DNA from: Spirochaetota bacterium
GTDB taxonomy: Bacteria > Spirochaetota > Brevinematia > DTOW01
DNA length: 64,000 bases
NCBI GenBank assembly: GCA_025061835.1
Contig: JANXAC010000005.1
Span: forward strand, 10,507 to 74,506
Direction: 5' to 3'
This document shows positions 1-64,000 of the stretch, one piece after another. Positions within the stretch are counted from its first letter, which is position 1; every line of letters begins with the position of its first letter. The notes under the pieces are model-generated. The model did no database searches, was not told where the DNA came from, and was given only the letters and a program-made list of their open reading frames with translations. The translations under genes were made by a program, and so were the position numbers.

Positions 1-45
1 ATTGGTGTTTTGAAAGAGGTAGTTTGGAACATAAATAATGTTTCT

Positions 46-1944
46 ATGAAAGCATCACTACTGGAGTCTCTTCTTAATGATTTGGATCAAGAACAGAAGG
101 AAGCGGTAACAACAACAGAAGGTCCTCTACTTGTTATAGCAGGTCCCGGTTCTGGTAAGACTAGAGTTATCACCTATCGTTTCTCTTACATAGTCTTGAC
201 AGGTAAGGCTCTACCTAGCGAGATACTGTGTGTTACATTTACAAACAAGGCAGCGGGGGAGATGAAAAGTAGAATAGTTAGTCTCACGAGTTCTAAATTT
301 ACTTCAAACTGGTGGATAAAAACATTTCACTCTCTAGGTCTTTCTATTGTGAAGGAGAATTATCAGAAGTTAGGTTTAAAAGAGAATTTCATAGTATATG
401 ACAGTGATGATCAGATGAGGCTTCTGAAATCAATACTCAAGAAGGTTTCTTTCAATGAATTGTCACCCGAGAAAGTTCTTGATATTATCAATGAAATAAG
501 GTATGGTTATAATCCGTCAAACTTCTTTGGTGATAGTATAAAGGAACTTGCGAATATGTATGAAGGGGAACTCAGAAAGAATAATGCTGTTGATTTTACT
601 GATCTGATAGTATTACCTTACAAACTACTAAAGAAGGATGAAGAAGTTAGAGAAATGTATAAAAACAGATGGAAGTATTTGATGATTGATGAATTTCAAG
701 ACACTGATCCTATCCAATATGAGTTTATAAAACTTATACTTAACGAGCATGAGAATATATGTGTTGTTGGTGATGATGACCAGTCTATTTATGGCTGGCG
801 TGGTGCTAGCGTTGAGAACATAAGAAACTTTGATAAAGATTTCAAAAATTGCAAAGTTGTTATACTTAAGACAAACTATAGATCAACGGACGAAATAATA
901 TCACTTTCTAATTATGTTGCATCAAACATGATGTATAGAAGGAAAGAGAAGGTAATAAGAGGCATAGGTAGAAGTAGTAGTATTCCTGTATTCATAGAAA
1001 CCTATGATCAAGCAAGAGAATCAAGGATTGTTATGGATGAAATAGAAGACCTTGTCTCTAACGGGCACAATTATAATGACATTGCTATACTCTACCGTGC
1101 GAATTATTTGTCAAGGATACTTGAAGAAGATCTTGTTAAGAGGAATATACCATACAGAATTTACTCTGGTGTCAGTTTCTATGAGAGGATTGAGATAAAG
1201 GATATCCTAGCATACCTTAAATTTGCTATAAACCATAAAGATTATGTTAGTTTCTCAAGGATAGTAAATGTTCCTAGAAGAGGGGTAGGTGAGGTTACTG
1301 TCAATAAGATTATTGATTACTCAATCAAGAATGGTAAAGATTTGCTTCAAAGTATTGAAGAGATGATAGATGGAGGTGATATAAAACAGGATTTAAGAGG
1401 TTTTGTGAGTTCAATAAGATCATTGAAAGATGATAGTTTGAGTGTATCAGAGAGAGTTTCAAACTTGATAAGTGATATAGAGTATTACAAATATCTTCAG
1501 CAGACTTATGAAAACTACGATGAGAGGGTAGAAAATGTTCAAGAACTTTTGAGGTCAATAATGGACTTTGAGGACAGTGGGGGTAAAACCTTGGAAGAGT
1601 TTATAAATAGTGCGACTTTGATGACAAATTCTGATGAAGTTGATGAAAAAGAGAATTGTGTATCTCTCATGACACTACATGTTTCCAAAGGTCTTGAGTT
1701 TCCGGTGGTTTTTATATTCGGTGCTATAGATGGGATTCTACCACACTTCAAGAATACACATAATCTTTCACTTCTAGACGAGGAGAGAAGGCTTTTTTAT
1801 GTCGGCGTAACGAGAGCAAAATCAAAGTTATATATAACTTCAAGCAGATACATAAGAGTTGGTAGTATGAAACACTCCGTTGTTTCAGTCTCAAGGTTTA
1901 TTGATGAACTACCTAGTGATGTGATAAGGATAAGGAGATATTAG
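46..1944 (+). CDS. uvrD: UvrD/PcrA/Rep-type ATP-dependent DNA helicase
   Basis: This is a superfamily 1A 3'-5' DNA helicase that unwinds DNA in repair or stalled-fork processing. Walker A (GPGSGKT) lies near residue 33. Walker B with DEFQDTD lies near 215, the QSIYGWRGA motif near 250, and the C-terminal TLHVSKGLEFPVV and YVGVTRAKSKLY motifs near 550 and 590. All core helicase motifs are present. At about 632 residues it is shorter than typical PcrA or UvrD (about 720) because the distal C-terminal tail is missing, so it resembles Rep in size. The ATG at 46 is the preferred start; an in-frame TTG at 10 would add 12 residues. No gene lies upstream within the window, so operon context is unknown. 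Whether it is UvrD, PcrA or Rep in function cannot be decided from sequence. Confidence 0.93.
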   Translation: MKASLLESLLNDLDQEQKEAVTTTEGPLLVIAGPGSGKTRVITYRFSYIVLTGKALPSEILCVTFTNKAAGEMKSRIVSLTSSKFTSNWWIKTFHSLGLSIVKENYQKLGLKENFIVYDSDDQMRLLKSILKKVSFNELSPEKVLDIINEIRYGYNPSNFFGDSIKELANMYEGELRKNNAVDFTDLIVLPYKLLKKDEEVREMYKNRWKYLMIDEFQDTDPIQYEFIKLILNEHENICVVGDDDQSIYGWRGASVENIRNFDKDFKNCKVVILKTNYRSTDEIISLSNYVASNMMYRRKEKVIRGIGRSSSIPVFIETYDQARESRIVMDEIEDLVSNGHNYNDIAILYRANYLSRILEEDLVKRNIPYRIYSGVSFYERIEIKDILAYLKFAINHKDYVSFSRIVNVPRRGVGEVTVNKIIDYSIKNGKDLLQSIEEMIDGGDIKQDLRGFVSSIRSLKDDSLSVSERVSNLISDIEYYKYLQQTYENYDERVENVQELLRSIMDFEDSGGKTLEEFINSATLMTNSDEVDEKENCVSLMTLHVSKGLEFPVVFIFGAIDGILPHFKNTHNLSLLDEERRLFYVGVTRAKSKLYITSSRYIRVGSMKHSVVSVSRFIDELPSDVIRIRRY

Positions 1945-2257
1945 AACTACACTTATTAAGTAATTTAGTAAAGATTTTTGTGTCAAGAGTTTGTGAAATT
2001 TCGGTTTTCAAAGAGTCTTAAAGACTTTCTGAAAACTTTAAAATGTTTCAAATAGGTGTGATCACTTTATCTGATATGGATGTATAATTTGCTTTAACAA
2101 ATATGTAGCGTTTAGGTTTTGTAGTGAGTAGTTATGTTCAAGTGAAGATAGATACTCTTCTTTAATCTCAAATTCTGTAACTCATCAATTGGTATCTGTT
2201 CTATTTGAAAATCTAGGTCTGTTATGTATATATTATAGTCGTTATTCAGGAGGAATT
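1945..2257. other. Intergenic region upstream of plsX
   Basis: This stretch of about 310 bases separates the helicase from plsX. I see no credible gene, tRNA or long repeat. It is AT-rich, with a small inverted repeat (AGTC-TTAAA-GACT) near 2016-2028. The strong Shine-Dalgarno AGGAGG at 2248-2253 belongs to plsX. An in-frame TTG at 2189 would lengthen plsX, but the added residues do not look like PlsX. Confidence 0.6.
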
Positions 2258-3271
2258 ATGCCGTCGGTAGCAGTTGATGTTATGGGAACGGAGAAGGGAA
2301 TAGGTGAAGCGGTGAAAGGATGCTTAAAGGCTAGTCTTAGTAAGGATATAAATGTTGTGATGGTTGGTAAGGAGGACTTAATAAAAGAAGAATTAAAGAA
2401 ATATCCGAAGAGAGTTTTGAAGAAAGCAAAGTTTGATATAGTTAATGCTACCGAAGTGATTGATATGACGGATGAACCTTTTAGCGCTAGTAGAAGGAAG
2501 AAGGATTCTTCAATAATGGTTGCTTTGTCCTTGCTTAAGGACAATAAAGTTGATGCTTTCTTCTCTCCTGGCAACACTGGTGCGGTTGTTGTGAGTTCTG
2601 TTTTGAAACTTGGTAGGATTGATGGTGTCTCAAAGCCTGCTCTAGCAACTGTTATACCTTCAATGTATGGTTTTAGAGTATTACTTGATGTGGGTGCTAG
2701 CGTAGAACTTGAACCTAGGGATTATTTCATTTTTGGGGTAATGGGAAAGGTATTTGTTGAAAACGTCCTTAGAACTTTTAGCCCTAAAGTAGGCTTACTC
2801 AACATAGGTGAAGAAGATTACAAGGGAACAGAAGTTGTTAGAAAAGCGAGAGAGCTAATGTCTGAAAAGCTTGGTAAAGATTTCATAGGTAATGTTGAGG
2901 GTAATGATATATTCCTTGGAGATGTTGATGTAATTGTAACGGATGGTTTCACTGGAAATATCGTTCTTAAATCTTCGGAAGGCGCAAGTAAAGCATTGTC
3001 AAAACTTATGAAACAGGAGATAATGTCAAAGTGGTATGGTTTCATACTTGGTGCTTTGATGAAGTTAGCACTTAAGAAGTTTAGAAAGAAGACTGATGCA
3101 AGTGAATATGGTGCTGCTGCTTTACTCGGAGTTAATGGTAATGTTTTCATAGGTCACGGTGCTTCAAACGCAAAAAGTATAAAGAGTGGCATATTTTACT
3201 CTGCAAGCACTTCAAAATTAAACCTTCAGGAAAAGATTCAGAAAATTATAAGTGAGGCTGGAGAAGTATAA
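2258..3271 (+). CDS. plsX: Phosphate acyltransferase PlsX
   Basis: PlsX converts acyl-ACP to acyl-phosphate, the donor for PlsY in phosphatidic acid synthesis at the inner membrane face. The N-terminal VAVDVMGTEKG matches the family's DAMGGD-type start. SPGNTGA near residue 105 and the VTDGFTGNIVLKSSEG segment near 225 are characteristic. The length of 337 residues is normal. The ATG at 2258 follows AGGAGG by four bases, so this start is preferred over the upstream TTG. Usually plsX sits with rpmF and fabH; here those partners are absent and it is followed after two bases by an envelope protein gene, with which it is probably cotranscribed. Confidence 0.93.
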   Translation: MPSVAVDVMGTEKGIGEAVKGCLKASLSKDINVVMVGKEDLIKEELKKYPKRVLKKAKFDIVNATEVIDMTDEPFSASRRKKDSSIMVALSLLKDNKVDAFFSPGNTGAVVVSSVLKLGRIDGVSKPALATVIPSMYGFRVLLDVGASVELEPRDYFIFGVMGKVFVENVLRTFSPKVGLLNIGEEDYKGTEVVRKARELMSEKLGKDFIGNVEGNDIFLGDVDVIVTDGFTGNIVLKSSEGASKALSKLMKQEIMSKWYGFILGALMKLALKKFRKKTDASEYGAAALLGVNGNVFIGHGASNAKSIKSGIFYSASTSKLNLQEKIQKIISEAGEV

Positions 3272-3273
3272 GG

Positions 3274-4068
3274 ATGTTGTTTAGACTTATCATAATAAAC
3301 TTATTCATTCTATCTGGGTTTTTTTCACTTGCAGAGGAAGTGAAGGGAAGTAAAAAGATAGTCATAGAAGAATCCGTTGTGAGTTTCAAGCCAACCTATA
3401 CCTACGAGTATTCAGTAGGGCCAAACCAAACTCCATACACACTCTCAAGAGGTATGTTCAAGATAGACTTTATCGTGTATTCACAGGGTAGTGTCCTACT
3501 AAAACTTTATGTTGGGCTCTGGGAATTTCTAACTGTTGGAATTGTTGAGGATATTCAAGGTATCATAGGAAACTCTCCTATTACGATGAATATACCTCTC
3601 GCTTCTATGAAACTGAATATAATAAATGAGATGAATTCTTTCTCCTTATCGGTTGCGATTGATAGTTTCTCTTACGGTCTTCCTGGTAGGGCGTTTTCAC
3701 CTGATTATTATAGCAAAACGCTTTATGGAGTTCATCTACCGATGTCCATAAGATACAAGTCGGTTTTTAATAGTTATTCAGATTTGGTCTTCGGTGCCAA
3801 ATTCCCCATACTACCAGTAGGCGATGTGAATGTGATAAATACCGCTCTGTTCTTATCCACTTATGTAAAGTTTTCAGAAGTATTCACAATATCTTTTGGA
3901 GTTGATAATCTCTTCCTTTCATCCGAAAGGATCACAAATTCATCAGTTTTCTCGGAATTCAAGTTCTCTCCAACAAGGTCATTAGGTCTTTCGTTAATAC
4001 TAAACTATTCATTCCTACCATCCTTTGAAAGAATTATAAAGATTGAATACATCGGTAACTTGTTTTAA
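3274..4068 (+). CDS. Putative secreted outer-membrane beta-barrel-like protein
   Basis: I do not recognise a family. The 264-residue product begins with a hydrophobic signal-like segment ending near residue 20 (FFSLAEEV), implying export. The rest alternates polar and hydrophobic residues with many aromatic residues. It ends in a hydrophobic/aromatic run with a C-terminal Phe, as in outer-membrane barrels whose last strand ends in an aromatic residue. The gene starts two bases after plsX with GGAGAAG ahead of the ATG, so it is likely cotranscribed. A role as a small porin or barrel is inferred from composition only. Confidence 0.6.
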   Translation: MLFRLIIINLFILSGFFSLAEEVKGSKKIVIEESVVSFKPTYTYEYSVGPNQTPYTLSRGMFKIDFIVYSQGSVLLKLYVGLWEFLTVGIVEDIQGIIGNSPITMNIPLASMKLNIINEMNSFSLSVAIDSFSYGLPGRAFSPDYYSKTLYGVHLPMSIRYKSVFNSYSDLVFGAKFPILPVGDVNVINTALFLSTYVKFSEVFTISFGVDNLFLSSERITNSSVFSEFKFSPTRSLGLSLILNYSFLPSFERIIKIEYIGNLF

Positions 4069-4422
4069 CAACGAGTAGCAATATTTAGGTAATCAAAACC
4101 ATATATTCATTGTCCTTTATCCTTGGGGTCTAAATTGATAGGAATAGGTTTGTTTTTGATATTTTAGGTCTAGCGATACAGTACCATGAAACTCATTACT
4201 GTAATTGCACCGTTTATCACTTTTCTAATAGTCGTAAGGATTTTCTGAAGGATTTTTTGAAAATTTTAGGCTTACTGAAGAGTTTAGGATAATTTATACG
4301 GTCTAACTAATTACTTGGAGTGGAACAGATCTTACTAATTCCTATAATAAATATAGGGTTTTATCTGAATATTGTTAGGTTTGGGTATGATGTTTCATTC
4401 TTAATAGCAAGAGGTTGGAGAT
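4069..4422. other. Intergenic region upstream of hypC
   Basis: This gap of about 350 bases precedes the hyp operon. I find no gene or RNA. A TATAAT at 4343-4348 could be the -10 box of a hyp promoter, but the sequence 16-18 bases upstream is a poor -35 and no sigma-54-like site is seen. The hypC Shine-Dalgarno (AGAGGTTGGAG) lies at its right end. Confidence 0.5.
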
Positions 4423-4674
4423 ATGTGTTTAGGTGTGCCTGGTAAAGTTGTTGAGATAAGGTATGATTCAAGTCCGTTGGTGGGGAAGGTGGATTTTGGT
4501 GGTGTTAAGAAAGATGTTTGTTTGGAGTATGTGCCTGATGTTAAGATAGGTGATTATGTTATAGTTCATGTAGGTTTTGCAATAAGCAGACTGAACGAGG
4601 ACGAGGCTATGAGTGTCTTCAAGTATCTTGATGAGATGGGAAAGGTTTCAGAACAATTAGGAGAGAATGTATGA
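4423..4674 (+). CDS. hypC: [NiFe] hydrogenase maturation chaperone HypC
   Basis: HypC is a small chaperone that, with HypD, carries the Fe(CN)2CO unit and delivers it to the hydrogenase large subunit. The N-terminus MCLGVPGKV contains the essential Cys2 exposed after Met removal and is diagnostic. Its 83 residues fit the family. It is first in a hypC-hypD-hypE-hypA run and overlaps hypD by four bases (ATGA), indicating translational coupling. No hydrogenase structural genes are in the window, so the target enzyme is unknown. Confidence 0.96.
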
Positions 4675-5762
4675 AGTATGTTGATGAATACAGAAATTCT
4701 GATATTGCGAAAAAATACATAGATGAGATTTGGAAGATTACGAAGGGACATTGGATGATAATGGAAGTTTGTGGGGGACAGACGCATACTATAATAAGGT
4801 TTAACATTGATGAAGTTTTACCTAAAAACATTACATTCATTCATGGGCCGGGTTGTCCTGTTTGTGTTACGCCTATTGAGATTATTGACAAAGCGATAGC
4901 GATAGCGTCAATGAAGGATGTTATATTCTGTTCATTTGGGGATATGTTGAGAGTTCCGGGGTCAAATAAAGATCTGTTTGCAGTGAGGGAGGAAGGAGGA
5001 GATGTAAGGGTTGTTTATTCTCCAATTGATGCTCTGAAGATTGCTATAAACAATCCTGACAAGGAGGTTGTATTTTTTGGAGTTGGTTTTGAGACTACTG
5101 CCCCAGCAAATGCTATGGCTATATATCAAGCGAAGAAGATGGGTGTGAAGAACTTTTCTGTGCTTGTATCTCATGTTTTGGTTCCACCTGCTATTGAGTC
5201 TATACTCAAATCTCCAAATAATAGGGTAAATGGTTTTCTTGCTGCTGGGCATGTTTGCACTGTAATGGGATACACTGAATATGAACCGATAGCGAAGAAG
5301 TATAAGGTTCCTATTGTTGTAACTGGTTTTGAACCTCTTGATATACTACAGGGTGTTTTGATGGTGGTTAAACAACTTGAAGAAGGTAGGTATGAAGTTG
5401 AGAATCAATACACTAGGTCTGTTAGGAGAGAGGGTAATATATACGCTCAAAACATCATAAAAGAGGTTTTTGAGGTTGTTGACAGAACCTGGAGGGGTAT
5501 AGGTGGTATTTCAAGTAGTGGGCTTGGAATAAAGAAGAACTATGAAGAATACGATGCGAATAAGAAGTTCAATCTAGATCATATTCAATCTTCAGAGCCG
5601 GAGGAGTGTATAAGTGGATTGGTTCTACAGGGTGTTAAGAAGCCTTACGAGTGCAAAGCCTTTGGAACACTATGTACTCCTGAACATCCTCTTGGTGCTC
5701 CTATGGTTTCATCGGAAGGTGCTTGTGCTGCTTATTATAACTACAAATTAAATAAGGTGTAG
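4671..5762 (+). CDS. hypD: Hydrogenase Fe-cofactor assembly protein HypD
   Basis: HypD is the [4Fe-4S] scaffold on which the Fe(CN)2CO group of [NiFe] hydrogenases is assembled with HypC and HypE. The conserved Cys motif [10 protein letters not shown] is near residue 62, [12 protein letters not shown] near 85, GFETTAP near 140, and C-terminal cysteines of the Fe-S site near 325-355 ([20 protein letters not shown]). The length of 363 residues is normal. It overlaps hypC by four bases and is followed by hypE after four bases, giving a tight operon. Confidence 0.97.
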
Positions 5763-5766
5763 TCTT

Positions 5767-6807
5767 ATGAACTTTGATTGCCCTTCTCCAACAAATACTC
5801 AAAGCAATGAGAGGATAAGGATGGCTCACGGGGGTGGTGGAAGGTTGATGAATAATCTCATAGAGAGAGTCTTTAAGCCTATTTTATCAAACGAGTATCT
5901 TGATGAATTGCACGATGGAGCAATATTACAACTTCCTTCACAGAAGATAGCATTTTCAACCGACTCTTTTGTTATAAGTCCTTTATTCTTTCCAGGAGGA
6001 GACATAGGTAAGTTGGCTGTTAATGGAACTGTAAATGACCTTGCTATGTGTGGTGCTAGACCTATGTTTCTGTCTTTAGGACTTATAATTGAAGAGGGAT
6101 TTGAGATGGAAAAACTAAATAGAATCCTTCAGTCAGTACATCAGGCATCTCAAAAAGTTGGTGTTAAAGTTGTGACTGGTGATACGAAGGTAGTTAATAA
6201 AGGTAAAGGCGATGGTATATACATAAACACGGCAGGTATAGGGGTGATTGAACATAATTTGAATATATCTCCAAGGAGTGTTAAAGAAGGAGATGTAATT
6301 GTATTGAGTGGTGATATTGGTAGGCATGGTAGTGCGATAATGGCTTTGAGGGAAGGGATAGAACTTGATACAACACTGGAGAGTGATTGTGATGAACTTT
6401 GGACTCCTGTTTCAAATCTACTTTCTGAAGGTATTGAAATACACTGCCTAAGAGACTTGACAAGAGGAGGGCTTGTAAGTGCTTTGAATGAGATATCTAG
6501 GTCATCCGGGTTTGGTATTTACATATATGAGGAGAGTATTCCAGTGGTGGAGGAGGTGAAAGCAATTTGTGAGATACTCGGTCTTGATCCTCTCTATGTT
6601 GCGAATGAAGGTAGATTTATATCAATAGTTCCTGAAAATTATGCTGAAAGAGCAGTTAGTATAATATCTAATACTTCTGGCACAGAGGCAAGGGTTATTG
6701 GAAAAGTTACTTCTGATAACTCTGGCAAGGTAATAATGAAGTCTTTGATAGGTAGTAATCGTCTTCTTGATATGTTAAGTGGAGAACAATTACCAAGAAT
6801 ATGTTAG
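5767..6807 (+). CDS. hypE: Carbamoyl dehydratase HypE
   Basis: HypE dehydrates a carbamoyl group on its C-terminal Cys to a thiocyanate and gives CN to the HypCD iron centre. It is a PurM-like ATP-using enzyme. HGGGGRLMNNLI near residue 21, the GDTKVV segment near 137, and the C-terminal PRIC with the acceptor Cys as the last residue are all present. The length is 346 residues. HypF, which makes the carbamoyl group, is not in the window. The gene is spaced 4 bases from hypD and 10 bases from hypA. Confidence 0.96.
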   Translation: MNFDCPSPTNTQSNERIRMAHGGGGRLMNNLIERVFKPILSNEYLDELHDGAILQLPSQKIAFSTDSFVISPLFFPGGDIGKLAVNGTVNDLAMCGARPMFLSLGLIIEEGFEMEKLNRILQSVHQASQKVGVKVVTGDTKVVNKGKGDGIYINTAGIGVIEHNLNISPRSVKEGDVIVLSGDIGRHGSAIMALREGIELDTTLESDCDELWTPVSNLLSEGIEIHCLRDLTRGGLVSALNEISRSSGFGIYIYEESIPVVEEVKAICEILGLDPLYVANEGRFISIVPENYAERAVSIISNTSGTEARVIGKVTSDNSGKVIMKSLIGSNRLLDMLSGEQLPRIC

Positions 6808-6817
6808 GAGGTAGTTT

Positions 6818-7177
6818 ATGCATGAATCTTTACTTGCTAAAGACACTCTAGAGTTGATACTAAAAGAAGCAAAATCAAACAATGCTGCGAAGGTCCTGAA
6901 AGCTAAGATAACCATATACGACACCGAAGATATAAGTTTAGAGTCATTCAAATTCCATCTTAAGAACTATTCAGAGGGAACTGTTGCCGATGGTATGGAA
7001 GTAGATATAGATTTTATTCAGATCCCCATAGTCTGTAATGACTGTGGAAATATATTTTATGCAGATATTCACAATTACATCTGTGATAGTTGCGGCAGTC
7101 AGAACACTTATGTGTCTGCCGAAGAACGGATAACAGTGGATTATATTGATGTTGATATAGCGGAAGCTAGGCTCTAG
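6818..7177 (+). CDS. hypA: Hydrogenase nickel incorporation protein HypA
   Basis: HypA binds nickel through its N-terminal MHE sequence and carries a structural zinc; it hands Ni to the hydrogenase large subunit, usually with the GTPase HypB. The product starts MHESLLAKD and has two CxxC pairs, CNDC and CDSC, near residues 73 and 90. The length of 119 residues is typical. GGAGG precedes the ATG. The gene is last in the hyp run and ends 14 bases from the convergent pta. The usual partner hypB is not adjacent. Confidence 0.95.
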   Translation: MHESLLAKDTLELILKEAKSNNAAKVLKAKITIYDTEDISLESFKFHLKNYSEGTVADGMEVDIDFIQIPIVCNDCGNIFYADIHNYICDSCGSQNTYVSAEERITVDYIDVDIAEARL

Positions 7178-7191
7178 AAAGATGTAAGATA

Positions 7192-8202
7192 CTATATATG
7201 TGATTTTACTTGAAGCAGTGTCATAAGTGATGTGACATATATATCTTCTGCTGAACAACCTCTTGAGAGGTCGTTTATTGGCTTGTTGAGACCAACTAAT
7301 ACGGGACCGTAAGCTTTCATCTTACCTATTCTCTGTGCTATCTTATAGCCTATGTTACCAGAATCTAGGTTTGGGAATATGAAAGTGTTAGCCTTACCTC
7401 CAACCTCTGAGTCTGGACACTTTATACTAGCAACGGAAGGTGAAATTGCAGCATCAAACTGCATCTCTCCGTCAAACTTGAAGTCAACACCTCTATCCTT
7501 GAGTATCTTAACTGCTTGCCTTACCCTATCTACGGAATTTCCAGAACCGCTACCGAAGGTAGAGTATGATAGTAATGCTACCATAGGTTCTGAGTTTAGG
7601 AAAAACTTTGCAGCACCTGCGGCGTTTATAGTAATATCAGATAACTGTTCTGGAGTTGGATCAACTACAAAGGCACAGTCAGAGAATATAACTCTACCAC
7701 TATCTCCTATACTTTCATCATTTGACACCATAACGAAAAAACTTGATACAGTTTTTATTCCTTTCTTCGGCTGAACAATCCATATCGCCGCTCTTATAAC
7801 ATCAGCAGTTGGGCTCATACTACCTGATACCATTCCATCAGCAAGTCCTTTTCTTACCATCATCGCACCGAAGGCATTAACATCGTTTGAGATGTAGTTG
7901 TGGCAGTCATCTTTTGAAACACCTTTATGTTTTCTGAGTTCAAAGAATTCCTCTGAGAATTCTTCAATGAGTTCGGAGTTCTTCCAGTTGATAATCTCAA
8001 ATTTTGATATATCAATATTGTTTTCTGATGCGATATTGGAAAGTTCGTCTGGATTTCCTAGAAGGATTATCTTCAAGTTGAATTTCTCTCGTGTTAGCAT
8101 ATCTGCCGCTTTGAGAACTCTTTGGTCATAAGCCTCTGGAAAAACTATACTTCCATCCATTCCTTCAAGTTTTGACCTAATTTCATCAACAAAATCAATC
8201 AT
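7192..8202 (-). CDS. pta: Phosphate acetyltransferase
   Basis: This is a phosphotransacetylase that interconverts acetyl-CoA and acetyl-phosphate; with acetate kinase it yields ATP. The sequence shows the PTA_PTB fold. VFPEAYDQRVLKAA lies near residue 20, and MVRKGLADGMVSGSMSPTADVIRAAIW spans the middle in separate conserved blocks. FPNLDSGNIGYKIAQR and GPVLVGLNKPINDLSRGCS lie near the C-terminus. The start at 8202 follows an AGAGGTAG Shine-Dalgarno; an upstream in-frame start at 8280 would add 26 atypical residues. The length is then 336 residues, normal for the short class. No ackA is adjacent. Phosphate butyryltransferase is the main alternative. Confidence 0.93.
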   Translation of the reverse strand: MIDFVDEIRSKLEGMDGSIVFPEAYDQRVLKAADMLTREKFNLKIILLGNPDELSNIASENNIDISKFEIINWKNSELIEEFSEEFFELRKHKGVSKDDCHNYISNDVNAFGAMMVRKGLADGMVSGSMSPTADVIRAAIWIVQPKKGIKTVSSFFVMVSNDESIGDSGRVIFSDCAFVVDPTPEQLSDITINAAGAAKFFLNSEPMVALLSYSTFGSGSGNSVDRVRQAVKILKDRGVDFKFDGEMQFDAAISPSVASIKCPDSEVGGKANTFIFPNLDSGNIGYKIAQRIGKMKAYGPVLVGLNKPINDLSRGCSAEDIYVTSLMTLLQVKSHI

Positions 8203-8363
8203 ACCTTCTACCTCTCTAGGTTTTAAAGAATTATAATCAAAAGAACTACGAACTCTCATTATAACAATCAAGACCAACAATGAATTACAACTTCCTTATA
8301 AGGAGAATCTGCTCCTAGTTGTGAATTTTGTGATCTGTTGATATATTGTTGCTAATCTGTGAA

Positions 8364-8383
8364 TTTTGAAATGGATTTCAAAA
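8364..8383 (+). promoter_or_regulatory. Promoter with perfect palindrome upstream of the FecR-domain gene
   Basis: TTTTGAAAT-GG-ATTTCAAAA is a perfect 9-bp inverted repeat. It overlaps a candidate -35 (TTGAAA at 8366) followed after 18 bases by TAAAAT. The palindrome lies in the divergent gap between pta and the FecR-domain gene, so it could be an operator. No regulator is identified. Confidence 0.45.
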
Positions 8384-8417
8384 CATAATTAAAATATATT
8401 GTAGTGGGAGAAATATA

Positions 8418-9554
8418 ATGATAAAATCTTCTGGTGTTTCTGAGGAAGGAGTAGGATTTTTCCTTCAGAGGAGGATAATAATATTAGGTGTGATTACCAT
8501 ATTGGTTATTGGTCTTATAGTTATAGTTCCTATTCTGATACAGTCTGTGTTTAAAGAAGATACTTCATTAACTACTACGATAGGAGATCCAAGTAAGATA
8601 CAAGTGATGGTATCAGTATCTGTTGGAGATGTGAAAGCATTGAGAGGTAGTGATATTTTTGGTGTTGAAGTTGGAGATGTATTGAGGGGAGGGGATACAA
8701 TAATTACAGGACCTAATTCTGAGTGTGTGATACAGGTTGGGAATGGTGTTGCGTTAAAAATATTAGAAAATACATCTTTGTCAATAGCAGGTGTAATTCA
8801 GAATCAAGATAAGCAAGAGAATATATTTAGTTTAGTTAAAGGCTCTATAGTATCACTAGTTAAGAAGTTGAATAATGAAAACATTAGGATAAGAACCTCA
8901 ACAGGATTAGCGTTGGTGAGAGGGACTAAATTTATGGTATCATCAGATAACGATAAAACCACCTTGATAGTTTCAGATGGAAAAGTTGCTTCAAGTATAA
9001 GGTCAAAAGCTGTTGGAGATATATTTACGGGACTCTCACCAGAGCAAAGAGAAAAATTAGTTCTACTAGAAGGGATATCTGAGGTTGATGTTGAAAGTGG
9101 AAAACAGATTGATGTTAGCAAAGCGGATCAGAATAAAGTTGATGAAAAAGTAAAAAGTTCTTTATCCTCACAAGACTTGTCAAATATTGATAATCTTGTG
9201 TCTGAACTTTCCAAAACTGTTAGTGAAGTTTCAAAAGGTGTAAAGCTAACTACCAAAGATGCTGATAAGAGTAAGTTGGAACTTATCAACAAGTCTGTTT
9301 CTGAAGATATGATAGTAGACCTTGCTAATTCAGTTGAGGTATCATTTATTTTAGATCCAACTGCAGAAGATCTAGCAGTATTTGTGAATGACGTCGCTTT
9401 AAGCAAGGGGGACTCAAAGAGATTTCTTGAGAAAAACAAGACATATACTATAACAATTAAAAGTAGAGATACTATTTTGTACAGGGAAGAGATAAGATTT
9501 AACAAGAAAACCAAGATAATAATTAAGAGAAAAGGAATAAATAAGATAGAATAG
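8418..9554 (+). CDS. FecR-domain membrane protein
   Basis: The 378-residue product has a short cytoplasmic N-terminus, one strong transmembrane segment at about residues 19-42, and an exported region. Residues of about 65-190 match a FecR domain: VSVGDVKALRG, VEVGDVLRGGDTIITGPNSECVIQ in separate strands, and IRTSTGLALVRGTKFMV. The C-terminal third is Ser/Lys/Asp-rich, then ends in a short beta-rich module resembling a PEGA domain. FecR domains often act in surface sensing or assembly. GGGAG precedes the ATG. No sigma-factor gene is adjacent, so classical FecI/FecR signalling is not supported; a structural envelope role is equally possible. Confidence 0.75.
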   Translation: MIKSSGVSEEGVGFFLQRRIIILGVITILVIGLIVIVPILIQSVFKEDTSLTTTIGDPSKIQVMVSVSVGDVKALRGSDIFGVEVGDVLRGGDTIITGPNSECVIQVGNGVALKILENTSLSIAGVIQNQDKQENIFSLVKGSIVSLVKKLNNENIRIRTSTGLALVRGTKFMVSSDNDKTTLIVSDGKVASSIRSKAVGDIFTGLSPEQREKLVLLEGISEVDVESGKQIDVSKADQNKVDEKVKSSLSSQDLSNIDNLVSELSKTVSEVSKGVKLTTKDADKSKLELINKSVSEDMIVDLANSVEVSFILDPTAEDLAVFVNDVALSKGDSKRFLEKNKTYTITIKSRDTILYREEIRFNKKTKIIIKRKGINKIE

Positions 9555-9716
9555 TGTGGAATTAAACTCTAGAGGCTCAACCTATCTTCAACCGTTGTAT
9601 TAACAGTAAGTTGTGAAATAGCAAATAAATTTCTATGTTTCAATCAAGGCTTTTCTCTTCGGTATGCTAAATGTTCTTTGAAAATGCTAAAATAGAAGTT
9701 TAAATTCAAGAAAAAT

Positions 9717-10757
9717 CTACTTGGTTGATTTTTTATTACTTTTAGGTATTTCTCTTGAATGATTTTCTGAAAACATGTTTATGATCTTGCCTTTCAGGTT
9801 TGGTATTCCCTCTCCTGTTAATGCTGATACTAGCAAAAAATCAAACTTCTTCTTTGGTAGTTCTTCTTTGACAAGTTCTATAACTATATCTACATTATTT
9901 CTCTCTTCTTGAGAGAGTAAGTCAATCTTATTTAGAACGGCAAATTTGATTTTATTCACAAGGGGCTTGTTATAACTCTTCAACTCCTTTAGTATGACTT
10001 TAGTTTTTTCTTCTGGTTTATCTGTGATGTCTAGGACAAGAATTATAAACTTCGTTCTTTCTATGTGTTTTAAAAATTCAAGTCCGAGTCCAGCACCTAG
10101 ATGAGCGTTTTGTATTATGCCTGGTATGTCTGCTACTACTATTCTTTTGTCTTGGTAAGGTATCACTCCTAGTACTGGTTCTAGAGTTGTGAAGGGATAA
10201 TCTGCGACTTTTGGTGTTGCGCTCGTAAGTTTTCTAATGATAGAAGACTTACCTGCGTTTGGGTATCCAACAAGTCCAACGTCTGCTATTAGTTTTAGGT
10301 CAAGTATTAGTCTTTTCTCTTCACCTTTTTCACCTTTTGTAAATTGAGTTGGTGCTTGATTTGTTGGACTTCTGAAGTGCCAATTCCCGAGCCCTCCTCT
10401 ACCACCTCTTGCTATTACAAAATTATCAATGTCTTTCATATCTACTATTAGTTTTCCAGTTTCCTCATCAATAACTTGAGTGCCTCTTGGAACCTCTATC
10501 ACTACATCCTCTCCGTCCGCTCCGTGCTTTTTACGTCCAGAACCATTCTCACCATCACCAGCCTTAAAAACTTGTCCTTCAAGTATGTGTGAAAGGGTAG
10601 AGAGATTAGGATTTACAACGATGATGCAATTACCACCTCTCCCTCCATCTCCACCGTCAGGGCCCCCTCTAGGAACATACTTTTCTCTTCTAAAAGAGAC
10701 GCAACCGTCACCTCCTCTCCCTGCTATAACCTTGATCTTTACAATATCTTTAAACAT
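9717..10757 (-). CDS. obgE: Ribosome-associated GTPase Obg
   Basis: Obg is an essential GTPase associated with 50S maturation. The N-terminal Obg fold is rich in glycine (GGRGG and GGDGC motifs, residues 1-158). The G domain follows with Walker A GYPNAGKSS near 164, switch II DIPGII near 213, and NKIDLL near 280. The length of 346 residues indicates that the C-terminal OCT domain is lacking, as in many Gram-negative Obg proteins. It lies two bases after holA on the same strand and is part of a lptE-like/holA/obgE transcription unit. Confidence 0.96.
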   Translation of the reverse strand: MFKDIVKIKVIAGRGGDGCVSFRREKYVPRGGPDGGDGGRGGNCIIVVNPNLSTLSHILEGQVFKAGDGENGSGRKKHGADGEDVVIEVPRGTQVIDEETGKLIVDMKDIDNFVIARGGRGGLGNWHFRSPTNQAPTQFTKGEKGEEKRLILDLKLIADVGLVGYPNAGKSSIIRKLTSATPKVADYPFTTLEPVLGVIPYQDKRIVVADIPGIIQNAHLGAGLGLEFLKHIERTKFIILVLDITDKPEEKTKVILKELKSYNKPLVNKIKFAVLNKIDLLSQEERNNVDIVIELVKEELPKKKFDFLLVSALTGEGIPNLKGKIINMFSENHSREIPKSNKKSTK

Positions 10758-10759
10758 AT

Positions 10760-11746
10760 CTAGAGCCTCTTTATTATAAAACTCTCAACACTTGAGAGTA
10801 TTATACTATCATTGCCCATTCTTATTGCTTTTTCAATATCTAAAACAAACTGGATTAGTGTCTTTATCTTATTTTCATCAACGCTATTTGATATCCTTTT
10901 CAAGTTGTTAAGTTCAAATGTTGATATGTCAAGTTGTTTTGTTATTTCACTATCTGGAGTATTTGATTTTAGTAATTTTTTGACCCTTACAAGTTTGTAT
11001 AGTTGAGAATAGATTAACTTACCTATAGCGAATATATCCTCTCCCTTTTCTAGTATATGGTTTAGCAACATAATTGCTCTATGCTTTTCGTTTTTTACAA
11101 GAGAACTGAGTAAGTCAAATATATTACCTTCACTTGATTTTTCTGAAAGCACACTTATAGCCTTATCACTAGGTATAAGTTCGTTGGGTTGGAAGTAACC
11201 TTTTATGTGTTTCACATCGTCAACAATCCCATCTATATTCTGACCGTTTCTTTCAATCAGAGTGTTTATGAGTTCGTTTGATGGTTGGATGTTGTATTTA
11301 GTCAATATGCTAGATATGTATCTAGGTAGTTCATTGTCAAAAACTTTCCAGAATACCTTTACAGTTCCACCAGAGTTCTCTATTGATGTTGATATTTGTT
11401 TGTCAAACCTATATGGAGATAAATTTGATGTAATTATAACAAGAGTTGTTGTGTCCTTGAATGTGCGTATCAGGTTGATTAACATCTCCTTTTCAGTTTT
11501 GAGTAAATTTTTGTCTAATTCTCTTAAGATTACGGCCCTTTCATTTGAGAATAAGGATGGTGTTTGAGTTATTTTTATAAAACTCTCTATTGATCCTTCA
11601 TCATAGTTAATTTTATGAATGTCAATAGGTTTCCCTTTTGAGAATTCGGATATGAGTTTGGAGATGAAAATATCCTTTTCAAAGTTATTCTCCCCCAATA
11701 GTAGGAATATTCCGTTTATTTGTTCTTTTGGATGTGCCTTGTTCAT
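10760..11746 (-). CDS. holA: DNA polymerase III delta subunit HolA
   Basis: HolA is the delta subunit of the clamp loader, opening the beta clamp. The pattern GIFLLLGENNFEKDIF near the N-terminus matches the degenerate ATPase-fold start of delta. A helical C-terminal domain follows (NIFDLLSSLVKNEKHRAIMLLN region). The product is about 328 residues. The ATG at 11746 sits 11 bases after GGAGG; ATG 11755 and GTG 11758 are also possible. The gene begins about 60 bases inside the upstream lipoprotein gene, an unusually long overlap. Linkage of holA to lptE is common in Gram-negative bacteria, which supports both calls. Confidence 0.88.
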   Translation of the reverse strand: MNKAHPKEQINGIFLLLGENNFEKDIFISKLISEFSKGKPIDIHKINYDEGSIESFIKITQTPSLFSNERAVILRELDKNLLKTEKEMLINLIRTFKDTTTLVIITSNLSPYRFDKQISTSIENSGGTVKVFWKVFDNELPRYISSILTKYNIQPSNELINTLIERNGQNIDGIVDDVKHIKGYFQPNELIPSDKAISVLSEKSSEGNIFDLLSSLVKNEKHRAIMLLNHILEKGEDIFAIGKLIYSQLYKLVRVKKLLKSNTPDSEITKQLDISTFELNNLKRISNSVDENKIKTLIQFVLDIEKAIRMGNDSIILSSVESFIIKRL

Positions 11747-12335
11747 TTGTTCCATCACCTCCGAAGATCCTTTGAATTATTCCGTCCTTGATTGTGTAAT
11801 AACCATAGTCTCCTTTCCAACCAGTTGATACAAAATATACAAAGTTTAGAGCTGTGATGTCAAAAAACTTGGTATTGAGACTGTCTATGACTACACTTCT
11901 ACTGAAAGGTTCATTCAAAACCTCGTTGTTTATATTCGTAGCGAATGTGTATGAAAAACTATGATTTGATAGTATTACCTTATTGTCAAGAGAAGTAATA
12001 CTTACACTCCCTATTAAGTCAAACCTAGCCTTGTTTGAATTACCATCTGGAGCAATAATGAAATTAAAGTCTAAAATCTCAAAGTCAATTAAGTGTTCAT
12101 AATTCTCATCATCAACTACAATATCTGTGTTTTTTAGGAAGTATTCTCTGACCAAGTTTATAAAGTATGATTGGTATTTGGTATCTATAAGGTTGAAGTT
12201 TTTTATTATCAACTTTACTCTACTCTTCTCCATCTTTTCTTCAATATTTCCAGACTCAAATCTAACATTTGACTCTCCCCAGCATCCTAATAGTAGAGAT
12301 AAACTGAGTATTAGAAAGCAAGTAATGATCCTCAT
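11685..12335 (-). CDS. Lipoprotein, probable LptE-like LPS-assembly protein
   Basis: The N-terminus has a lipoprotein signal ending in LLLGC near residue 18, so the mature protein should be lipid-anchored. The body of about 200 residues has the alternating strand and helix pattern of LptE (KLIIKNFNLIDTKY then YFINLVREYF, and later strand pairs). No decisive motif exists for LptE, so the call rests on the lipobox, size and position directly before holA, where lptE often lies. GAGGAAG precedes the ATG. The tail overlaps the start of holA by about 60 bases. Confidence 0.6.
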   Translation of the reverse strand: MRIITCFLILSLSLLLGCWGESNVRFESGNIEEKMEKSRVKLIIKNFNLIDTKYQSYFINLVREYFLKNTDIVVDDENYEHLIDFEILDFNFIIAPDGNSNKARFDLIGSVSITSLDNKVILSNHSFSYTFATNINNEVLNEPFSRSVVIDSLNTKFFDITALNFVYFVSTGWKGDYGYYTIKDGIIQRIFGGDGTNEQGTSKRTNKRNIPTIGGE

Positions 12336-12527
12336 TTTTCTTCCTCAAAATAAATAGTTAAAGGTATATACAATATATTACGATTTTACTCTCCTAATGA
12401 TAATTATAACAAAAAACCTTGCTAAAACAGTAATTTCTTTGATACCATTTTTGAATGCTGTTGATAAAATTGAAAAAGAGTTGTATATCTTGTTTATACT
12501 TAACCATAACTCAAGTTAGGAGCTATT

Positions 12528-13373
12528 ATGGGTGATGATAAAAAGAAGAAGACTCTTAAGGAAATCATTATTGACAACTTAAGAGTAGTTGGTGAGGCTT
12601 ATTTGATTGCTTTTGTGATAAGACTACTGCTTCTTGAGGCATTTGCTATACCAACCGGTTCAATGATACCTACTATTATGGTAGGTGATAGGATAGTCGT
12701 TATAAAACCAACTTACGGTATAAACTTCCCGATAGTTAATTTGAAGACACCCGGGTTTTATACACCGCAAAGGGGAGATATAATTGTCTTCAAAAATCCT
12801 ACCTACAGGTCTCCGGGTTTCTTCAGAGAGATAGTCACACTACTGACTTTTTCTGTAATAAATATTGACAATGAACCAAAGTATTTTGTCAAGAGAGTGA
12901 TTGGGATACCAGGAGACAAGGTAGATATTATAAGCAATCAAATCTACATAAACGGGAAGCCGATTGAAAGAGAGGTTATAGACAAACAGAATGGATGGAC
13001 ATATTACAGAGAGAGTATAGACGGTGTGAGTTGGATTACTAGGTCTAGGAGTGAGGTGAATTTTGAGGATGGAGTGATTAGAAATTTCCATATATCAAAC
13101 TTGTACTATATTTACGATGGTAGTTCAAGACTTTTGTTAATGTCTCAAGGTGTTCCAGAGCAATATCTGCCTAATCTAGACTACTTCAACGATGTACAGG
13201 AAATTTTGTCTTCCTTGAAGCAAAACAAGATACCTGAGGGCTATTACTTTACTATGGGGGATAATAGAGATGAGAGTAGTGATAGTAGATACTGGGGACT
13301 TGTTCCTATTGAGTTAGTAGTAGGAAAGGGAGTTTTAAGGTTTTGGCCTCCTGACAGGGTCGGGGGACTTTGA
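12528..13373 (+). CDS. lepB: Signal peptidase I
   Basis: LepB is the membrane-bound serine protease that removes signal peptides from exported proteins. The N-terminal membrane segment (about residues 15-35) leads into the catalytic Ser motif IPTGSMIPTI near residue 46. The catalytic Lys motif FVKRVIGIPGD is near 125, and the C-terminal box MGDNRDESSDSRYWG near 245. An insertion between the boxes (about 155-230) brings the length to 281 residues. A Shine-Dalgarno (TAGGAG) precedes the ATG. The stop codon overlaps the -35 box of the downstream hisS promoter. Confidence 0.95.
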   Translation: MGDDKKKKTLKEIIIDNLRVVGEAYLIAFVIRLLLLEAFAIPTGSMIPTIMVGDRIVVIKPTYGINFPIVNLKTPGFYTPQRGDIIVFKNPTYRSPGFFREIVTLLTFSVINIDNEPKYFVKRVIGIPGDKVDIISNQIYINGKPIEREVIDKQNGWTYYRESIDGVSWITRSRSEVNFEDGVIRNFHISNLYYIYDGSSRLLLMSQGVPEQYLPNLDYFNDVQEILSSLKQNKIPEGYYFTMGDNRDESSDSRYWGLVPIELVVGKGVLRFWPPDRVGGL

Positions 13374-13399
13374 AGAGTTTGGTAAGCATTTGTTATAAT
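13370..13399 (+). promoter_or_regulatory. hisS promoter, predicted leaderless
   Basis: TTGAAG (13370-13375), an 18-bp spacer and TATAAT (13394-13399) form a near-consensus promoter. The hisS ATG is at 13408, eight bases after the -10 box, so transcription should begin on or next to the start codon. There is no Shine-Dalgarno. Confidence 0.65.
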
Positions 13400-13407
13400 T
13401 TGGTTTT

Positions 13408-14673
13408 ATGGATGAGAGATTTTCAAGATTGAGAGGATTTCTTGATATTTTTGGAGAGGATTTGACCTACTTTGAGTTGATAGAGAGTGTATTTAGAAAG
13501 TATTCTGTTCTGTATGGTTTTAATGAGTTGAAGACACCAATTCTTGAGAGGACCGAACTTTTTGTAAGGGGCATCGGTGAGGGAAGTGATATAGTAAGGA
13601 AGGAGATGTTTTCGTTTGAGGATAGGGGAGGTAGAAGCGTAACTTTAAGACCAGAAGGTACTGCATCGGTTGTTAGAGCGCTTCTTGAAAACAATCTTAT
13701 AAATGAACCAAGGTTTCAAAAGGTATTTTATGTAGGCCCTATGTTTAGGGCAGAGCGTCCTCAGGCAGGTAGGTTGAGACAGTTTCATCAAGTTGGAGTT
13801 GAGTGGTTTGGTGTGGATGATCCAATTATTGATGTTGAGGTTGTGTCTTTAGTTTTTGATATACTCTTTGAACTTGGACTAGTTGAGAGAAGCGAACTAG
13901 TGATAAACAGTGTAGGGTGTGATGTATGTAGCCCGAATTACAAAAGAGAACTTGAGATATTCTTTGATACTCACTATAATGAGTTTTGTGATGATTGTAA
14001 GCAGAGAAGAGAGAAAAATATCTTGAGGGTTTTTGATTGTAAGAATGAAAAGTGTCAGACATTATTGAAAGAGGCAACAAAGATAACCAGTAGTATTTGT
14101 GATGTATGTCGTTTTCACCTTGACACTCTTGAAAGATATGTTTCAAGGTTAGGGATAAGGTATAGGATTGATGAGTCTTTGGTTAGAGGACTTGACTACT
14201 ATACTAGGAATGTTTTTGAAGTGAGGTATCAAGGTATTGGGTCTCAAAATGCGATTGCAGGGGGTGGTAGGTATAATGGTCTGGTTTCTGAATTTGGGGG
14301 ACCGAATGTACCTGCTTTTGGTTTTGCTATGGGTATTGAGAGAACTATGCTAGCCCTGAAGGAGGTTAGAAAGCCTAACTATTCAAAAACCGTTGCAGTA
14401 TGTACGATTTCTGGTAATGAAGTTGAGTATGCTTTCAAGGTTGTGAAAATACTAAGAAGCAATGGTTTGATATCAAATCTGTTGTCCTATCTAGGTAGTA
14501 TAAGTAAGCAATTCAAATTTGCAAACAGGCTAGGAGCAAAGTTAGTCGTTGTAATAGGCGAGAATGAGGTTAAAGAGAATAAAGTTTCAATCAAAGATAT
14601 GGACACTGGAGAGCAAACTTCAGTCTCGCTAGATGGTTTAGTTAATTACATAATAACTAACATTTCATCATAG
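13408..14673 (+). CDS. hisS: Histidyl-tRNA synthetase
   Basis: HisRS charges tRNA-His. Class II motif 2 and family motifs are clear: TLRPEGTASVVRA near residue 77, PMFRAERPQAGRLRQFHQVGVE spread over motif 2, and the His-specific LVRGLDYYTRNVFEV near 255. GGGRYNGL near 290 and GFAMGIERTML near 308 complete the core; the anticodon-binding domain fills the last 100 residues. The cysteine-rich insertion (CDVC, CDDC and others, about 170-235) occurs in many bacterial HisRS. The length is 421 residues. The ATG lacks a Shine-Dalgarno and lies directly behind a strong -10 box. Confidence 0.96.
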   Translation: MDERFSRLRGFLDIFGEDLTYFELIESVFRKYSVLYGFNELKTPILERTELFVRGIGEGSDIVRKEMFSFEDRGGRSVTLRPEGTASVVRALLENNLINEPRFQKVFYVGPMFRAERPQAGRLRQFHQVGVEWFGVDDPIIDVEVVSLVFDILFELGLVERSELVINSVGCDVCSPNYKRELEIFFDTHYNEFCDDCKQRREKNILRVFDCKNEKCQTLLKEATKITSSICDVCRFHLDTLERYVSRLGIRYRIDESLVRGLDYYTRNVFEVRYQGIGSQNAIAGGGRYNGLVSEFGGPNVPAFGFAMGIERTMLALKEVRKPNYSKTVAVCTISGNEVEYAFKVVKILRSNGLISNLLSYLGSISKQFKFANRLGAKLVVVIGENEVKENKVSIKDMDTGEQTSVSLDGLVNYIITNISS

Positions 14674-14764
14674 AATGGATTAATTCAAGCTGAAGCAATG
14701 GAGAGCAAGTAGGGTAGGCTAGAATAATTGTTTGACTTTTACTAGAAGTTGACAATTAAGTCTG

Positions 14765-15886
14765 CTAGAGTTTTCTAAAGAACTCTTTGATCTTTTCGGT
14801 AACGTATTCTATTTCTTTGTCCTTTAGACCTGGGAAGATGGGGAGCGATAGAACTTCTTTTGATGATTTTTCAGAGTTTGGAAGATCTCCTTCCTTGTAT
14901 CCTAGGTAGGAGAAACATTTCTGAAGATGTAGAGGTAGAGGATAGTATATTTCGCTACCTATACCACTTTCTGCTAGAAATGATCTTAGTTTATCTCTGT
15001 ATTTGGGTATTCTGATTGTATATTGGTGGTAAACATGTTTTGCGTATTTGGGTTCTTTAGGAAGGAATATGAGTTCCTTGTTTTGCAGGTCCTCAAGGAT
15101 GGTATTATATTTTCTTGCAATCTCTCTTCTTTCGTTGTTGTTTTGTTCCAGTCTTTCCATTCTTATCCTTATGTATAAAGCTTGTATTTCATCAAGTCTT
15201 CCATTAATTCCTAGATAATCATGGTAATAGCGCTTCTCGGAACCGTGAACTCTTAACATTCTGACCTTTCGGGCTATATCTGGGTCATTAGTTGAGACTG
15301 CACCACCGTCTCCAGCGCCACCAAGGTTCTTGGTAGGATAGAATGATATACATCCTGTTATTCCGAAAGTACCTGTTTTTATTCCTTTATACTCTGCACC
15401 TATTGCCTGAGCATTGTCTTCAATGACTTTAGCATTGTATTCCTTTGCAATCTGAGATATTGTGTCAATTTCTGATGGACATCCATACAGATGAACTGGG
15501 ATTATTGCTTTCGTTTTAGGTGAAATTTTCTTACTGATTTCTTCTGTTGAAATATTATAAGTTTCTAGTTCAATGTCAGCAAATACTGGTTTAGCGTATA
15601 GCCTTGCAACACTGCTTGCAGTTGCGTAGAATGTAAATGATGGAACTATAACTTCATCTTCTGGTCTTATGTCTATTGCCATAAGAGAGATGAGTAGTGC
15701 ATCAGTTCCAGAAGAAACTCCAATTACATCATGAACGTTGAGATAACTTTTCAAACCTTCTTCAAGTTGTTTTACATTCTTACCTAGTATGAAGGATTGA
15801 GTATCAAATACTTCTTCAACTTCCCTTATAAATCTCCGTCTAATGAGTTTATACTCACGGGTGAGGTCAAGAAGTGGAACATTCAT
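14765..15886 (-). CDS. DegT/DnrJ/EryC1/StrS family PLP aminotransferase
   Basis: This is a fold-type I PLP enzyme that typically aminates a keto-sugar nucleotide for LPS, glycan or antibiotic sugars. GVSSGTDALLISLMA near residue 57 binds the phosphate, VEDNAQAIGAEY near 158 has the PLP-ring Asp, and FYPTKNLGGAGDGGAV near 185 contains the Schiff-base Lys. The length of 373 residues is typical. The start codon is three bases after the rpmG stop, so it is cotranscribed with rpmG and tRNA-Thr, an odd partner for these translation genes. The substrate cannot be assigned because no sugar-nucleotide genes are adjacent. Confidence 0.9.
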   Translation of the reverse strand: MNVPLLDLTREYKLIRRRFIREVEEVFDTQSFILGKNVKQLEEGLKSYLNVHDVIGVSSGTDALLISLMAIDIRPEDEVIVPSFTFYATASSVARLYAKPVFADIELETYNISTEEISKKISPKTKAIIPVHLYGCPSEIDTISQIAKEYNAKVIEDNAQAIGAEYKGIKTGTFGITGCISFYPTKNLGGAGDGGAVSTNDPDIARKVRMLRVHGSEKRYYHDYLGINGRLDEIQALYIRIRMERLEQNNNERREIARKYNTILEDLQNKELIFLPKEPKYAKHVYHQYTIRIPKYRDKLRSFLAESGIGSEIYYPLPLHLQKCFSYLGYKEGDLPNSEKSSKEVLSLPIFPGLKDKEIEYVTEKIKEFFRKL

Positions 15887-15889
15887 TTT

Positions 15890-16045
15890 TTATGCTTTGC
15901 CTTCCTTATGAATAGTTCTTTTATTACACTTGGGGCAGTATTTTTTCAACTCTAACTTTTCTCTTTGTATCTTTTTAGACTTTCTTGTGTAATAATTCTT
16001 ACTCTTACATTCTTGACAGACCATAGATATAACATCAGTAGCCAT
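15890..16045 (-). CDS. rpmG: 50S ribosomal protein L33
   Basis: The 51-residue basic product starts MATDVISMVCQEC and has two zinc-binding pairs, CQEC and CPKC, typical of the zinc (C+) form of L33. An AGGAG Shine-Dalgarno lies nine bases ahead of the ATG. It is 15 bases downstream of tRNA-Thr on the same strand. In many bacteria rpmG is followed by secE and nusG; here the next gene is a DegT aminotransferase, so that linkage is broken. Confidence 0.93.
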   Translation of the reverse strand: MATDVISMVCQECKSKNYYTRKSKKIQREKLELKKYCPKCNKRTIHKEGKA

Positions 16046-16060
16046 GTTTTTCTCCTAATG

Positions 16061-16134
16061 AGCCCAGGATCGGACTCGAACCGACGACCTCTTCCTTACC
16101 AAGGAAGTGCTCTAACCTACTGAGCTACCTGGGC
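16061..16134 (-). tRNA. tRNA-Thr (anticodon GGT)
   Basis: The minus strand folds into a full cloverleaf. The 7-bp acceptor stem is GCCCAGG/CCTGGGC. The anticodon stem CTTCC/GGAAG has loop TTGGTAA, giving anticodon GGT. The T-arm has the standard TTCGAGT loop. The CCA end is not encoded. It lies just upstream of rpmG and is probably cotranscribed with it. Confidence 0.96.
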
Positions 16135-16247
16135 TTACAATAAAAATTATAAAAGCCTTAAACTGATTATTTCAAAGTTTTATGAAATCGGAATTTTAAA
16201 GAATCTATTATGTTGTTTGTATTCTTTCTGTTCTGGAAGTGTAGCAG

Positions 16248-16271
16248 ACTCAATTTGTAATCAAATTGAGT
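16248..16271 (-). terminator. Hairpin after the vor beta-subunit gene
   Basis: ACTCAATTTG-TAAT-CAAATTGAGT is a perfect 10-bp stem with a 4-base loop, placed one base after the stop codon of the beta-subunit gene. There is no clear U-run, so it may be a weak terminator or an mRNA-stabilising hairpin. It marks the end of the operon where a gamma gene might have been expected. Confidence 0.5.
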
Positions 16272-16272
16272 A

Positions 16273-17028
16273 TTACTTTATGTTAGGATACTTATCTTTG
16301 TAAACTCCGAGCGGAAAGAACTTTGTCATCTCACTCTCTATCCATTTGTTGGCTTCAACTGGGTTGAGATGCCATTCATTCGGACAACCACTGAGAATTT
16401 CAACGAAAGTGTATCCTTTGTTTTCCATTTGTAGTTTGAAAGCCTTCTTTATTGCTTGTTTAGTTTTGAAGATTGTTTCTGTTGATGTAACTTCAGTTCT
16501 CTCAACATATACTGGTGCTTCAAGGAATGCTATCATTTCTGCTATTCTCATAGGGTAGCCTTCATTTGAAGGGTCTCTTCCATTGGGTGAAGTTCGTGTT
16601 ATCTGTCCTGGTAAGGTTGTTGGTGCTGTTTGACCTCCAGTCATTCCATACGTTGCGTTGTTTATGAATATGATGGTAATATTCTCTCCTCTGTTTGCTG
16701 CGTGTAATGTTTCAGCAAGCCCTATCGCGGCAAGATCACCATCACCTTGGTATCCAAAGACTATTAATTCTGGTCTTGATCTCTTTATGCCAGTAGCGAC
16801 TGCACCGACTCTACCGTGTGCTGCTTCACACATATCTATATCCCAGTATTCATAAGCGTTAACTGCACATCCAACGGGTGCTATTCCAACTGTTCTTTCT
16901 CTTATTCCAAGTTCATCAATCACCTCTGCAATCAATCTATGAACCACACCATGACCACAACCTGGGCAATAGTGTGTCTTCGCATCTGTCATCGTTTTAG
17001 GTTTATCAAAGATAAGTTTTAGTTCCAT
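16273..17028 (-). CDS. 2-oxoacid:ferredoxin oxidoreductase, beta (TPP) subunit
   Basis: The TPP-binding subunit of a VorB/KorB-type oxidoreductase that decarboxylates 2-oxoacids to acyl-CoA and reduces ferredoxin. HYCPGCGHGVVHR near residue 18 is the Fe-S/TPP subunit signature. The TPP-Mg motif is GDGDLAAIG near 95 with NNATYGMTGGQ near 122. The length of 251 residues is that of a separate beta chain. It follows the alpha gene after 11 bases. Sequence features resemble 2-oxoisovalerate and 2-oxoglutarate types more than pyruvate types, but substrate is not certain. Confidence 0.9.
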   Translation of the reverse strand: MELKLIFDKPKTMTDAKTHYCPGCGHGVVHRLIAEVIDELGIRERTVGIAPVGCAVNAYEYWDIDMCEAAHGRVGAVATGIKRSRPELIVFGYQGDGDLAAIGLAETLHAANRGENITIIFINNATYGMTGGQTAPTTLPGQITRTSPNGRDPSNEGYPMRIAEMIAFLEAPVYVERTEVTSTETIFKTKQAIKKAFKLQMENKGYTFVEILSGCPNEWHLNPVEANKWIESEMTKFFPLGVYKDKYPNIK

Positions 17029-17039
17029 AAAATACCTCC

Positions 17040-18101
17040 TTAAACTTTTATTCTTAAAATTTCCAAAGTATGCTCAACGATGCTTTTTTCTTCAGGTAAT
17101 GCTCCACCCATCCTCCCGTAAAAATAAACAGGTTTATAATCTTTAACAGATAGCCTTACATCTTCAACCATCTGTCCTGCACTCATCTCAACTACTAAAA
17201 ATCCTTTGAGATGTTTTTGTAGTGCTAGTTCCATAAGCCTATATTCTGGGAATGGGAAAGCAGATTGTATTCTAAATGTTCCTACTTTTCTTCCTTCTTC
17301 TCTCATCTTTTTAGTTATTGCTTTACATATTCTAGCTGGTGTTCCGTAAGCGACAAGTATAACCTCCGCATCTTCTGTCATGTATTCCTCATACATCACA
17401 AACTCTGCCTTTATCCTCGCGTATTTCTGCTGAAGTCTAATATTGTTAAGTTCAACACCGTTATCATCAAGCCATAGTGTTCTGACAACATTTTTGGGTC
17501 TTCCTTTTGCCCCTGTTAGAGCCCATGGTTTATCATACACCTTTGGAACATAATTTTGGGGGAACTCTGCTGGTTCAACCATTTGACCTACTATCCCATC
17601 AACAAGTATTAAGACGGGTATTAGATATTTGTCTGCAAGATCAAATCCAAGTATTGTAAAGTCAATCATTTCTTGGACATATGCTGGTGTCAAAACAATT
17701 AGCTTATAATCACCATGTCCTCCGCCTTTAACTGCTTGAAAGTAATCACCCTGTGCTCCTGCTATATTACCAAGACCTGGTCCTCCTCTCATTATATTAG
17801 CAATAACACACGGCAAGTGTCCTGCAGCAAGGTATGATACACCTTCCTGCATAAGACTAAAACCAGGTGATGATGTTGTAGTCATTGTTCTAACACCAGT
17901 TGCGGCAGCACCGAAAACCATGTTTATAGCCGCAGTTTCACTTTCTGCTTGGATAAAAACTCCTCCAACTTCTTTCATCCTTCTAGCCATATATGCGGTT
18001 ATCTCGTTTTGGGGAGTTATGGGGTATCCGAAGTAATGCCTGCAACCTGCAATTATTGCTGCTTCAGAAAGTGCATCATTTCCTTTTACAAATTGTTTCA
18101 T
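17040..18101 (-). CDS. vorB: 2-oxoacid:ferredoxin oxidoreductase, alpha subunit (VorB-type)
   Basis: The alpha subunit carries the pyrimidine-binding part of the 2-oxoacid:ferredoxin oxidoreductase. KGNDALSEAAIIAGC near the N-terminus, FGYPITPQNEI near residue 24, and MTTTSSPGFSLMQEG near 73 are typical. The order delta-alpha-beta fits 3-methyl-2-oxobutanoate (branched-chain) oxidoreductases. The length of 353 residues is normal. A Shine-Dalgarno (TAGGAGG) precedes the ATG, eight bases after the delta gene. Related enzymes oxidise 2-oxoglutarate, so the substrate is a best guess. Confidence 0.88.
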   Translation of the reverse strand: MKQFVKGNDALSEAAIIAGCRHYFGYPITPQNEITAYMARRMKEVGGVFIQAESETAAINMVFGAAATGVRTMTTTSSPGFSLMQEGVSYLAAGHLPCVIANIMRGGPGLGNIAGAQGDYFQAVKGGGHGDYKLIVLTPAYVQEMIDFTILGFDLADKYLIPVLILVDGIVGQMVEPAEFPQNYVPKVYDKPWALTGAKGRPKNVVRTLWLDDNGVELNNIRLQQKYARIKAEFVMYEEYMTEDAEVILVAYGTPARICKAITKKMREEGRKVGTFRIQSAFPFPEYRLMELALQKHLKGFLVVEMSAGQMVEDVRLSVKDYKPVYFYGRMGGALPEEKSIVEHTLEILRIKV

Positions 18102-18109
18102 ACAACCTC

Positions 18110-18373
18110 CTAATCTATAGGTCCAGCAATAACTTCCTGACCCATATATACTCTTATCGCTAGGTCAGGACATACAGCAGCACACTTCTTACAACCAGTG
18201 CATTTCTCATTGAATGTTGGTTCAACATATATCCATCCCTTTGAATTGAATTTACCACTCACATCTATGACATTTTCAGGACATTCGTAGACACAGAGAA
18301 GACATCCTTTACACCTTTCAGGTATCACCTCTATGAAGGTTGAGATAATCTTGTCTTTCACTATTCTTTCCAT
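18110..18373 (-). CDS. 2-oxoacid:ferredoxin oxidoreductase, delta subunit (2x[4Fe-4S])
   Basis: A small ferredoxin-like subunit of 87 residues with two Cys motifs, CKGCLLCVYECP near residue 20 and CTGCKKCAAVCP near 58, each able to hold a [4Fe-4S] cluster. It passes electrons from the alpha-beta core to soluble ferredoxin. It is first in the delta-alpha-beta operon, with a promoter and an AGAGG Shine-Dalgarno ahead. Confidence 0.9.
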   Translation of the reverse strand: MERIVKDKIISTFIEVIPERCKGCLLCVYECPENVIDVSGKFNSKGWIYVEPTFNEKCTGCKKCAAVCPDLAIRVYMGQEVIAGPID

Positions 18374-18392
18374 AAAAACCTCTTGTGGAGGT

Positions 18393-18422
18393 ATAGTAAA
18401 GTAGTTAATTATAAAAAGTCAA
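18393..18422 (-). promoter_or_regulatory. vor operon promoter
   Basis: On the minus strand TTGACT, an 18-bp spacer and TACTAT lie about 20 bases before the delta-subunit start. This fits a sigma-70-type promoter with a normal leader and Shine-Dalgarno. Confidence 0.5.
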
Positions 18423-18529
18423 GCACCATCAAAAAAACCGATAAAATCGCATAAAAATTAACCTTATCAAGTTTTTATTTTGATGAAAAAGAAGATTTTG
18501 TTTTTCATATTCCTTTATCATCAAATATT

Positions 18530-19480
18530 GTGAGGGATGTGGATGTTATAGCCATAGTTGGACCTACAGCGGTAGGAAAGAGTATTATTGCTCATCTTTT
18601 AGCAAGATATCTTCAGAAAAAAGGAATTCATTCAGAGATAATCTCGTGTGACTCAATGCAAGTGTATAGATACTTTGACGTAGGTACTAGCAAGATTGAG
18701 ACTGAATACAGAAGAGAATTTAATTACCATCTTATAGATATTTTAGAACCTGATGAAGGAAGGTTTAGTGCTGGTGAGTTTAGAAAACATTTTGATGAGA
18801 TTGTGAGTAGATTAAAGAGGGAGGGTAAGTTAGGAATTTTGGTGGGGGGAACCGGTCTTTATTACAAATCTGTCAAGGTAGGTATATTTGATGGACCTAG
18901 TGCTGATCATAGAATAAGGGAAGAATTATATAGGATTGCCAAAGAGAGAGGAGTTGAATTTCTTTACAACATCTTGAGGGAGATTGACAGTGAGTATTCA
19001 TACAAGATAAGCAAGAATGATCTAAAGCGAATAGTTAGGGCTCTAGAGGTTTTCAAGATAACTGGGGTTAAATTCTCTGAACTCCACAAAAAGCTTACAT
19101 CTCCGTCTCCGCATAAGATACTATCCTTCTTCTTGCTACCTGATAGGAAGGTTTTGTATGAGATGATCAATAATCGTGTTGACAGAATGATCAGCAGAGG
19201 TCTTATTGAAGAGGTTAGATGGATTGTTGATAGGTATGGTGAGAGTATATATCCTCTTTCGTCAATAGGGTATAAGGAGGTTGTGAGTTTTCTTAAAGGC
19301 ATGTTGTCATACGAAGAAATGGTAAATTTGATAAAGAAAAACACACGAGAATTTGCTAGAAAGCAGGTTATACTGTTTAGGAATACGATAGTAGATAAAA
19401 CAATATCTGTAGACTTAAATAATTACGGACCAGAACATTATGCAGAAGCAATACTCAATCAAGTTGTTTGTTATTTCTAG
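18530..19480 (+). CDS. miaA: tRNA dimethylallyltransferase MiaA
   Basis: MiaA adds a dimethylallyl group to A37 of tRNAs reading U-starting codons. Walker A is GPTAVGKS near residue 11, SCDSMQVYRYFDVGTSK lies near 39 in separate conserved blocks, and GGTGLYYKSV near 105. The length of 316 residues is normal. The start is a GTG with no Shine-Dalgarno; TATCAT ends eight bases upstream, which may be another leaderless start, but no convincing -35 is seen. No hfq or mutL is adjacent. Confidence 0.93.
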   Translation: MRDVDVIAIVGPTAVGKSIIAHLLARYLQKKGIHSEIISCDSMQVYRYFDVGTSKIETEYRREFNYHLIDILEPDEGRFSAGEFRKHFDEIVSRLKREGKLGILVGGTGLYYKSVKVGIFDGPSADHRIREELYRIAKERGVEFLYNILREIDSEYSYKISKNDLKRIVRALEVFKITGVKFSELHKKLTSPSPHKILSFFLLPDRKVLYEMINNRVDRMISRGLIEEVRWIVDRYGESIYPLSSIGYKEVVSFLKGMLSYEEMVNLIKKNTREFARKQVILFRNTIVDKTISVDLNNYGPEHYAEAILNQVVCYF

Positions 19481-19510
19481 ATGGATTAGTAGTAATTGAA
19501 ATGAAAATCT

Positions 19511-19972
19511 CTATTTGGGAATTTTCCAGAGTCTCTCAAGTGAGTAGTATTCTCTCAAATCTGGTGTCATTATATGGACAATTGTATGAAACAGGTCAAT
19601 AACGACCCATCCGCTTTCAGGGTTTATGTCTTTTGAGAGAACTGGAGTATTGGTTTTATATATAAACTCCATTATTTCATCAATCAGTGCTTGAATATGG
19701 TATTTGTTGTCTGCGCTAGCAATAACCATGTAGTCAAACTCTTGTGTAAGTTTTGAAGTATTTATGACTTCAATGTTTTCTGCTTTCTTTGAGGATAGTA
19801 GTTTTTTGATAGAATTAGCAAATTTACTGGGTGTAATTTGACTTGAGATGGTTTTCTTGATCTCGGAGCGTCTTTTAGTGATGCTTCTGGGGGTATTTTC
19901 TTTGATAGTTTGCTCTTCTAAAACGGATCCTTTTAATTCTTCGTTCTTCAAGTTTTTAGTAGATTTTTTCAT
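19511..19972 (-). CDS. rsfS: Ribosomal silencing factor RsfS
   Basis: RsfS binds L14 and prevents subunit joining when nutrients are scarce. The C-terminal 105 residues carry the RsfS fold: DYMVIASADNKYHIQALIDEI near residue 80 in separate parts, SGWVVIDLFHTIVHIM near 118, and REYYSLERLW near the end. The first 45 residues form a Lys/Ser/Thr-rich extension absent from the usual 110-residue form. The gene is monocistronic, convergent with miaA, and has no Shine-Dalgarno. Confidence 0.9.
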   Translation of the reverse strand: MKKSTKNLKNEELKGSVLEEQTIKENTPRSITKRRSEIKKTISSQITPSKFANSIKKLLSSKKAENIEVINTSKLTQEFDYMVIASADNKYHIQALIDEIMEFIYKTNTPVLSKDINPESGWVVIDLFHTIVHIMTPDLREYYSLERLWKIPK

Positions 19973-19980
19973 TCAATAGA

Positions 19981-20009
19981 ATCTTACTAAAAATCTATTC
20001 AGTTATCAA
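19981..20009 (-). promoter_or_regulatory. rsfS promoter, predicted leaderless
   Basis: On the minus strand TTGATA, a 17-bp spacer and TAAGAT end eight bases before the rsfS ATG at 19972. This places transcription start at about the start codon. Confidence 0.6.
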
Positions 20010-20042
20010 ATTGATGAAATTACTTTACAACAAATTCCAACT

Positions 20043-20072
20043 TTGAAACAATCTTTGAACCTCATTTATGAT
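20043..20072 (+). promoter_or_regulatory. lgt promoter, predicted leaderless
   Basis: TTGAAA (20043-20048), an 18-bp spacer and TATGAT (20067-20072) end ten bases before ATG 20083. The -10 box overlaps the alternative upstream ATG at 20068, so the start at 20083 is preferred. Confidence 0.55.
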
Positions 20073-20082
20073 AGGTTTAAGT

Positions 20083-20925
20083 ATGGAATATATAGTATTA
20101 CCTGTTTTTGAGAAGTATATTTTCAAGATTGGACTTTTTGGGACTACAATTGGTGCTACTTGGTATGGGACGATGTATGCTTTAGGATTTTTGATAGGTT
20201 ATCTCTTTCTAATTTATTGGTCAAAGAAGGGCAAGATAAGACTTTCAAATGAGAATATACTTGACATCGTATTTGTTGTATTTCTTGGGGTTATTCTAGG
20301 TGGTAGGTTAGGGTATGTGATATTCTATAACTTACCATACTATCTTGAAAATCCTCATAAGATAATAGCAGTCTGGGAAGGAGGAATGTCATTTCATGGT
20401 GGTCTTATTGGTGTAGTAGTAGCAGTTTCTATATATGCTGGTGTGAAGAGGTTTAACACATTTGATATTCTTGACCTTCTTTCAATTCTAGTTCCGATTG
20501 GACTAGGGCTTGGGAGGGTTGGAAATTTCATAAACCAAGAGTTGTATGGTAGAGTTGCAGAAGGAATACCATGGGCTATGGTTTTTCCAACTGACCCGAA
20601 AGGATTACCGCGCCATCCTTCTCAACTCTACGAAGCATTTCTAGAAGGACTAGTGTTATTCTTGATAATGTTTTTCACAAGAAATGTGAAGATGCCAGTT
20701 GGTGTCAGAAGTTCACTATTTGCTATATTTTACTCATTATTCAGGATAATATCTGAATTCTTCAGAGAACCAGATCCACAAATAGGATACATTCTAGGAT
20801 TTATGACCATGGGGCAGATATTGAGTTTTGTCCTATTGTTGGTTGGAGTAGTATTACTTATCTACTTCAAGAACCAGAATATACCTTCCAAAATTATGGT
20901 TTATGATAAGGTTTCAAAGAGGTGA
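20083..20925 (+). CDS. lgt: Prolipoprotein diacylglyceryl transferase
   Basis: Lgt attaches diacylglycerol to the lipobox Cys of prolipoproteins in the inner membrane. The product is about 280 residues with roughly seven membrane segments. SFHGGLIG near residue 100 and GLGRVGNFINQELYGR near 145 match the Lgt signature, and RHPSQLYEAFLEG near 180 is a conserved loop. Its presence agrees with several lipobox proteins in this window. It overlaps trkH by 23 bases. Confidence 0.95.
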   Translation: MEYIVLPVFEKYIFKIGLFGTTIGATWYGTMYALGFLIGYLFLIYWSKKGKIRLSNENILDIVFVVFLGVILGGRLGYVIFYNLPYYLENPHKIIAVWEGGMSFHGGLIGVVVAVSIYAGVKRFNTFDILDLLSILVPIGLGLGRVGNFINQELYGRVAEGIPWAMVFPTDPKGLPRHPSQLYEAFLEGLVLFLIMFFTRNVKMPVGVRSSLFAIFYSLFRIISEFFREPDPQIGYILGFMTMGQILSFVLLLVGVVLLIYFKNQNIPSKIMVYDKVSKR

Positions 20926-22675
20926 TTTAATACTGAGATTTATCACTGCTACATTTATTGTTTCAATCTCTTTAGTAATAATTTTACTGATTTCTTCAAC
21001 CTTGTTCTTACATCACAAAACAGTTGTTGAGATATTTTCATCATACGGTAGAGGTATAATCTTATTGTTACTCGCAGTCTTCATAATTCAGTTTCTAGCG
21101 AAAGTTTTTGAGTACTTTGCGGTTGGTAGAAAGGACTATGTTAGAAGACAAGTGATAGTTTTGTCTGTCCTTTTACTCATAATAACGTTTTTATCTATCT
21201 TCTCGTTCTTTCTCAAAACAGACAACTATAACGACATTCTTCTAGGATACATTATACCTATGTTTTTTATCTCAATAGTGGCTTTTTTTACACTAGTTGA
21301 TTTGATAAGGTTATTCTACATATATCCTTCAATACTGTTTGTTATAGTTTCTATCTTTCTTATCATAGTTGTAGCGGTTTTACTTCATCTTCCTATATCT
21401 TCTGCTACAGGTGAGCCTATACCTTTGATTGATACCTTCTTTGTAGCGACATCGGCTATATCTTGCACTGGGCTTTCAACGGTAAGTGTTGGTAGAGAAC
21501 TGTCTCTATTTGGTCAGATTGTTCTGATGCTTGCTATACAGACAGGAGGACTTTTGATAATCTTCATATCAACGGTTGGGATACTCTTCGGACTTCTTTC
21601 AGGAGATGCTATACTCAAGTTGAGAATGGCATCATTCTTTGAGATGAGTAGTGTAGTTCAAACTCAAAATCTCATACTGAAATTCTTTGCATTATCGTTC
21701 ACTTCGCAGATAGTAGTTGCAATGCTCATATATCCATACTTCTTTGAAGTAGAGAGGGATGAAGGTAAGGCTATATTCTACTCTCTGTTTCATGTCGTTT
21801 CTGCATTAAACAATGCGGGTTTTTCAACTTATGATGATAGTCTTGTTAGGTTCAATAATTATCCATACTTCCTTATGTTCCTGTCGTATCTCATATTATT
21901 AGGAAACACTGGTGTTATTGTAGTGATAGAAATATTTGACTATGTAGTCTCAAGGATCAAGAGATTTCTAAACCTTATAATGCATAGAAAGGATTTGAGT
22001 GTCAAGGGGTTATCTCTTTTCTCAAAGATAGTTTTGATAACACATTTTACTCTGATAGTTTTTGGGACTTTCTCTTTCTTTGTTTTTGAGGGGGATCATT
22101 TCTTGAGACAAGTTAAATATCCTCTCATAGATGCTTTGTTTAACAGTATATCCTTTAGAACCGCAGGATTTGCTTCTTTTGACTTTACGCAAGCAAAGGA
22201 TTCAACTTATCTATTCTTCTCTCTGCTTATGTTTATTGGTGGTGGCTCTATATCGGTTGCAGGTGGTATTAAGATGAATACGGTTGCTCTTTTTTTTATA
22301 GCAACTATTGTATTACTTAAGTCGTATCCATACCTTTATGCAATGAAGAGAGAGATTGATTTTTACTCTCTTATAAAAGCAAGTGCGGTTTTCGTAGGTG
22401 GAGTAATTATACTCATAACAGGTATTTTCATACTATACGAGATTATAAGGGAAGAGAGGTTTTCGAAGATAATATTTGAGATTACATCTGCCTTCGGTAC
22501 TGTTGGAACAAGTAGTGGTATAGTTAGCAAGGATCTATCGGTTCCTGCGAAGTTGGTTTTCATATTCATGATGTTTGTGGGGAAGATAGGGCTGATTACA
22601 TTTCTATCCATTCTCGCAAGAAAGCAACAGCGAAACATAGGTGTCTTTCCTAAAGAGAGGATTATCGTTGGGTAG
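20903..22675 (+). CDS. trkH: Trk/Ktr-type potassium uptake membrane subunit
   Basis: A 590-residue polytopic membrane protein of the TrkH/KtrB family for K+ uptake. The four pore-loop repeats are visible: TSAISCTGLSTVS near residue 190, SALNNAGFSTYDD near 300, SISFRTAGFASFD near 418, and SAFGTVGTSSGIV near 535. An extra N-terminal region of about 130 residues with four membrane helices precedes the core. It overlaps lgt by 23 bases and has no obvious Shine-Dalgarno. The cytoplasmic regulator TrkA/KtrA is not adjacent. Confidence 0.92.
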   Translation: MIRFQRGDLILRFITATFIVSISLVIILLISSTLFLHHKTVVEIFSSYGRGIILLLLAVFIIQFLAKVFEYFAVGRKDYVRRQVIVLSVLLLIITFLSIFSFFLKTDNYNDILLGYIIPMFFISIVAFFTLVDLIRLFYIYPSILFVIVSIFLIIVVAVLLHLPISSATGEPIPLIDTFFVATSAISCTGLSTVSVGRELSLFGQIVLMLAIQTGGLLIIFISTVGILFGLLSGDAILKLRMASFFEMSSVVQTQNLILKFFALSFTSQIVVAMLIYPYFFEVERDEGKAIFYSLFHVVSALNNAGFSTYDDSLVRFNNYPYFLMFLSYLILLGNTGVIVVIEIFDYVVSRIKRFLNLIMHRKDLSVKGLSLFSKIVLITHFTLIVFGTFSFFVFEGDHFLRQVKYPLIDALFNSISFRTAGFASFDFTQAKDSTYLFFSLLMFIGGGSISVAGGIKMNTVALFFIATIVLLKSYPYLYAMKREIDFYSLIKASAVFVGGVIILITGIFILYEIIREERFSKIIFEITSAFGTVGTSSGIVSKDLSVPAKLVFIFMMFVGKIGLITFLSILARKQQRNIGVFPKERIIVG

Positions 22676-22689
22676 GCGTATTGCGAACT

Positions 22690-22839
22690 TACTTTTATGG
22701 AAATATTACTTTTATTCCTTTCTTTTCTGCTAGCTTTTTTGCATCTTCGTATATAAAGTATGTTATTATCCTTTTCTCGCTAACCTTTCTTCCGACCTTG
22801 TGTTCATACTTAAAGATTTGTTTCTTTATGATTCTGTTT
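22690..22839 (-). pseudogene. Open frame without start codon downstream of surE
   Basis: Just after surE, in another frame, about 48 codons stay open and end in TAA. The peptide is lysine-rich and looks protein-like (segments KVGRKVSEKR, TYFIYEDAKKLAEKKG, VIFP). No ATG, GTG or TTG lies in frame, and a TAA precedes it. It may be the remnant of a gene, the product of a -1 frameshift at the end of surE, or a chance frame. I do not recognise the family. Confidence 0.3.
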
Positions 22840-23650
22840 AAGGTTTAGTACTGAAATAGGATTTCGTATAGTCAAGAGCCTTCCTAAAGCTCTCATAGAC
22901 TAGTATTTCATAATTCTCAAGTTGTTTGAAGGGATAATAGCTATACATCGTATAAGTTATATAGTTGTTTTTGTTTAGATAAATATCAGAGTCTGAAATG
23001 TCCAGATGTTCTCTAACTCCGCCATCAAGTATGTAATTACACTTTTCTTCATCGTCCGATGTAATCTCTTCTTTGATGTAGGATGTTTCAAAGTAGTATC
23101 TTTCGTAAGGTTTTGCAGGGCGAACTCCTTTTATGTCGCTAAATTTCGCTTTTGGGATGTTTATGTTTGGGAACACATCAACTGGTATCTGTTCAATAGG
23201 GTAGAAATCCACCAGTTTTGATATGAAAAGTGCTGCTTGTTTGAATAGATCGTTATCAATCTCATACCAACCTACATTTATTGACGATGATATAGCCCTT
23301 ACGCCGAGCATTGCTGATTCTCTTGCGGCGGAGAAAGTTCCAGAGTAGTAAATGTCAAGTCCTAGGTTAGGACCTAGGTTTATACCTGAAACTGTGAGAT
23401 CTATTTTTTCTTTCACAAGAGATAAAAACGCTATCTTAACACAGTCGGCAGGCATAGCATCTATTGAGTATATGTTTTCATCAATTCTTTTTAGGTTTAT
23501 ACTTCTAAACACTGTGATAGAATGTGATGCTCCACTTCTGTTGCCATCGGGTACTACAACAAAAACTTTGTGCTTTTTTGATAGTTCCTCGTAAAGCATT
23601 TTCAATATTGGGCTCTGTATCCCATCATCATTAACGAGTAGTATATTCAT
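22838..23650 (-). CDS. surE: 5'/3'-nucleotidase SurE
   Basis: SurE is a metal-dependent nucleotidase/polyphosphatase for stationary-phase survival. NDDGIQSP near residue 6 has the metal-binding Asp pair, SGASHSIT near 40 holds the conserved Ser, and SGINLGPNLGLDIYYSGTFSAARE near 93-116 (in separate motifs) contains the metal Asn. The length is 270 residues. A Shine-Dalgarno (AGAGGAG) lies before the ATG and the gene is 9 bases after the ManC-like gene, so they are likely cotranscribed. Confidence 0.93.
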   Translation of the reverse strand: MNILLVNDDGIQSPILKMLYEELSKKHKVFVVVPDGNRSGASHSITVFRSINLKRIDENIYSIDAMPADCVKIAFLSLVKEKIDLTVSGINLGPNLGLDIYYSGTFSAARESAMLGVRAISSSINVGWYEIDNDLFKQAALFISKLVDFYPIEQIPVDVFPNINIPKAKFSDIKGVRPAKPYERYYFETSYIKEEITSDDEEKCNYILDGGVREHLDISDSDIYLNKNNYITYTMYSYYPFKQLENYEILVYESFRKALDYTKSYFSTKP

Positions 23651-23659
23651 AAATCTCCT

Positions 23660-24961
23660 CTATCGCCCGTAAACATCTTGAAATCTAACAATATCATCTT
23701 CGCTCAGATATTCGCCTATCTGTATCTCTATTATCTCAAGAGGAATCTTGCCAGGGTTCTCTAAACGATGTTTTGCAGTCTTGGGTATAAATGTACTTTC
23801 ATTCTCCCTAATGTAGATTACATTATCGTTTATTGTAACTTTAGCAGTTCCTTTCACTACAACCCAGTGTTCGCTTCTGTGGTAATGGAGCTGAAGGCTT
23901 AGGGATTCACCAGGGTTTACGGTTATTTTCTTTATCTGGTAGTTAGGACCTTTATCTAACACTGTGAAACTTCCCCAAGGTCTGTAGTCGGTTATTCCTA
24001 CCTTTGCTTCTTCTCTATCCTTTATCACCGATAGTATGGATTTTTCAGATTTTTTGTTTGATACATAGACAACATCAGGAGTTTCTATTATGTCCAGATC
24101 CTTAACTCCTTCTGCTACAACAAGCCTTTTAGTTGATATTACTGTAGTGTTTTTGCTTTTGTGAATAGCAACATCACCTTTTATATAGTTGCCGTTTTTG
24201 TCTTTATCTAGGAGTAAGGATATGTCATCTAGATTGTCAATATCAATAACATCAACTTTCCAGTCATCAACTAGGATGTTTTCGGGGATTCTTGATATTG
24301 CATCCTCAAATTTTGCTCCGTCGAGTGTTTCATCTTCAATTATGCTTTCAATAGATTTTGAATACGCTCTTTGGATGATGTCTCTGAATACTGATAAGTA
24401 GGATATATACAGCCCAATATTGCTGAGATTTGAGGTTTTTGAGAATGAAAGGAATTTTTGTAGAGAAGAGTTATTAATTTTTTCGGTTAGTATCTTGTCT
24501 TTGAGGAGTTTTGCTTTACTACTAGCTATTGCTATGATTTTATTGGGGAGTAGTTTGTTGATGGTATTGTTGAACAATTTGGAGAAATTTTCCTTATCTA
24601 TTCTCCATATTTGGTCTGAGTTTGATATTGCTATGATTTCGCTATTACTGACTTCGTTTTGGATAAGGTTTAAGATAGCATAAGCTACTGCTTTAAGAGT
24701 TCCTCTAGCGTAAGGTTCTTGAAGGTGCTTTATGGGTTTGGTTTTGAATACTTCTATTGACTGAGATTTTATGAAAAACCTGCTATCCTGTGGTGCGACC
24801 GCAAGAATATCTTCGGCTGGAGATAATCCACTCCAAATTTCTAGAGTTCCCTCAAAAAGTGACTTATCAAATATTAACCTACTAAACTGTTTTGGAATGT
24901 TGTCTCTTGATATAGGCCATAGCGTTCTACCTTTACCACCACATAGAACAATAACTTTCAT
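23660..24961 (-). CDS. ManC-like mannose-1-phosphate guanylyltransferase / mannose-6-phosphate isomerase-type protein
   Basis: The protein has an N-terminal nucleotidyltransferase domain and a C-terminal cupin of the mannose-6-phosphate isomerase type II family. The cupin is well conserved: RPWGSFTVLDKG near residue 330, LQLHYHRSEHWVVVKGTA near 360. The N-terminal domain is divergent: the signature GGxGTRLWP reads GGKGRTLWP, and the expected substrate-binding SDH is SNSDQIW. The length of 433 residues is a little short of the usual 470. It may use GDP-mannose or another sugar nucleotide; activity of the transferase domain is uncertain. It is followed by surE after 9 bases and has no Shine-Dalgarno. 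Confidence 0.8.
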   Translation of the reverse strand: MKVIVLCGGKGRTLWPISRDNIPKQFSRLIFDKSLFEGTLEIWSGLSPAEDILAVAPQDSRFFIKSQSIEVFKTKPIKHLQEPYARGTLKAVAYAILNLIQNEVSNSEIIAISNSDQIWRIDKENFSKLFNNTINKLLPNKIIAIASSKAKLLKDKILTEKINNSSLQKFLSFSKTSNLSNIGLYISYLSVFRDIIQRAYSKSIESIIEDETLDGAKFEDAISRIPENILVDDWKVDVIDIDNLDDISLLLDKDKNGNYIKGDVAIHKSKNTTVISTKRLVVAEGVKDLDIIETPDVVYVSNKKSEKSILSVIKDREEAKVGITDYRPWGSFTVLDKGPNYQIKKITVNPGESLSLQLHYHRSEHWVVVKGTAKVTINDNVIYIRENESTFIPKTAKHRLENPGKIPLEIIEIQIGEYLSEDDIVRFQDVYGR

Positions 24962-24971
24962 ATTCTACGAA

Positions 24972-25001
24972 AATATAAAGTATCTCTCTTACCTAGTTCA
25001 A
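24972..25001 (-). promoter_or_regulatory. manC-like gene promoter, predicted leaderless
   Basis: On the minus strand TTGAAC, an 18-bp spacer and TATATT end ten bases before the ATG at 24961, with no Shine-Dalgarno between. Confidence 0.5.
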
Positions 25002-25246
25002 ATTGCTACATATTGTTGCAATAAATTCCACATTAGGTAAGTAGTCAAGATTTTAGACTCTTTGCTTACTCACTTCCTTAGGTTCTATGTAGTGTCGTTA
25101 GTTGTGAAAATTAACTTCATACTAGGACTTTTAGTTACTTGTTCTAAGAAGAATATTTAATCACACCTGATAGAGACTGTGAAGAAAAGAAAGAACTTTA
25201 CTCTGGCTGTGAATTTTAGAGTTTATTGTATAGTTAAATTAGTTTG

Positions 25247-25274
25247 TTGAGAACTCATTTTTATGTGTTATAAA
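25247..25274 (+). promoter_or_regulatory. rpsK operon promoter
   Basis: TTGAGA (25247-25252), a 16-bp spacer and TATAAA (25269-25274) lie about 95 bases before the rpsK ATG, leaving a real leader with a Shine-Dalgarno. Confidence 0.5.
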
Positions 25275-25368
25275 ATTAAATTTTAAAGGATATTACTTGT
25301 TTAAACCTTTCAATCCGAAATTGAATTTGAGTTGGGTTTTCTTTCAAAATTATGTTTTAGAGGTATGT

Positions 25369-25740
25369 ATGGCAAAGAAGAAAGATAAAAAGAAGGTATC
25401 TGAGGGTATTGTTCATATAAAATCAACTTTTAACAATACTATAGTTACGGTTACTGATATGAATGGGAATGTTATCTGTTGGGTTAGTGCAGGGTCTTCA
25501 GGTTTTAAGAACACTAAGAAGGGAACACCTTATGCAGCGCAAGTTGCTGCTGAGAGGGCTATAAAAGAAGCAATTAATTATGGCATAAGGGAAGTTGATA
25601 TTCATGTCAAAGGTCCTGGTCCTGGTAGAGAGACTGCTATTAGGTCTGTCATAGCTTCAGGAGTTAAGGTTAGAAAGATAAGAGACCTTACTCCTATTCC
25701 TCACAATGGATGCAGACCCAAAAAGAAGAGAAGAGTTTAA
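25369..25740 (+). CDS. rpsK: 30S ribosomal protein S11
   Basis: S11 forms part of the 30S platform. The product starts MAKKKDKKK, contains [11 protein letters not shown]-like [28 protein letters not shown], and the C-terminal [16 protein letters not shown] typical of S11. The ATG at 25369 has AGAGG upstream and gives 123 residues. A TTG at 25297 behind AAAGGA would add 24 residues that do not resemble S11. It is the first gene of a shortened alpha operon. Confidence 0.97.
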
Positions 25741-25749
25741 GGAGGTGTT

Positions 25750-26379
25750 ATGGGAAGGTATATCGGTCCTGTCTGTAGATTGTGTAGAAGAGAAGGTGTA
25801 AAACTATTCTTGAAAGGGGAAAAATGTCATACTCCGAAGTGTCCTCTTTCATCAAGAAAAAAGAAACCAGGTGAGCTACCTAAAAAACTCAAGCCTACCT
25901 TGTCAGAGTTTGGTTTGAGGTTCAGAGAGAAGCAGAAGTTGAGAAGGTTATACAATCTATCAGAAAGACAGTTGAGAAGGTTCTTGGATGTAGCACAGCG
26001 CAAAGGTGGTGTTATTAGTGATAATCTCGTATCACTTCTTGAGAGACGGCTTGATAATGTTGTGTATAGAGTTGGTTTTGCCAGATCAAGAAGAGAGGCA
26101 AGACAACTGGTATCTCATAAACACTTCAAGGTCAATGGAAAATATGTAAATATTCCTTCTTACCTAGTAAAACCTGGAGATATTGTTGATTTCACTCTTG
26201 AGAGTGAAGAGTTAGTTGAAAATGCAAAGAAAAAATCCCAAACTTACATACCTCAGTGGTTAAAACTTGATGTTGAAAAAAAGCATATAGAGGTTCTGAA
26301 CCTACCTCAAGGTCAGGATCTATCTTTAGACACTAATATAAATCTCTCATACATAATTGAGTATTATTCTAAGTTTTAG
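25750..26379 (+). CDS. rpsD: 30S ribosomal protein S4
   Basis: S4 nucleates 30S assembly and often represses this operon. The N-terminus contains four cysteines (CRLC, then C and C near residues 26 and 31) of the zinc-binding form. The S4 RNA-binding domain is RLDNVVYRVGFARSRREARQLVSHKHFKVNG near residues 100-130, seen as separate motifs. The length is 209 residues. GGAGG precedes the ATG. It follows rpsK by nine bases. Confidence 0.97.
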   Translation: MGRYIGPVCRLCRREGVKLFLKGEKCHTPKCPLSSRKKKPGELPKKLKPTLSEFGLRFREKQKLRRLYNLSERQLRRFLDVAQRKGGVISDNLVSLLERRLDNVVYRVGFARSRREARQLVSHKHFKVNGKYVNIPSYLVKPGDIVDFTLESEELVENAKKKSQTYIPQWLKLDVEKKHIEVLNLPQGQDLSLDTNINLSYIIEYYSKF

Positions 26380-26391
26380 TAGGAGTGGTGT

Positions 26392-27405
26392 ATGGATGTT
26401 ACTAGAGTTTTAGGCTTGTTTACATTTCCCAAGGAAGTTATATGTGATAGATCTTCTCTTACATCAAATTATGCTAAGGTAATAATAAGCCCTCTTGATG
26501 AAGGTTTTGGAACTACTTTAGGTAATTCTCTAAGAAGAGTGCTTCTGTCTTCTATTCCAGGTTATGCTATAAGTGCTGTTAAGATAGATGGTATTTTACA
26601 TGAATTCTCCCCAATAGAAGGTGCAAAGGAAGACTACATTGATTTCATACTATCTCTTAAACAAGTAAGACTTAAGCTGAACTCTGGACAAGATAGAAAG
26701 GAAGTTTTTATCTCCTTGGAAGGTGAGGGTAATTTCAAAGCAGGAGATTTATCTAGGTTTGACTCTGATATTGTTGTGTTTAATCCAGAGTTGGAATTAC
26801 TTACTCTTAATGAAGATGCAAGGTTGAAGATAAAACTTGTAATAACCTATGGTAAAGGGGCAATACTCGTGGATGAGATAGGATCAGAAAATGGAAACGT
26901 TGAAGTTGGATTAATTCCTATTGATGCTATATATTCTCCGGTAAAAAGAGCTAATTTTGATGTTGAGACAGTTAGGGTAAATAATGAAATTAAGGAAAAG
27001 TTAATCCTTGAAATTGAGACAGATGGTAGTGTCTCTCCGGTTGAAGCATATAATGTTGCTATTGAAGTTTTAAAGTCTTACGTCAGGTCTATTGCTGAAG
27101 TTTCCATAGGTGATATTAATATTTCAAAGGTGGAGGGTAGAGTAATAGAAGTTAGAGAGATCATTAAAAAACTCTCTGCTTCAATAGAAGAACTTAACCT
27201 ATCTGCGAAAACTTTCAACATACTCAAGGAGTCGGGTATAACAAAAATATATGACCTTGTTAGCAAGCATGAGGAAGAACTCAAGTTCAGAAGTTTTGGT
27301 AAGAAGTCAATAGAAGAAGTTAGGAAGAAACTTGACGAATGGGGTTTGAGTATAGGTATGCATTTACCTAAAGAGGTCGTTGAAGAATTTGAGAAGGGCT
27401 CTTGA
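26392..27405 (+). CDS. rpoA: RNA polymerase alpha subunit
   Basis: RpoA assembles RNA polymerase and contacts upstream promoter DNA. The N-terminal domain shows EGFGTTLGNSLRRVLLSSIPGYA near residue 36 in pieces, and the C-terminal domain has SAKTFNILKESGITKIYDL and FGKKSIEEVRKKL near 270-320. The length of 337 residues is normal. It is 12 bases after rpsD and overlaps nothing; rplQ begins 11 bases later. Confidence 0.98.
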   Translation: MDVTRVLGLFTFPKEVICDRSSLTSNYAKVIISPLDEGFGTTLGNSLRRVLLSSIPGYAISAVKIDGILHEFSPIEGAKEDYIDFILSLKQVRLKLNSGQDRKEVFISLEGEGNFKAGDLSRFDSDIVVFNPELELLTLNEDARLKIKLVITYGKGAILVDEIGSENGNVEVGLIPIDAIYSPVKRANFDVETVRVNNEIKEKLILEIETDGSVSPVEAYNVAIEVLKSYVRSIAEVSIGDINISKVEGRVIEVREIIKKLSASIEELNLSAKTFNILKESGITKIYDLVSKHEEELKFRSFGKKSIEEVRKKLDEWGLSIGMHLPKEVVEEFEKGS

Positions 27406-27416
27406 GGAGGTTGTTT

Positions 27417-27770
27417 ATGAGACACGGTAGTAAAGTCAAGAAGATTGGCAGATACAAAGAACATAGAAAATCTATGTTAAGAAACTTGTCAGTTTCTCTA
27501 ATAAAGAACGAAAGAATTGTAACTACTGTTGCTAGAGCGAAGTATTTAAGAAAGGTGGTTGAAAAACTTGTAACGAGGGCTAAAAAAGATACATTACATA
27601 ACATAAGATTTGTATTCATTTTCTTGAGGAACAAGAAGGATTTATTTAAACTATTTACGAATATAGCTGTTAGATATCTTAACAGACCTGGTGGTTACAC
27701 GAGAGTAGTAAGGTTAGGCATCTATAGAAAAGGAGATAGTGCTGAGCTTGCAGTAATAGAGTTTGTCTAA
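27417..27770 (+). CDS. rplQ: 50S ribosomal protein L17
   Basis: L17 lines the polypeptide exit tunnel area of the 50S. The product starts [21 protein letters not shown], in the MRH-start form of the family, and has [18 protein letters not shown] near residue 36 and [13 protein letters not shown] near 85. The ATG follows GAGGAGG. The length is 117 residues. Confidence 0.97.
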
Positions 27771-27810
27771 TCTTCAAAATAATATTAATTTTTTACATCT
27801 GGAGGATTTT

Positions 27811-29079
27811 GTGGTCATATCATCTACTTTTGATATTATTAGAGGTAGAGTTCTAAAAGAGGTTGATCCTGAGATATATGATGCTATAATCAATGAGATA
27901 AACAGACAAGAATACCATCTTGAGTTGATAGCTTCTGAGAATGCCACATCAAAGGCTGTTCTAGAGGCAATGGGTAGTGTTCTAACTAATAAGTATGCCG
28001 AAGGATACCCTTCAAAGAGGTATTATGGAGGATGCCAATTTGTTGATGTTGTTGAAACACTTGCGATTGAAAGGGCTAAAAAACTCTTCAATTCTGAACA
28101 CGCAAATGTTCAACCTCATTCAGGTGCTCAAGCAAATATGTCTGTTTATCTATCTTATCTTAAACCTGGTGATACTATACTCGGGATGAACTTATCTCAC
28201 GGAGGTCATCTTACACACGGTAGTAAGGTTAATTCTTCTGGAAAACTATATAGTGTTGTATATTATGGTGTTAATCAAGATACGGAATTAATTGACTACG
28301 AAGAGGTTGAAAGGATTTCGCATGAAACCAAACCTAAAATTATAGTTTGTGGTGCTAGTTCATATTCAAGACAAATTGATTTCGCAAGGTTCGCTAAAAT
28401 AGCAAAGAATGTAGGTGCATATTTACTTGCTGATATAGCGCATTATGCAGGTTTAGTCGCTGCAGGTTATTACGAGTCTCCAGTTCCTTATGCAGATTTT
28501 GTTACTACTACTACACATAAAACCTTAAGAGGTCCAAGAGGAGGTTTGATACTTACAAAGGAAGTTTATGCTAAAGATATAGATAAATCAGTATTTCCTG
28601 GTGTTCAGGGAGGCCCTCTTATGCATGTAATTGCAGCAAAGGCAGTTGCTTTCAAGGAAGCTATGACGGAAGAGTTTAGAGTTTATCAAAAACAGGTTCT
28701 TCTGAACTCCAGAAAACTCGCAGATGAACTTATGAAAAGAGGATATAGAGTAGTATCCGGTGGAACTGATTCGCATATGTTTAGCATTGACTTGAGAAGT
28801 AAAGGATTGACTGGTGGTGAAGCAGAAAATGTTCTTGATAAAGTTGGTATAACAGTTAATAAAAACGCCATACCTTTTGACCCAAATCCTCCTATGAACC
28901 CTAGCGGTATAAGAATAGGAACTCCAACGGTTACAACTAGGGGAATGAAAGAGCCAGAGATGGAAGAGATTGCAGAGTATATAGACGAGGCTATAAAGAA
29001 TAGAGATAGTGATGTTGTTTTAAATGCTGTAAGAGAGAAAGTTGTAAGCCTATGTAAGAGATTCCCATTGTATTTGTAG
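27811..29079 (+). CDS. glyA: Serine hydroxymethyltransferase
   Basis: GlyA makes glycine and 5,10-methylene-THF from serine with [22 protein letters not shown] near residue 35, and the PLP-lysine motif [14 protein letters not shown] near 230, are diagnostic. The GTG at 27811 sits five bases after GGAGGA and is preferred over an upstream frame that overlaps rplQ. The length is then 422 residues. It follows rplQ by about 40 bases and is likely cotranscribed with the ribosomal genes, an uncommon attachment. Confidence 0.96.
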
Positions 29080-29304
29080 AGTATGCTTGTTAGAAAGTGA
29101 TTTTCTTTTATTCTCTAATTGTTGAGTAGATATTACTTAAAAACTATCAATTACTCAAACTGTTTTGCGAATTTTAAGTTTTTTATTGTATAAAACAAAA
29201 AACAATGTTCAGTTTTTGTTATAACGATTGAGTACTTGAGAATAGTTGACTTTGATACCTTGATGTAGTAGATCTATTGTGTTTCCGATTATATCTTTAT
29301 TAGG

Positions 29305-30216
29305 ATGGGTAAAAGCATAGTTATATCTGTTATTATTTACATCTTTGCTATTGTATTTGTTATATTAGGTATTCCATTTATTTCTCAGATAGCTTACAAG
29401 TCATTTAGTAATGAGATATACGAATTGCATCATGAACATATGAACGATGAATCATCAGAAGTTGGAGAAAATAATGAAGATTATGAAAAGGAGGTTCAAG
29501 AGGTTTTCAAGAGTGCGGATGATATAGTTGTTGATGGGGTAGGGAAACCTATTATTTCAATCGTGATAGATGATTTTGGATATTCGCTGGATGAGAGTGT
29601 TATGTATGCAATAAAGAACTTACCTATAACTGTTGCAGTGATACCATTCCTTGATTACTCAAGGAAAGTATATGAGATAGCAAAAGATAATGGTAAAGAA
29701 GTTATAATCCATATGCCTATGGAGTCTTATAACAACAGATACAATAGGAACAAGAATTACATAAAGGTTGGAATGAAAGAAGAAGAAATTTTATCTATTC
29801 TTGAGAATGCCTTTAATGAGATTCCTGTTTATGGTATGAATAACCACATGGGTTCAAAAGCAACAGAAGATTATGAAGTTATGAGTATTGTATTGTCCTT
29901 CTTAAAGGAAAGAGGAAAATTTTTTCTTGACTCGGTCACGACTCCGAATACTGTTGGTTTCAAGAGAGCCAGAGAATTAGGATTAGTTCCTCTAAAAAGA
30001 GATGTTTTCATTGATAATGTATCTTCAAAATATTACATAATGGACAGATTACAGGAGGTTGAAAACATTGCTAAAAAGAAAGGATTCTGTATTGCTATAG
30101 GTCATATTAGGAAAAACACCATAAAAGCACTGGATATATGGTATAGGAGTGTATCAAACAAGTATAGATTTGTTAATTTAAAAGATCTTTATGATCTTTT
30201 AGAGAAAGAATTATAG
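29305..30216 (+). CDS. Divergent polysaccharide deacetylase family protein
   Basis: A 303-residue protein with an N-terminal membrane anchor (about residues 4-26), a Glu/Asp-rich linker, and a divergent polysaccharide deacetylase (YibQ/DUF610) domain. Typical motifs are ISIVIDDFGYS near 85, VIIHMPMES near 132, and NNHMGSKATED near 180, holding the Asp and His metal-ligand candidates, and GHIRKNT near 270. It should act on the outer face of the inner membrane on a glycan; the substrate is unknown. The gene stands alone; a TATATC ends nine bases before the ATG but a -35 is unclear. Confidence 0.85.
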   Translation: MGKSIVISVIIYIFAIVFVILGIPFISQIAYKSFSNEIYELHHEHMNDESSEVGENNEDYEKEVQEVFKSADDIVVDGVGKPIISIVIDDFGYSLDESVMYAIKNLPITVAVIPFLDYSRKVYEIAKDNGKEVIIHMPMESYNNRYNRNKNYIKVGMKEEEILSILENAFNEIPVYGMNNHMGSKATEDYEVMSIVLSFLKERGKFFLDSVTTPNTVGFKRARELGLVPLKRDVFIDNVSSKYYIMDRLQEVENIAKKKGFCIAIGHIRKNTIKALDIWYRSVSNKYRFVNLKDLYDLLEKEL

Positions 30217-30223
30217 TTAGGAT

Positions 30224-30241
30224 AGGGAGCTTTAGCCCCCT
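30224..30241. terminator. Bidirectional hairpin between convergent genes
   Basis: AGGG-A-GC, loop TTTA, GC-C-CCCT forms a GC-rich stem with one A/C mismatch. It lies eight bases after the deacetylase stop and just before the end of the convergent DUF2892 gene. The same architecture recurs at 33542-33565. Confidence 0.6.
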
Positions 30242-30251
30242 TTAGATACTA

Positions 30252-30461
30252 CTACTTTTTAGTTCCACAGGTGTTTATACCTAGGAGTGCATATACTCCA
30301 CAGAAGCCTGTTATAGCGGTTATACCAAGAACTACTCCAGAAGCTATTAGAACTATCTGGAGGATACCGCTACTTATGACTCCACCGATTATGAGCCCGA
30401 CGGAAATAATCGCTCTTATTATCCTGTCAGCTACGCCTTCATTAACCTCAAACTTAAGCAT
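30252..30461 (-). CDS. DUF2892 small inner-membrane protein (YgaP-like TM domain)
   Basis: A 69-residue protein with two membrane helices and the DUF2892 pattern: N-terminal NEGVADRIIRAIISVGLIIGG in pieces, then GITAITGFCGVYALLGINTC with its two cysteines. In other proteins this domain follows a rhodanese; here it stands alone. AAGGAGGG precedes the ATG. It lies downstream of a thioredoxin-fold protein and a hemerythrin on the same strand, suggesting a redox or sulfur theme. Confidence 0.85.
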   Translation of the reverse strand: MLKFEVNEGVADRIIRAIISVGLIIGGVISSGILQIVLIASGVVLGITAITGFCGVYALLGINTCGTKK

Positions 30462-30488
30462 AATATACCCTCCTTAGAGTTTTATATT

Positions 30489-31151
30489 CTATTTACCATA
30501 AGACAGCACAAGATTTACAAACTCATTCTCTCCTTGGAGACCTATAGTTATTGATTGTTCATCATCGTTTATTATTTGTGTTGGAACGCTTTCAATACCC
30601 CATTGAACTGCTAAGTCAGGATTTTCATTTGCCTCAATAGTTTCTGATAGAACCTTCCCCCCAGATGCAACTGCAACTCTGTTAGCAAGGTAAGCAGAAC
30701 CTGGACAGTATGGACAGGTTGGTGTAACAAAGACCTTTATATGAACATCCTTTGATACAGACTTTAATTCGTTTGCTATGTTTTCGTCAAATTCATGATT
30801 ACCTGTTGAAACCATAACTATAGTCTCAACGATCTGACTTGCTTCGTATCCGAGAGGTGATCCACTGAAGAGTATTTTGTACCCCCTATCTTCTCCTATG
30901 GTGATACTAGGATTTGTTCTGATCGTCATACCTGACTTTGTTTGGCTACCAATTTTCGATTGAACCAGAGATAACTTGATTTTATCGCTTATGTCTGCTA
31001 TCTCTGAAGCAAACTTTTTAGTAAATTCAACATAGTCCCTTGCCTCATCGTTGTCGTCATCGTAATAAACGTTGATATCAACTTCATCGGTAAGGGATTC
31101 AAACTTGTCCTTCAGATACTTTCTAGATTCATCATCAATTATTCTATCCAT
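30489..31151 (-). CDS. PDO-type protein disulfide oxidoreductase (two thioredoxin folds)
   Basis: A 220-residue protein resembling archaeal and thermophile protein disulfide oxidoreductases. The C-terminal thioredoxin fold has the active site TCPYCP near residue 138 and the cis-Pro loop SVPTQ near 190. The N-terminal fold keeps the shape but lacks a CxxC, so only one active site remains. The ATG at 31151 has AAAGGAGG nine bases upstream. It likely maintains cytosolic disulfides, a feature of thermophiles. Located between DUF2892 and a hemerythrin gene. Confidence 0.82.
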   Translation of the reverse strand: MDRIIDDESRKYLKDKFESLTDEVDINVYYDDDNDEARDYVEFTKKFASEIADISDKIKLSLVQSKIGSQTKSGMTIRTNPSITIGEDRGYKILFSGSPLGYEASQIVETIVMVSTGNHEFDENIANELKSVSKDVHIKVFVTPTCPYCPGSAYLANRVAVASGGKVLSETIEANENPDLAVQWGIESVPTQIINDDEQSITIGLQGENEFVNLVLSYGK

Positions 31152-31230
31152 ATAAATATCCTCCTTTTGTATCAAAATATACTAATATATATCTACTAAA
31201 TCAACGGTTATGCTGATTTAACAGGGATAC

Positions 31231-31644
31231 CTATTTTTTAGATTTATTCTGACAATGACAACCCTGGATTTTTGTATCTAGAGTAATGATATGATTGATC
31301 ATCTGTTCTATCAATAGCTCTATTTCTTGTATCGTTTCTGAAGTTATACCTAATGCTCTTAGTTTATATTTTAGCATGTTTAGGTTTAGAATGAAACTTT
31401 GATGTTGTTGTTTTGCCAAATTGATCAATGGACAATTATATTCTCCCATCAACTCCTCTTCATGTGAGAAGTGAAATGAAGAATAAAAAATTATTTGGTC
31501 AAGCGCTCTTTCAAGTTCTGGTATGGGAAGTTTATCGTCAATGGCTTTTAGGAATGAGTTTATTACACTTATTAAGTGTTTGTGTTGTTCGTCAATTTTT
31601 TCTATGTTTGTTAAAATGTTTTCATCAAAAGCAAGTGCTTTCAT
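31231..31644 (-). CDS. Bacteriohemerythrin
   Basis: A 137-residue four-helix protein with the hemerythrin di-iron ligand pattern: DEQHKHLI near residue 22, FHFSHEEELM near 57, QQHQSFILNLN near 78, and HIITLDTKI near 118. It reversibly binds O2 and may protect or deliver oxygen to enzymes. The ATG at 31644 follows AAGGAGG and is preferred to an upstream in-frame start. It ends with a CHCQNKSKK tail. Placed near a PDO and a DUF2892 gene. Confidence 0.88.
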   Translation of the reverse strand: MKALAFDENILTNIEKIDEQHKHLISVINSFLKAIDDKLPIPELERALDQIIFYSSFHFSHEEELMGEYNCPLINLAKQQHQSFILNLNMLKYKLRALGITSETIQEIELLIEQMINHIITLDTKIQGCHCQNKSKK

Positions 31645-31942
31645 AAATCCTCCTTCAATAATGATAATAAACCAATTTGCAATATTTTTCAATAATTGAA
31701 GTTATGAAGATTGGTCAAGAATTTGGTATTTTTTGTGGAAGAGTATTATTAATACCTAAAGTTATTGTAACTCATCCAGACAATTCTCAAACTTATCTGC
31801 CTAGAGGAGAAACAAAGTGAGAGGAGGTCATTTCACATTAATTTTCACCGAACTCGTATAAAAACTTCAGTCCAATAAAAATTGATAAGTTGGGATGTTT
31901 TGTTTGATATTTTTTGTCTGTATCCGAAAACAGATATAAGTT

Positions 31943-33544
31943 ATGGTGTTGTTGTTTTTGATTTTCTTGACAGCTGGTGTATATGGCTTTGAAGTATCAA
32001 TGAATTCAGTTGAAAAGTTTCACTACGACTACATTGAAGTGGTAGTAAAAGGCTTTGATAATTCTCTGTCCGATTATGCAGACATTCACTTGATGCTTAC
32101 AAGAGACGGAGGAGTCGTTCCTGACATTATAGGGAGAGATAGGATAAAACCCGTGGTTTCAAAAGACTCTCTTGTATTCCTGTATATCCCACCTTATGGC
32201 ATTAGGGATGGTATATACGACGTTATCATCTCTTCAGAGGACACTATCCTATTTAAAACCAACGTAGTTTTCTTCTCAAGGCAACAAGCAAGGCTTTTAG
32301 AACCTTTGAAAGTTCTAACATTTGAGGAAAACCTTGATATAAGAGACTTATTCTCAAGAAGAGATAAAAGCAAGAAAAATATCCAAAAATATTCAAATCT
32401 TCCTTATAGAAGGAAGAAAGTTTTGACACAATCCTATGCAGGTTCTAAAGAGGATTCTTTGATTGGTGATAGTAGAAGACTTACTTATAAAGAAGTGTCT
32501 GATAGGATTGCTTCCTTAATGCTAGGTTCAGATTTGAATACTTTTCTCATGCTTGGAGCGCAGACAACTTATCTCAAGGATAAGAAGAATGTTTGGTATC
32601 CTGTTGTTCTTACAAACCTTAGTGTGTTAAAGTATCTTAAGGATAAAGGTATACAGACTGGTGCGTATGTAATGTGCTTTCTTACTCTCGGTCAGGATAA
32701 AAAGAATATTTTTAAAGGTTATAAGCCTATAAAAGTTTTAAGGAATGGAAAGATTACAGATGAATACAAATTCACTTCCATAACTTCTTCAAAGCGAGTT
32801 CAGGATATTATTGATATCCTTACCTATATAGGTAGATTGGATTATGTAGATTTTCTGGGATTAGATTTTATTAGGGTAGGAGACTACGGAGGATATGAAC
32901 TTATACCTGACTTTTACAACGAGATACTGTTAAAGTTAAACCTAGAGTCTATAACCAATATTTCGTATCCTACCAATAACATTGACAGAATGTCTAGGTT
33001 TGTAGCAAGTAATGAGAAGTTGAGAAGAGTTTTCAGATGGTATCAGTCCGTAAGGGTAAGTAAGATAATAAAGAAGATAAGGGAAGAACTTATGAATAGG
33101 GGTATAAATAAGCCTCTCATTGCGTTTATGCTTGGGTGGAACGCTGGGAGGGAACACGGACAGGATCTGTTTATGTTTAGAGATGCTGGGATAGATTATT
33201 CTTTCTACATGCTGTATGAGTTTTATACGGACCAGATGTTTGAAGAAGCAGGTAATTACTACTTGAGGTATGTTTATAATCTTGACTCAAACATAGTTTT
33301 CGGGAATATAGTTGATAGTATTCTGAATAGGGGTAATCAGGTAGCACTTGACACCTTTTCAAACAGGCTCAAGATGTTTGTAACGCACTACTCATACTTT
33401 CCTCCAAATGGTTTCTTCATTCATGACTTGTATCGTATCTTACACGGTAGGATAGAACCTTATACTAGAACGGAGTGGTTGCTTAAGATCAAAGAAACTG
33501 TTATGTATATAGATCAAAGTGAGACACTTAATAGGAGATACTAA
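31943..33544 (+). CDS. Secreted protein with possible glycosidase-like TIM-barrel
   Basis: The product of 533 residues has a signal peptide ending near VYGFEV (residue 16). The first domain (about 20-115) looks beta-rich and Ig-like. The main domain (about 180-500) alternates strands and helices. One strand, YVDFLGLDFIRVGDYGGYE, resembles the strand 4 acidic motif of glycoside-hydrolase-like barrels that reads DGIxLDYIRY. GREHGQDLFMFRDAGIDYSFYMLYE lies further on, here in parts. No family can be assigned. The start lacks a Shine-Dalgarno; a TAA is immediately upstream in frame, and GTG 31946 or TTG 31949 are alternative starts. Confidence 0.55.
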   Translation: MVLLFLIFLTAGVYGFEVSMNSVEKFHYDYIEVVVKGFDNSLSDYADIHLMLTRDGGVVPDIIGRDRIKPVVSKDSLVFLYIPPYGIRDGIYDVIISSEDTILFKTNVVFFSRQQARLLEPLKVLTFEENLDIRDLFSRRDKSKKNIQKYSNLPYRRKKVLTQSYAGSKEDSLIGDSRRLTYKEVSDRIASLMLGSDLNTFLMLGAQTTYLKDKKNVWYPVVLTNLSVLKYLKDKGIQTGAYVMCFLTLGQDKKNIFKGYKPIKVLRNGKITDEYKFTSITSSKRVQDIIDILTYIGRLDYVDFLGLDFIRVGDYGGYELIPDFYNEILLKLNLESITNISYPTNNIDRMSRFVASNEKLRRVFRWYQSVRVSKIIKKIREELMNRGINKPLIAFMLGWNAGREHGQDLFMFRDAGIDYSFYMLYEFYTDQMFEEAGNYYLRYVYNLDSNIVFGNIVDSILNRGNQVALDTFSNRLKMFVTHYSYFPPNGFFIHDLYRILHGRIEPYTRTEWLLKIKETVMYIDQSETLNRRY

Positions 33545-33565
33545 GGGAGCATAACTGCCCCCTTA
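33542..33565. terminator. Bidirectional hairpin between convergent genes
   Basis: TAAGGG-A-GC, loop ATAACT, GC-C-CCCTTA forms a strong stem with one A/C mismatch. It overlaps the stop codon of the secreted-protein gene and lies just before the end of the convergent beta-helix gene. Confidence 0.65.
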
Positions 33566-33572
33566 TGAAGAA

Positions 33573-36260
33573 TTACATGTTGGCAACTGTGTTGTTAGTA
33601 GAATCAGGAGTTGAGTCTATTTGTAATGGGTTATTTATGTTTGTCCAGTCAATATTATTTGTTATTAGTATGTTTCCAGTATATTCTCTGTACAAGTACT
33701 TCAACCTGTTCGTTATGAATGTGTTATTTACTAGTTTATGACCTGTTATGTCTTCATTTTCCTCATATATACCTATCGCTGTAGTATCATTATTACCACC
33801 TATGAAGCAATTTGAGATTATAAGATTCTTCAACTTACTTTGATATTCATGCAAGTAAATGACTGAGTTTGTAGATGAGAGTGTCCAATTATTGGTTATG
33901 TAAGAGTTGAGTAATGAGACATTTGACGCTAATACTATTGATAATCCTCCTCCGTGATTAGTAGCAATATTGTTATACACGCTACCAACTATTGTAATGT
34001 AATTACAACTGGATATATATATGCCTCCACCAGTCTCTGTAATGTTTTGATACACACTTCCAGATAAACTATTAGTATGTGAACTGTTTATATATATTCC
34101 TCCTCCACAGTTTGTAGTAGAATTACTAAATATAGTACCACTTATACTATTGCTATGAGAATAGTCTAGTGTTATACCACCTCCAGAGAAATTAGCGTAG
34201 TTATTGTGTATAATTCCATTTATGGTATTATTACGAGAGCTACTTAGGTTTATTCCTCCGCCTGTGAATTTGGCTCTATTGTTGTATACTGTGCTAGTTA
34301 TGTTGTTAAGATCAGATTGTTGCAGGAAGATTCCACCACCCTGTATAGACTCATTGCTATAAACATTACCACTTATCGTGTTGTTATCAGCAACCAAAAG
34401 GTATATTCCTCCTCCGTTGGTAGCAGCAGTATTATTAAATACATTACCACTTATAGTGTTGTTATGAGAATAGTAAAGGTATATTCCACCCCCATCATTA
34501 GAACTCAAGTTAGCATATACATTACTAGCTATAATATTAGTATGCGAGTAATACATATATATTCCTCCTCCCCCTCTTGTAGAATAGTTGCTGTATACAC
34601 TACTTGCTATTAAATTCTCGCTTGAACTATACAAGTATATTCCTCCTCCTAAGCTACTAGGTTGATTACCTGATGCACTATTGTAATATACACTTCCACT
34701 TATCAGGTTACTGTGAGAGTATGATAGATATATACCTCCTCCCTCATAATTTACAACTCTATTACTGAATATATTTGCAATTATGATGTTACTATGAGAA
34801 GATGCAATGTATATTCCACCACCTCTTGAGCTAGCAGAGTTGTTTGATATTACGACATTACTTATCAGGCTGTATGAAACATTGTCAAGGTATATTCCTC
34901 CTCCTACGCTATGAGGGAAACTACTGTAATTTGCATTACCTTTTCTTATTACTAGGTTTTTTATAACTATGTTGGTTGCATTGGTAATGAATAATATATG
35001 ATATAAAATATTCTCACCATCCAGCTCACTGTATCCTATTATGTTGTTGAAATTTGCATCCCATCCTCCTATTATCCTAATGTTGTTATTCGTTATTAAT
35101 ACACCACTATCACCAATAAATCCGGTTTCATTAACCAACCCACCACCAGAGGTAGGTCTGTATAAACCAGTTGTTGTGTATATCTCATTGACATTATAAA
35201 TTCTAGCTCTACTTACAGCAGTCTGTATATTCCTCACCGGTGAGGTTTTTGATACTCCGTTATTACTATCATTACCGTTAGTTGATACATACATTCTGAG
35301 CGCTACTATAAAACTTACTGATTGTGTTGAACTTGTATTACCAGCATTATCAATGGAATATACATATATTGTATTTACACCTTCATTCAAACTTGTCAAG
35401 TTAGTAGTCCAGTTATCAGTTCCATTAACCTGACCGAAACCTCCACTATCACCTAACCTTAAGAATACACCACTTACTGTGCTGCTATAACTATGTGCTG
35501 TTCCACTTACAGTTATGCTTGTTGAGTTAATTATTTGATTATTTGTTGGATCTGATATGCCAACTGATGATCCTAATTGAATTACGAAACTTACGCTTTG
35601 TGTTGAACTGGTATTCCCAGCATTATCTACTGCATAGACATATATTGTGTTAGTTCCTCCACCTAATCCTGTTAAATTAGTGTTCCAACTACTAGTTCCA
35701 TTAACTCTTCCGAAACCACCAGTATTACCAACCCTTAAATACACACTATTTACTCCACTATAACTATTTGCTGTCCCACTTACACTTACATTATTTGCAT
35801 TGAATGCCTGGTTATTCGTTGGGGTTAAAATATTGACTGATACATAAATTGAAACTATGAAAGTTACACTTTGTGTTGAACTCGTATTCCCAGAATTATC
35901 TACTGCATAAACATATATTGTGTTAGTTCCTTCACTCAATCCTACTAAGTTAGTAGTCCAACTCGTAGTTCCACTTACCTTTCCAAAACCACCAGTATTT
36001 GATAGTCTTAGATAAACTTCTCTAACACCGCTACCTGTATCGCTAGCTGTTCCTATTACTGTTAGAACATTACTCGTGTAACTATTGTTAGTTGGAAAGA
36101 TTATCGTAACGGTTGGTGCTGTTGTATCTACTCCTCCTCCACCTCCACCACTTCCTCTCTCACTTTCATCTCTTCCTGGTTCTGAAGTGCAGCTGATATA
36201 TCCAATAGTGCTAACCAGTAACAGGGTGCTTAAAATCAATATCAACTTGCCTAATCTCAT
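33573..36260 (-). CDS. Surface lipoprotein with three Ig-like repeats and right-handed beta-helix
   Basis: An 895-residue exported lipoprotein. The lipobox is IGYISC near residue 23, followed by a Gly-rich linker (GSGGGGGG). Three tandem Ig-like modules of about 95 residues follow (about 45-330). Each has GGFGxVNGT, a TNLxGL segment and NTIYVYAVDNAGN. A DUF1565-like segment (MYVSTNGNDSNNG) starts at about 334. The remainder, to about 830, is a right-handed beta-helix with about twelve 22-26-residue rungs marked by GGGIYL/GGGIYI and SHxN turns. No catalytic site is visible. It may be an adhesin or glycan-binding surface protein. The ATG at 36260 follows GGAGGT. It is paralogous to the gene at 61977. 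Confidence 0.88.
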   Translation of the reverse strand: MRLGKLILILSTLLLVSTIGYISCTSEPGRDESERGSGGGGGGVDTTAPTVTIIFPTNNSYTSNVLTVIGTASDTGSGVREVYLRLSNTGGFGKVSGTTSWTTNLVGLSEGTNTIYVYAVDNSGNTSSTQSVTFIVSIYVSVNILTPTNNQAFNANNVSVSGTANSYSGVNSVYLRVGNTGGFGRVNGTSSWNTNLTGLGGGTNTIYVYAVDNAGNTSSTQSVSFVIQLGSSVGISDPTNNQIINSTSITVSGTAHSYSSTVSGVFLRLGDSGGFGQVNGTDNWTTNLTSLNEGVNTIYVYSIDNAGNTSSTQSVSFIVALRMYVSTNGNDSNNGVSKTSPVRNIQTAVSRARIYNVNEIYTTTGLYRPTSGGGLVNETGFIGDSGVLITNNNIRIIGGWDANFNNIIGYSELDGENILYHILFITNATNIVIKNLVIRKGNANYSSFPHSVGGGIYLDNVSYSLISNVVISNNSASSRGGGIYIASSHSNIIIANIFSNRVVNYEGGGIYLSYSHSNLISGSVYYNSASGNQPSSLGGGIYLYSSSENLIASSVYSNYSTRGGGGIYMYYSHTNIIASNVYANLSSNDGGGIYLYYSHNNTISGNVFNNTAATNGGGIYLLVADNNTISGNVYSNESIQGGGIFLQQSDLNNITSTVYNNRAKFTGGGINLSSSRNNTINGIIHNNYANFSGGGITLDYSHSNSISGTIFSNSTTNCGGGIYINSSHTNSLSGSVYQNITETGGGIYISSCNYITIVGSVYNNIATNHGGGLSIVLASNVSLLNSYITNNWTLSSTNSVIYLHEYQSKLKNLIISNCFIGGNNDTTAIGIYEENEDITGHKLVNNTFITNRLKYLYREYTGNILITNNIDWTNINNPLQIDSTPDSTNNTVANM

Positions 36261-36524
36261 AGATACCTCCAATATTTTTTGTATTTGAGATTATGTGAGA
36301 GCAAACTTCGTCGTAGATGTAATGGAGTAATTCTATGAACCTAAAGAGCAACGAAAAGTTTTGCTCTCAACATACTCTTCTAAGAGTATATAAATACTTT
36401 ACCTTAAATGTCAAGTATTCTGGTTACTAATTTCATTTGGATATGTGGATTTAAACTTTTGGATAGTAGTATCGTGATATACCACTATTTACTATGTTTA
36501 GAGTAGAAAAACAAGATTGTTGTT

Positions 36525-37589
36525 CTAATCTAGGATCTGTTGGATAACTTTGTTTGTTGTGTCTCTTGGGAATAGTTTTTTCATATTTGACTTAAATATG
36601 TCGTAGTTTTTGAATAGCAAGTCTATGGTTTCTAGGATTTTACTGATAGTTAGATCATTTTCTTCAATTACTATACCTGCGCCTCTTGACTCTACAAACA
36701 TTGCGTTGTGATACTGATGGTTTTTTGATGCGTAGGGAAATGGAATTATCAGAGATGGGACTCCAAAGAATGAAAGTTCTGATATAGTGCTCGCTCCACC
36801 TCTCGTTATCGCAACATCAATAGCACTCATAAAGGAACTGACATCGTTTATAAAATCAAAAATTTTGACATTACTTTCATTCTTACACTTTTCAAGTATT
36901 TCTTGATAGTAATCTTGTCCTGTTATCCATATCACTTTGTATTCTTTTGTAAGTTCATGGATGTTTTCGGATATGATCTTATTAACATTTTTGGCACCTT
37001 GACTTCCGAGTATAATACCTATTACTTTATCGTCTGAAGAAAAACCAAAAGTGTTTTTAGCGTAATCTTTTAGTTGTATATCTCTTTCACCATACCTAAT
37101 CGGATTGCCAATCCTCTCAAAATTGTTTGGATAGTTCTTTTTATCAACGAGTGGAAAAGTAAGTATAACTTTTTTAGCGAAAAGAGATATAATTTTGTTT
37201 GTCAGTCCCATCACAGCATTTTGTTCTAAAAGGATAATAGGTTTTCGTAGGATTAATCCTGCGAGACCAACAGGACCAGAAACATATCCTCCTGTAAGCA
37301 CAATCCTGTCAGGTTTGAAGTTCAGAATTATCTTGAGTGATTTGAAGAAGGATAAAATAGCATCCTTTATAACGACTAGGTTCTTAAGTAAGTTTCTAGT
37401 GAAGCCACTTGATATAGGAATAACCTCTAATTCATTTGAAGGAATGTTATCTTTGATTAGTGGAAACTTTAGAGCGTGGGGGTTAGTTATGAAAAGAATA
37501 TCGTGCTTTGCTTCTTTTAGCCTATTGTATATTGATAGGCCAGGAGATATGTGCCCCCCTGTCCCACCAGAAACTATCAGTATTCTCAT
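36525..37589 (-). CDS. murG: UDP-GlcNAc:lipid I transferase MurG
   Basis: MurG adds GlcNAc to lipid I, making lipid II at the inner membrane. The N-terminal GGTGGHISPGLSI near residue 9 is diagnostic, with GGYVSGPVGLAGL near 100, ILLEQNAVMG near 122, and TRGGASTISELSFFGVPSLIIPFP near 262 in pieces. The length of 354 residues is normal. It is coupled by a four-base overlap to an upstream 79-residue coiled-coil gene and is not in the usual mur/fts cluster. Confidence 0.96.
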   Translation of the reverse strand: MRILIVSGGTGGHISPGLSIYNRLKEAKHDILFITNPHALKFPLIKDNIPSNELEVIPISSGFTRNLLKNLVVIKDAILSFFKSLKIILNFKPDRIVLTGGYVSGPVGLAGLILRKPIILLEQNAVMGLTNKIISLFAKKVILTFPLVDKKNYPNNFERIGNPIRYGERDIQLKDYAKNTFGFSSDDKVIGIILGSQGAKNVNKIISENIHELTKEYKVIWITGQDYYQEILEKCKNESNVKIFDFINDVSSFMSAIDVAITRGGASTISELSFFGVPSLIIPFPYASKNHQYHNAMFVESRGAGIVIEENDLTISKILETIDLLFKNYDIFKSNMKKLFPRDTTNKVIQQILD

Positions 37590-37825
37590 TTATTCTCTAG
37601 TAGTCTGTCTAATTTTGAATTAATATCCATTATGACCTTCTCTATATTATTTACTTTGGCGTTTAGGTAATGAAAGCCCTCTAACACACCTTCCTTCACC
37701 TTAAGTAGTTCGTGTTCTGATGTAACAACGATGTCTTTAAGTTTTTGAATTTGAGTTTCAAGAATCTGTGTCTCATTTATCACGTTCCTTATTCTATCCA
37801 TTATTTCAGAAATAATGGGATCCAT
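37586..37825 (-). CDS. Small coiled-coil protein upstream of murG
   Basis: A 79-residue protein that is almost wholly a coiled coil (heptads from about residue 5 to 75; no membrane segment or cysteine). I do not recognise it. AAGGAGG precedes the ATG, and the stop overlaps the murG start (ATGA), so translation is coupled. It might help division or envelope synthesis, but that is inferred only from its neighbour. Confidence 0.7.
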   Translation of the reverse strand: MDPIISEIMDRIRNVINETQILETQIQKLKDIVVTSEHELLKVKEGVLEGFHYLNAKVNNIEKVIMDINSKLDRLLENK

Positions 37826-37903
37826 AAAACCTCCTTATGAGGATATTATGTAAGGTTTGAATTTTTTTATTCAAGTATCAAAGATTTTTGGGTTCTGTGG
37901 AAT

Positions 37904-37932
37904 TTGTTTTCTATGTTTATGGGAGTTATAAT
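37904..37932 (+). promoter_or_regulatory. TPR gene promoter, predicted leaderless
   Basis: TTGTTT (37904-37909), a 17-bp spacer and TATAAT (37927-37932) end 11 bases before ATG 37944, with no Shine-Dalgarno. Confidence 0.65.
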
Positions 37933-37943
37933 ATTATTATCTT

Positions 37944-39692
37944 ATGGATACACGAGTATTCATTGTGTCAACGGTTTTTGTTATTCTTTTTTTGTTTGAT
38001 TCTTCTTGGGCTAGTGATTTTCAGTCCGTTTATATTCAGTCAATGAAGTTACACAGCGAAGGAGATTTTCTAAAGGCGTTTAACATTTTGGATAACACTA
38101 TAAGTAAGTATAGCAATACTCCGGCATACTTTTATGTCAAGTCTTTGTTGTATCTCAAGGATTCATATCTCAGTGGTGAGGTTAGTGTTAAGTTTATCTC
38201 AAACACACTCTTGAGATATTCAAGATTGATATATACAAGAAACATTTTTGATGAGAAAGTTTTTGAGTCTTTTGTTGATATTTCTGATGAGTTTGGTTTT
38301 GAAGATATAACATACCAATCACTGAAAAATTTACTATTTACAAATCCTTCAAACAGGGCTGGTATATATTTTCTTGTCAGAAACCTGTTTTCAAAAGGCA
38401 AATATGAATATATACCAAGGATATCAAAAAAATATCTGGATTTAGTTGAAATTCCTGAGATGTCATACTACGCGCTACTCTCAAAGATATATACATACGA
38501 ATACAGTGATTTTGATGTCATCTTACAGGATATCGTGTATAACTACGATTCGGATGAAGTGAGATTTATAGTTGCAAACACCTACTATCATACTATGGAT
38601 TTTGACAAGGCTTGGGAGTTCCTTGATACTGAAAATAGGATCATAGACCAAGAACTCCAACTCAAACTTATGATACTAAGGAATGAGAGTAAGAATAAAA
38701 TAAACCAGTTTGTCAAGATACATAGTAAGAGTATGTCCAAAGACTTGATAGCACTTGCAAAGGCGTTTACTGAAGATGGTGAAATGCTTCAGAAGATTGT
38801 AGAAAGAAAAATAACTTCTAAAGAACCAACTTACATTGAACCTATATACTTATACCTAGGCATGAAGTTTTTTAAAAACCCAGAGATCTACAATAAATCT
38901 GTTGAGAAACTAGCGATAAACTTCTTCTCAAAGAAGTTATATCAAAAGGTAATACAACTACTATCGGGTAAGAAGGGGTTGTCAAAAGAATCAAAGTACA
39001 TTCTGGCTTTAAGCCATATTGAGGTTGGAGAGTATAGAAAGGCACTACCTCTTCTTGAGGAGTTGAAGAATTATTTTTTAGAGGCTGAGGTTAAGACAGC
39101 GTCAGTTTATGTAGAAATTGGGGAGTTTAATAGAGCTCTGCGTGAAGCAAAGTCAATAAAGCAGAAGGTCATTTCAAGAGGGAGTGACCTAAATAAAATG
39201 GTTCTCTCACATGTTTTTTTAGAGATAGGGGATGTATCTAGTTCAGAAGAGGTCTATAACTCAATTGAGGATAAGTCTTCGTTTTATGCTAAGTTTCTGT
39301 ATGCTACAATCTTGTTCTACAAGAAGGAATATGCTCTATCAGAAAAGGTAATACAGAGGCTGTATGATGAGGATAAGTATAATCCAGATTTAATAAATTC
39401 ACTTGCGTTTGTATGGGCTGTTCAGAATAAGAACTTAAAGGAGGCTTTAATACTTTCAAAGTATTCTACTGTATTTGATGATAACTACTATTACTTTGAC
39501 ACCCTAGCATACATATACTTAAAACTCGGTGAGATTAACTTAGCAAGGGAGAGTATAGAGAAGGCTATAATGCTTATGGAGAGGAATAATAGATTTTCAA
39601 AGGATATTTATATCCGTGCTTACGGTATTTACAAGCAACTTGGAGAGTATGACAAAAGCAGACTGATGCTCTCAAAGGCGAATAGGGAGTAG
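37944..39692 (+). CDS. Exported TPR-repeat protein
   Basis: A 582-residue protein with a signal peptide ending near SSWAS (about residue 24) and a long all-helical body. TPR-like pairs appear near 25-65 (LHSEGDFLKAFNILDN) and from about 345 to the end (GEYRKALPLLEEL, KNLKEALILSKYS, GEINLARESIEKA, GEYDKSRLMLSKA). It probably acts in the periplasm as a scaffold for protein interactions. It is four bases upstream of a nuclease-like membrane protein, so they may be cotranscribed. No specific function can be given. Confidence 0.78.
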   Translation: MDTRVFIVSTVFVILFLFDSSWASDFQSVYIQSMKLHSEGDFLKAFNILDNTISKYSNTPAYFYVKSLLYLKDSYLSGEVSVKFISNTLLRYSRLIYTRNIFDEKVFESFVDISDEFGFEDITYQSLKNLLFTNPSNRAGIYFLVRNLFSKGKYEYIPRISKKYLDLVEIPEMSYYALLSKIYTYEYSDFDVILQDIVYNYDSDEVRFIVANTYYHTMDFDKAWEFLDTENRIIDQELQLKLMILRNESKNKINQFVKIHSKSMSKDLIALAKAFTEDGEMLQKIVERKITSKEPTYIEPIYLYLGMKFFKNPEIYNKSVEKLAINFFSKKLYQKVIQLLSGKKGLSKESKYILALSHIEVGEYRKALPLLEELKNYFLEAEVKTASVYVEIGEFNRALREAKSIKQKVISRGSDLNKMVLSHVFLEIGDVSSSEEVYNSIEDKSSFYAKFLYATILFYKKEYALSEKVIQRLYDEDKYNPDLINSLAFVWAVQNKNLKEALILSKYSTVFDDNYYYFDTLAYIYLKLGEINLARESIEKAIMLMERNNRFSKDIYIRAYGIYKQLGEYDKSRLMLSKANRE

Positions 39693-39696
39693 AGTT

Positions 39697-40170
39697 ATGA
39701 CTACTGAGATTATTTTAACATTTGTAGTATATGGTGTTTTAACATTTCTGTTTGGTGTTGTGTTAGGATACTTTATCGCAAGGATTGTTTTCAACAGAGA
39801 GTTAGACAAGATTATTAGGGAGGAGAGGAAAAGTGCTTTGAGTTCATCTAGGTCTGTCTTAAAGGGTAAAATTACAGAACAACTACTACCTCTTATGCCT
39901 TTTTTCAACTACAACTTATCTGACGCTAGGTTTATAGGTTCTCCGATAGACTATATCGTGTTTGATGGATATAGTGATCTTAATGTTGTCCAGGATGAGA
40001 TAAAAGAGATAGTATTTATAGAAGTTAAATCAGGAAATTCACCTTTATCCGTCACTGAAAGTGCTATCAAGAGAGCTGTTGATGAGAAGAGAGTTAGGTT
40101 TGAAGTATTACATATTAACAAGCTACAAAAAGATAAAGTTTCAAAACTGGATGACTCCAAAATACTCTAG
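39697..40170 (+). CDS. COG4741-type Holliday-junction-resolvase-like endonuclease, membrane-anchored
   Basis: A 157-residue protein with one N-terminal membrane helix (about 5-28). The C-terminal domain has a PD-(D/E)xK-like core: PIDYIVFDGYSD near residue 88 and IVFIEVKSGNSPLS near 108, as in proteins distantly related to archaeal Holliday junction resolvase (COG4741). The nuclease activity is inferred. GGGAG precedes the ATG. Its last 30 bases overlap the convergent GDT1 gene. Confidence 0.78.
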   Translation: MTTEIILTFVVYGVLTFLFGVVLGYFIARIVFNRELDKIIREERKSALSSSRSVLKGKITEQLLPLMPFFNYNLSDARFIGSPIDYIVFDGYSDLNVVQDEIKEIVFIEVKSGNSPLSVTESAIKRAVDEKRVRFEVLHINKLQKDKVSKLDDSKIL

Positions 40171-40710
40171 AATTGTTAAGATTCCTACTGTTATCAATAT
40201 ACCTCCAGTAACATATTTTAATAGGTTATTGCCTATTAGGTTTGCTAACTTATCTGTGAAGAATATTACTGCTAGATTTGGCACTAGTAATCCTAAAGTT
40301 CCTCCAATCCATACCATAAGGGGTTCTCTTGAGTTTATGGTTATAGATAGTGCAGTAAGTTGAGATCTATCAAACATCTCAGAGGTGAAAAGTATTAAAA
40401 ATACCTTAAGAAATTCGGGGATTCTTTTTACGTACTCTTTTTCTGTTTTTTTCTGCTTTTCAAAAACTACAAATAGTCCTACAACTAGAAATACAAGCCC
40501 ACTCGTGAGGACTAGAGAGCCTCTAGGAACTACTCTATTAAGCCATTCACCGACCAGGGTAGGTATAAGCATAATGATAATTGATGACAGGAGCACTCCT
40601 ACTACAAGACTTATCTTTCTAAATTTGGGAGTCATGCCTAGAGTTAGGAACATTGTTTTGTCAGATATTTCAACTATGGTTATAAGTAGAAAAGAAGTTA
40701 ATATAGGCAC
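40141..40710 (-). CDS. TMEM165/GDT1 (UPF0016) family cation transporter
   Basis: A 189-residue protein with six predicted membrane segments in two related halves. The family signature E-x-G-D-(K/R)-(S/T) appears as EISDKT near residue 14 and EMFDRS near 112, so the Gly is replaced in both. The family moves Mn2+ or Ca2+ out of the cytoplasm; the substrate here is unproven. The start is GTG behind AAAGGAGG. The 3' end overlaps the convergent nuclease gene by 30 bases. Confidence 0.8.
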   Translation of the reverse strand: MPILTSFLLITIVEISDKTMFLTLGMTPKFRKISLVVGVLLSSIIIMLIPTLVGEWLNRVVPRGSLVLTSGLVFLVVGLFVVFEKQKKTEKEYVKRIPEFLKVFLILFTSEMFDRSQLTALSITINSREPLMVWIGGTLGLLVPNLAVIFFTDKLANLIGNNLLKYVTGGILITVGILTILEYFGVIQF

Positions 40711-40877
40711 TACTTACCTCCTTTGACTAGGAGCATATTTCTGGATAAACAGACTAAATCATCTTTGATTTTGTGATTTCTTTACAAGTTTCTGTGAGTT
40801 TTGTAGGAAGTTGAAGTTTTATATATCATTTTTAAGTTACTAGTTCTTGCCTAGTGATGATATAAAATACTCTAGAA

Positions 40878-41333
40878 CTACAAATACTTACTTTTTACTC
40901 TCTTCATTTCTAGTTCAATATCTTTCTTTTTCAGGTCTTCTCTCTTGTCGTATTCTTTCTTACCTTTGCAGACCCCTATCTCAACTTTACACCATTTATT
41001 GTTTTTTATATAGACTTTCAAAGGTATTAGAGCGAATCCTTTTCTTGCGACTTGACCTGCGATCCTATCAATCTCCTTTCGGTGAAGTAGAAGTTTGCGT
41101 TTTCTATCTGGATCAGGGCGGAAGACACTTGATGCAAAATAGGGGGATATGTGTATGTTATGAGCAAAAATTTCTCCATTCTCAACAAGACAGAAACTAT
41201 CATCAATATTAACTCTGTGTTCTCTAACAGACTTCATTTCACTTCCTACTAGGACTATACCTGCTTCATAAGTGTCAAATATTTGGTAATTCTTCCTTGC
41301 CTTTCTGTTAGTTGATACAATTTCTATTGACAT
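40878..41333 (-). CDS. smpB: SsrA-binding protein SmpB
   Basis: SmpB delivers tmRNA to stalled ribosomes. Family motifs are RKARKNYQIFDTYEAGIVLVGSEMKSVRE near residues 8-40 (in pieces), HISPY near 80, RKLLLHRKEI near 98, and a basic C-terminal tail that enters the A site. The length of 151 residues is normal. No tmRNA gene is seen in the flanking gaps. Confidence 0.95.
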   Translation of the reverse strand: MSIEIVSTNRKARKNYQIFDTYEAGIVLVGSEMKSVREHRVNIDDSFCLVENGEIFAHNIHISPYFASSVFRPDPDRKRKLLLHRKEIDRIAGQVARKGFALIPLKVYIKNNKWCKVEIGVCKGKKEYDKREDLKKKDIELEMKRVKSKYL

Positions 41334-41468
41334 TTTTATACAACCTGGAGTTATGATTTTATGATAAATGTAGTAAAGTATGGTTTTCCAATAACTTGTA
41401 GTGTTTCAATTTTTGTATTGGGAGTGTTTGTATTATAATTATTATCAACATTTAGGAGGAGTTTAAAG

Positions 41469-41873
41469 GTGAGTAGGGGTAATGATAAATACAAGAGTAG
41501 AAGATTTGATATATATGGGACTGATAAAATAGATTCTAATGTGCTGGAGACATTTGATTACGAGTATGTAGGAAAACCGATAGAGATAGTTATAAGCACT
41601 AATGAGTTCACATCGGTGTGTCCTTGGAGTGGGCTACCAGATTTTGCAGAACTCACGATAAAGTATATACCTGACAAGAAGTGTATAGAACTAAAGTCTC
41701 TTAAGTATTACCTACACTCCTATCGTAATGTTGGGATATTTTATGAACATGTTGTGAATAGAATACTTGATGACCTTGTGAAAGCTTGTGAGCCTTTGAA
41801 GATGGAAGTAATAGCCAAATTTACGATAAGGGGTGGGTTACAGACTACCGTTAAGTCGGAGTATTCAAAATAG
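41469..41873 (+). CDS. queF: NADPH-dependent preQ0 reductase QueF
   Basis: QueF reduces 7-cyano-7-deazaguanine to preQ1 in queuosine synthesis. The short (YkvM) type has the catalytic Cys in [15 protein letters not shown] near residue 50, and the family signature [14 protein letters not shown] near 75. The length is 134 residues. The GTG start at 41469 follows AGGAGG by nine bases. It is followed by a Gfo/Idh/MocA oxidoreductase and tsaE; the other queuosine genes are not here. Confidence 0.94.
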
Positions 41874-41882
41874 AGGGTCATT

Positions 41883-42902
41883 ATGAGTAAAGTGAATATT
41901 GCGGTTATAGGTGTTGGACATATGGGTAAATACCATGTGAATGCTCTCGCTGGAATGGATGATGTTAATTTAGTTGGAGTATGCGATATAAACGAGAAGC
42001 AGGGGTATGAGGTTGCAAACAAGTATAAGACAAGGTATTTTAGAGACATAAGAGATTTATTTGGAAGGGTTGATGCAGTTGTTGTAGCGGTTCCAACATT
42101 TCTTCACTATTATGTTGCGTCAGAATTCATAAGGCGAGGAATACACACACTCGTTGAGAAGCCAATAACGAGAAGTATAAACTATGCAAGGAAACTCATA
42201 GATTTGTCATACAAGCATAATGTTGTTCTTCAAGTAGGCCACATTGAGAGATACAATAGCGCTATACAGGAACTTAGAAATATCGTTAATAAACCGTTTC
42301 TGATAGAGGCAAGAAGAATGGGTCCTAGAAATACAAGGATAAAAGACGTTGGCGTGGTGCTTGACCTTATGGTCCATGACTTGGATGTAGTACTCAACTT
42401 GCTTGGTAAGAACAACTTGGATATTGTCTATATAGGTGCATCTGGAATAAAGGTTTATTCAGACTATGAAGATATTGCCAGTGCTACAATTGTCTTTTCT
42501 GACGAGAGTATAGCCAACATAACGGCGAGTAGGGCTACCGAAAATAAGAAGAGAATACTACAAATATCTCAAGAAGGTGCCTTTATTGAGATTGATTACT
42601 CAACGCAGGATATAACTATATATCGTCAGTCAATGTCAGACTATATACTGAACAAAGATGAAGTTAAATATATACAGGAAGCATTCATAGAGAAGGTTTA
42701 TGTGAGGAAAGAAGATGCTCTGAAAAGAGAGCTGAGACACTTCATAGGCTGTATAACTGGAAAGGAAAAACCGATGTTTAGTAGTGAATTGGATTTAAAA
42801 ACTCATATCGTAGCGAAAAAGATTATGGATATAATATACTCACAGTGGAAGAATAACTTCTCAAAGTATCCACATTATGGAACTGTACAGGTTAATATCT
42901 AG
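41883..42902 (+). CDS. Gfo/Idh/MocA family NAD(P)-dependent oxidoreductase
   Basis: A 339-residue sugar- or sugar-nucleotide-type dehydrogenase. The N-terminal Rossmann fold begins VNIAVIGVGHMGKYHVNAL (in pieces, residue 4) and has VAVPTFLHYYVA near 70 and the catalytic-Lys motif LVEKPITRS near 95, then the C-terminal beta-sheet domain with LDLMVHDLDVVLNL near 160. Substrate unknown. It follows queF by nine bases and overlaps tsaE by 26 bases. Confidence 0.9.
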   Translation: MSKVNIAVIGVGHMGKYHVNALAGMDDVNLVGVCDINEKQGYEVANKYKTRYFRDIRDLFGRVDAVVVAVPTFLHYYVASEFIRRGIHTLVEKPITRSINYARKLIDLSYKHNVVLQVGHIERYNSAIQELRNIVNKPFLIEARRMGPRNTRIKDVGVVLDLMVHDLDVVLNLLGKNNLDIVYIGASGIKVYSDYEDIASATIVFSDESIANITASRATENKKRILQISQEGAFIEIDYSTQDITIYRQSMSDYILNKDEVKYIQEAFIEKVYVRKEDALKRELRHFIGCITGKEKPMFSSELDLKTHIVAKKIMDIIYSQWKNNFSKYPHYGTVQVNI

Positions 42903-43314
42903 GTCTAGTGAAGAGACAAAGAAGATAGCAAGTGAGTTTGCTAGAGGTGTGAAAGTTGGAGATATTATTATACTTTGCGGTGATTTGGGTAGTGGTAAGA
43001 CAACATTTTCCAAGGGATTCTGTTCTCACTTTAGTATAGATGAAGATATAGTTTCTAGTCCTTCTTTCACAATACTAAATATCTACGCTGGTGAAGTTTT
43101 GATATATCACCTAGATATGTATAGAATAGATAGTCTTGATGAAATTGACTATGCGACATTCCTTGAGTACCTACAAGATGAAGATGCAATAAAGTTAATT
43201 GAATGGAACAAATATAGGATTGATAAGGACTTTTCTTCTTTTAGAGTCTTTGTAGTTGAGATATCTTTAATTGATGACAATCAGAGACAGATAAGGATTG
43301 TTAGAGTAAATTGA
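42877..43314 (+). CDS. tsaE: tRNA t6A biosynthesis ATPase TsaE
   Basis: TsaE is the P-loop ATPase needed for threonylcarbamoyl-A37 tRNA modification with TsaB, TsaC and TsaD. Walker A is GDLGSGKTTFSKGF near residue 36; SPSFTILNIY near 60 and IYHLDMYRI near 77, LIEWNKY near 106 follow the family. The length of 145 residues is normal. The start lies inside the preceding gene by 26 bases. A 26-codon basic frame begins in its stop codon (TGATG), see the findings. tsaB and tsaD are not adjacent. Confidence 0.92.
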   Translation: MELYRLISRSSEETKKIASEFARGVKVGDIIILCGDLGSGKTTFSKGFCSHFSIDEDIVSSPSFTILNIYAGEVLIYHLDMYRIDSLDEIDYATFLEYLQDEDAIKLIEWNKYRIDKDFSSFRVFVVEISLIDDNQRQIRIVRVN

Positions 43315-43484
43315 TGGAACATAAGTTTATGAAAACTAAACACTATATTGATAAATTCAGGTATTCATTTAAGAAAAGAAATGGTAAGATATAAACACCA
43401 GATAATGATTAATAATTGTAGCAACCGTTTTAATACTTTCAAGTAAGTTATCAGGGGATAGAGGCGGAACAAATAGATGTTAAT

Positions 43485-43510
43485 ATAGGAGGTATTACAC
43501 CTCCTATTTT
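43485..43510. terminator. Bidirectional hairpin between tsaE and CBM48-like gene
   Basis: ATAGGAGGT, loop ATTAC, ACCTCCTAT forms a perfect 9-bp stem followed by TTTT on the plus strand and preceded by A/T-rich sequence on the other. It lies 20 bases from the end of the convergent gene. Confidence 0.7.
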
Positions 43511-43530
43511 GATTATTTTACAGATGACAA

Positions 43531-44109
43531 CTACTCTTTGAACTTTGAGAGGTCTAGAACGCTATTAAATCCATCAAATCCATCTCCTTGTTTATTAGGA
43601 TTGAACGGATCTTCAATCCAAGTCATGTCTGTTTTTGTGTCAAAATCTTTATCAAGAGGGTTTTTGTGATAGACTACATACTTGTATATAAAGTCGCCGA
43701 GCCTTACATCTTCTAGTCTTAGTTTCCACGTGTCAGCATCAACTTTTTTCATAAGGTTTTCTGCGGGGTTCCAACTGTTCATCGTGCCACCTATTGCTAG
43801 TGAGTATATGGGTTTCTTTGCGAGATTTTCTTGTTTTTCTAGGTAAAGGTTAACTCTTGCTTCAGCAGATTTTTTCTTCATTCCCTTGAGGTTGGGGTCT
43901 TGTGCTTCTTTCTTAACCTTTTCAACCATTTCATCAACATACTTCTTCAGTTCGCTAACCTTGATTGTAAATTCAAGGGTTCCTTTTCGCCCTTTCACCT
44001 CAATGAGTTTTACGCTCTTGCTGCCAGTGTCATACTCTTTAGCATTTACAATACTAAAGAGTGATAGCCCGAATACAAACGCTACTGTCATTAATAGCAA
44101 CTTCTTCAT
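43531..44109 (-). CDS. Exported protein with CBM48/AMPK-type glycogen-binding-like domain
   Basis: A 192-residue protein with a signal peptide ending near VNAKEY (residue 23). A helical, Lys-rich region spans about 45-95. The C-terminal 90 residues match the early-set/CBM48 fold of glycogen-binding domains: YSLAIGGTMNSWNP, DTWKLRLEDVRLGDFIYKYVV in two strands, and WIEDPFNP. The domain may bind a glycan or oligosaccharide in the periplasm; enzymatic activity is unlikely because no catalytic domain is present. A good Shine-Dalgarno (AGGAGG) precedes the ATG. Convergent with tsaE. Confidence 0.72.
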   Translation of the reverse strand: MKKLLLMTVAFVFGLSLFSIVNAKEYDTGSKSVKLIEVKGRKGTLEFTIKVSELKKYVDEMVEKVKKEAQDPNLKGMKKKSAEARVNLYLEKQENLAKKPIYSLAIGGTMNSWNPAENLMKKVDADTWKLRLEDVRLGDFIYKYVVYHKNPLDKDFDTKTDMTWIEDPFNPNKQGDGFDGFNSVLDLSKFKE

Positions 44110-44259
44110 ATTCGCCTCCTTTAATACTCTTTGAAAATTTTAAAAATAACTTCGTTCGCTTTCAATATTAAACGACTGAAGTTTGTAGTAGAGTTTGATA
44201 AAAATTGATGTGAAAGAACCTCTTATCACCTCGTGAAATAAAGGAAAAAAGAGGAATAT

Positions 44260-44391
44260 ATGACAAAACATGAGGACTATAAATCACTTTATCAAAAACT
44301 TTCTACGAAGGTGAGGGGGGAATATTACTTGGGTAGGTATGAAAATGAGGTATTCAGAATACTCTTCAGCAAAAATATCAAACTTCAGTAA
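44260..44391 (+). CDS. Small hypothetical protein (43 residues)
   Basis: A 43-codon frame starts at ATG 44260, six bases after an AAGAGG Shine-Dalgarno, and ends at TAA 44391. The product is charged and aromatic (begins MTKHEDYKSLYQKLS, with GEYYLGRYENEVF in the middle). I recognise no family. It fills the middle of an otherwise empty 330-base gap between the CBM48-like and cupin genes. It could equally be a chance frame. Confidence 0.35.
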   Translation: MTKHEDYKSLYQKLSTKVRGEYYLGRYENEVFRILFSKNIKLQ

Positions 44392-44448
44392 TATTAAAAC
44401 TTGAAGTTGAGTTGATGGTGTTTTATGATTTTGAGGGAGGAGGTTTTT

Positions 44449-44715
44449 ATGGAGAGAGTAAAGGTTTGGAAGCCTTCTGAGAGTGAGATTAAGGAAGCGA
44501 AGGAGTGGCCTGTGTGGCAGAAGGGAGAGAGTGAGTTTGACTGGTTTTACGACGAAGATGAGAGGTTTTATATGGTTGAAGGAGAGGTTGAGGTTGAGTT
44601 GGATGGTGGTGGTAAAGTGAAAATATCTGCTGGAGATATGGCTTGGTTTAAGTCTGGAACTGGTTGTAGATGGAAGATACTAAAGAAGGTTAAGAAACAT
44701 TATAGGATAGGGTAG
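44449..44715 (+). CDS. Cupin-domain protein (DUF861/cupin_3)
   Basis: An 88-residue single cupin. WPVWQKGESEFDWFYDEDERFYMVEGEVEVEL spans residues 20-52 with the beta-strand signature and Glu, then GDMAWFKSGTGCRW near 63 is the second cupin motif. These small cupins resemble the ureidoglycolate-type/DUF861 family. The typical His ligands are reduced. Substrate unknown. The ATG at 44449 follows GGGAGGAGG. It stands alone. Confidence 0.85.
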   Translation: MERVKVWKPSESEIKEAKEWPVWQKGESEFDWFYDEDERFYMVEGEVEVELDGGGKVKISAGDMAWFKSGTGCRWKILKKVKKHYRIG

Positions 44716-44792
44716 TCTTTTTACTTCTAGGTTTTATTTTGAGATTCTTAAGAGAAGGTTAGGTATTGTATTAGGATTATTTCTTTATCACG

Positions 44793-45401
44793 TTAAAATT
44801 CTTCTTGGTGTAGAATTTTAGCTCCATCAATGTTGGAGTACATTCTCTTGTTGTCAGAGTTGAATTCATATTTAAGGTCAACCGAAAGTGATTCTATTGA
44901 TATTATCTTAAAACTCTTGCACTTGTATTTGTTTTTATCTCTTTCGTAGTATATTTCAAAAGCCAGCATGAAGTGTATAGTATCATATGCTACCTTAAAG
45001 TTTTCAGAAGGTGAGAAGTAGAAAGTTCTCTGAGTAGATTGAAGGTTAGACTTGTTGAATGTTTTGCATTCTAGGTAATATGGTTCTTCATTGTACCAAA
45101 AAATAATATCAGGATACCCTGAGGATTTTGTCTTACTAGTGGTAGTTTGAGGAGTTTTAGCGATGATTCCTTTCTCTTTGAAGACTTCTTTGACGACCTT
45201 TTCTACTTTATTTCCAACTTCGTTGGGTCTTTTGCTACTAATTCCTTTGGAGTTTATGTATTTTGATGTTAGGCGGGCTACTTCTATCAAAATTTCAAGA
45301 ACTTTCTTATGTTTCTCATTATTTTCATCAAATCTTATTACATCTTTGCCAGATATGGATTTAATTACAATGTTGAAAGGTATATCTCTCAAAGGTTTCA
45401 T
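44793..45401 (-). CDS. Type II restriction endonuclease, PD-(D/E)xK fold (probable)
   Basis: A 202-residue protein whose central motif SGYPDIIFWYNEEPYYLECKTFN (in parts, near residue 92) is a classic PD-x(n)-ExK nuclease site: PD near 94 and ECK near 110. The N-terminal half is helical and Lys-rich. It lies 53 bases downstream of a DNA methyltransferase on the same strand, the usual order for a type II restriction-modification pair. Recognition sequence cannot be predicted. Confidence 0.78.
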   Translation of the reverse strand: MKPLRDIPFNIVIKSISGKDVIRFDENNEKHKKVLEILIEVARLTSKYINSKGISSKRPNEVGNKVEKVVKEVFKEKGIIAKTPQTTTSKTKSSGYPDIIFWYNEEPYYLECKTFNKSNLQSTQRTFYFSPSENFKVAYDTIHFMLAFEIYYERDKNKYKCKSFKIISIESLSVDLKYEFNSDNKRMYSNIDGAKILHQEEF

Positions 45402-45454
45402 AAAATGACTAACTAGATTTTCTAACCGCTTGATGTATTCATCTTTTTCCTCGT

Positions 45455-46753
45455 TTATTTCTCCTTCACAAAAAATAGGATGTTTTCATTCTTCATTATG
45501 TTATATAATCCAAATATATTCTTATTTATATTCCTCTCAAGTTTGAAACCTATACTTTCCATACATCTAATTGTAAATTCTACAGTTGGTATCTCTTTAC
45601 CTTCGAATCTAGCGTTTCCTATTATTATTACTGCATACCTATTTTTCTTAAGAACCCTATACATCTCGCGGTAAGACTTTTTCATATCTTCGTTGTAAAG
45701 ATGTATCTTATCTTTACCTTTTCCTCTAACGCCTATGAATTCTTCTCTTATCTTACTCAAGTTATATCCCATATACATGAGGGAGTGTTTATCATTTTCC
45801 ACATAGTCAAGTGCAATAGAGTAAGGAGGAGAAGTTATTATACCGTCAACTGATTCGTCTGGTAGTTGTATGTTTCTTGAGTCGCCTAGGTTGATTCTTA
45901 CTTGTCCAAGATTAATTTTAAGTTCTCTGACTAAGGTGTAATAATCCTCTACTGACCTAATCATGAGATCTAGATTTCTAAAGAATGAATCGACCAAGTT
46001 TTTCTTGCGTCTGTAGTTATCACTTACAGCAACAAGTCTAGCAAGAGTGTAAAAGTTTCTAACTCTTTCATCATCAGATATTTTTTCTATATACCTTCCG
46101 AGAACTATATCTTGATAACATGAGTTTCTTATGATATCTTTTCGTATCCTTTTTATCTCATCCAGAACGTAAATAGATTCTGTTTTAACTTTTCCTTGTA
46201 TTACACATAAGGGTGAAATGTCTATTCCTATGAAGTTTACTCCTAGTAATTGTGCCTCAACAGCAGCAGTACCACTACCAGAGAATGGATCTAAGAGCAG
46301 ATCTCCTTCTTTCAAGCCTATGATATTTATAAGTGCTCTGACCATTTGAGGGTGGAATTTACCTTTGTACGGATATATCCAGTGTGTTAGATATTGATTT
46401 ACAGATTTGGTTACGTTTCGTTGAGTTATGTGGTAATAGTCAGTTAGTTCTTCACAAACGGACTTGAAGTATGCTAACCTTTTTTTTGCTAGTTCCTTAT
46501 CAGGTAGATTTAGTATTTTGATTATCTTTAGTTCTTCGTTTATTTCAAACTCAATACCAAGAGAGATTGCTTCTAGGAGTGCAAGCGTAAGTTCATATAT
46601 GAACTGGATATTGTCAAACATTACTAGGTATTCTGATTTTGTGTAAGTAGATGGTAAGTTTTTTACCGTATCTATGAGTTCACCATTTCTTAGCCTACGG
46701 AATGAGAATAGATGATTCTGAATATCTAGAAACTCTTTGTAGTTTTGTTTCAT
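45455..46753 (-). CDS. DNA methyltransferase (type II R-M, N4-C or N6-A)
   Basis: A 432-residue methylase. The AdoMet site LLDPFSGSGTAAVEAQ is near residue 155, and the catalytic motif TSPPYSIALDYV near 310, with about 140 residues between. The order motif I then motif IV with a large intervening region fits the alpha or gamma class. SPPY is commonest in N4-cytosine enzymes but also occurs for N6-adenine. The partner nuclease gene follows. The start lacks a Shine-Dalgarno. Confidence 0.88.
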   Translation of the reverse strand: MKQNYKEFLDIQNHLFSFRRLRNGELIDTVKNLPSTYTKSEYLVMFDNIQFIYELTLALLEAISLGIEFEINEELKIIKILNLPDKELAKKRLAYFKSVCEELTDYYHITQRNVTKSVNQYLTHWIYPYKGKFHPQMVRALINIIGLKEGDLLLDPFSGSGTAAVEAQLLGVNFIGIDISPLCVIQGKVKTESIYVLDEIKRIRKDIIRNSCYQDIVLGRYIEKISDDERVRNFYTLARLVAVSDNYRRKKNLVDSFFRNLDLMIRSVEDYYTLVRELKINLGQVRINLGDSRNIQLPDESVDGIITSPPYSIALDYVENDKHSLMYMGYNLSKIREEFIGVRGKGKDKIHLYNEDMKKSYREMYRVLKKNRYAVIIIGNARFEGKEIPTVEFTIRCMESIGFKLERNINKNIFGLYNIMKNENILFFVKEK

Positions 46754-46928
46754 AACTTATACTTAGATGATTCTAGACCAGAAATGGAAAATGTTTCAAT
46801 TTTCTTTTTTAATGATGAATTACTGTTTGGTTGATTTAAGAAACTCGGTAAGAATAAGATATTCTATCTTTTATTGAAAACCGATCGTTTTATCCTTTAT
46901 GTTAGTGAAAACTTTGTGGAGGATAGTG

Positions 46929-48329
46929 ATGGGGATGTTTAAGTTTGACTTTAACTACTGTATGTCCAACTACATTGGGTCAAGAGTAGGTATATCCGAG
47001 GAAGAACTTTTGTCTTATGAGAAGAAGATTGAAAGATTACACGAGAACCTGATGAGTAAGGCAGGAAAAGAGCTTGGTTTCTACAATCTACCTTACGATA
47101 CTGAGAACTTGGAAAACATTAAGGAAAGGTTAAAAAAGTTTAAGGACAAATTTGACACGCAAGTTGTTCTAGGGATAGGTGGGTCTGGACTTGGTCCTTC
47201 CGCGCTTTACTCTTCACTTCTTAACTACATACACAACGAACTACCGAAAGAGAAGAGAAAGGGGATGAGAACTTATGTGATAGATAATGTTGATCCTGAC
47301 TGGTTTTCTGATATGATGGAGGTTATAGACCCGAAGAATACTGTTTTTGTGGTTATTAGTAAGTCAGGTTCTACCGCTGAAACTGCTGCTGACTTCCTTG
47401 CTTGCTTTTCAAGGTTTAAGGATGTGCTTTCTAATAAAATGAGTGAGCACATTGTAGCGGTGACTGACCCTAAAAAGGGAGAACTCAGGAAGATGGCTGA
47501 TGAGTTTGGACTTGAATCTTTTGCTATACCTGAAAATGTTGGTGGTAGGTTTAGTGTGTTATCTTCTGTTGGATTAGTTCCTGGAGAATTGATGGGAATT
47601 GATACATCTAGTTTGCTTGAAGGTGCTAGGGAAATGGATAAGGTATCAAGAAAACCAAAACTTATGGAAAATCCTGCTTATCTTAACGCAGTTTTGGAGT
47701 ATATACTTTATCTCAAGGGGGTAAATATATCTGTTTTGATGCCATATTCTACAAAACTCGGTAAGTGGGCTGATTGGTATATTCAACTATGGGCTGAAAG
47801 CTTGGGTAAAAAGGTTGATAACGATGGTGCTTATGTTTATGTAGGACCTACACCTATTAAGGGAGTTGGTTCAACCGATCAGCACTCGCAGGTTCAGCTT
47901 TTCAAGGAAGGTCCTTACGATAAAGTAATAACTTTCATAAGAGTAGAGAAGTTTCATAACGAAGTAAATCTGAGTTATGACGAAAGACTTTCAAAATACT
48001 CGTCTCTTGGATACTTAATGAACCATACTATGAACGAACTTATAAACGCCGAAGAGATGGCAACAGAAGTAGCACTCGCAAAGGAAGGAAAACCGTCTAA
48101 AACAATTATCCTTCCAGAAGTTAATGAATACTACGTAGGTCAGATGATCTTCTTCTTTGAGGTTGCTACTGCTATGTCAGGAGAACTCTACAATATAAAC
48201 GCATTTGACCAACCTGGAGTTGAAGAGGGTAAGAACTTCACATACGCACTCCTTGGCAGGAGTGGATACGATTCAAAGAAAGAAGAATTCAACAGACTCT
48301 ATAGCAAGTCTAGTAGATTTGTAATTTAG
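46929..48329 (+). CDS. pgi: Glucose-6-phosphate isomerase
   Basis: PGI interconverts glucose-6-P and fructose-6-P. VVLGIGGSGLGPSALYSSL near residue 80 (in pieces), VISKSGSTAETAA near 138 and the signature GGRFSVLSSVGLVPGELMGID near 205 (in pieces) are diagnostic; the C-terminal Lys region lies near 430. The ATG at 46929 is six bases after GGAGG, ahead of an ATG at 46935; a longer frame begins upstream. The length is 466 residues, the shorter bacterial type. No other glycolysis gene is adjacent. Confidence 0.95.
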   Translation: MGMFKFDFNYCMSNYIGSRVGISEEELLSYEKKIERLHENLMSKAGKELGFYNLPYDTENLENIKERLKKFKDKFDTQVVLGIGGSGLGPSALYSSLLNYIHNELPKEKRKGMRTYVIDNVDPDWFSDMMEVIDPKNTVFVVISKSGSTAETAADFLACFSRFKDVLSNKMSEHIVAVTDPKKGELRKMADEFGLESFAIPENVGGRFSVLSSVGLVPGELMGIDTSSLLEGAREMDKVSRKPKLMENPAYLNAVLEYILYLKGVNISVLMPYSTKLGKWADWYIQLWAESLGKKVDNDGAYVYVGPTPIKGVGSTDQHSQVQLFKEGPYDKVITFIRVEKFHNEVNLSYDERLSKYSSLGYLMNHTMNELINAEEMATEVALAKEGKPSKTIILPEVNEYYVGQMIFFFEVATAMSGELYNINAFDQPGVEEGKNFTYALLGRSGYDSKKEEFNRLYSKSSRFVI

Positions 48330-48365
48330 GGAAGTTTTGGAATAACACTTGAAAGTTTTTTGTCT

Positions 48366-48671
48366 CTAAACTGGTATCAAAGTGATTGTTTTCATTATCA
48401 CTAGATACAGTAGTTCAAGTATCAGGAATAGCCAGAGAACTGATAGGTCAAAGAAGCCTATTCTTGAAGGAAGATGAGTTCTTAAAAAACTTAGTGGTGG
48501 TTCTGTGATTGTGTATAATATTTGATAGACTTTTGAACCCATAAGTTGTGGATTAAACATTATGATCCACGAGAAGACTACTCTTATGAATAGAACAAAT
48601 TGGTATGCTCTTACTGCTCCTGCTAGAACTAGCAGGATAATCTGCGGAATTGAAAAAGTTTCTAGCGACAT
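48366..48671 (-). CDS. YggT family membrane protein
   Basis: A 101-residue protein with two or three membrane segments and the YggT motif RVVFSWIIMFNPQ near residue 30, followed by ITEPPLSFLRTHLP near 55 and a second membrane pair. The family is linked to division or osmotic tolerance, but function is poorly defined. It is monocistronic. The ATG lacks a Shine-Dalgarno. TTGCAA, a 19-bp spacer and CATAAT end 11 bases upstream, a weak leaderless-type promoter. Confidence 0.88.
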   Translation of the reverse strand: MSLETFSIPQIILLVLAGAVRAYQFVLFIRVVFSWIIMFNPQLMGSKVYQILYTITEPPLSFLRTHLPSRIGFFDLSVLWLFLILELLYLVIMKTITLIPV

Positions 48672-48804
48672 GTTGTTTGTTAATTATGTATAATTTTACC
48701 TTTGGTTTTGCAATTTGTGTTTGTTTTTGTTAATGAAGTCTAAATTCATAAATAGAGTGAAGATGGTTCTTTCATTTGTTTCAATAGAGTATTTTTCTAG
48801 TTGG

Positions 48805-48832
48805 TTGAAATGTAGGAGTTAAGATATATAGT
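48805..48832 (+). promoter_or_regulatory. SDR gene promoter, predicted leaderless
   Basis: TTGAAA (48805-48810), a 16-bp spacer and TATAGT (48827-48832) end nine bases before ATG 48842. There is no Shine-Dalgarno at the start. Confidence 0.6.
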
Positions 48833-48841
48833 ATTGTTATT

Positions 48842-49507
48842 ATGAGTAGGAGTGTTTTGGTTACAGGTGGTAGCATAGGGATAGGTAGGGCTATATGTAT
48901 TGAATTTGCTAAATTGGGGTATAAGGTTATCTTTTCATATTACAAAGACAGAGATGAAGCAATGGAAGTAGAAAAGGAATGTAGGAGGTTAGGAGCTTTA
49001 GATGTTTTTTACTACTACCTTAATCTTATGGATGATGATAGTATAAAGAAATTCGCATCTGAGGTTGTAGGTAGGTTTGGTAGTGTTGATGTGTTTGTGA
49101 ATAACGCTGCAACTATTGCTTGGAAACCTCTAGAAGAACAGTCTTTTGACGAAATAGAATCGCAGGTTAGGACTAACCTTGAGGGACTAATAAAGGTGAC
49201 GAAGATTTTTTTACCTTACATTAGGGAAATGATAATAAACATATCAAGTGGTGCAGGTAAAACAGGGTTCGCAGACCTCACAACATACTGTGCTACGAAG
49301 TTTGGAGTAAGAGGTTTTACACAGGCAATAGCAAAGGAACTCAATAACATAAAGGTAGTAGTTGTCAATCCTGATATGACACAGACTAGAATGACTAATT
49401 TTCAAGGGAGGCCACCTAGTGAGGTTGCTAGCGTAGTTGTAAAAGTAGCCGAAAATAAGATAAGAGTCAATTCTGGAGATGATGTTGATGTTTGGAGGTA
49501 TGTATGA
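48842..49507 (+). CDS. Short-chain dehydrogenase/reductase
   Basis: A 221-residue SDR. The cofactor motif is TGGSIGIGRA near residue 8, NNAA near 86, catalytic Ser in ISSGAG near 137, and the YCATK motif near 150 with the catalytic Tyr and Lys. The lack of typical 3-oxoacyl-ACP reductase C-terminal motifs makes a fabG call unsafe. The stop overlaps the start of a lipid glycosyltransferase gene (ATGA), so the pair is coupled, suggesting a role in lipid or glycolipid metabolism. Confidence 0.9.
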   Translation: MSRSVLVTGGSIGIGRAICIEFAKLGYKVIFSYYKDRDEAMEVEKECRRLGALDVFYYYLNLMDDDSIKKFASEVVGRFGSVDVFVNNAATIAWKPLEEQSFDEIESQVRTNLEGLIKVTKIFLPYIREMIINISSGAGKTGFADLTTYCATKFGVRGFTQAIAKELNNIKVVVVNPDMTQTRMTNFQGRPPSEVASVVVKVAENKIRVNSGDDVDVWRYV

Positions 49508-50625
49508 AAGTGTCAATAATGTATGTTAAGGCTGGAGCAGGTCATCTATCTGCGGCAAAAGCACTTGCAGAAGAACTTAAATACTTGTATCCTGATGTTG
49601 AACCACTGCTTTATGATGGGCTTACTGGAGCACCTAATTATGTAAGAAATATAATAGAAAAGGGTTATTCAATGGCGTCAAACTTTTTCCCACCTGTATG
49701 GATGGGGATATACGCTTTTAGCAAGTTGTATCCTATCAGAAAACTTGAGGTTGACTTGGTTTCTGCTTATATAAAGAGACATGTTAGAAAACACATACTT
49801 GGAGAAAAGCCAGATAAGATAGTCGTAGATCACTTTTTTGTTATAAAACCAGTCTATGAGATTGTCAAAGAAGAGAATTTGAATATTAAAGTTCTTGTCA
49901 TAGCAACTGATCCTTTCACTTGTCATCCTATTTGGTTTACATATCCTAATATGGATCTTGTTGTCTTCAGTGAGAGGATGAAAAAGTATGCTGTCAAGAA
50001 TGGAGTTCCAGAGGATAGGATAACTGTTTTACCTATAATTTTGAATAAAAAGTTCAGTTCGAAACTACCTGATGATGAGGTTAAAAAACTTAAAGAGAGG
50101 TATGGTTTTTCACTAGGGAAGCATCTTGTTTTGATGGCAGGAGGTGGAGAAGGAATACCAAATGGGGAGTTATTTTTGGAGGAGATTGCGAAGTCAGATT
50201 TGGATGTAGAGATGGCTATTGTATGTGGTAGAAACGAGATACTTAAACAGAAAAGTGAAGAGGTTGCTAAAAGGTATTCAAGCAAGAAGATAGTTGTATA
50301 TGGTTTTGTTGATTTTATGTATGACCTTATGAATATGTCAAGTGTTGTGATAACCAAGGGGGGACCTGCTACCGTTATGGAGACACTCATACTTGAAAAA
50401 CCTCTTATTATCACATCTTACATATGGGAACAGGAGAAGGGAAATGTTGAATTTGTTGAAGAGAATTACCTAGGTTTCTATGAAACTAAACCGAAGAAAG
50501 TAGTTGATAAAGTTAGAAAATTACTATTTGATGAAGATCAAGTTAAGAAGTTTAAGGAGAACATAGTTAAAGCGAACATAAGGAATGGAACAACTGATAT
50601 AGCAAAGTTTATATATAACTTCTAA
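49504..50625 (+). CDS. MGDG synthase-type diacylglycerol glycosyltransferase
   Basis: A 373-residue GT-B enzyme of the GT28/MGDG-synthase group (UgtP-like). AGAGHLSAAKALAEEL near residue 9 is the family N-terminal motif, and DLVVFSE near 155, GGGEGIPNGEL near 222, and TKGGPATVMETLILEKPLIIT near 288 form the C-terminal donor site. It should transfer glucose or galactose to diacylglycerol on the inner membrane, making glycolipid. The ATG at 49504 follows GGAGG and overlaps the SDR stop. Glycolipids in this host may replace phospholipids, an inference. Confidence 0.9.
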   Translation: MKVSIMYVKAGAGHLSAAKALAEELKYLYPDVEPLLYDGLTGAPNYVRNIIEKGYSMASNFFPPVWMGIYAFSKLYPIRKLEVDLVSAYIKRHVRKHILGEKPDKIVVDHFFVIKPVYEIVKEENLNIKVLVIATDPFTCHPIWFTYPNMDLVVFSERMKKYAVKNGVPEDRITVLPIILNKKFSSKLPDDEVKKLKERYGFSLGKHLVLMAGGGEGIPNGELFLEEIAKSDLDVEMAIVCGRNEILKQKSEEVAKRYSSKKIVVYGFVDFMYDLMNMSSVVITKGGPATVMETLILEKPLIITSYIWEQEKGNVEFVEENYLGFYETKPKKVVDKVRKLLFDEDQVKKFKENIVKANIRNGTTDIAKFIYNF

Positions 50626-50666
50626 AAGTTTTCAGTAATGTTTTAGGGCAAAACGAGAGATATAGG

Positions 50667-50687
50667 AAAGGGGGATAATCCCCCTTT
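50667..50687. terminator. Strong bidirectional hairpin between glycosyltransferase and glnA
   Basis: AAAGGGGGA, loop TAA, TCCCCCTTT forms a 9-bp stem with U-rich flanks on both strands. It lies between the convergent ends of the glycosyltransferase gene and glnA. Confidence 0.8.
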
Positions 50688-50690
50688 ATA

Positions 50691-52121
50691 TTAGACATCA
50701 AAGTATAGAACAAACTCATAAGGATGAGGTCTCTGAGCAACTCCTTTCACCTCAACATTCATCTTGTAGTCAATCCATGTTTCTATAACATCCTTGGTGA
50801 AAACATCTCCTTGTAGTAGGAATTCATGGTCTTTTGCTAGTGCTTCAAGTGATTCTTCAAGAGATCCTGAATACTGGGGTATTTTGGCTCTTTCTTCTGG
50901 TGGTAGGTCGTAGATATTTTTGTCAATAGGTTCTCCTGGGTCTATTCTGTTTCTTATACCATCTATTCCTGCCATTAGCATAGCAGCGAATGCTAGGTAT
51001 GGGTTGGAAGTTGCGTCTGGTGGTCTGTATTCTATCCTCTTCGCTTTTGGTGATGTGGAATAGACAGGTATTCTTACTGCTGCGCTTCTGTTCCTTGCTG
51101 AGTAAGCAAGATTGATCGGTGCCTCAAATCCTGGGACGAGTCTCTTGTAGGAGTTAGTTGATGGATTTGTGAAAGCTGCGATTGCTTTTGCATGCTTTAG
51201 GAGACCACCTATATACCACAGAGCTTCCTGTGATAGACCTGCATACTTGTCCCCTGCGAAGAGGTTCTTACCATCCTTCCAGATACTCTGGTGAGTGTGC
51301 ATTCCAGTTCCATTGTCTCCGAATATGGGTTTTGGCATAAACGTAACAGTTTTTCCTCTCCTCCAAGCAACGTTTTTGAGAACATACTTTACCTTCAAAG
51401 TATTATCAGCAGTTTTTGTTAGGGTATCAAATCTGAAGTCAATCTCACCTTGACCTGCTGTTGCTACTTCGTGGTGGTGTGTTTCAACTTTGATGCCGAT
51501 CTTTTCAAGTATCAATACTGCTTCACTTCTTAGGTCTTGTAGAGAGTCGTGTGGTGGAACTGGGAAGTATCCTTCTTTATGCCTAATTTTGTATCCCTTG
51601 TTGAATGTTCCATCAATGTTCCTTTCGTTTCCACTGTTCCATATTGCTTCATCGGAATCAATGAAGTAGTATCCACTGTGAGAGTTTTGATCAAAATATG
51701 CTTTGTCAAACACGAAAAACTCAAGTTCGGGTCCAAAGTATGCGGTATCACCTATACCTGTTGATTTTAGATATGCTTCTGCTTTTTTAGCAATATGTCT
51801 TGGGTCTCGTGTGTAATCTTTGCCTGTTATAGGGTCTTTAATGTCGCAGAAAAATACTAGGGTCTTATGTTCAGAAAATGGATCAACAAACGCTGATGTT
51901 GGATCAGGTGTTAGGAGCATGTCACTTTCGTTTATGCTCTGCCAACCCCTGATTGAGGATCCATCAAACCCGAGTCCTTTCTCAAAAACGTCTTCATCTA
52001 GCGCATGAGATGGTATTGAGAAGTGTTGCCATAAACCTGGAAAGTCCATAAACCTGAGGTCTATTATCTCAATACCTTGATCCTTGATGAACTTTAAAGC
52101 TTCGCCTTTATCCTTAAACAT
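50691..52121 (-). CDS. glnA: Glutamine synthetase, type I (GSI-beta-like)
   Basis: GlnA makes glutamine from glutamate and ammonia with [13 protein letters not shown] near residue 50, [16 protein letters not shown] near 265, [17 protein letters not shown] near 315 and NRSAAVRIP near 342 are conserved. NIYDLPPEE near 402 carries the tyrosine that is adenylylated in GSI-beta enzymes, suggesting GlnE control. The ATG at 52121 follows AAAGGAGGG by about six bases; the length is 476 residues. It is downstream of glnB, separated by a hairpin with a U-run. Confidence 0.96.
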
Positions 52122-52157
52122 ATATCCCTCCTTTAAAAATTTTCTTTGATAATTATA

Positions 52158-52183
52158 AAAAAGGTGAGACAACCCCCACCTTT
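52158..52183 (-). terminator. Terminator-like hairpin between glnB and glnA
   Basis: On the minus strand AAAGGTG, a 12-base loop region and CACCTTTTTT form a stem followed by a U-run. It lies after glnB and before the glnA Shine-Dalgarno, so part of the transcription may stop here while some reads through. Confidence 0.65.
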
Positions 52184-52223
52184 GAAAAAACTAGTATATT
52201 TTACATTCTTGCTTTCTATCAAG

Positions 52224-53876
<1,653 letters not shown>

Positions 53877-53909
53877 ATTATACCTCCTAATCTTTTTCTA
53901 GTTAATGTA

Positions 53910-53925
53910 TTCAAAGTGTGTGCCA
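53910..53925 (-). promoter_or_regulatory. Sigma-54-type promoter for amt-glnB(-glnA)
   Basis: On the minus strand TTTGGCAC-ACACT-TTGAA matches the sigma-54 consensus TGGCAC-N5-TTGCA in all but one base. The GG and the TTG have exact -24/-12 spacing. The -12 box is about 35 bases before the amt ATG, leaving a leader of about 20 bases with a Shine-Dalgarno. The upstream inverted repeat GCCTA-AATAA-TAGGC (53952-53966) may be an activator site. Confidence 0.75.
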
Positions 53926-54051
53926 AAGTTGTGAAGTATTGGTAAAATGTTGCCTAAATAATAGGCTTTTGAATTTAAAGGATGATTAAATTGTAAAGTT
54001 TGTGTATATTTTTTAGGCATTGGCTAATTTTGTTGCTCAAAATTAAGGCAT

Positions 54052-54075
54052 TTTTGAAAGTTATTTTGAAAGTTA
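54052..54075 (+). repeat. Tandem 12-bp direct repeat
   Basis: TTTTGAAAGTTA occurs twice in exact tandem in the divergent gap between amt and the carbonic anhydrase gene. The wider context is also partly repeated (TTAAGG-(C/G)-ATTTTT on either side). It may be a site for an activator of the sigma-54 promoter or chance AT-rich repetition. Confidence 0.5.
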
Positions 54076-54168
54076 AGGGATTTTTATGAAGTATTTATTT
54101 ATTAGTTCTCAATTTTATTTTGTTTTGGACTAATGATTATAATTTTTGAAGTTAAGTAAGGAGGGAAT

Positions 54169-54792
54169 ATGCCTGATATAATAGGGAAGTATAAGGCATT
54201 CTACAAGGAGGATTTTGGGAGCTACAAGGATCTTTTTGAGCGTTTAGGTAGTGGTCAGAAACCTCATACTCTTTTCATATCCTGTTCGGATAGTAGAGTT
54301 GTTCCAGAACTTATAACTAAATCATTACCAGGAGAGTTATTTGTTGTAAGAACTGTTGCTAACATTGTTCCACCATATGATAATAGTGATATATCATCAA
54401 CCGTTTCTTCTGCTATTGAGTATGCTGTTATGGCTCTTGAGGTTGAAAACATAGTAATATGTGGACACTATAACTGCGGAGGTTGTGCTGCGCTGCACCT
54501 TGAGGAAAGCAAACTTGATGATAAACCAAGTCTGAAGAAATGGATAAAAATCTCAAAAGATGTTGCTAGGAAGGCAGTAGAGACTGTGGGTAGTGATACT
54601 AGTATGCTATACACTGTTACGGAACGGCTGAATGTAGTCAAACAGATTGAGAATATTCTAACCTATCCATTCGTTAAAGAGAGATTTGAAAACAAGAAGA
54701 TAAAGATATACGGTTGGCACTACATTATACCAACAGGAGAACTTTATAACTATAACTTTGATACCAGAACCTTTGAAAAGGTGGTGGTTTAA
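54169..54792 (+). CDS. can: Beta-class carbonic anhydrase
   Basis: A 207-residue zinc enzyme that interconverts CO2 and bicarbonate. The zinc ligands are in CSDSRVVPE near residue 39 and ICGHYNCGGC near 96, the classical beta-class signature. GELFVVRTVAN near 60 is conserved. The gene has a strong Shine-Dalgarno (AAGGAGGG). It is divergent from amt; a shared regulatory region is possible but a role in nitrogen control is not shown. Confidence 0.94.
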   Translation: MPDIIGKYKAFYKEDFGSYKDLFERLGSGQKPHTLFISCSDSRVVPELITKSLPGELFVVRTVANIVPPYDNSDISSTVSSAIEYAVMALEVENIVICGHYNCGGCAALHLEESKLDDKPSLKKWIKISKDVARKAVETVGSDTSMLYTVTERLNVVKQIENILTYPFVKERFENKKIKIYGWHYIIPTGELYNYNFDTRTFEKVVV

Positions 54793-54943
54793 TAATTATT
54801 TGTTAGCGTTTTGTAGGATAGTTGGATGTCTAGTGTAGATGAGAATTACTATAGATTACTATATTACTACACGAAGTATTTTATGAGGGTTAGTGTAGTA
54901 ATTGTTGCATATTTTATGTTTATTTATCTGTATAATTGACTTA

Positions 54944-55813
54944 GTGAGGAATTTTTCGTATTTTAAATATATGTTGGAAGATGTAAAAAGTTGTAAAAGG
55001 CCGTCTTACTCTGGTTCTTTCTATCCTTCCGAGAAGTTTAGACTTGAGAAGATGATAGATGATTTTATAAAGCAAGCCGAAGTTCCAGATGATATTCGCC
55101 AGAAGGATATAGTTGCTTTGATTTCACCACACGCGGGATATAAGTATTCTGGTTTTGTAGCAGCACATTCATACAAAGCAGTTCAAGGTAAAGACTATGA
55201 TGTTGTCATAATTCTTGCTCCAAGTCATCATTTCTACCTACATTACTTTATAATTGATGATAGGAGATATTATCAAACTCCTCTGGGAATTTTAAACCTA
55301 AACCTAGATATAATTAACTTCCTGAAGAGTAAGAATGGATTTGAAGTGTCGCATAGAGTTCAAGATGAAGAGCATTCACTAGAGGTTCAACTGCCGTTTA
55401 TATACTATATCTTTGATGGTAAAGTTCAGATTGTCCCAATACTCTACGGAGAAGAGAACAGGTTGTTTATGGTTACAATGGCTGAAGTTTTAGGAGAGAT
55501 ATTTAGCAAATTTAAGGATGTGAAGATACTGGTTGTGGTATCTACTGATTTGTCTCACTATCATACTTATGATGAGGCATACATTATTGATAATAGGATG
55601 GCTGATATAATTAGAAAGAAAGATTTTGAGAGTTATGTTAATATGTTGTATAGTAAGAAGATAGAAGCATGTGGTGCTGGACCTCTCGGGACTTTTATCT
55701 ACCTATCTAACATTAATAACAAACAAGTCAGTGTGCTGAAACTTCTCAACTCTGGAGATACAAGTGGAACTAAAGATTATGTAGTAGGATACTTATCTGC
55801 TGTTATGTATTAG
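54944..55813 (+). CDS. amrB: Memo-like protein (AmmeMemoRadiSam system protein B)
   Basis: A 289-residue homologue of the Memo family, which shares the fold of class III extradiol dioxygenases. RPSYSGSFYPSE near residue 18, SPHAGYKYSG near 61, APSHHFYLHYF near 89, STDLSHYHTYDEA near 198 and AGPLGTFIYL near 245 carry the His/Asp site of the family. TATAAT (54931-54936) ends seven bases before an in-frame GTG at 54944, so the start is probably this GTG; ATG 54971 is the alternative. AmmA and the radical-SAM partner are not adjacent. Confidence 0.8.
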   Translation: MRNFSYFKYMLEDVKSCKRPSYSGSFYPSEKFRLEKMIDDFIKQAEVPDDIRQKDIVALISPHAGYKYSGFVAAHSYKAVQGKDYDVVIILAPSHHFYLHYFIIDDRRYYQTPLGILNLNLDIINFLKSKNGFEVSHRVQDEEHSLEVQLPFIYYIFDGKVQIVPILYGEENRLFMVTMAEVLGEIFSKFKDVKILVVVSTDLSHYHTYDEAYIIDNRMADIIRKKDFESYVNMLYSKKIEACGAGPLGTFIYLSNINNKQVSVLKLLNSGDTSGTKDYVVGYLSAVMY

Positions 55814-56967
55814 AGTATCTCTCTGTAGATTTTTTCAATACTATCTTTTGTTGGAACATAGGGTGAGTTGTTTAGCGAGTTAGTCATATATGATACCACA
55901 TCTTCAGAAAGATACTTTATGTCTGATTTCTGTATGCCAAAGTCGGATAGTTTTTTATTTATGTCAAGGTAGGATAGTAGGTATTCAATTGCATCAAGTA
56001 TTGTATGTAGTATAGAAAAGTCGTTATTGCCTTTGACTTTTATACCCATCGCATCTGCTACAAGTCTATATCTATCAACGGAGAATAGGAAACTGTGTTC
56101 AATGACTTTCTTAAACACAATTGCAAGTCCTTGACCGTGAGAAACATGAGGGAATCTGGCGCTTATCGGATGCTCAAGTGCATGCATAAGTCCAACACCG
56201 CTTATGTCTATCGCTAGTCCTGAGAGAATGGATGCATACTGTAATTCTTTTCTAGCTTCAAGATTTGAACCGTTGTTATAGGCTTTGAATATATTGTCTA
56301 TTATTATCCTAATAGAATCTCTTGATAGTGATTGAGTTATGAAGTTTGACTTTTTGCTTACAAGTGACTCAATAGCATGAGATAGAGCATCAATAGCAGT
56401 TGTAGCAGTTAAGTATCTGTTCATACTTACTGTCATAGATGGTATAATCAAAGCATGTTTGGGATATAAAACATCCATTTTTATGGAGCGTTTTTGAACT
56501 TTTTTGGTATTCGTAAGAACGCAAACTTTATTGACCTCACTTCCAGTTCCTGAAGTTGTAGGAATGGCTACTATTGGTATTGATTTGTCTGCAAGTCTCA
56601 ATCCCTCCGCATAGTCCCATAATTCTACTTCGGGATAAATTAGTTTTACAGAAAGTGCTTTAGCACTATCAATCACACTACCACCACCGATTGAGACTAT
56701 GACATCTGGTTCAAAACTTCTTGACATTTCAAGGAGGTTTTCAATCAAGTCAGTTGTGGGGTTTAGAGTAATCTCTGATAGTATTAGGAACTCTTTGTTT
56801 AGTGAATAAAAGAATTTTTCTATGGAGCTGTATTCGTTAGTGAGCTTGAGATGGTTTTTACCTGTAAGCACCAAAATTCTGTTGTATTTTTCAAATACAC
56901 TTGAACAATCGTTAATGCTTTTAAGGTCAAACAATATTTTGGTAGGACTTAAAGATAAGTATTTCAC
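55810..56967 (-). CDS. Iron-containing alcohol dehydrogenase
   Basis: A 385-residue group III alcohol dehydrogenase. GGGSVIDSAKA near residue 95 binds NAD(P), and the metal ligands lie in TAIDALSHAIES near 192 (Asp and His), LMHALEHPISA near 258, and HVSHGQGLAI near 273. The substrate may be an alcohol or aldehyde such as butanol/1,3-propanediol, not determinable. The start is GTG with a -10 box six bases upstream and no Shine-Dalgarno. It overlaps the convergent Memo gene by four bases. Confidence 0.92.
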   Translation of the reverse strand: MKYLSLSPTKILFDLKSINDCSSVFEKYNRILVLTGKNHLKLTNEYSSIEKFFYSLNKEFLILSEITLNPTTDLIENLLEMSRSFEPDVIVSIGGGSVIDSAKALSVKLIYPEVELWDYAEGLRLADKSIPIVAIPTTSGTGSEVNKVCVLTNTKKVQKRSIKMDVLYPKHALIIPSMTVSMNRYLTATTAIDALSHAIESLVSKKSNFITQSLSRDSIRIIIDNIFKAYNNGSNLEARKELQYASILSGLAIDISGVGLMHALEHPISARFPHVSHGQGLAIVFKKVIEHSFLFSVDRYRLVADAMGIKVKGNNDFSILHTILDAIEYLLSYLDINKKLSDFGIQKSDIKYLSEDVVSYMTNSLNNSPYVPTKDSIEKIYREIL

Positions 56968-56973
56968 AAAAAG

Positions 56974-57003
56974 ATTATCAAGGAAAACAAGAGAAGATTA
57001 CAA
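56974..57003 (-). promoter_or_regulatory. Fe-ADH gene promoter, predicted leaderless
   Basis: On the minus strand TTGTAA, an 18-bp spacer and GATAAT end six bases before GTG 56967. Transcription should start on the GTG. Confidence 0.6.
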
Positions 57004-57098
57004 AATACCCGTATTATTTTAATACAACCTAAGATTATCTTGAGGGTTTTACAACTTTTTAAGAATACGATGAGTAGCGATTGTGTGTTAAGTTTATT

Positions 57099-57869
57099 TC
57101 ACACTGAAGATGGTTTTGTGCTGTAGGCTACTATGATATAGACTGTGTGTGAGACCATTCGTTCTCTTGGGCGCGTGATGCCTTCTCTTAAGTATATTTC
57201 TCTTTCTAGTATTTCTACTGATTTTATTCTTGTGAATTCATTTTCTTTTAATGATTTGAAGGTTGCTTGAACTTGCTCTATTGTTGGAACGACTATCGCG
57301 ACTGAAGATCCAGGTTTCAGCGATTTTCTTGCGTGGGGTAGTATTGTCCAAGGTTCTGGTAGGTCTATTATGCATCCGTCCATTCCTTCTAATCCGAAGC
57401 CGTCTTTAGAAACATCTCTCAAAGATAGAATAACTCTATCCAAAAGTCCATACCTTTCAATATTCTTTCTAGCGTTTTCTAGGTGTTCTTCATTCTTGTC
57501 AAAGGAGTAAACTTTGCCGCTAGGTCCTACGAGTATAGCAAGTATAGTTGTCATAGCACCTGAACCAGTTCCTACCTCAATTACATTAGAACCATCTCTT
57601 ATAGTAGAGTTGAGGATGATATATCCAATATCTTTTGGGTACATTATGTTAGTTTTCCTTTTTACATTCAGAACGAGGTCTTCAAGTGAAGGCTTGAGAA
57701 CATAAAATTTGAAGCCTTTGTTAGTTTCAATTTCATCTCCCCATTCTAGGTTGTCAGGTAGTATTATCTTCCCAAGATGACACTGGAAGAATTGACCTTT
57801 ATGGTATGTGATTGGATACTTTGCTTTTTCGGAGTGGTAGAGATATATTATTTCTCCATCCTTAATCAT
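57099..57869 (-). CDS. trmI: tRNA (adenine-N1)-methyltransferase TrmI
   Basis: TrmI methylates A58 in the T-loop of tRNAs, a modification that helps thermophiles. The AdoMet-binding motif is VIEVGTGSGAMTTILA near residue 97, with SFDKNEEHLENARKN near 122, the catalytic-site DLPEPW near 170, and RERMVSHTVYI near the C-terminus. The length of 256 residues is typical. It is last in an mtnP-adk-infA-trmI operon, two bases after infA. Confidence 0.93.
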   Translation of the reverse strand: MIKDGEIIYLYHSEKAKYPITYHKGQFFQCHLGKIILPDNLEWGDEIETNKGFKFYVLKPSLEDLVLNVKRKTNIMYPKDIGYIILNSTIRDGSNVIEVGTGSGAMTTILAILVGPSGKVYSFDKNEEHLENARKNIERYGLLDRVILSLRDVSKDGFGLEGMDGCIIDLPEPWTILPHARKSLKPGSSVAIVVPTIEQVQATFKSLKENEFTRIKSVEILEREIYLREGITRPRERMVSHTVYIIVAYSTKPSSV

Positions 57870-57871
57870 AT

Positions 57872-58090
57872 CTACCTATACCTATAGACTATCCTTCCTT
57901 TGGTAAGGTCGTAGGGAGAGAATTCAACAACAACTCTATCTCCTTCAATGATCCTTATAGAGTTTAGTCGTATCTTACCGGAAGGATGTGCCATAACTTC
58001 CTTGCCATTATCTAACTTTACCTTGAAAATTGAGTTTGGTAGTTGTTTGACAACAACTCCTTCAACTTTTAGAACATCATCTTTAGCCAT
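57872..58090 (-). CDS. infA: Translation initiation factor IF-1
   Basis: IF-1 is the 72-residue S1-fold factor that occupies the ribosomal A site. It starts [19 protein letters not shown] and contains the family pattern [21 protein letters not shown] in its last third, in pieces. The order adk-infA is as in the spc/alpha ribosomal operon, but here the ribosomal genes are elsewhere in the window. The next gene is trmI. Confidence 0.97.
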
Positions 58091-58096
58091 ATATGA

Positions 58097-58729
58097 TTAC
58101 ACCCCGAGCAAAGAAAAAATTTCATTTTTTATATCGTCAAGATTTCTATTTCCATCAACTTTAAGTAAAATTCTTTTGTTTTGATAATATTCTACTACTG
58201 GCATAGTTTCGTTTTTAAATATCTCAAGTCTTCTTCTAACGACTTCTTCTTTATCATCATTCCTTTGTATAAGATTACTCCCACACTTATCACAAACTCC
58301 CTCAATCTTTGGAGGACTGTAATAAATGTTATATATAGCACTGCAGTTTGTGCAACTTCTTCTTCCTGTTATCCTCTTCATAATAAGATCTTCAGAAGTG
58401 TCAATAAATATGACCTTGTCAATTTGAATGTTTTTCTCCTCAATTATCCTGACTTGATTTATATTTCTTGGAAAGCCATCTAGTATATATCCTTTTTGAT
58501 ACTTTGGTTTTGAAATCTCTGAGAGTAAAACCTCTGCTATGATCTCATCAGGAACTAAATTCCCACTGTCAATATATCCTTTGATTTTTTCTCCGAGGCT
58601 GCTTCCAGATAGAACTTCTGCTCTTAAGATGTCTCCTGTTGATATGTGAGGGATACCTAATCTCTCTCTTATTATCTCACTTTGGGTTCCTTTTCCTGCT
58701 CCTGGCGCTCCTAGGATTAGTATCCTCAT
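58097..58729 (-). CDS. adk: Adenylate kinase with zinc lid
   Basis: Adk equilibrates AMP, ADP and ATP. The P-loop GAPGAGKGT near residue 7 and the DGFPRN motif near 84 are standard. The long lid carries a Cys4 zinc site, CTNC near 128 and CDKC near 148, common in Gram-positives and thermophiles and linked with heat stability. The length is 210 residues. The ATG at 58729 lies behind AGGGG; it is 12 bases after mtnP. Confidence 0.96.
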   Translation of the reverse strand: MRILILGAPGAGKGTQSEIIRERLGIPHISTGDILRAEVLSGSSLGEKIKGYIDSGNLVPDEIIAEVLLSEISKPKYQKGYILDGFPRNINQVRIIEEKNIQIDKVIFIDTSEDLIMKRITGRRSCTNCSAIYNIYYSPPKIEGVCDKCGSNLIQRNDDKEEVVRRRLEIFKNETMPVVEYYQNKRILLKVDGNRNLDDIKNEIFSLLGV

Positions 58730-58741
58730 CAAAGCAAACCC

Positions 58742-59614
58742 CTAACTCCAATACTTTTCATAAAAGATTGCAAGCGATTTTTTTATTTCTTGAGGTATTT
58801 TATCTTTGGATGTAACTATTGCAAATTTGGCAGCCTCTTCACACTGACATTTCATCGCCACATCTATGTTTTGTATGATAACTGGTAGTAATTTCAATAT
58901 GTTATCTGTATTTTTTCTCATATATTCCATTACCATTTCTGCGTTAACATCCTCATGTCCTTCATACCAGCAATCGTAGTCTGTGACCATAGAAATGAGA
59001 GAGTAACATATTTCAGCTTCTCTTGAGAGTTTTGCTTCTCCAGAAGCAGTCATACCTATAATGTCAGCTCCCCACTGTCTGAAAAGATGACTCTCTGCTC
59101 TACTTGAGAACTGAGGACCTTCAATCGTTATGTAGGTTTTATCAGTGTGTATTGTTATATCGGGTAGATGTTTTTTTGCTATTTCTTTTATCTGGTTTGA
59201 CAGTTCATTACAGAAGGGGTCAGCCATAGAAACATGTCCAACAAGTCCCGTTGAGAAGAATGTCAGTTCTCGCCACCTTGTAAAGTCAATCAATTGACTG
59301 GGTATAACAAAATCCATTGGTTTTAACTCTTCCCTTAAACTACCAACGGCACTGATTGCTATAAGTTTTCTAACTCCTAGATATTTCAAAGCCCATATAT
59401 TGGCTTTCATAGGTATCTTTGTTGGTGGATATATGTGCCCTCTACCGTGTCTCGGTAAGAAAGCAACCTTTCTACCTTCAACATCTACTATTGTAATCTT
59501 ATCAGATGGTTTTCCAAAAGGAGTTTCAATATCTATTTCATCAATGACCTTTGCGGAGGAAAACGCGTATAGACCACTTCCACCTATTACCCCTATTTCA
59601 ACTCTATAATCCAT
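58742..59614 (-). CDS. mtnP: S-methyl-5'-thioadenosine phosphorylase
   Basis: MtnP cleaves methylthioadenosine to adenine and methylthioribose-1-P for methionine salvage. GVIGGSGLYAF near residue 7, FLPRHGRGHIYPPTKIP near 54, and AISAVGSLREE near 88 belong to the MTAP branch of purine phosphorylases, and TIEGPQFSSRAES near 175 and MTASGEAKLSREAEICY near 200 complete it. Adenine and purine variants exist, so the substrate is probable. The ATG at 59614 follows TTGGAGG. It is first in an mtnP-adk-infA-trmI run. Confidence 0.92.
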   Translation of the reverse strand: MDYRVEIGVIGGSGLYAFSSAKVIDEIDIETPFGKPSDKITIVDVEGRKVAFLPRHGRGHIYPPTKIPMKANIWALKYLGVRKLIAISAVGSLREELKPMDFVIPSQLIDFTRWRELTFFSTGLVGHVSMADPFCNELSNQIKEIAKKHLPDITIHTDKTYITIEGPQFSSRAESHLFRQWGADIIGMTASGEAKLSREAEICYSLISMVTDYDCWYEGHEDVNAEMVMEYMRKNTDNILKLLPVIIQNIDVAMKCQCEEAAKFAIVTSKDKIPQEIKKSLAIFYEKYWS

Positions 59615-59837
59615 AAAACAACCTCCAAGTAAAAGATAAATATCTAATATTGCTGTTTTCAATCTTCCAAATCACTTAAATCTCAAACTTTTTATTTGTT
59701 TAGTTTAGTGTTTGGTTTAGTAGGGTGTTTTGGTAAATTTCTGGTGAATTATAAAATCTTCTCAAAAATTCTTACTACTCTTGGAGTTTATAATTGCTAA
59801 CTGAAAAGATTAACTACATACTTGTTTTTATTAATTT

Positions 59838-59865
59838 TTGAAAGGATGTACATTTCTGATAAAAA
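59838..59865 (+). promoter_or_regulatory. MFS gene promoter, predicted leaderless
   Basis: TTGAAA (59838-59843), a 16-bp spacer and TAAAAA (59860-59865) end 11 bases before ATG 59877. The TTG that would serve as a longer start falls inside this -35 box. Confidence 0.45.
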
Positions 59866-59876
59866 ATTCCAAAGTT

Positions 59877-61043
59877 ATGGAAGGTAGGAAAAGTGATGTT
59901 ATAAGGTTCATCTTGTTGATGGGTTTTGTAAGTCTCTTTGCTGATTTAGTATATGAAAGTGCTAGGGGGGTAATGGGTCCTTATCTAGGACGTCTGGGGG
60001 CTAATGCATTTGCAATAGGGATGATTTTTGGAGTAGGTGAGTTTTTAGGATATGTTCTTAGGGTTGTGGCTGGTGTTTTGGTGGATAGAACTAGAAAATA
60101 TTGGAGTTTTATCTTTGTAGGTTATGGACTTGTTGCTTCAATACCGCTACTTGCATTCTCTGACTACTGGATACTGGCAGGAACTCTGATTGTTATGGAG
60201 AGAATAGGTAAGGCGTTAAGAACTCCAGCAAGAGATACTATAATCTCAATATATTCGGGAGGTATAGGAAGTGGTAAGGCATTTGGAATTCACGAAACTG
60301 TAGATCAGGCGGGAGCAATAGTTGGGTCATTCATTTTCTATGTTATCCTCACTTTAGGGCTTGGATACAAAACTGGTTTTGCTATTTTGACGATACCATT
60401 CCTACTACTAATCGCTTCACTCATAATTGCTAAACTGTTCTCATCAAGAATACACATTCAAAAACAGGTAGAAGAAAAAGTATTTCATAACGGTAGAAAA
60501 AGTCGGAAGATATACTTCTATCTGCTGTTTGTATTACTAACAAGTCTAGGGTTTGTAGGTTTTCCACTCATAGGGTTCCACGCAGTTAAAGTTAAGGTCC
60601 TTTCAGAGGAGTTTATACCTTTATTTTATTCCATTGCGATGCTGGTTGATGCTCTGATTGCTATACCAATAGGGATAGTCTATGATAGGTTTGGATACAG
60701 AATAATAGTTATTTTACCTATTTTGATTATGTTAATAGCTTTGTTGAGTTTTTCAAATATCTTGATTTTGATAATTCTTGGTGTTCTTGTATGGGGTATT
60801 ACAATGTCATTCTACGAAACTGTTGTGAGAGCATACATAGGTGATAATGTTGATATACGAGAGAGGGGCACATTCTATGGTTTATTCAATACAGTTGTAG
60901 GAGTTGGTTTCGGGATTGGCAATTCTGTAATTGGATACATCTACGAAACTATGGGTGCTTTAATAGTTCCATTCATAGTTGGATTAGAAACGATAGCATT
61001 AGCAACTATACTCATAACTGTTTTCACTGAAAGGAGGAGTTAG
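59877..61043 (+). CDS. Major facilitator superfamily transporter
   Basis: A 388-residue protein with about eleven to twelve membrane helices. The loop after helix 2 has VAGVLVDRTRKYW, matching the MFS loop 2-3 motif GxxxDRxGRR; ARDTIISIYSGGIGSGKAFGIHETVDQAGA lies in the central region (in pieces). The second half repeats it with IPIGIVYDRFGYR near 270. Substrate unknown; multidrug or sugar-type cannot be separated. The start is ATG 59877. It is followed by a hairpin and yidD. Confidence 0.88.
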   Translation: MEGRKSDVIRFILLMGFVSLFADLVYESARGVMGPYLGRLGANAFAIGMIFGVGEFLGYVLRVVAGVLVDRTRKYWSFIFVGYGLVASIPLLAFSDYWILAGTLIVMERIGKALRTPARDTIISIYSGGIGSGKAFGIHETVDQAGAIVGSFIFYVILTLGLGYKTGFAILTIPFLLLIASLIIAKLFSSRIHIQKQVEEKVFHNGRKSRKIYFYLLFVLLTSLGFVGFPLIGFHAVKVKVLSEEFIPLFYSIAMLVDALIAIPIGIVYDRFGYRIIVILPILIMLIALLSFSNILILIILGVLVWGITMSFYETVVRAYIGDNVDIRERGTFYGLFNTVVGVGFGIGNSVIGYIYETMGALIVPFIVGLETIALATILITVFTERRS

Positions 61044-61048
61044 TTTGA

Positions 61049-61074
61049 TACAACAAAACTTTTTGTTTGTTGTA
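61049..61074 (+). terminator. Hairpin after the MFS gene
   Basis: TACAACAAA, loop ACTTTTTG, TTTGTTGTA forms a perfect 9-bp stem five bases after the MFS stop. No U-run follows, so termination strength is uncertain. Confidence 0.4.
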
Positions 61075-61180
61075 AGGTTGCTAAACTTAAGATTGGAAGG
61101 ATTTTTCTATAAAGTTCTCAATCTGGCCTAGAGGGATTGATTGTTAACGATGGAGTTTTGATTTTGTAATACCTGTGAAA

Positions 61181-61208
61181 TTGTTTTAAAATTTTTGTAG
61201 AATAAGAT
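61181..61208 (+). promoter_or_regulatory. yidD promoter, predicted leaderless
   Basis: TTGTTT (61181-61186), a 16-bp spacer and TAAGAT (61203-61208) end seven bases before ATG 61216. No Shine-Dalgarno is present. Confidence 0.55.
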
Positions 61209-61215
61209 AAGTTTT

Positions 61216-61425
61216 ATGAAGAAGTTTGTTGTGAAAATGATAGAATTTTATCAGAGATACATAGGTCCTATCAAGGGGCATACTTGTAGGTTTTATCCGA
61301 CCTGTTCTGAATATACAAAAGAAGCAGTCTTAAAGTATGGTATCTTGAAGGGGGGATTTCTAGGTATCAGGAGAATATTGAAGTGTCATCCTTTCAACCC
61401 TGGGGGATATGACCCAGTTCCTTAA
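61216..61425 (+). CDS. yidD: Membrane protein insertion efficiency factor YidD
   Basis: The 69-residue product has the YidD signature [14 protein letters not shown] near residue 24 and [24 protein letters not shown] at the end, in separate pieces. It is thought to help membrane protein insertion with YidC. It normally sits between rnpA and yidC, but here it stands alone with an unlinked lipoprotein gene overlapping its end by four bases on the other strand. Confidence 0.94.
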
Positions 61426-61922
61426 TTAAGTTGATCTAGAAAGGACCTTGTCTTCTCTGAAAACTCATTCTTTCGCTTTATAGCGTTTTCTATGCTTTCT
61501 CTTGTAATCTCGTATCTGTGGAATGTTTGATACTTCTGTTCCTTAGTTTTATGCCAATACTTACCACTAACTTTGAGGTTGAGTATGGAAGATATCTTTT
61601 TGCCATCAGGTAAATAGTTTGAAAGGTATTCTTCAAACTCTTTTTCTGGTTGAATACTTCTTACTTCACTACCTTCTAGGAAGACAACAAAAAATACTCC
61701 ATTTTTTGTCTTCTGTATTTCTCTTGAACTTTCAATGTCAAGCACCCACTCTGGTATAGGACCTAAACCGAAGATTGAAGAGCTGTTTTCAAGTAATAAT
61801 TGCTTGTCTTTGATAGGAGTAATCTTAACTTCTTCTTTTGGTTTTGGTTGAGGGCAGGCTGTTAAGATTAAAGGTAGTGTTAAAGTTAATATGTATACAA
61901 AATCTTTACAATAGCATTTCAT
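61422..61922 (-). CDS. Small lipoprotein of unknown function
   Basis: A 166-residue protein with a lipoprotein signal ending in LILTAC near residue 23, so it should be lipid-anchored. The mature part begins with a Pro/Lys-rich linker. It then has IPEWVLD near 57, [18 protein letters not shown] near 76 in pieces, and a helical, Lys/Glu-rich C-terminus. IPEWV with a following strand is reminiscent of LPP20-like lipoproteins, but I do not assign that. The gene is convergent with yidD with a four-base overlap and has a strong leaderless-type promoter. Confidence 0.75.
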
Positions 61923-61931
61923 ACATATAAA

Positions 61932-61961
61932 ATTATCTAGCAAGTTAAATATGGGGGTCAA
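61932..61961 (-). promoter_or_regulatory. Lipoprotein gene promoter, predicted leaderless
   Basis: On the minus strand TTGACC, an 18-bp spacer and GATAAT end nine bases before ATG 61922, with no Shine-Dalgarno. Confidence 0.65.
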
Positions 61962-61976
61962 GTTTTGGGAGGTTAT

Positions 61977-63743
61977 ATGATATATCTGATGAGACTGATG
62001 ATACCGATCGTGTTTGTTTTAACACTATGTGGGTTTGGTTTCACACAAACACAGAAACCTTCTGCCAAGGATCCTTATGAAGGTGAGACTTCAGTTTATG
62101 TAGCAACTAATGGTAGTGATGAGAATCCCGGTACCAAAGCATTACCGTTTAGAACTATAGAAGTTGCAATTGATAAAGCAGTTATCTTTGGTGTCAGGGT
62201 GATAAAGGTTGCCGAAGGTGTATATACTCCTGGTAATGGACTTAACACAGGCTTTAGTGGAGTTGCAATAAAGCATCATGATATAAAACTTATTGGGGGA
62301 TATGATCAAAGTTTTAGTTCTGTGGTAGGATATTCAACTCTTGATGGGCAGAGAAAAGTTCAAGCAGTGATAGAAGTGAGGAATGTTTCTAACGCTTTGA
62401 TAGAGAACTTTGTAGTTTCTGGGGCAACAAACCGTGAGAAAAACGATAAGAACGGTGGTGGAATTTATCTAAATAAATCCGATGGTTCAACTATTAGGAA
62501 TGTAATATCTTCAAATAACCTTGTTGGTAACGGTGCAGGTATGTGTATCATAGGAAATAGAAACAGAATATTAGATTCCAAAATTATTAGAAACTCTGGA
62601 GAGAATGGGGGAGGCATATATTTAGTAGGTAATTTTAACGAAGTTTCGGAAGTATCAGTTCAGAGTAACAGTGTTGGTATATGGGGAGGAGGGATACTAG
62701 TAGGAGGGGTGAGCAATGTTGTGAAGAATTCAGATGTTTCTTTTAACTCTTCAAGAGAAGGGGGTGGTATCTACATAGATAAAGGCATAGCTAATCAAGT
62801 GCTAGATACTACTATAGGCTTTAACAATGCTCAAAACTCTGGTGGTGGTGTTTTTGTGAATGTTGGCAATGCTAACTTCGTTAGAGCTACTGTGAAAAAT
62901 AACACTTCAAGGGATGGTGGGGGGGTGTATGGTTTTAGGACCGCATCACTTGTAGTTCAATCTTCCATTCTTGAGAATAGTGCTACAAGAAACGGAGGGG
63001 GGATATTCTTTGAGAATACTTTCAAATCTACGGTAAATAGCACGGTAAGTAAAAATTCATCTGGTGCGATTGCTGGAGGAATTTTCTTGAGAGGTGAAGA
63101 AAATAGCATATCTGGAACTATTTCAGAAAATAGATCACAAGACAAGGCAGGAGGCATTTACATAACTGGTCTCAAGAATGTTGTTAAGGCTAGCATAACT
63201 GGTAATAGTTCGCAAAAAGATGGTGGCGGGGTTTATATTGAACTTGCTAGGAGCACAAGAATTGAAGGAAGTGATATATCTGGAAATAAATCGGATAATA
63301 TAGGTGGTGGAATATTCACTATAAGAGATGGAGATACAACTATTGTAGACAGTAAAATAATTAATAACAACTCAAGATTACACGGAGGGGGTATAGCAAT
63401 ATACGACTCAACTAACTCTTTCCTCATGAACCTTGATGTGACTCAAAACAAGTCTGAAATAACGAATAGCATAATATATCTATATAAAACCGATGCTGTG
63501 ATTAACCTAGTGATATCTAACTGCGTAATATCTAGTGTTTCAGGTGCTAGAGGTTTTGGTATATACGAAGATGGGTTGAATGACATAAGTCTTCATAGAA
63601 TAATTGAAAATACTTTTGTTTCAGATACTCTTGCTGGTGGATTGTATAGGGACTACAACCTAGATGCTACTGGACTAATATCAGCTGTAAATAATCCTAG
63701 GTTTTCGGGAGCAAGTGAGGCTAGAGGTAACAAACAGAGATAG
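61977..63743 (+). CDS. Exported right-handed beta-helix protein (DUF1565-like), paralogue of 33573-36260
   Basis: A 588-residue protein with a signal peptide ending near GFGFTQT (residue 23). A DUF1565-like start VYVATNGSDENPGTKALPFRTIEVAIDKA (in pieces) near 40 leads into a right-handed beta-helix with rungs of 22-25 residues marked by GGGIYI, GGGVYI and similar turns from about 160 to 500. The C-terminal cap (IIYLYK, NLVISNCVIS, FGIYED) is related to that of the big lipoprotein. It lacks the lipobox and the Ig repeats. ATG 61977 follows GGGAGG. No catalytic motif is seen. Confidence 0.85.
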   Translation: MIYLMRLMIPIVFVLTLCGFGFTQTQKPSAKDPYEGETSVYVATNGSDENPGTKALPFRTIEVAIDKAVIFGVRVIKVAEGVYTPGNGLNTGFSGVAIKHHDIKLIGGYDQSFSSVVGYSTLDGQRKVQAVIEVRNVSNALIENFVVSGATNREKNDKNGGGIYLNKSDGSTIRNVISSNNLVGNGAGMCIIGNRNRILDSKIIRNSGENGGGIYLVGNFNEVSEVSVQSNSVGIWGGGILVGGVSNVVKNSDVSFNSSREGGGIYIDKGIANQVLDTTIGFNNAQNSGGGVFVNVGNANFVRATVKNNTSRDGGGVYGFRTASLVVQSSILENSATRNGGGIFFENTFKSTVNSTVSKNSSGAIAGGIFLRGEENSISGTISENRSQDKAGGIYITGLKNVVKASITGNSSQKDGGGVYIELARSTRIEGSDISGNKSDNIGGGIFTIRDGDTTIVDSKIINNNSRLHGGGIAIYDSTNSFLMNLDVTQNKSEITNSIIYLYKTDAVINLVISNCVISSVSGARGFGIYEDGLNDISLHRIIENTFVSDTLAGGLYRDYNLDATGLISAVNNPRFSGASEARGNKQR

Positions 63744-63756
63744 GTTAGAGTAGGGT

Positions 63757-64000
63757 ATGTCTGAAATACTTAACACAGATTTTCTTGTTATTGGTCTTGG
63801 AGTAGCAGGTGGTATCTGTGCTTATGAATTAGCAAAAAATGGTTTTGATGTTACTGTAATACTCAAAGAATCTAAATATGATGATGGGAATACACACTAC
63901 GCACAGGGTGGTATAGTCTATATAGGTGAGAATGACTCATCAGAACTCATATACAAAGACATAATTTCTGCTGGCGCTGGTGTCAATAATCCTGAAGCAG
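63757..64000 (+). CDS. nadB: L-aspartate oxidase NadB, 5' part
   Basis: The last 244 bases encode an N-terminus typical of L-aspartate oxidase, the FAD enzyme that makes iminoaspartate for NAD. The FAD-binding pattern VIGLGVAGGICAYELA is near residue 11, and the HYAQGGIVYIG region near 50 matches the NadB loop T-x-x-AQGG. The gene runs off the window. Fumarate reductase/SdhA-type flavoproteins share these features, so the assignment is likely but not proven. Confidence 0.8.
   Translation, partial: MSEILNTDFLVIGLGVAGGICAYELAKNGFDVTVILKESKYDDGNTHYAQGGIVYIGENDSSELIYKDIISAGAGVNNPEA

Follow-up and report, generated by a model that had tools for sequence, protein, structure and literature searches.

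A spirochaete lipoprotein-type gene joining Ig-like modules to a capped beta-helix with Pmp-like rungs

The rung pattern of the chlamydial Pmp proteins is given as GGA[ILV], 14-18 residues and FxxN, followed by 4-5 residues in about 57% of cases (PMC11166332). GGGI and VxxN or IxxN are described as non-canonical equivalents of these motifs (PMC10715098), and both sources place the motifs in the buried core (PMC11166332, PMC10715098). Long omega-loops were proposed as ligand contacts in Pmps (PMC10715098), and Pmp6, Pmp20 and Pmp21 mediate adhesion to human cells (PMC2997323). Outside Chlamydia, Pmp-like motif pairs were described in a Methanobrevibacter Ig-like domain repeat protein and in a Phycisphaerae protein (PMC10715098). 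Among spirochaetes, OmpL47 of Leptospira was called membrane-spanning on the basis of barrel prediction programs and of membrane-affinity and surface tests (PMC2698987), and LigA and LigB are surface proteins with Ig-like domains (PMC7821625).

The window analysed here is a stretch of 64,000 nucleotides from a Spirochaetota bacterium of the class Brevinematia. It contains a real, well-formed modular lipoprotein-type gene, referred to below as the target (Table 1). The open frame was recovered where the original prediction had placed it. Its ATG is preceded by GGAGGT at 36265-36270, and a TTG start at 36272, the choice of the ORF tool, is therefore less likely. The upstream promoter-like site is weak, since such sites are not enriched in the region, which has 9 against an average of 17.3 in its shuffles. 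The 5' leader folds better than its shuffles, of which 1 in 200 was as stable, and no second copy of it was found in the genome at E 0.1. A known RNA element was considered for the leader and rejected; Rfam at the gathering threshold returned tRNA only over the window.

Table 1. Features of the target gene and of a paralog within the window (window coordinates)
Feature	Position	Strand	Basis
Coding sequence, 895 aa + stop	33573..36260	-	start ATG 36260
Promoter-like site TTGACA-18-TATACT	36385..36414	-	11/12 positions; weak
5' leader of target gene, hairpin-capable	36262..36378	-	-27.8 kcal/mol, z -3.1
Signal peptide ending in lipobox-like YIS-Cys24	36189..36260	-	sequence, residues 1-24
Gly-rich linker GSGGGGGG, residues 25-45	36126..36188	-	sequence
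Ig-like module 1, residues 46-139	35844..36125	-	Big_7 and OmpL47-type domain
Ig-like module 2, residues 140-230	35571..35843	-	Big_7 and OmpL47-type domain
Ig-like module 3, residues 231-322	35295..35570	-	module modelled alone, pLDDT 90.1, pTM 0.79
N-terminal cap YVSTNGND...GGW...GYSELDG, residues 323-452	34905..35294	-	8 own-genome sequences aligned, two cut
Beta-helix, 13 rungs GGG[IL]-x13-[VIY]xxN, residues 453-795	33876..34904	-	pattern, profiles, model
Chlam_PMP repeat (PF02415), one copy	34806..34859	-	21.6 bits, cut-off 20.6; family not listed for whole protein at E 0.01
C-terminal cap IGG...GIYEE..DITGH...YLYREY, residues 796-895	33576..33875	-	loose pattern, alignment
Paralog without lipobox, related caps, 13 rungs	61965..63743	+	family match, cap alignment, rung count

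A lipid anchor and a Gly linker had been predicted. The linker is present. As to the anchor, a hydrophobic run does lead up to Cys-24 within YISC, and lipidation itself is putative. By our own relaxed pattern, in which Tyr is allowed at position -3, the target has the signal peptide and lipobox Cys of a lipoprotein, and the same pattern found a lipobox-like Cys motif in 12 of the 13 family ORFs of this genome whose N-terminus is in frame. The exception is the paralog at 61965-63743. Tyr at position -3 of a lipobox is unusual and would count against a lipid tether. The target is nevertheless taken to be a putative lipoprotein, probably exposed on the outer surface.

Three Ig-like modules were confirmed. 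Big_7 (PF17957) matched the target in three stretches (66.6 bits against a cut-off of 24.1, E 3.2e-18), which places it in that family, and the modules matched the OmpL47-type repeat domain NF047446 (E 4.4e-26, 91.1 bits, cut-off 40). The Ig part also scored above the cut-off of Glucodextran_B, a non-catalytic domain of an enzyme. Modelled alone, module 3 formed a beta-sandwich (pLDDT 90), for which Foldseek returned Ig/Fn3-like domains, with sulfite dehydrogenase/oxidase at the top, then CbhA Fn3-like modules and, lower, SiiE. The Ig region of the full-length model was of low confidence.

The modules had been described as near-identical and as the likely product of recent duplication or homogenisation. 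The first description does not hold for the target gene, and the second is not supported for it. Alignment of the repeat units at the DNA level gave identities of 68, 62 and 69% for the three pairs (62, 58 and 64% in protein), the longest exact DNA repeat within the gene is 21 bp, and Tandem Repeats Finder (score 50) reported nothing in the whole window. Identical residues share the same codon in 57-64% of cases, where codon usage by itself would give about 39%; together with the 58-64% protein identity this argues that the modules have a common ancestry yet have diverged. Module 2 is nearest to the single Ig module of L093, a relative from another species of the genus (67%), and modules 1 and 3 are nearest to module 2 (64-65%). 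Across multi-module genes, the nearest relative lay in the same gene for 9 of 44 modules (shuffle mean 4.5, maximum 14). A recent module duplication was found in the paralog L038 (91% DNA identity over 269 bp). Gene conversion with paralogs was considered for the target and rejected, there being no exact match of at least 20 bp to the 16 fetched own-genome stretches.

A beta-helix of about twelve rungs had also been predicted, and structure prediction bore out the fold. NosD (PF05048; E 1.4e-29, 103.5 bits, cut-off 23.6) and Beta_helix (PF13229; E 1.8e-22, 80.1 bits, cut-off 25.9) both matched above cut-off and the model was beta-helical, which together place the target among the right-handed beta-helices. 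The full-length model, built from three sequences only, had block-mean pLDDT values of 75-98 over residues 451-790, with 30 of 34 blocks at 85 or above; it was poor before about residue 420 (overall mean 61.5). Foldseek with the whole model returned no match at E ≤0.001 (best E 2.5e-3). VIA-align, run on the candidates from Foldseek, aligned PDB beta-helices at Z about 25 (AlgE4 A-module 25.7, AlgE6 25.6, NosD R-domain 25.5, RbmB 23.8; also tailspikes and Vag8). A search by sequence for relatives of solved structure gave none at E 0.01.

The rung count came out close to the predicted one, with 13 GGG[IL] anchors at residues 453-770, spaced 25-31 residues apart. The turns from rung to rung are 4-5 residues long in 9 of the 12 junctions and 6, 6 and 10 residues long in the remaining three. 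The rungs are near-equivalent, rich in Ser, Asn and Gly and low in charge, with 15 D/E/K/R in the 344 residues of the helix (4.4%). The N-terminal cap had no Pfam match at E 1, and the C-terminal cap had one below threshold (14.9 against 24.2 bits). A loose pattern for the C-terminal cap flagged 19 of the 41 family ORFs, one gene being counted twice; the comparison of this cap left aside the rows without a true C-cap (e.g. L035, L037, L040, L095, L109, L111).

On their sequence, all 13 rungs read as a variant of the chlamydial Pmp pattern. The canonical GGA[ILV]-x14-18-FxxN was found 0 times in the target, which thus falls outside the canonical Pmp definition. The helix has 13 copies of the relaxed motif GG[AG][ILVMF]-x12-18-[FYVIL]xxN, whereas 1000 residue shuffles gave 0.085 on average and never more than 2. 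Besides the single copy in the target, which passed the cut-off in one search and was missing from the whole-protein list at E 0.01 in another, PF02415 scored above cut-off in the paralog at 61965-63743 and in 4 of 10 scanned relatives (L093, L094, L095 and L102). Its use as a genome-wide marker was rejected; the profile is not specific, since it matched only 2 of the 18 genomes of the class and also hit the Escherichia coli control.

The target shares with the Pmps a GG[AG][ILV] turn and an [FVIY]xxN turn in each rung at near-fixed spacing, and membership in a paralog family. It differs in its lipobox, its Ig stalk and its mostly tight turns. Its chain ends in the C-terminal cap, and neither a Pmp middle domain nor an autotransporter beta-barrel was among its Pfam families at E 0.01. 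With turns of mostly 4-5 residues, the long omega-loops proposed as ligand contacts in Pmps are missing. Since both sources locate the motifs in the buried core, their likeness argues for a fold and not for binding (PMC11166332, PMC10715098). The Methanobrevibacter protein likewise has a Pmp-like beta-helix in a protein named for its Ig-like domain repeats, and the passages that describe it and the other non-chlamydial case mention no lipid anchor, no caps like those of the target and no spirochaete member (PMC10715098).

NosD/CASH-type right-handed beta-helices share with the target the two profile matches and the fold of the NosD R-domain; at 44.8 bits against a cut-off of 300 for NosD_copper_fam (TIGR04247), the target lies outside the NosD copper maturation family. 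Leptospira OmpL47 shares the repeat domain found in the Ig modules, but the target did not reach the cut-off of the OmpL47 equivalog NF047441 (40.4 against 250 bits). OmpL47 is not known to have a beta-helix. Nor are LigA and LigB, whose Ig domains belong to a different Ig family from those of the target, known to have one. The parts of the target are thus of known kinds and their combination is a variant; Pmp-like rungs in an Ig-repeat protein have already been published for the archaeon. No description of the target's family in Brevinematales was found in the literature at the level of titles and abstract openings. As a separate observation, the NCBI "OmpL47-type beta-barrel domain" matches the target modules, one of which models as an Ig-like sandwich; by analogy, Leptospira OmpL47 may be an Ig-repeat protein instead of a barrel.

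The target's own genome (1.8 Mb) contains 18 ORFs that match it. These correspond to at most about 17 genes, because two of the ORFs are parts of L032 and some pieces cut by a contig end may together make up a single gene (e.g. L040 and L039). The family ORF set (41) covers the window, 16 stretches of the target's genome and 20 from the assemblies G001-G004; some matches in G001-G004 lie outside it (e.g. on G004 contigs 22, 52, 58, 72 and 162), as does L046, a 57-aa fragment below the ORF length limit. L045 is the same gene as the paralog at 61965-63743 and was dropped from the cap alignment and from the lipobox and module counts; in the rung count the window entry was dropped and L045 retained. 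Family architectures comprise a lipobox-like N-terminus, 0 to 9 Ig modules and a capped helix or another C-terminal part. As read from the sequences, L036, L038 and L042 have a different C-terminal domain instead of the capped helix. Four relatives without a lipobox (L092, L094, L102 and L106) are presumably secreted. Read by eye, orthologs of the 61965-63743 paralog in other species have AFSQ or SFAQ at the position expected of a signal peptidase I site. One further own-genome frame, L043 (G000:C8; 1496 aa), contains a lipobox, Ig modules, a Gly linker, a GH13 alpha-amylase and CBM26; it is probably a lipoprotein that is anchored at the surface and degrades starch.

A profile of the N-cap region matched in 13 of the 18 class genomes (by family 5/5, 2/3, 2/2, 4/4 and 0/4) and, elsewhere in the phylum, in 41 of 278 genomes, mostly weakly, with at least 10 matches in two genomes of one other family; at most 11 candidates were scored per genome, so these copy numbers are lower bounds. 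The target's family belongs to a Brevinematales-type lineage. Plasmid carriage was rejected (one weak record, 25% coverage), as were phage relatives, represented by two PHROGs families of unknown function that match the Ig part. Viral contigs were searched for target relatives and none was confirmed.

Variable repeat number among relatives, which the original prediction had proposed as a check, was found in part. Counted over the span from first to last anchor, the target has 13 rungs, its closest relatives L093 and L092 have 10 and 13, and L103 has 6; the Ig modules number 3, 1, 0 and 0, respectively. L031 and L101, the best ortholog-like pair (each the other's best match over both caps, 68% and 61%), have 12 and 8 rungs and 3 and 2 Ig modules. 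A fixed repeat number, which the original prediction had named as a refuting outcome, was therefore absent both from the target's closest relatives and from this pair. Rung number is fixed in two other groups. The paralog at 61965-63743 has 13 rungs in four species (spans of 310, 310, 310 and 311 residues), and cap identity among the four members of the genus is 73-86%; in this it is unlike the variable lipoproteins. A short family group has 7 rungs in all four species (156, 156, 156 and 160 residues). Unit number is thus fixed at some loci and different by whole units at others, in comparisons made between species, each represented by a single genome, and in part between paralogs. The comparison of the target with L093 may itself be one between paralogs, since in the N-cap L035 is closer to L093 (77%) than the target is (65%).

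Broken frames were found in three family genes. In L031 the leader lies in another frame, with the break just after the lipobox, and the gene may be decaying. L032 has an in-frame TAG in the N-cap, and L108 (G004:C35) consists of two overlapping frames with the break within the rungs. These may be pseudogenes, cases of switching or assembly errors. Contig ends cut 7 of the 18 own-genome family ORFs, against about 2.0 expected (Poisson P 0.005), and 4 of the 9 family ORFs fetched from G001 are cut as well. The own-genome excess fits repetitive or strain-variable loci, and low coverage or chance may also account for it.

We lean, with moderate confidence, towards a rod of a known kind, tethered by lipid and either adhesive or ligand-binding, that diversified as whole units were gained and lost. 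The architecture, the family and the differing unit number between relatives were computed; the signal peptide and Cys-24 would provide the membrane anchor, the Gly linker and the three Ig-like modules would form a stalk, and the 13-rung parallel beta-helix with its own caps would be the exposed end. This end may bind a surface, a polymer or a neighbouring cell, and gain or loss of whole Ig modules and rungs in some family members would change the reach and the binding face. Beyond the computed part, we infer lipidation, outer-surface exposure, binding and the existence of a ligand. The target probably helps the cell to stick to something, and it may be an adhesin or glycan receptor, as originally suggested. 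The Pmp-like rung spacing fits (PMC11166332), as does the adhesion reported for Pmp6, Pmp20 and Pmp21 (PMC2997323). L043, with a catalytic head behind a lipobox and Ig modules, fits the presentation of a working head. The short turns, the low-confidence Ig region, the comparisons between species and partly between paralogs, the possible decay of L031 and the two groups of fixed rung number count against the rod. Tight turns also add weight to a passive coat or spacer, in which such rods protect the cell or make up a surface layer with no specific ligand, or to a periplasmic lipoprotein. The low-charge Ser/Asn/Gly-rich rungs and the presumably secreted relatives agree with this account, which we consider rather unlikely; the conserved caps and the varied architectures, one of them with a catalytic head, suggest more than filler.

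The helix could instead be a surface lyase, epimerase or hydrolase, held off the membrane by the Ig modules. Many of its nearest folds are glycan-active (AlgE4, AlgE6, tailspikes, RbmB), beside non-enzymes such as the NosD R-domain, a family-mate has a GH13 amylase and CBM26, and the Ig part scored above the Glucodextran_B cut-off. Fold likeness to enzymes is no proof of function, and the rungs are plain and near-equivalent. With only 15 charged residues in 344, and no catalytic family for the target by Pfam or NCBIfam at E 0.01, a polysaccharide-active enzyme is less likely than an adhesive rod, and we regard it as improbable. A phase- or antigenically variable surface family, with frames switched on and off, seems more improbable still. 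The shifted frames or early stop in L031, L032 and G004:C35 would be expected of it, and repeats or strain variation would cause contig cuts such as those observed. The frame of the target is intact, though, no long simple repeat was visible by eye at the breaks in L031 and L032, Tandem Repeats Finder was silent over the window, and the lack of exact matches to the own-genome stretches gives no sign of recent gene conversion.

More tentatively than the adhesive rod, we propose that this lineage of spirochaetes possesses a Pmp-like surface repertoire of its own. It would consist of Pmp-type rods that are lipid-anchored, stand on Ig stalks and bear caps with no Pfam match above cut-off, diversifying by gain and loss of whole Ig modules and rungs and by frame loss, with one secreted member held fixed. 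If true, the chlamydial Pmp family would have an independent counterpart here. The target's family in any case forms a natural series of similar scaffolds, from 6 to at least 13 rungs and from 0 to 9 Ig modules, in which the contributions of the stalk's length, of the number of rungs and of the caps become directly testable. Pmp-type rungs are hereby extended to a spirochaete lipoprotein setting. The gain is moderate, since the parts are known and an archaeal precedent has been described (PMC10715098).

Conserved synteny of the target was considered and rejected. In the fragmented assemblies G001, G002, G003 and G004 the two genes that flank it are on separate contigs, so no positional ortholog can be named. 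The convergent neighbour at 31943-33544 encodes 533 aa without a Pfam or NCBIfam match at E 0.01. It is conserved (62-64% in the genus, 54% in the sister genus), and its best matches elsewhere in the phylum are at about 30-35%. An AT-rich non-coding repeat of about 215 bp was found at window positions 44175-44389 and at G000:C1:29452-29642, bounded by perfect inverted 11-mers (ACTGAAGTTTG); by itself, the 11-mer occurs in the window no less often than chance would give. The core of the repeat has 20 matches in the genome including itself, the longer ones 74-79% identical, and it looks like a MITE-type element. One copy lies directly upstream of the family gene L032.
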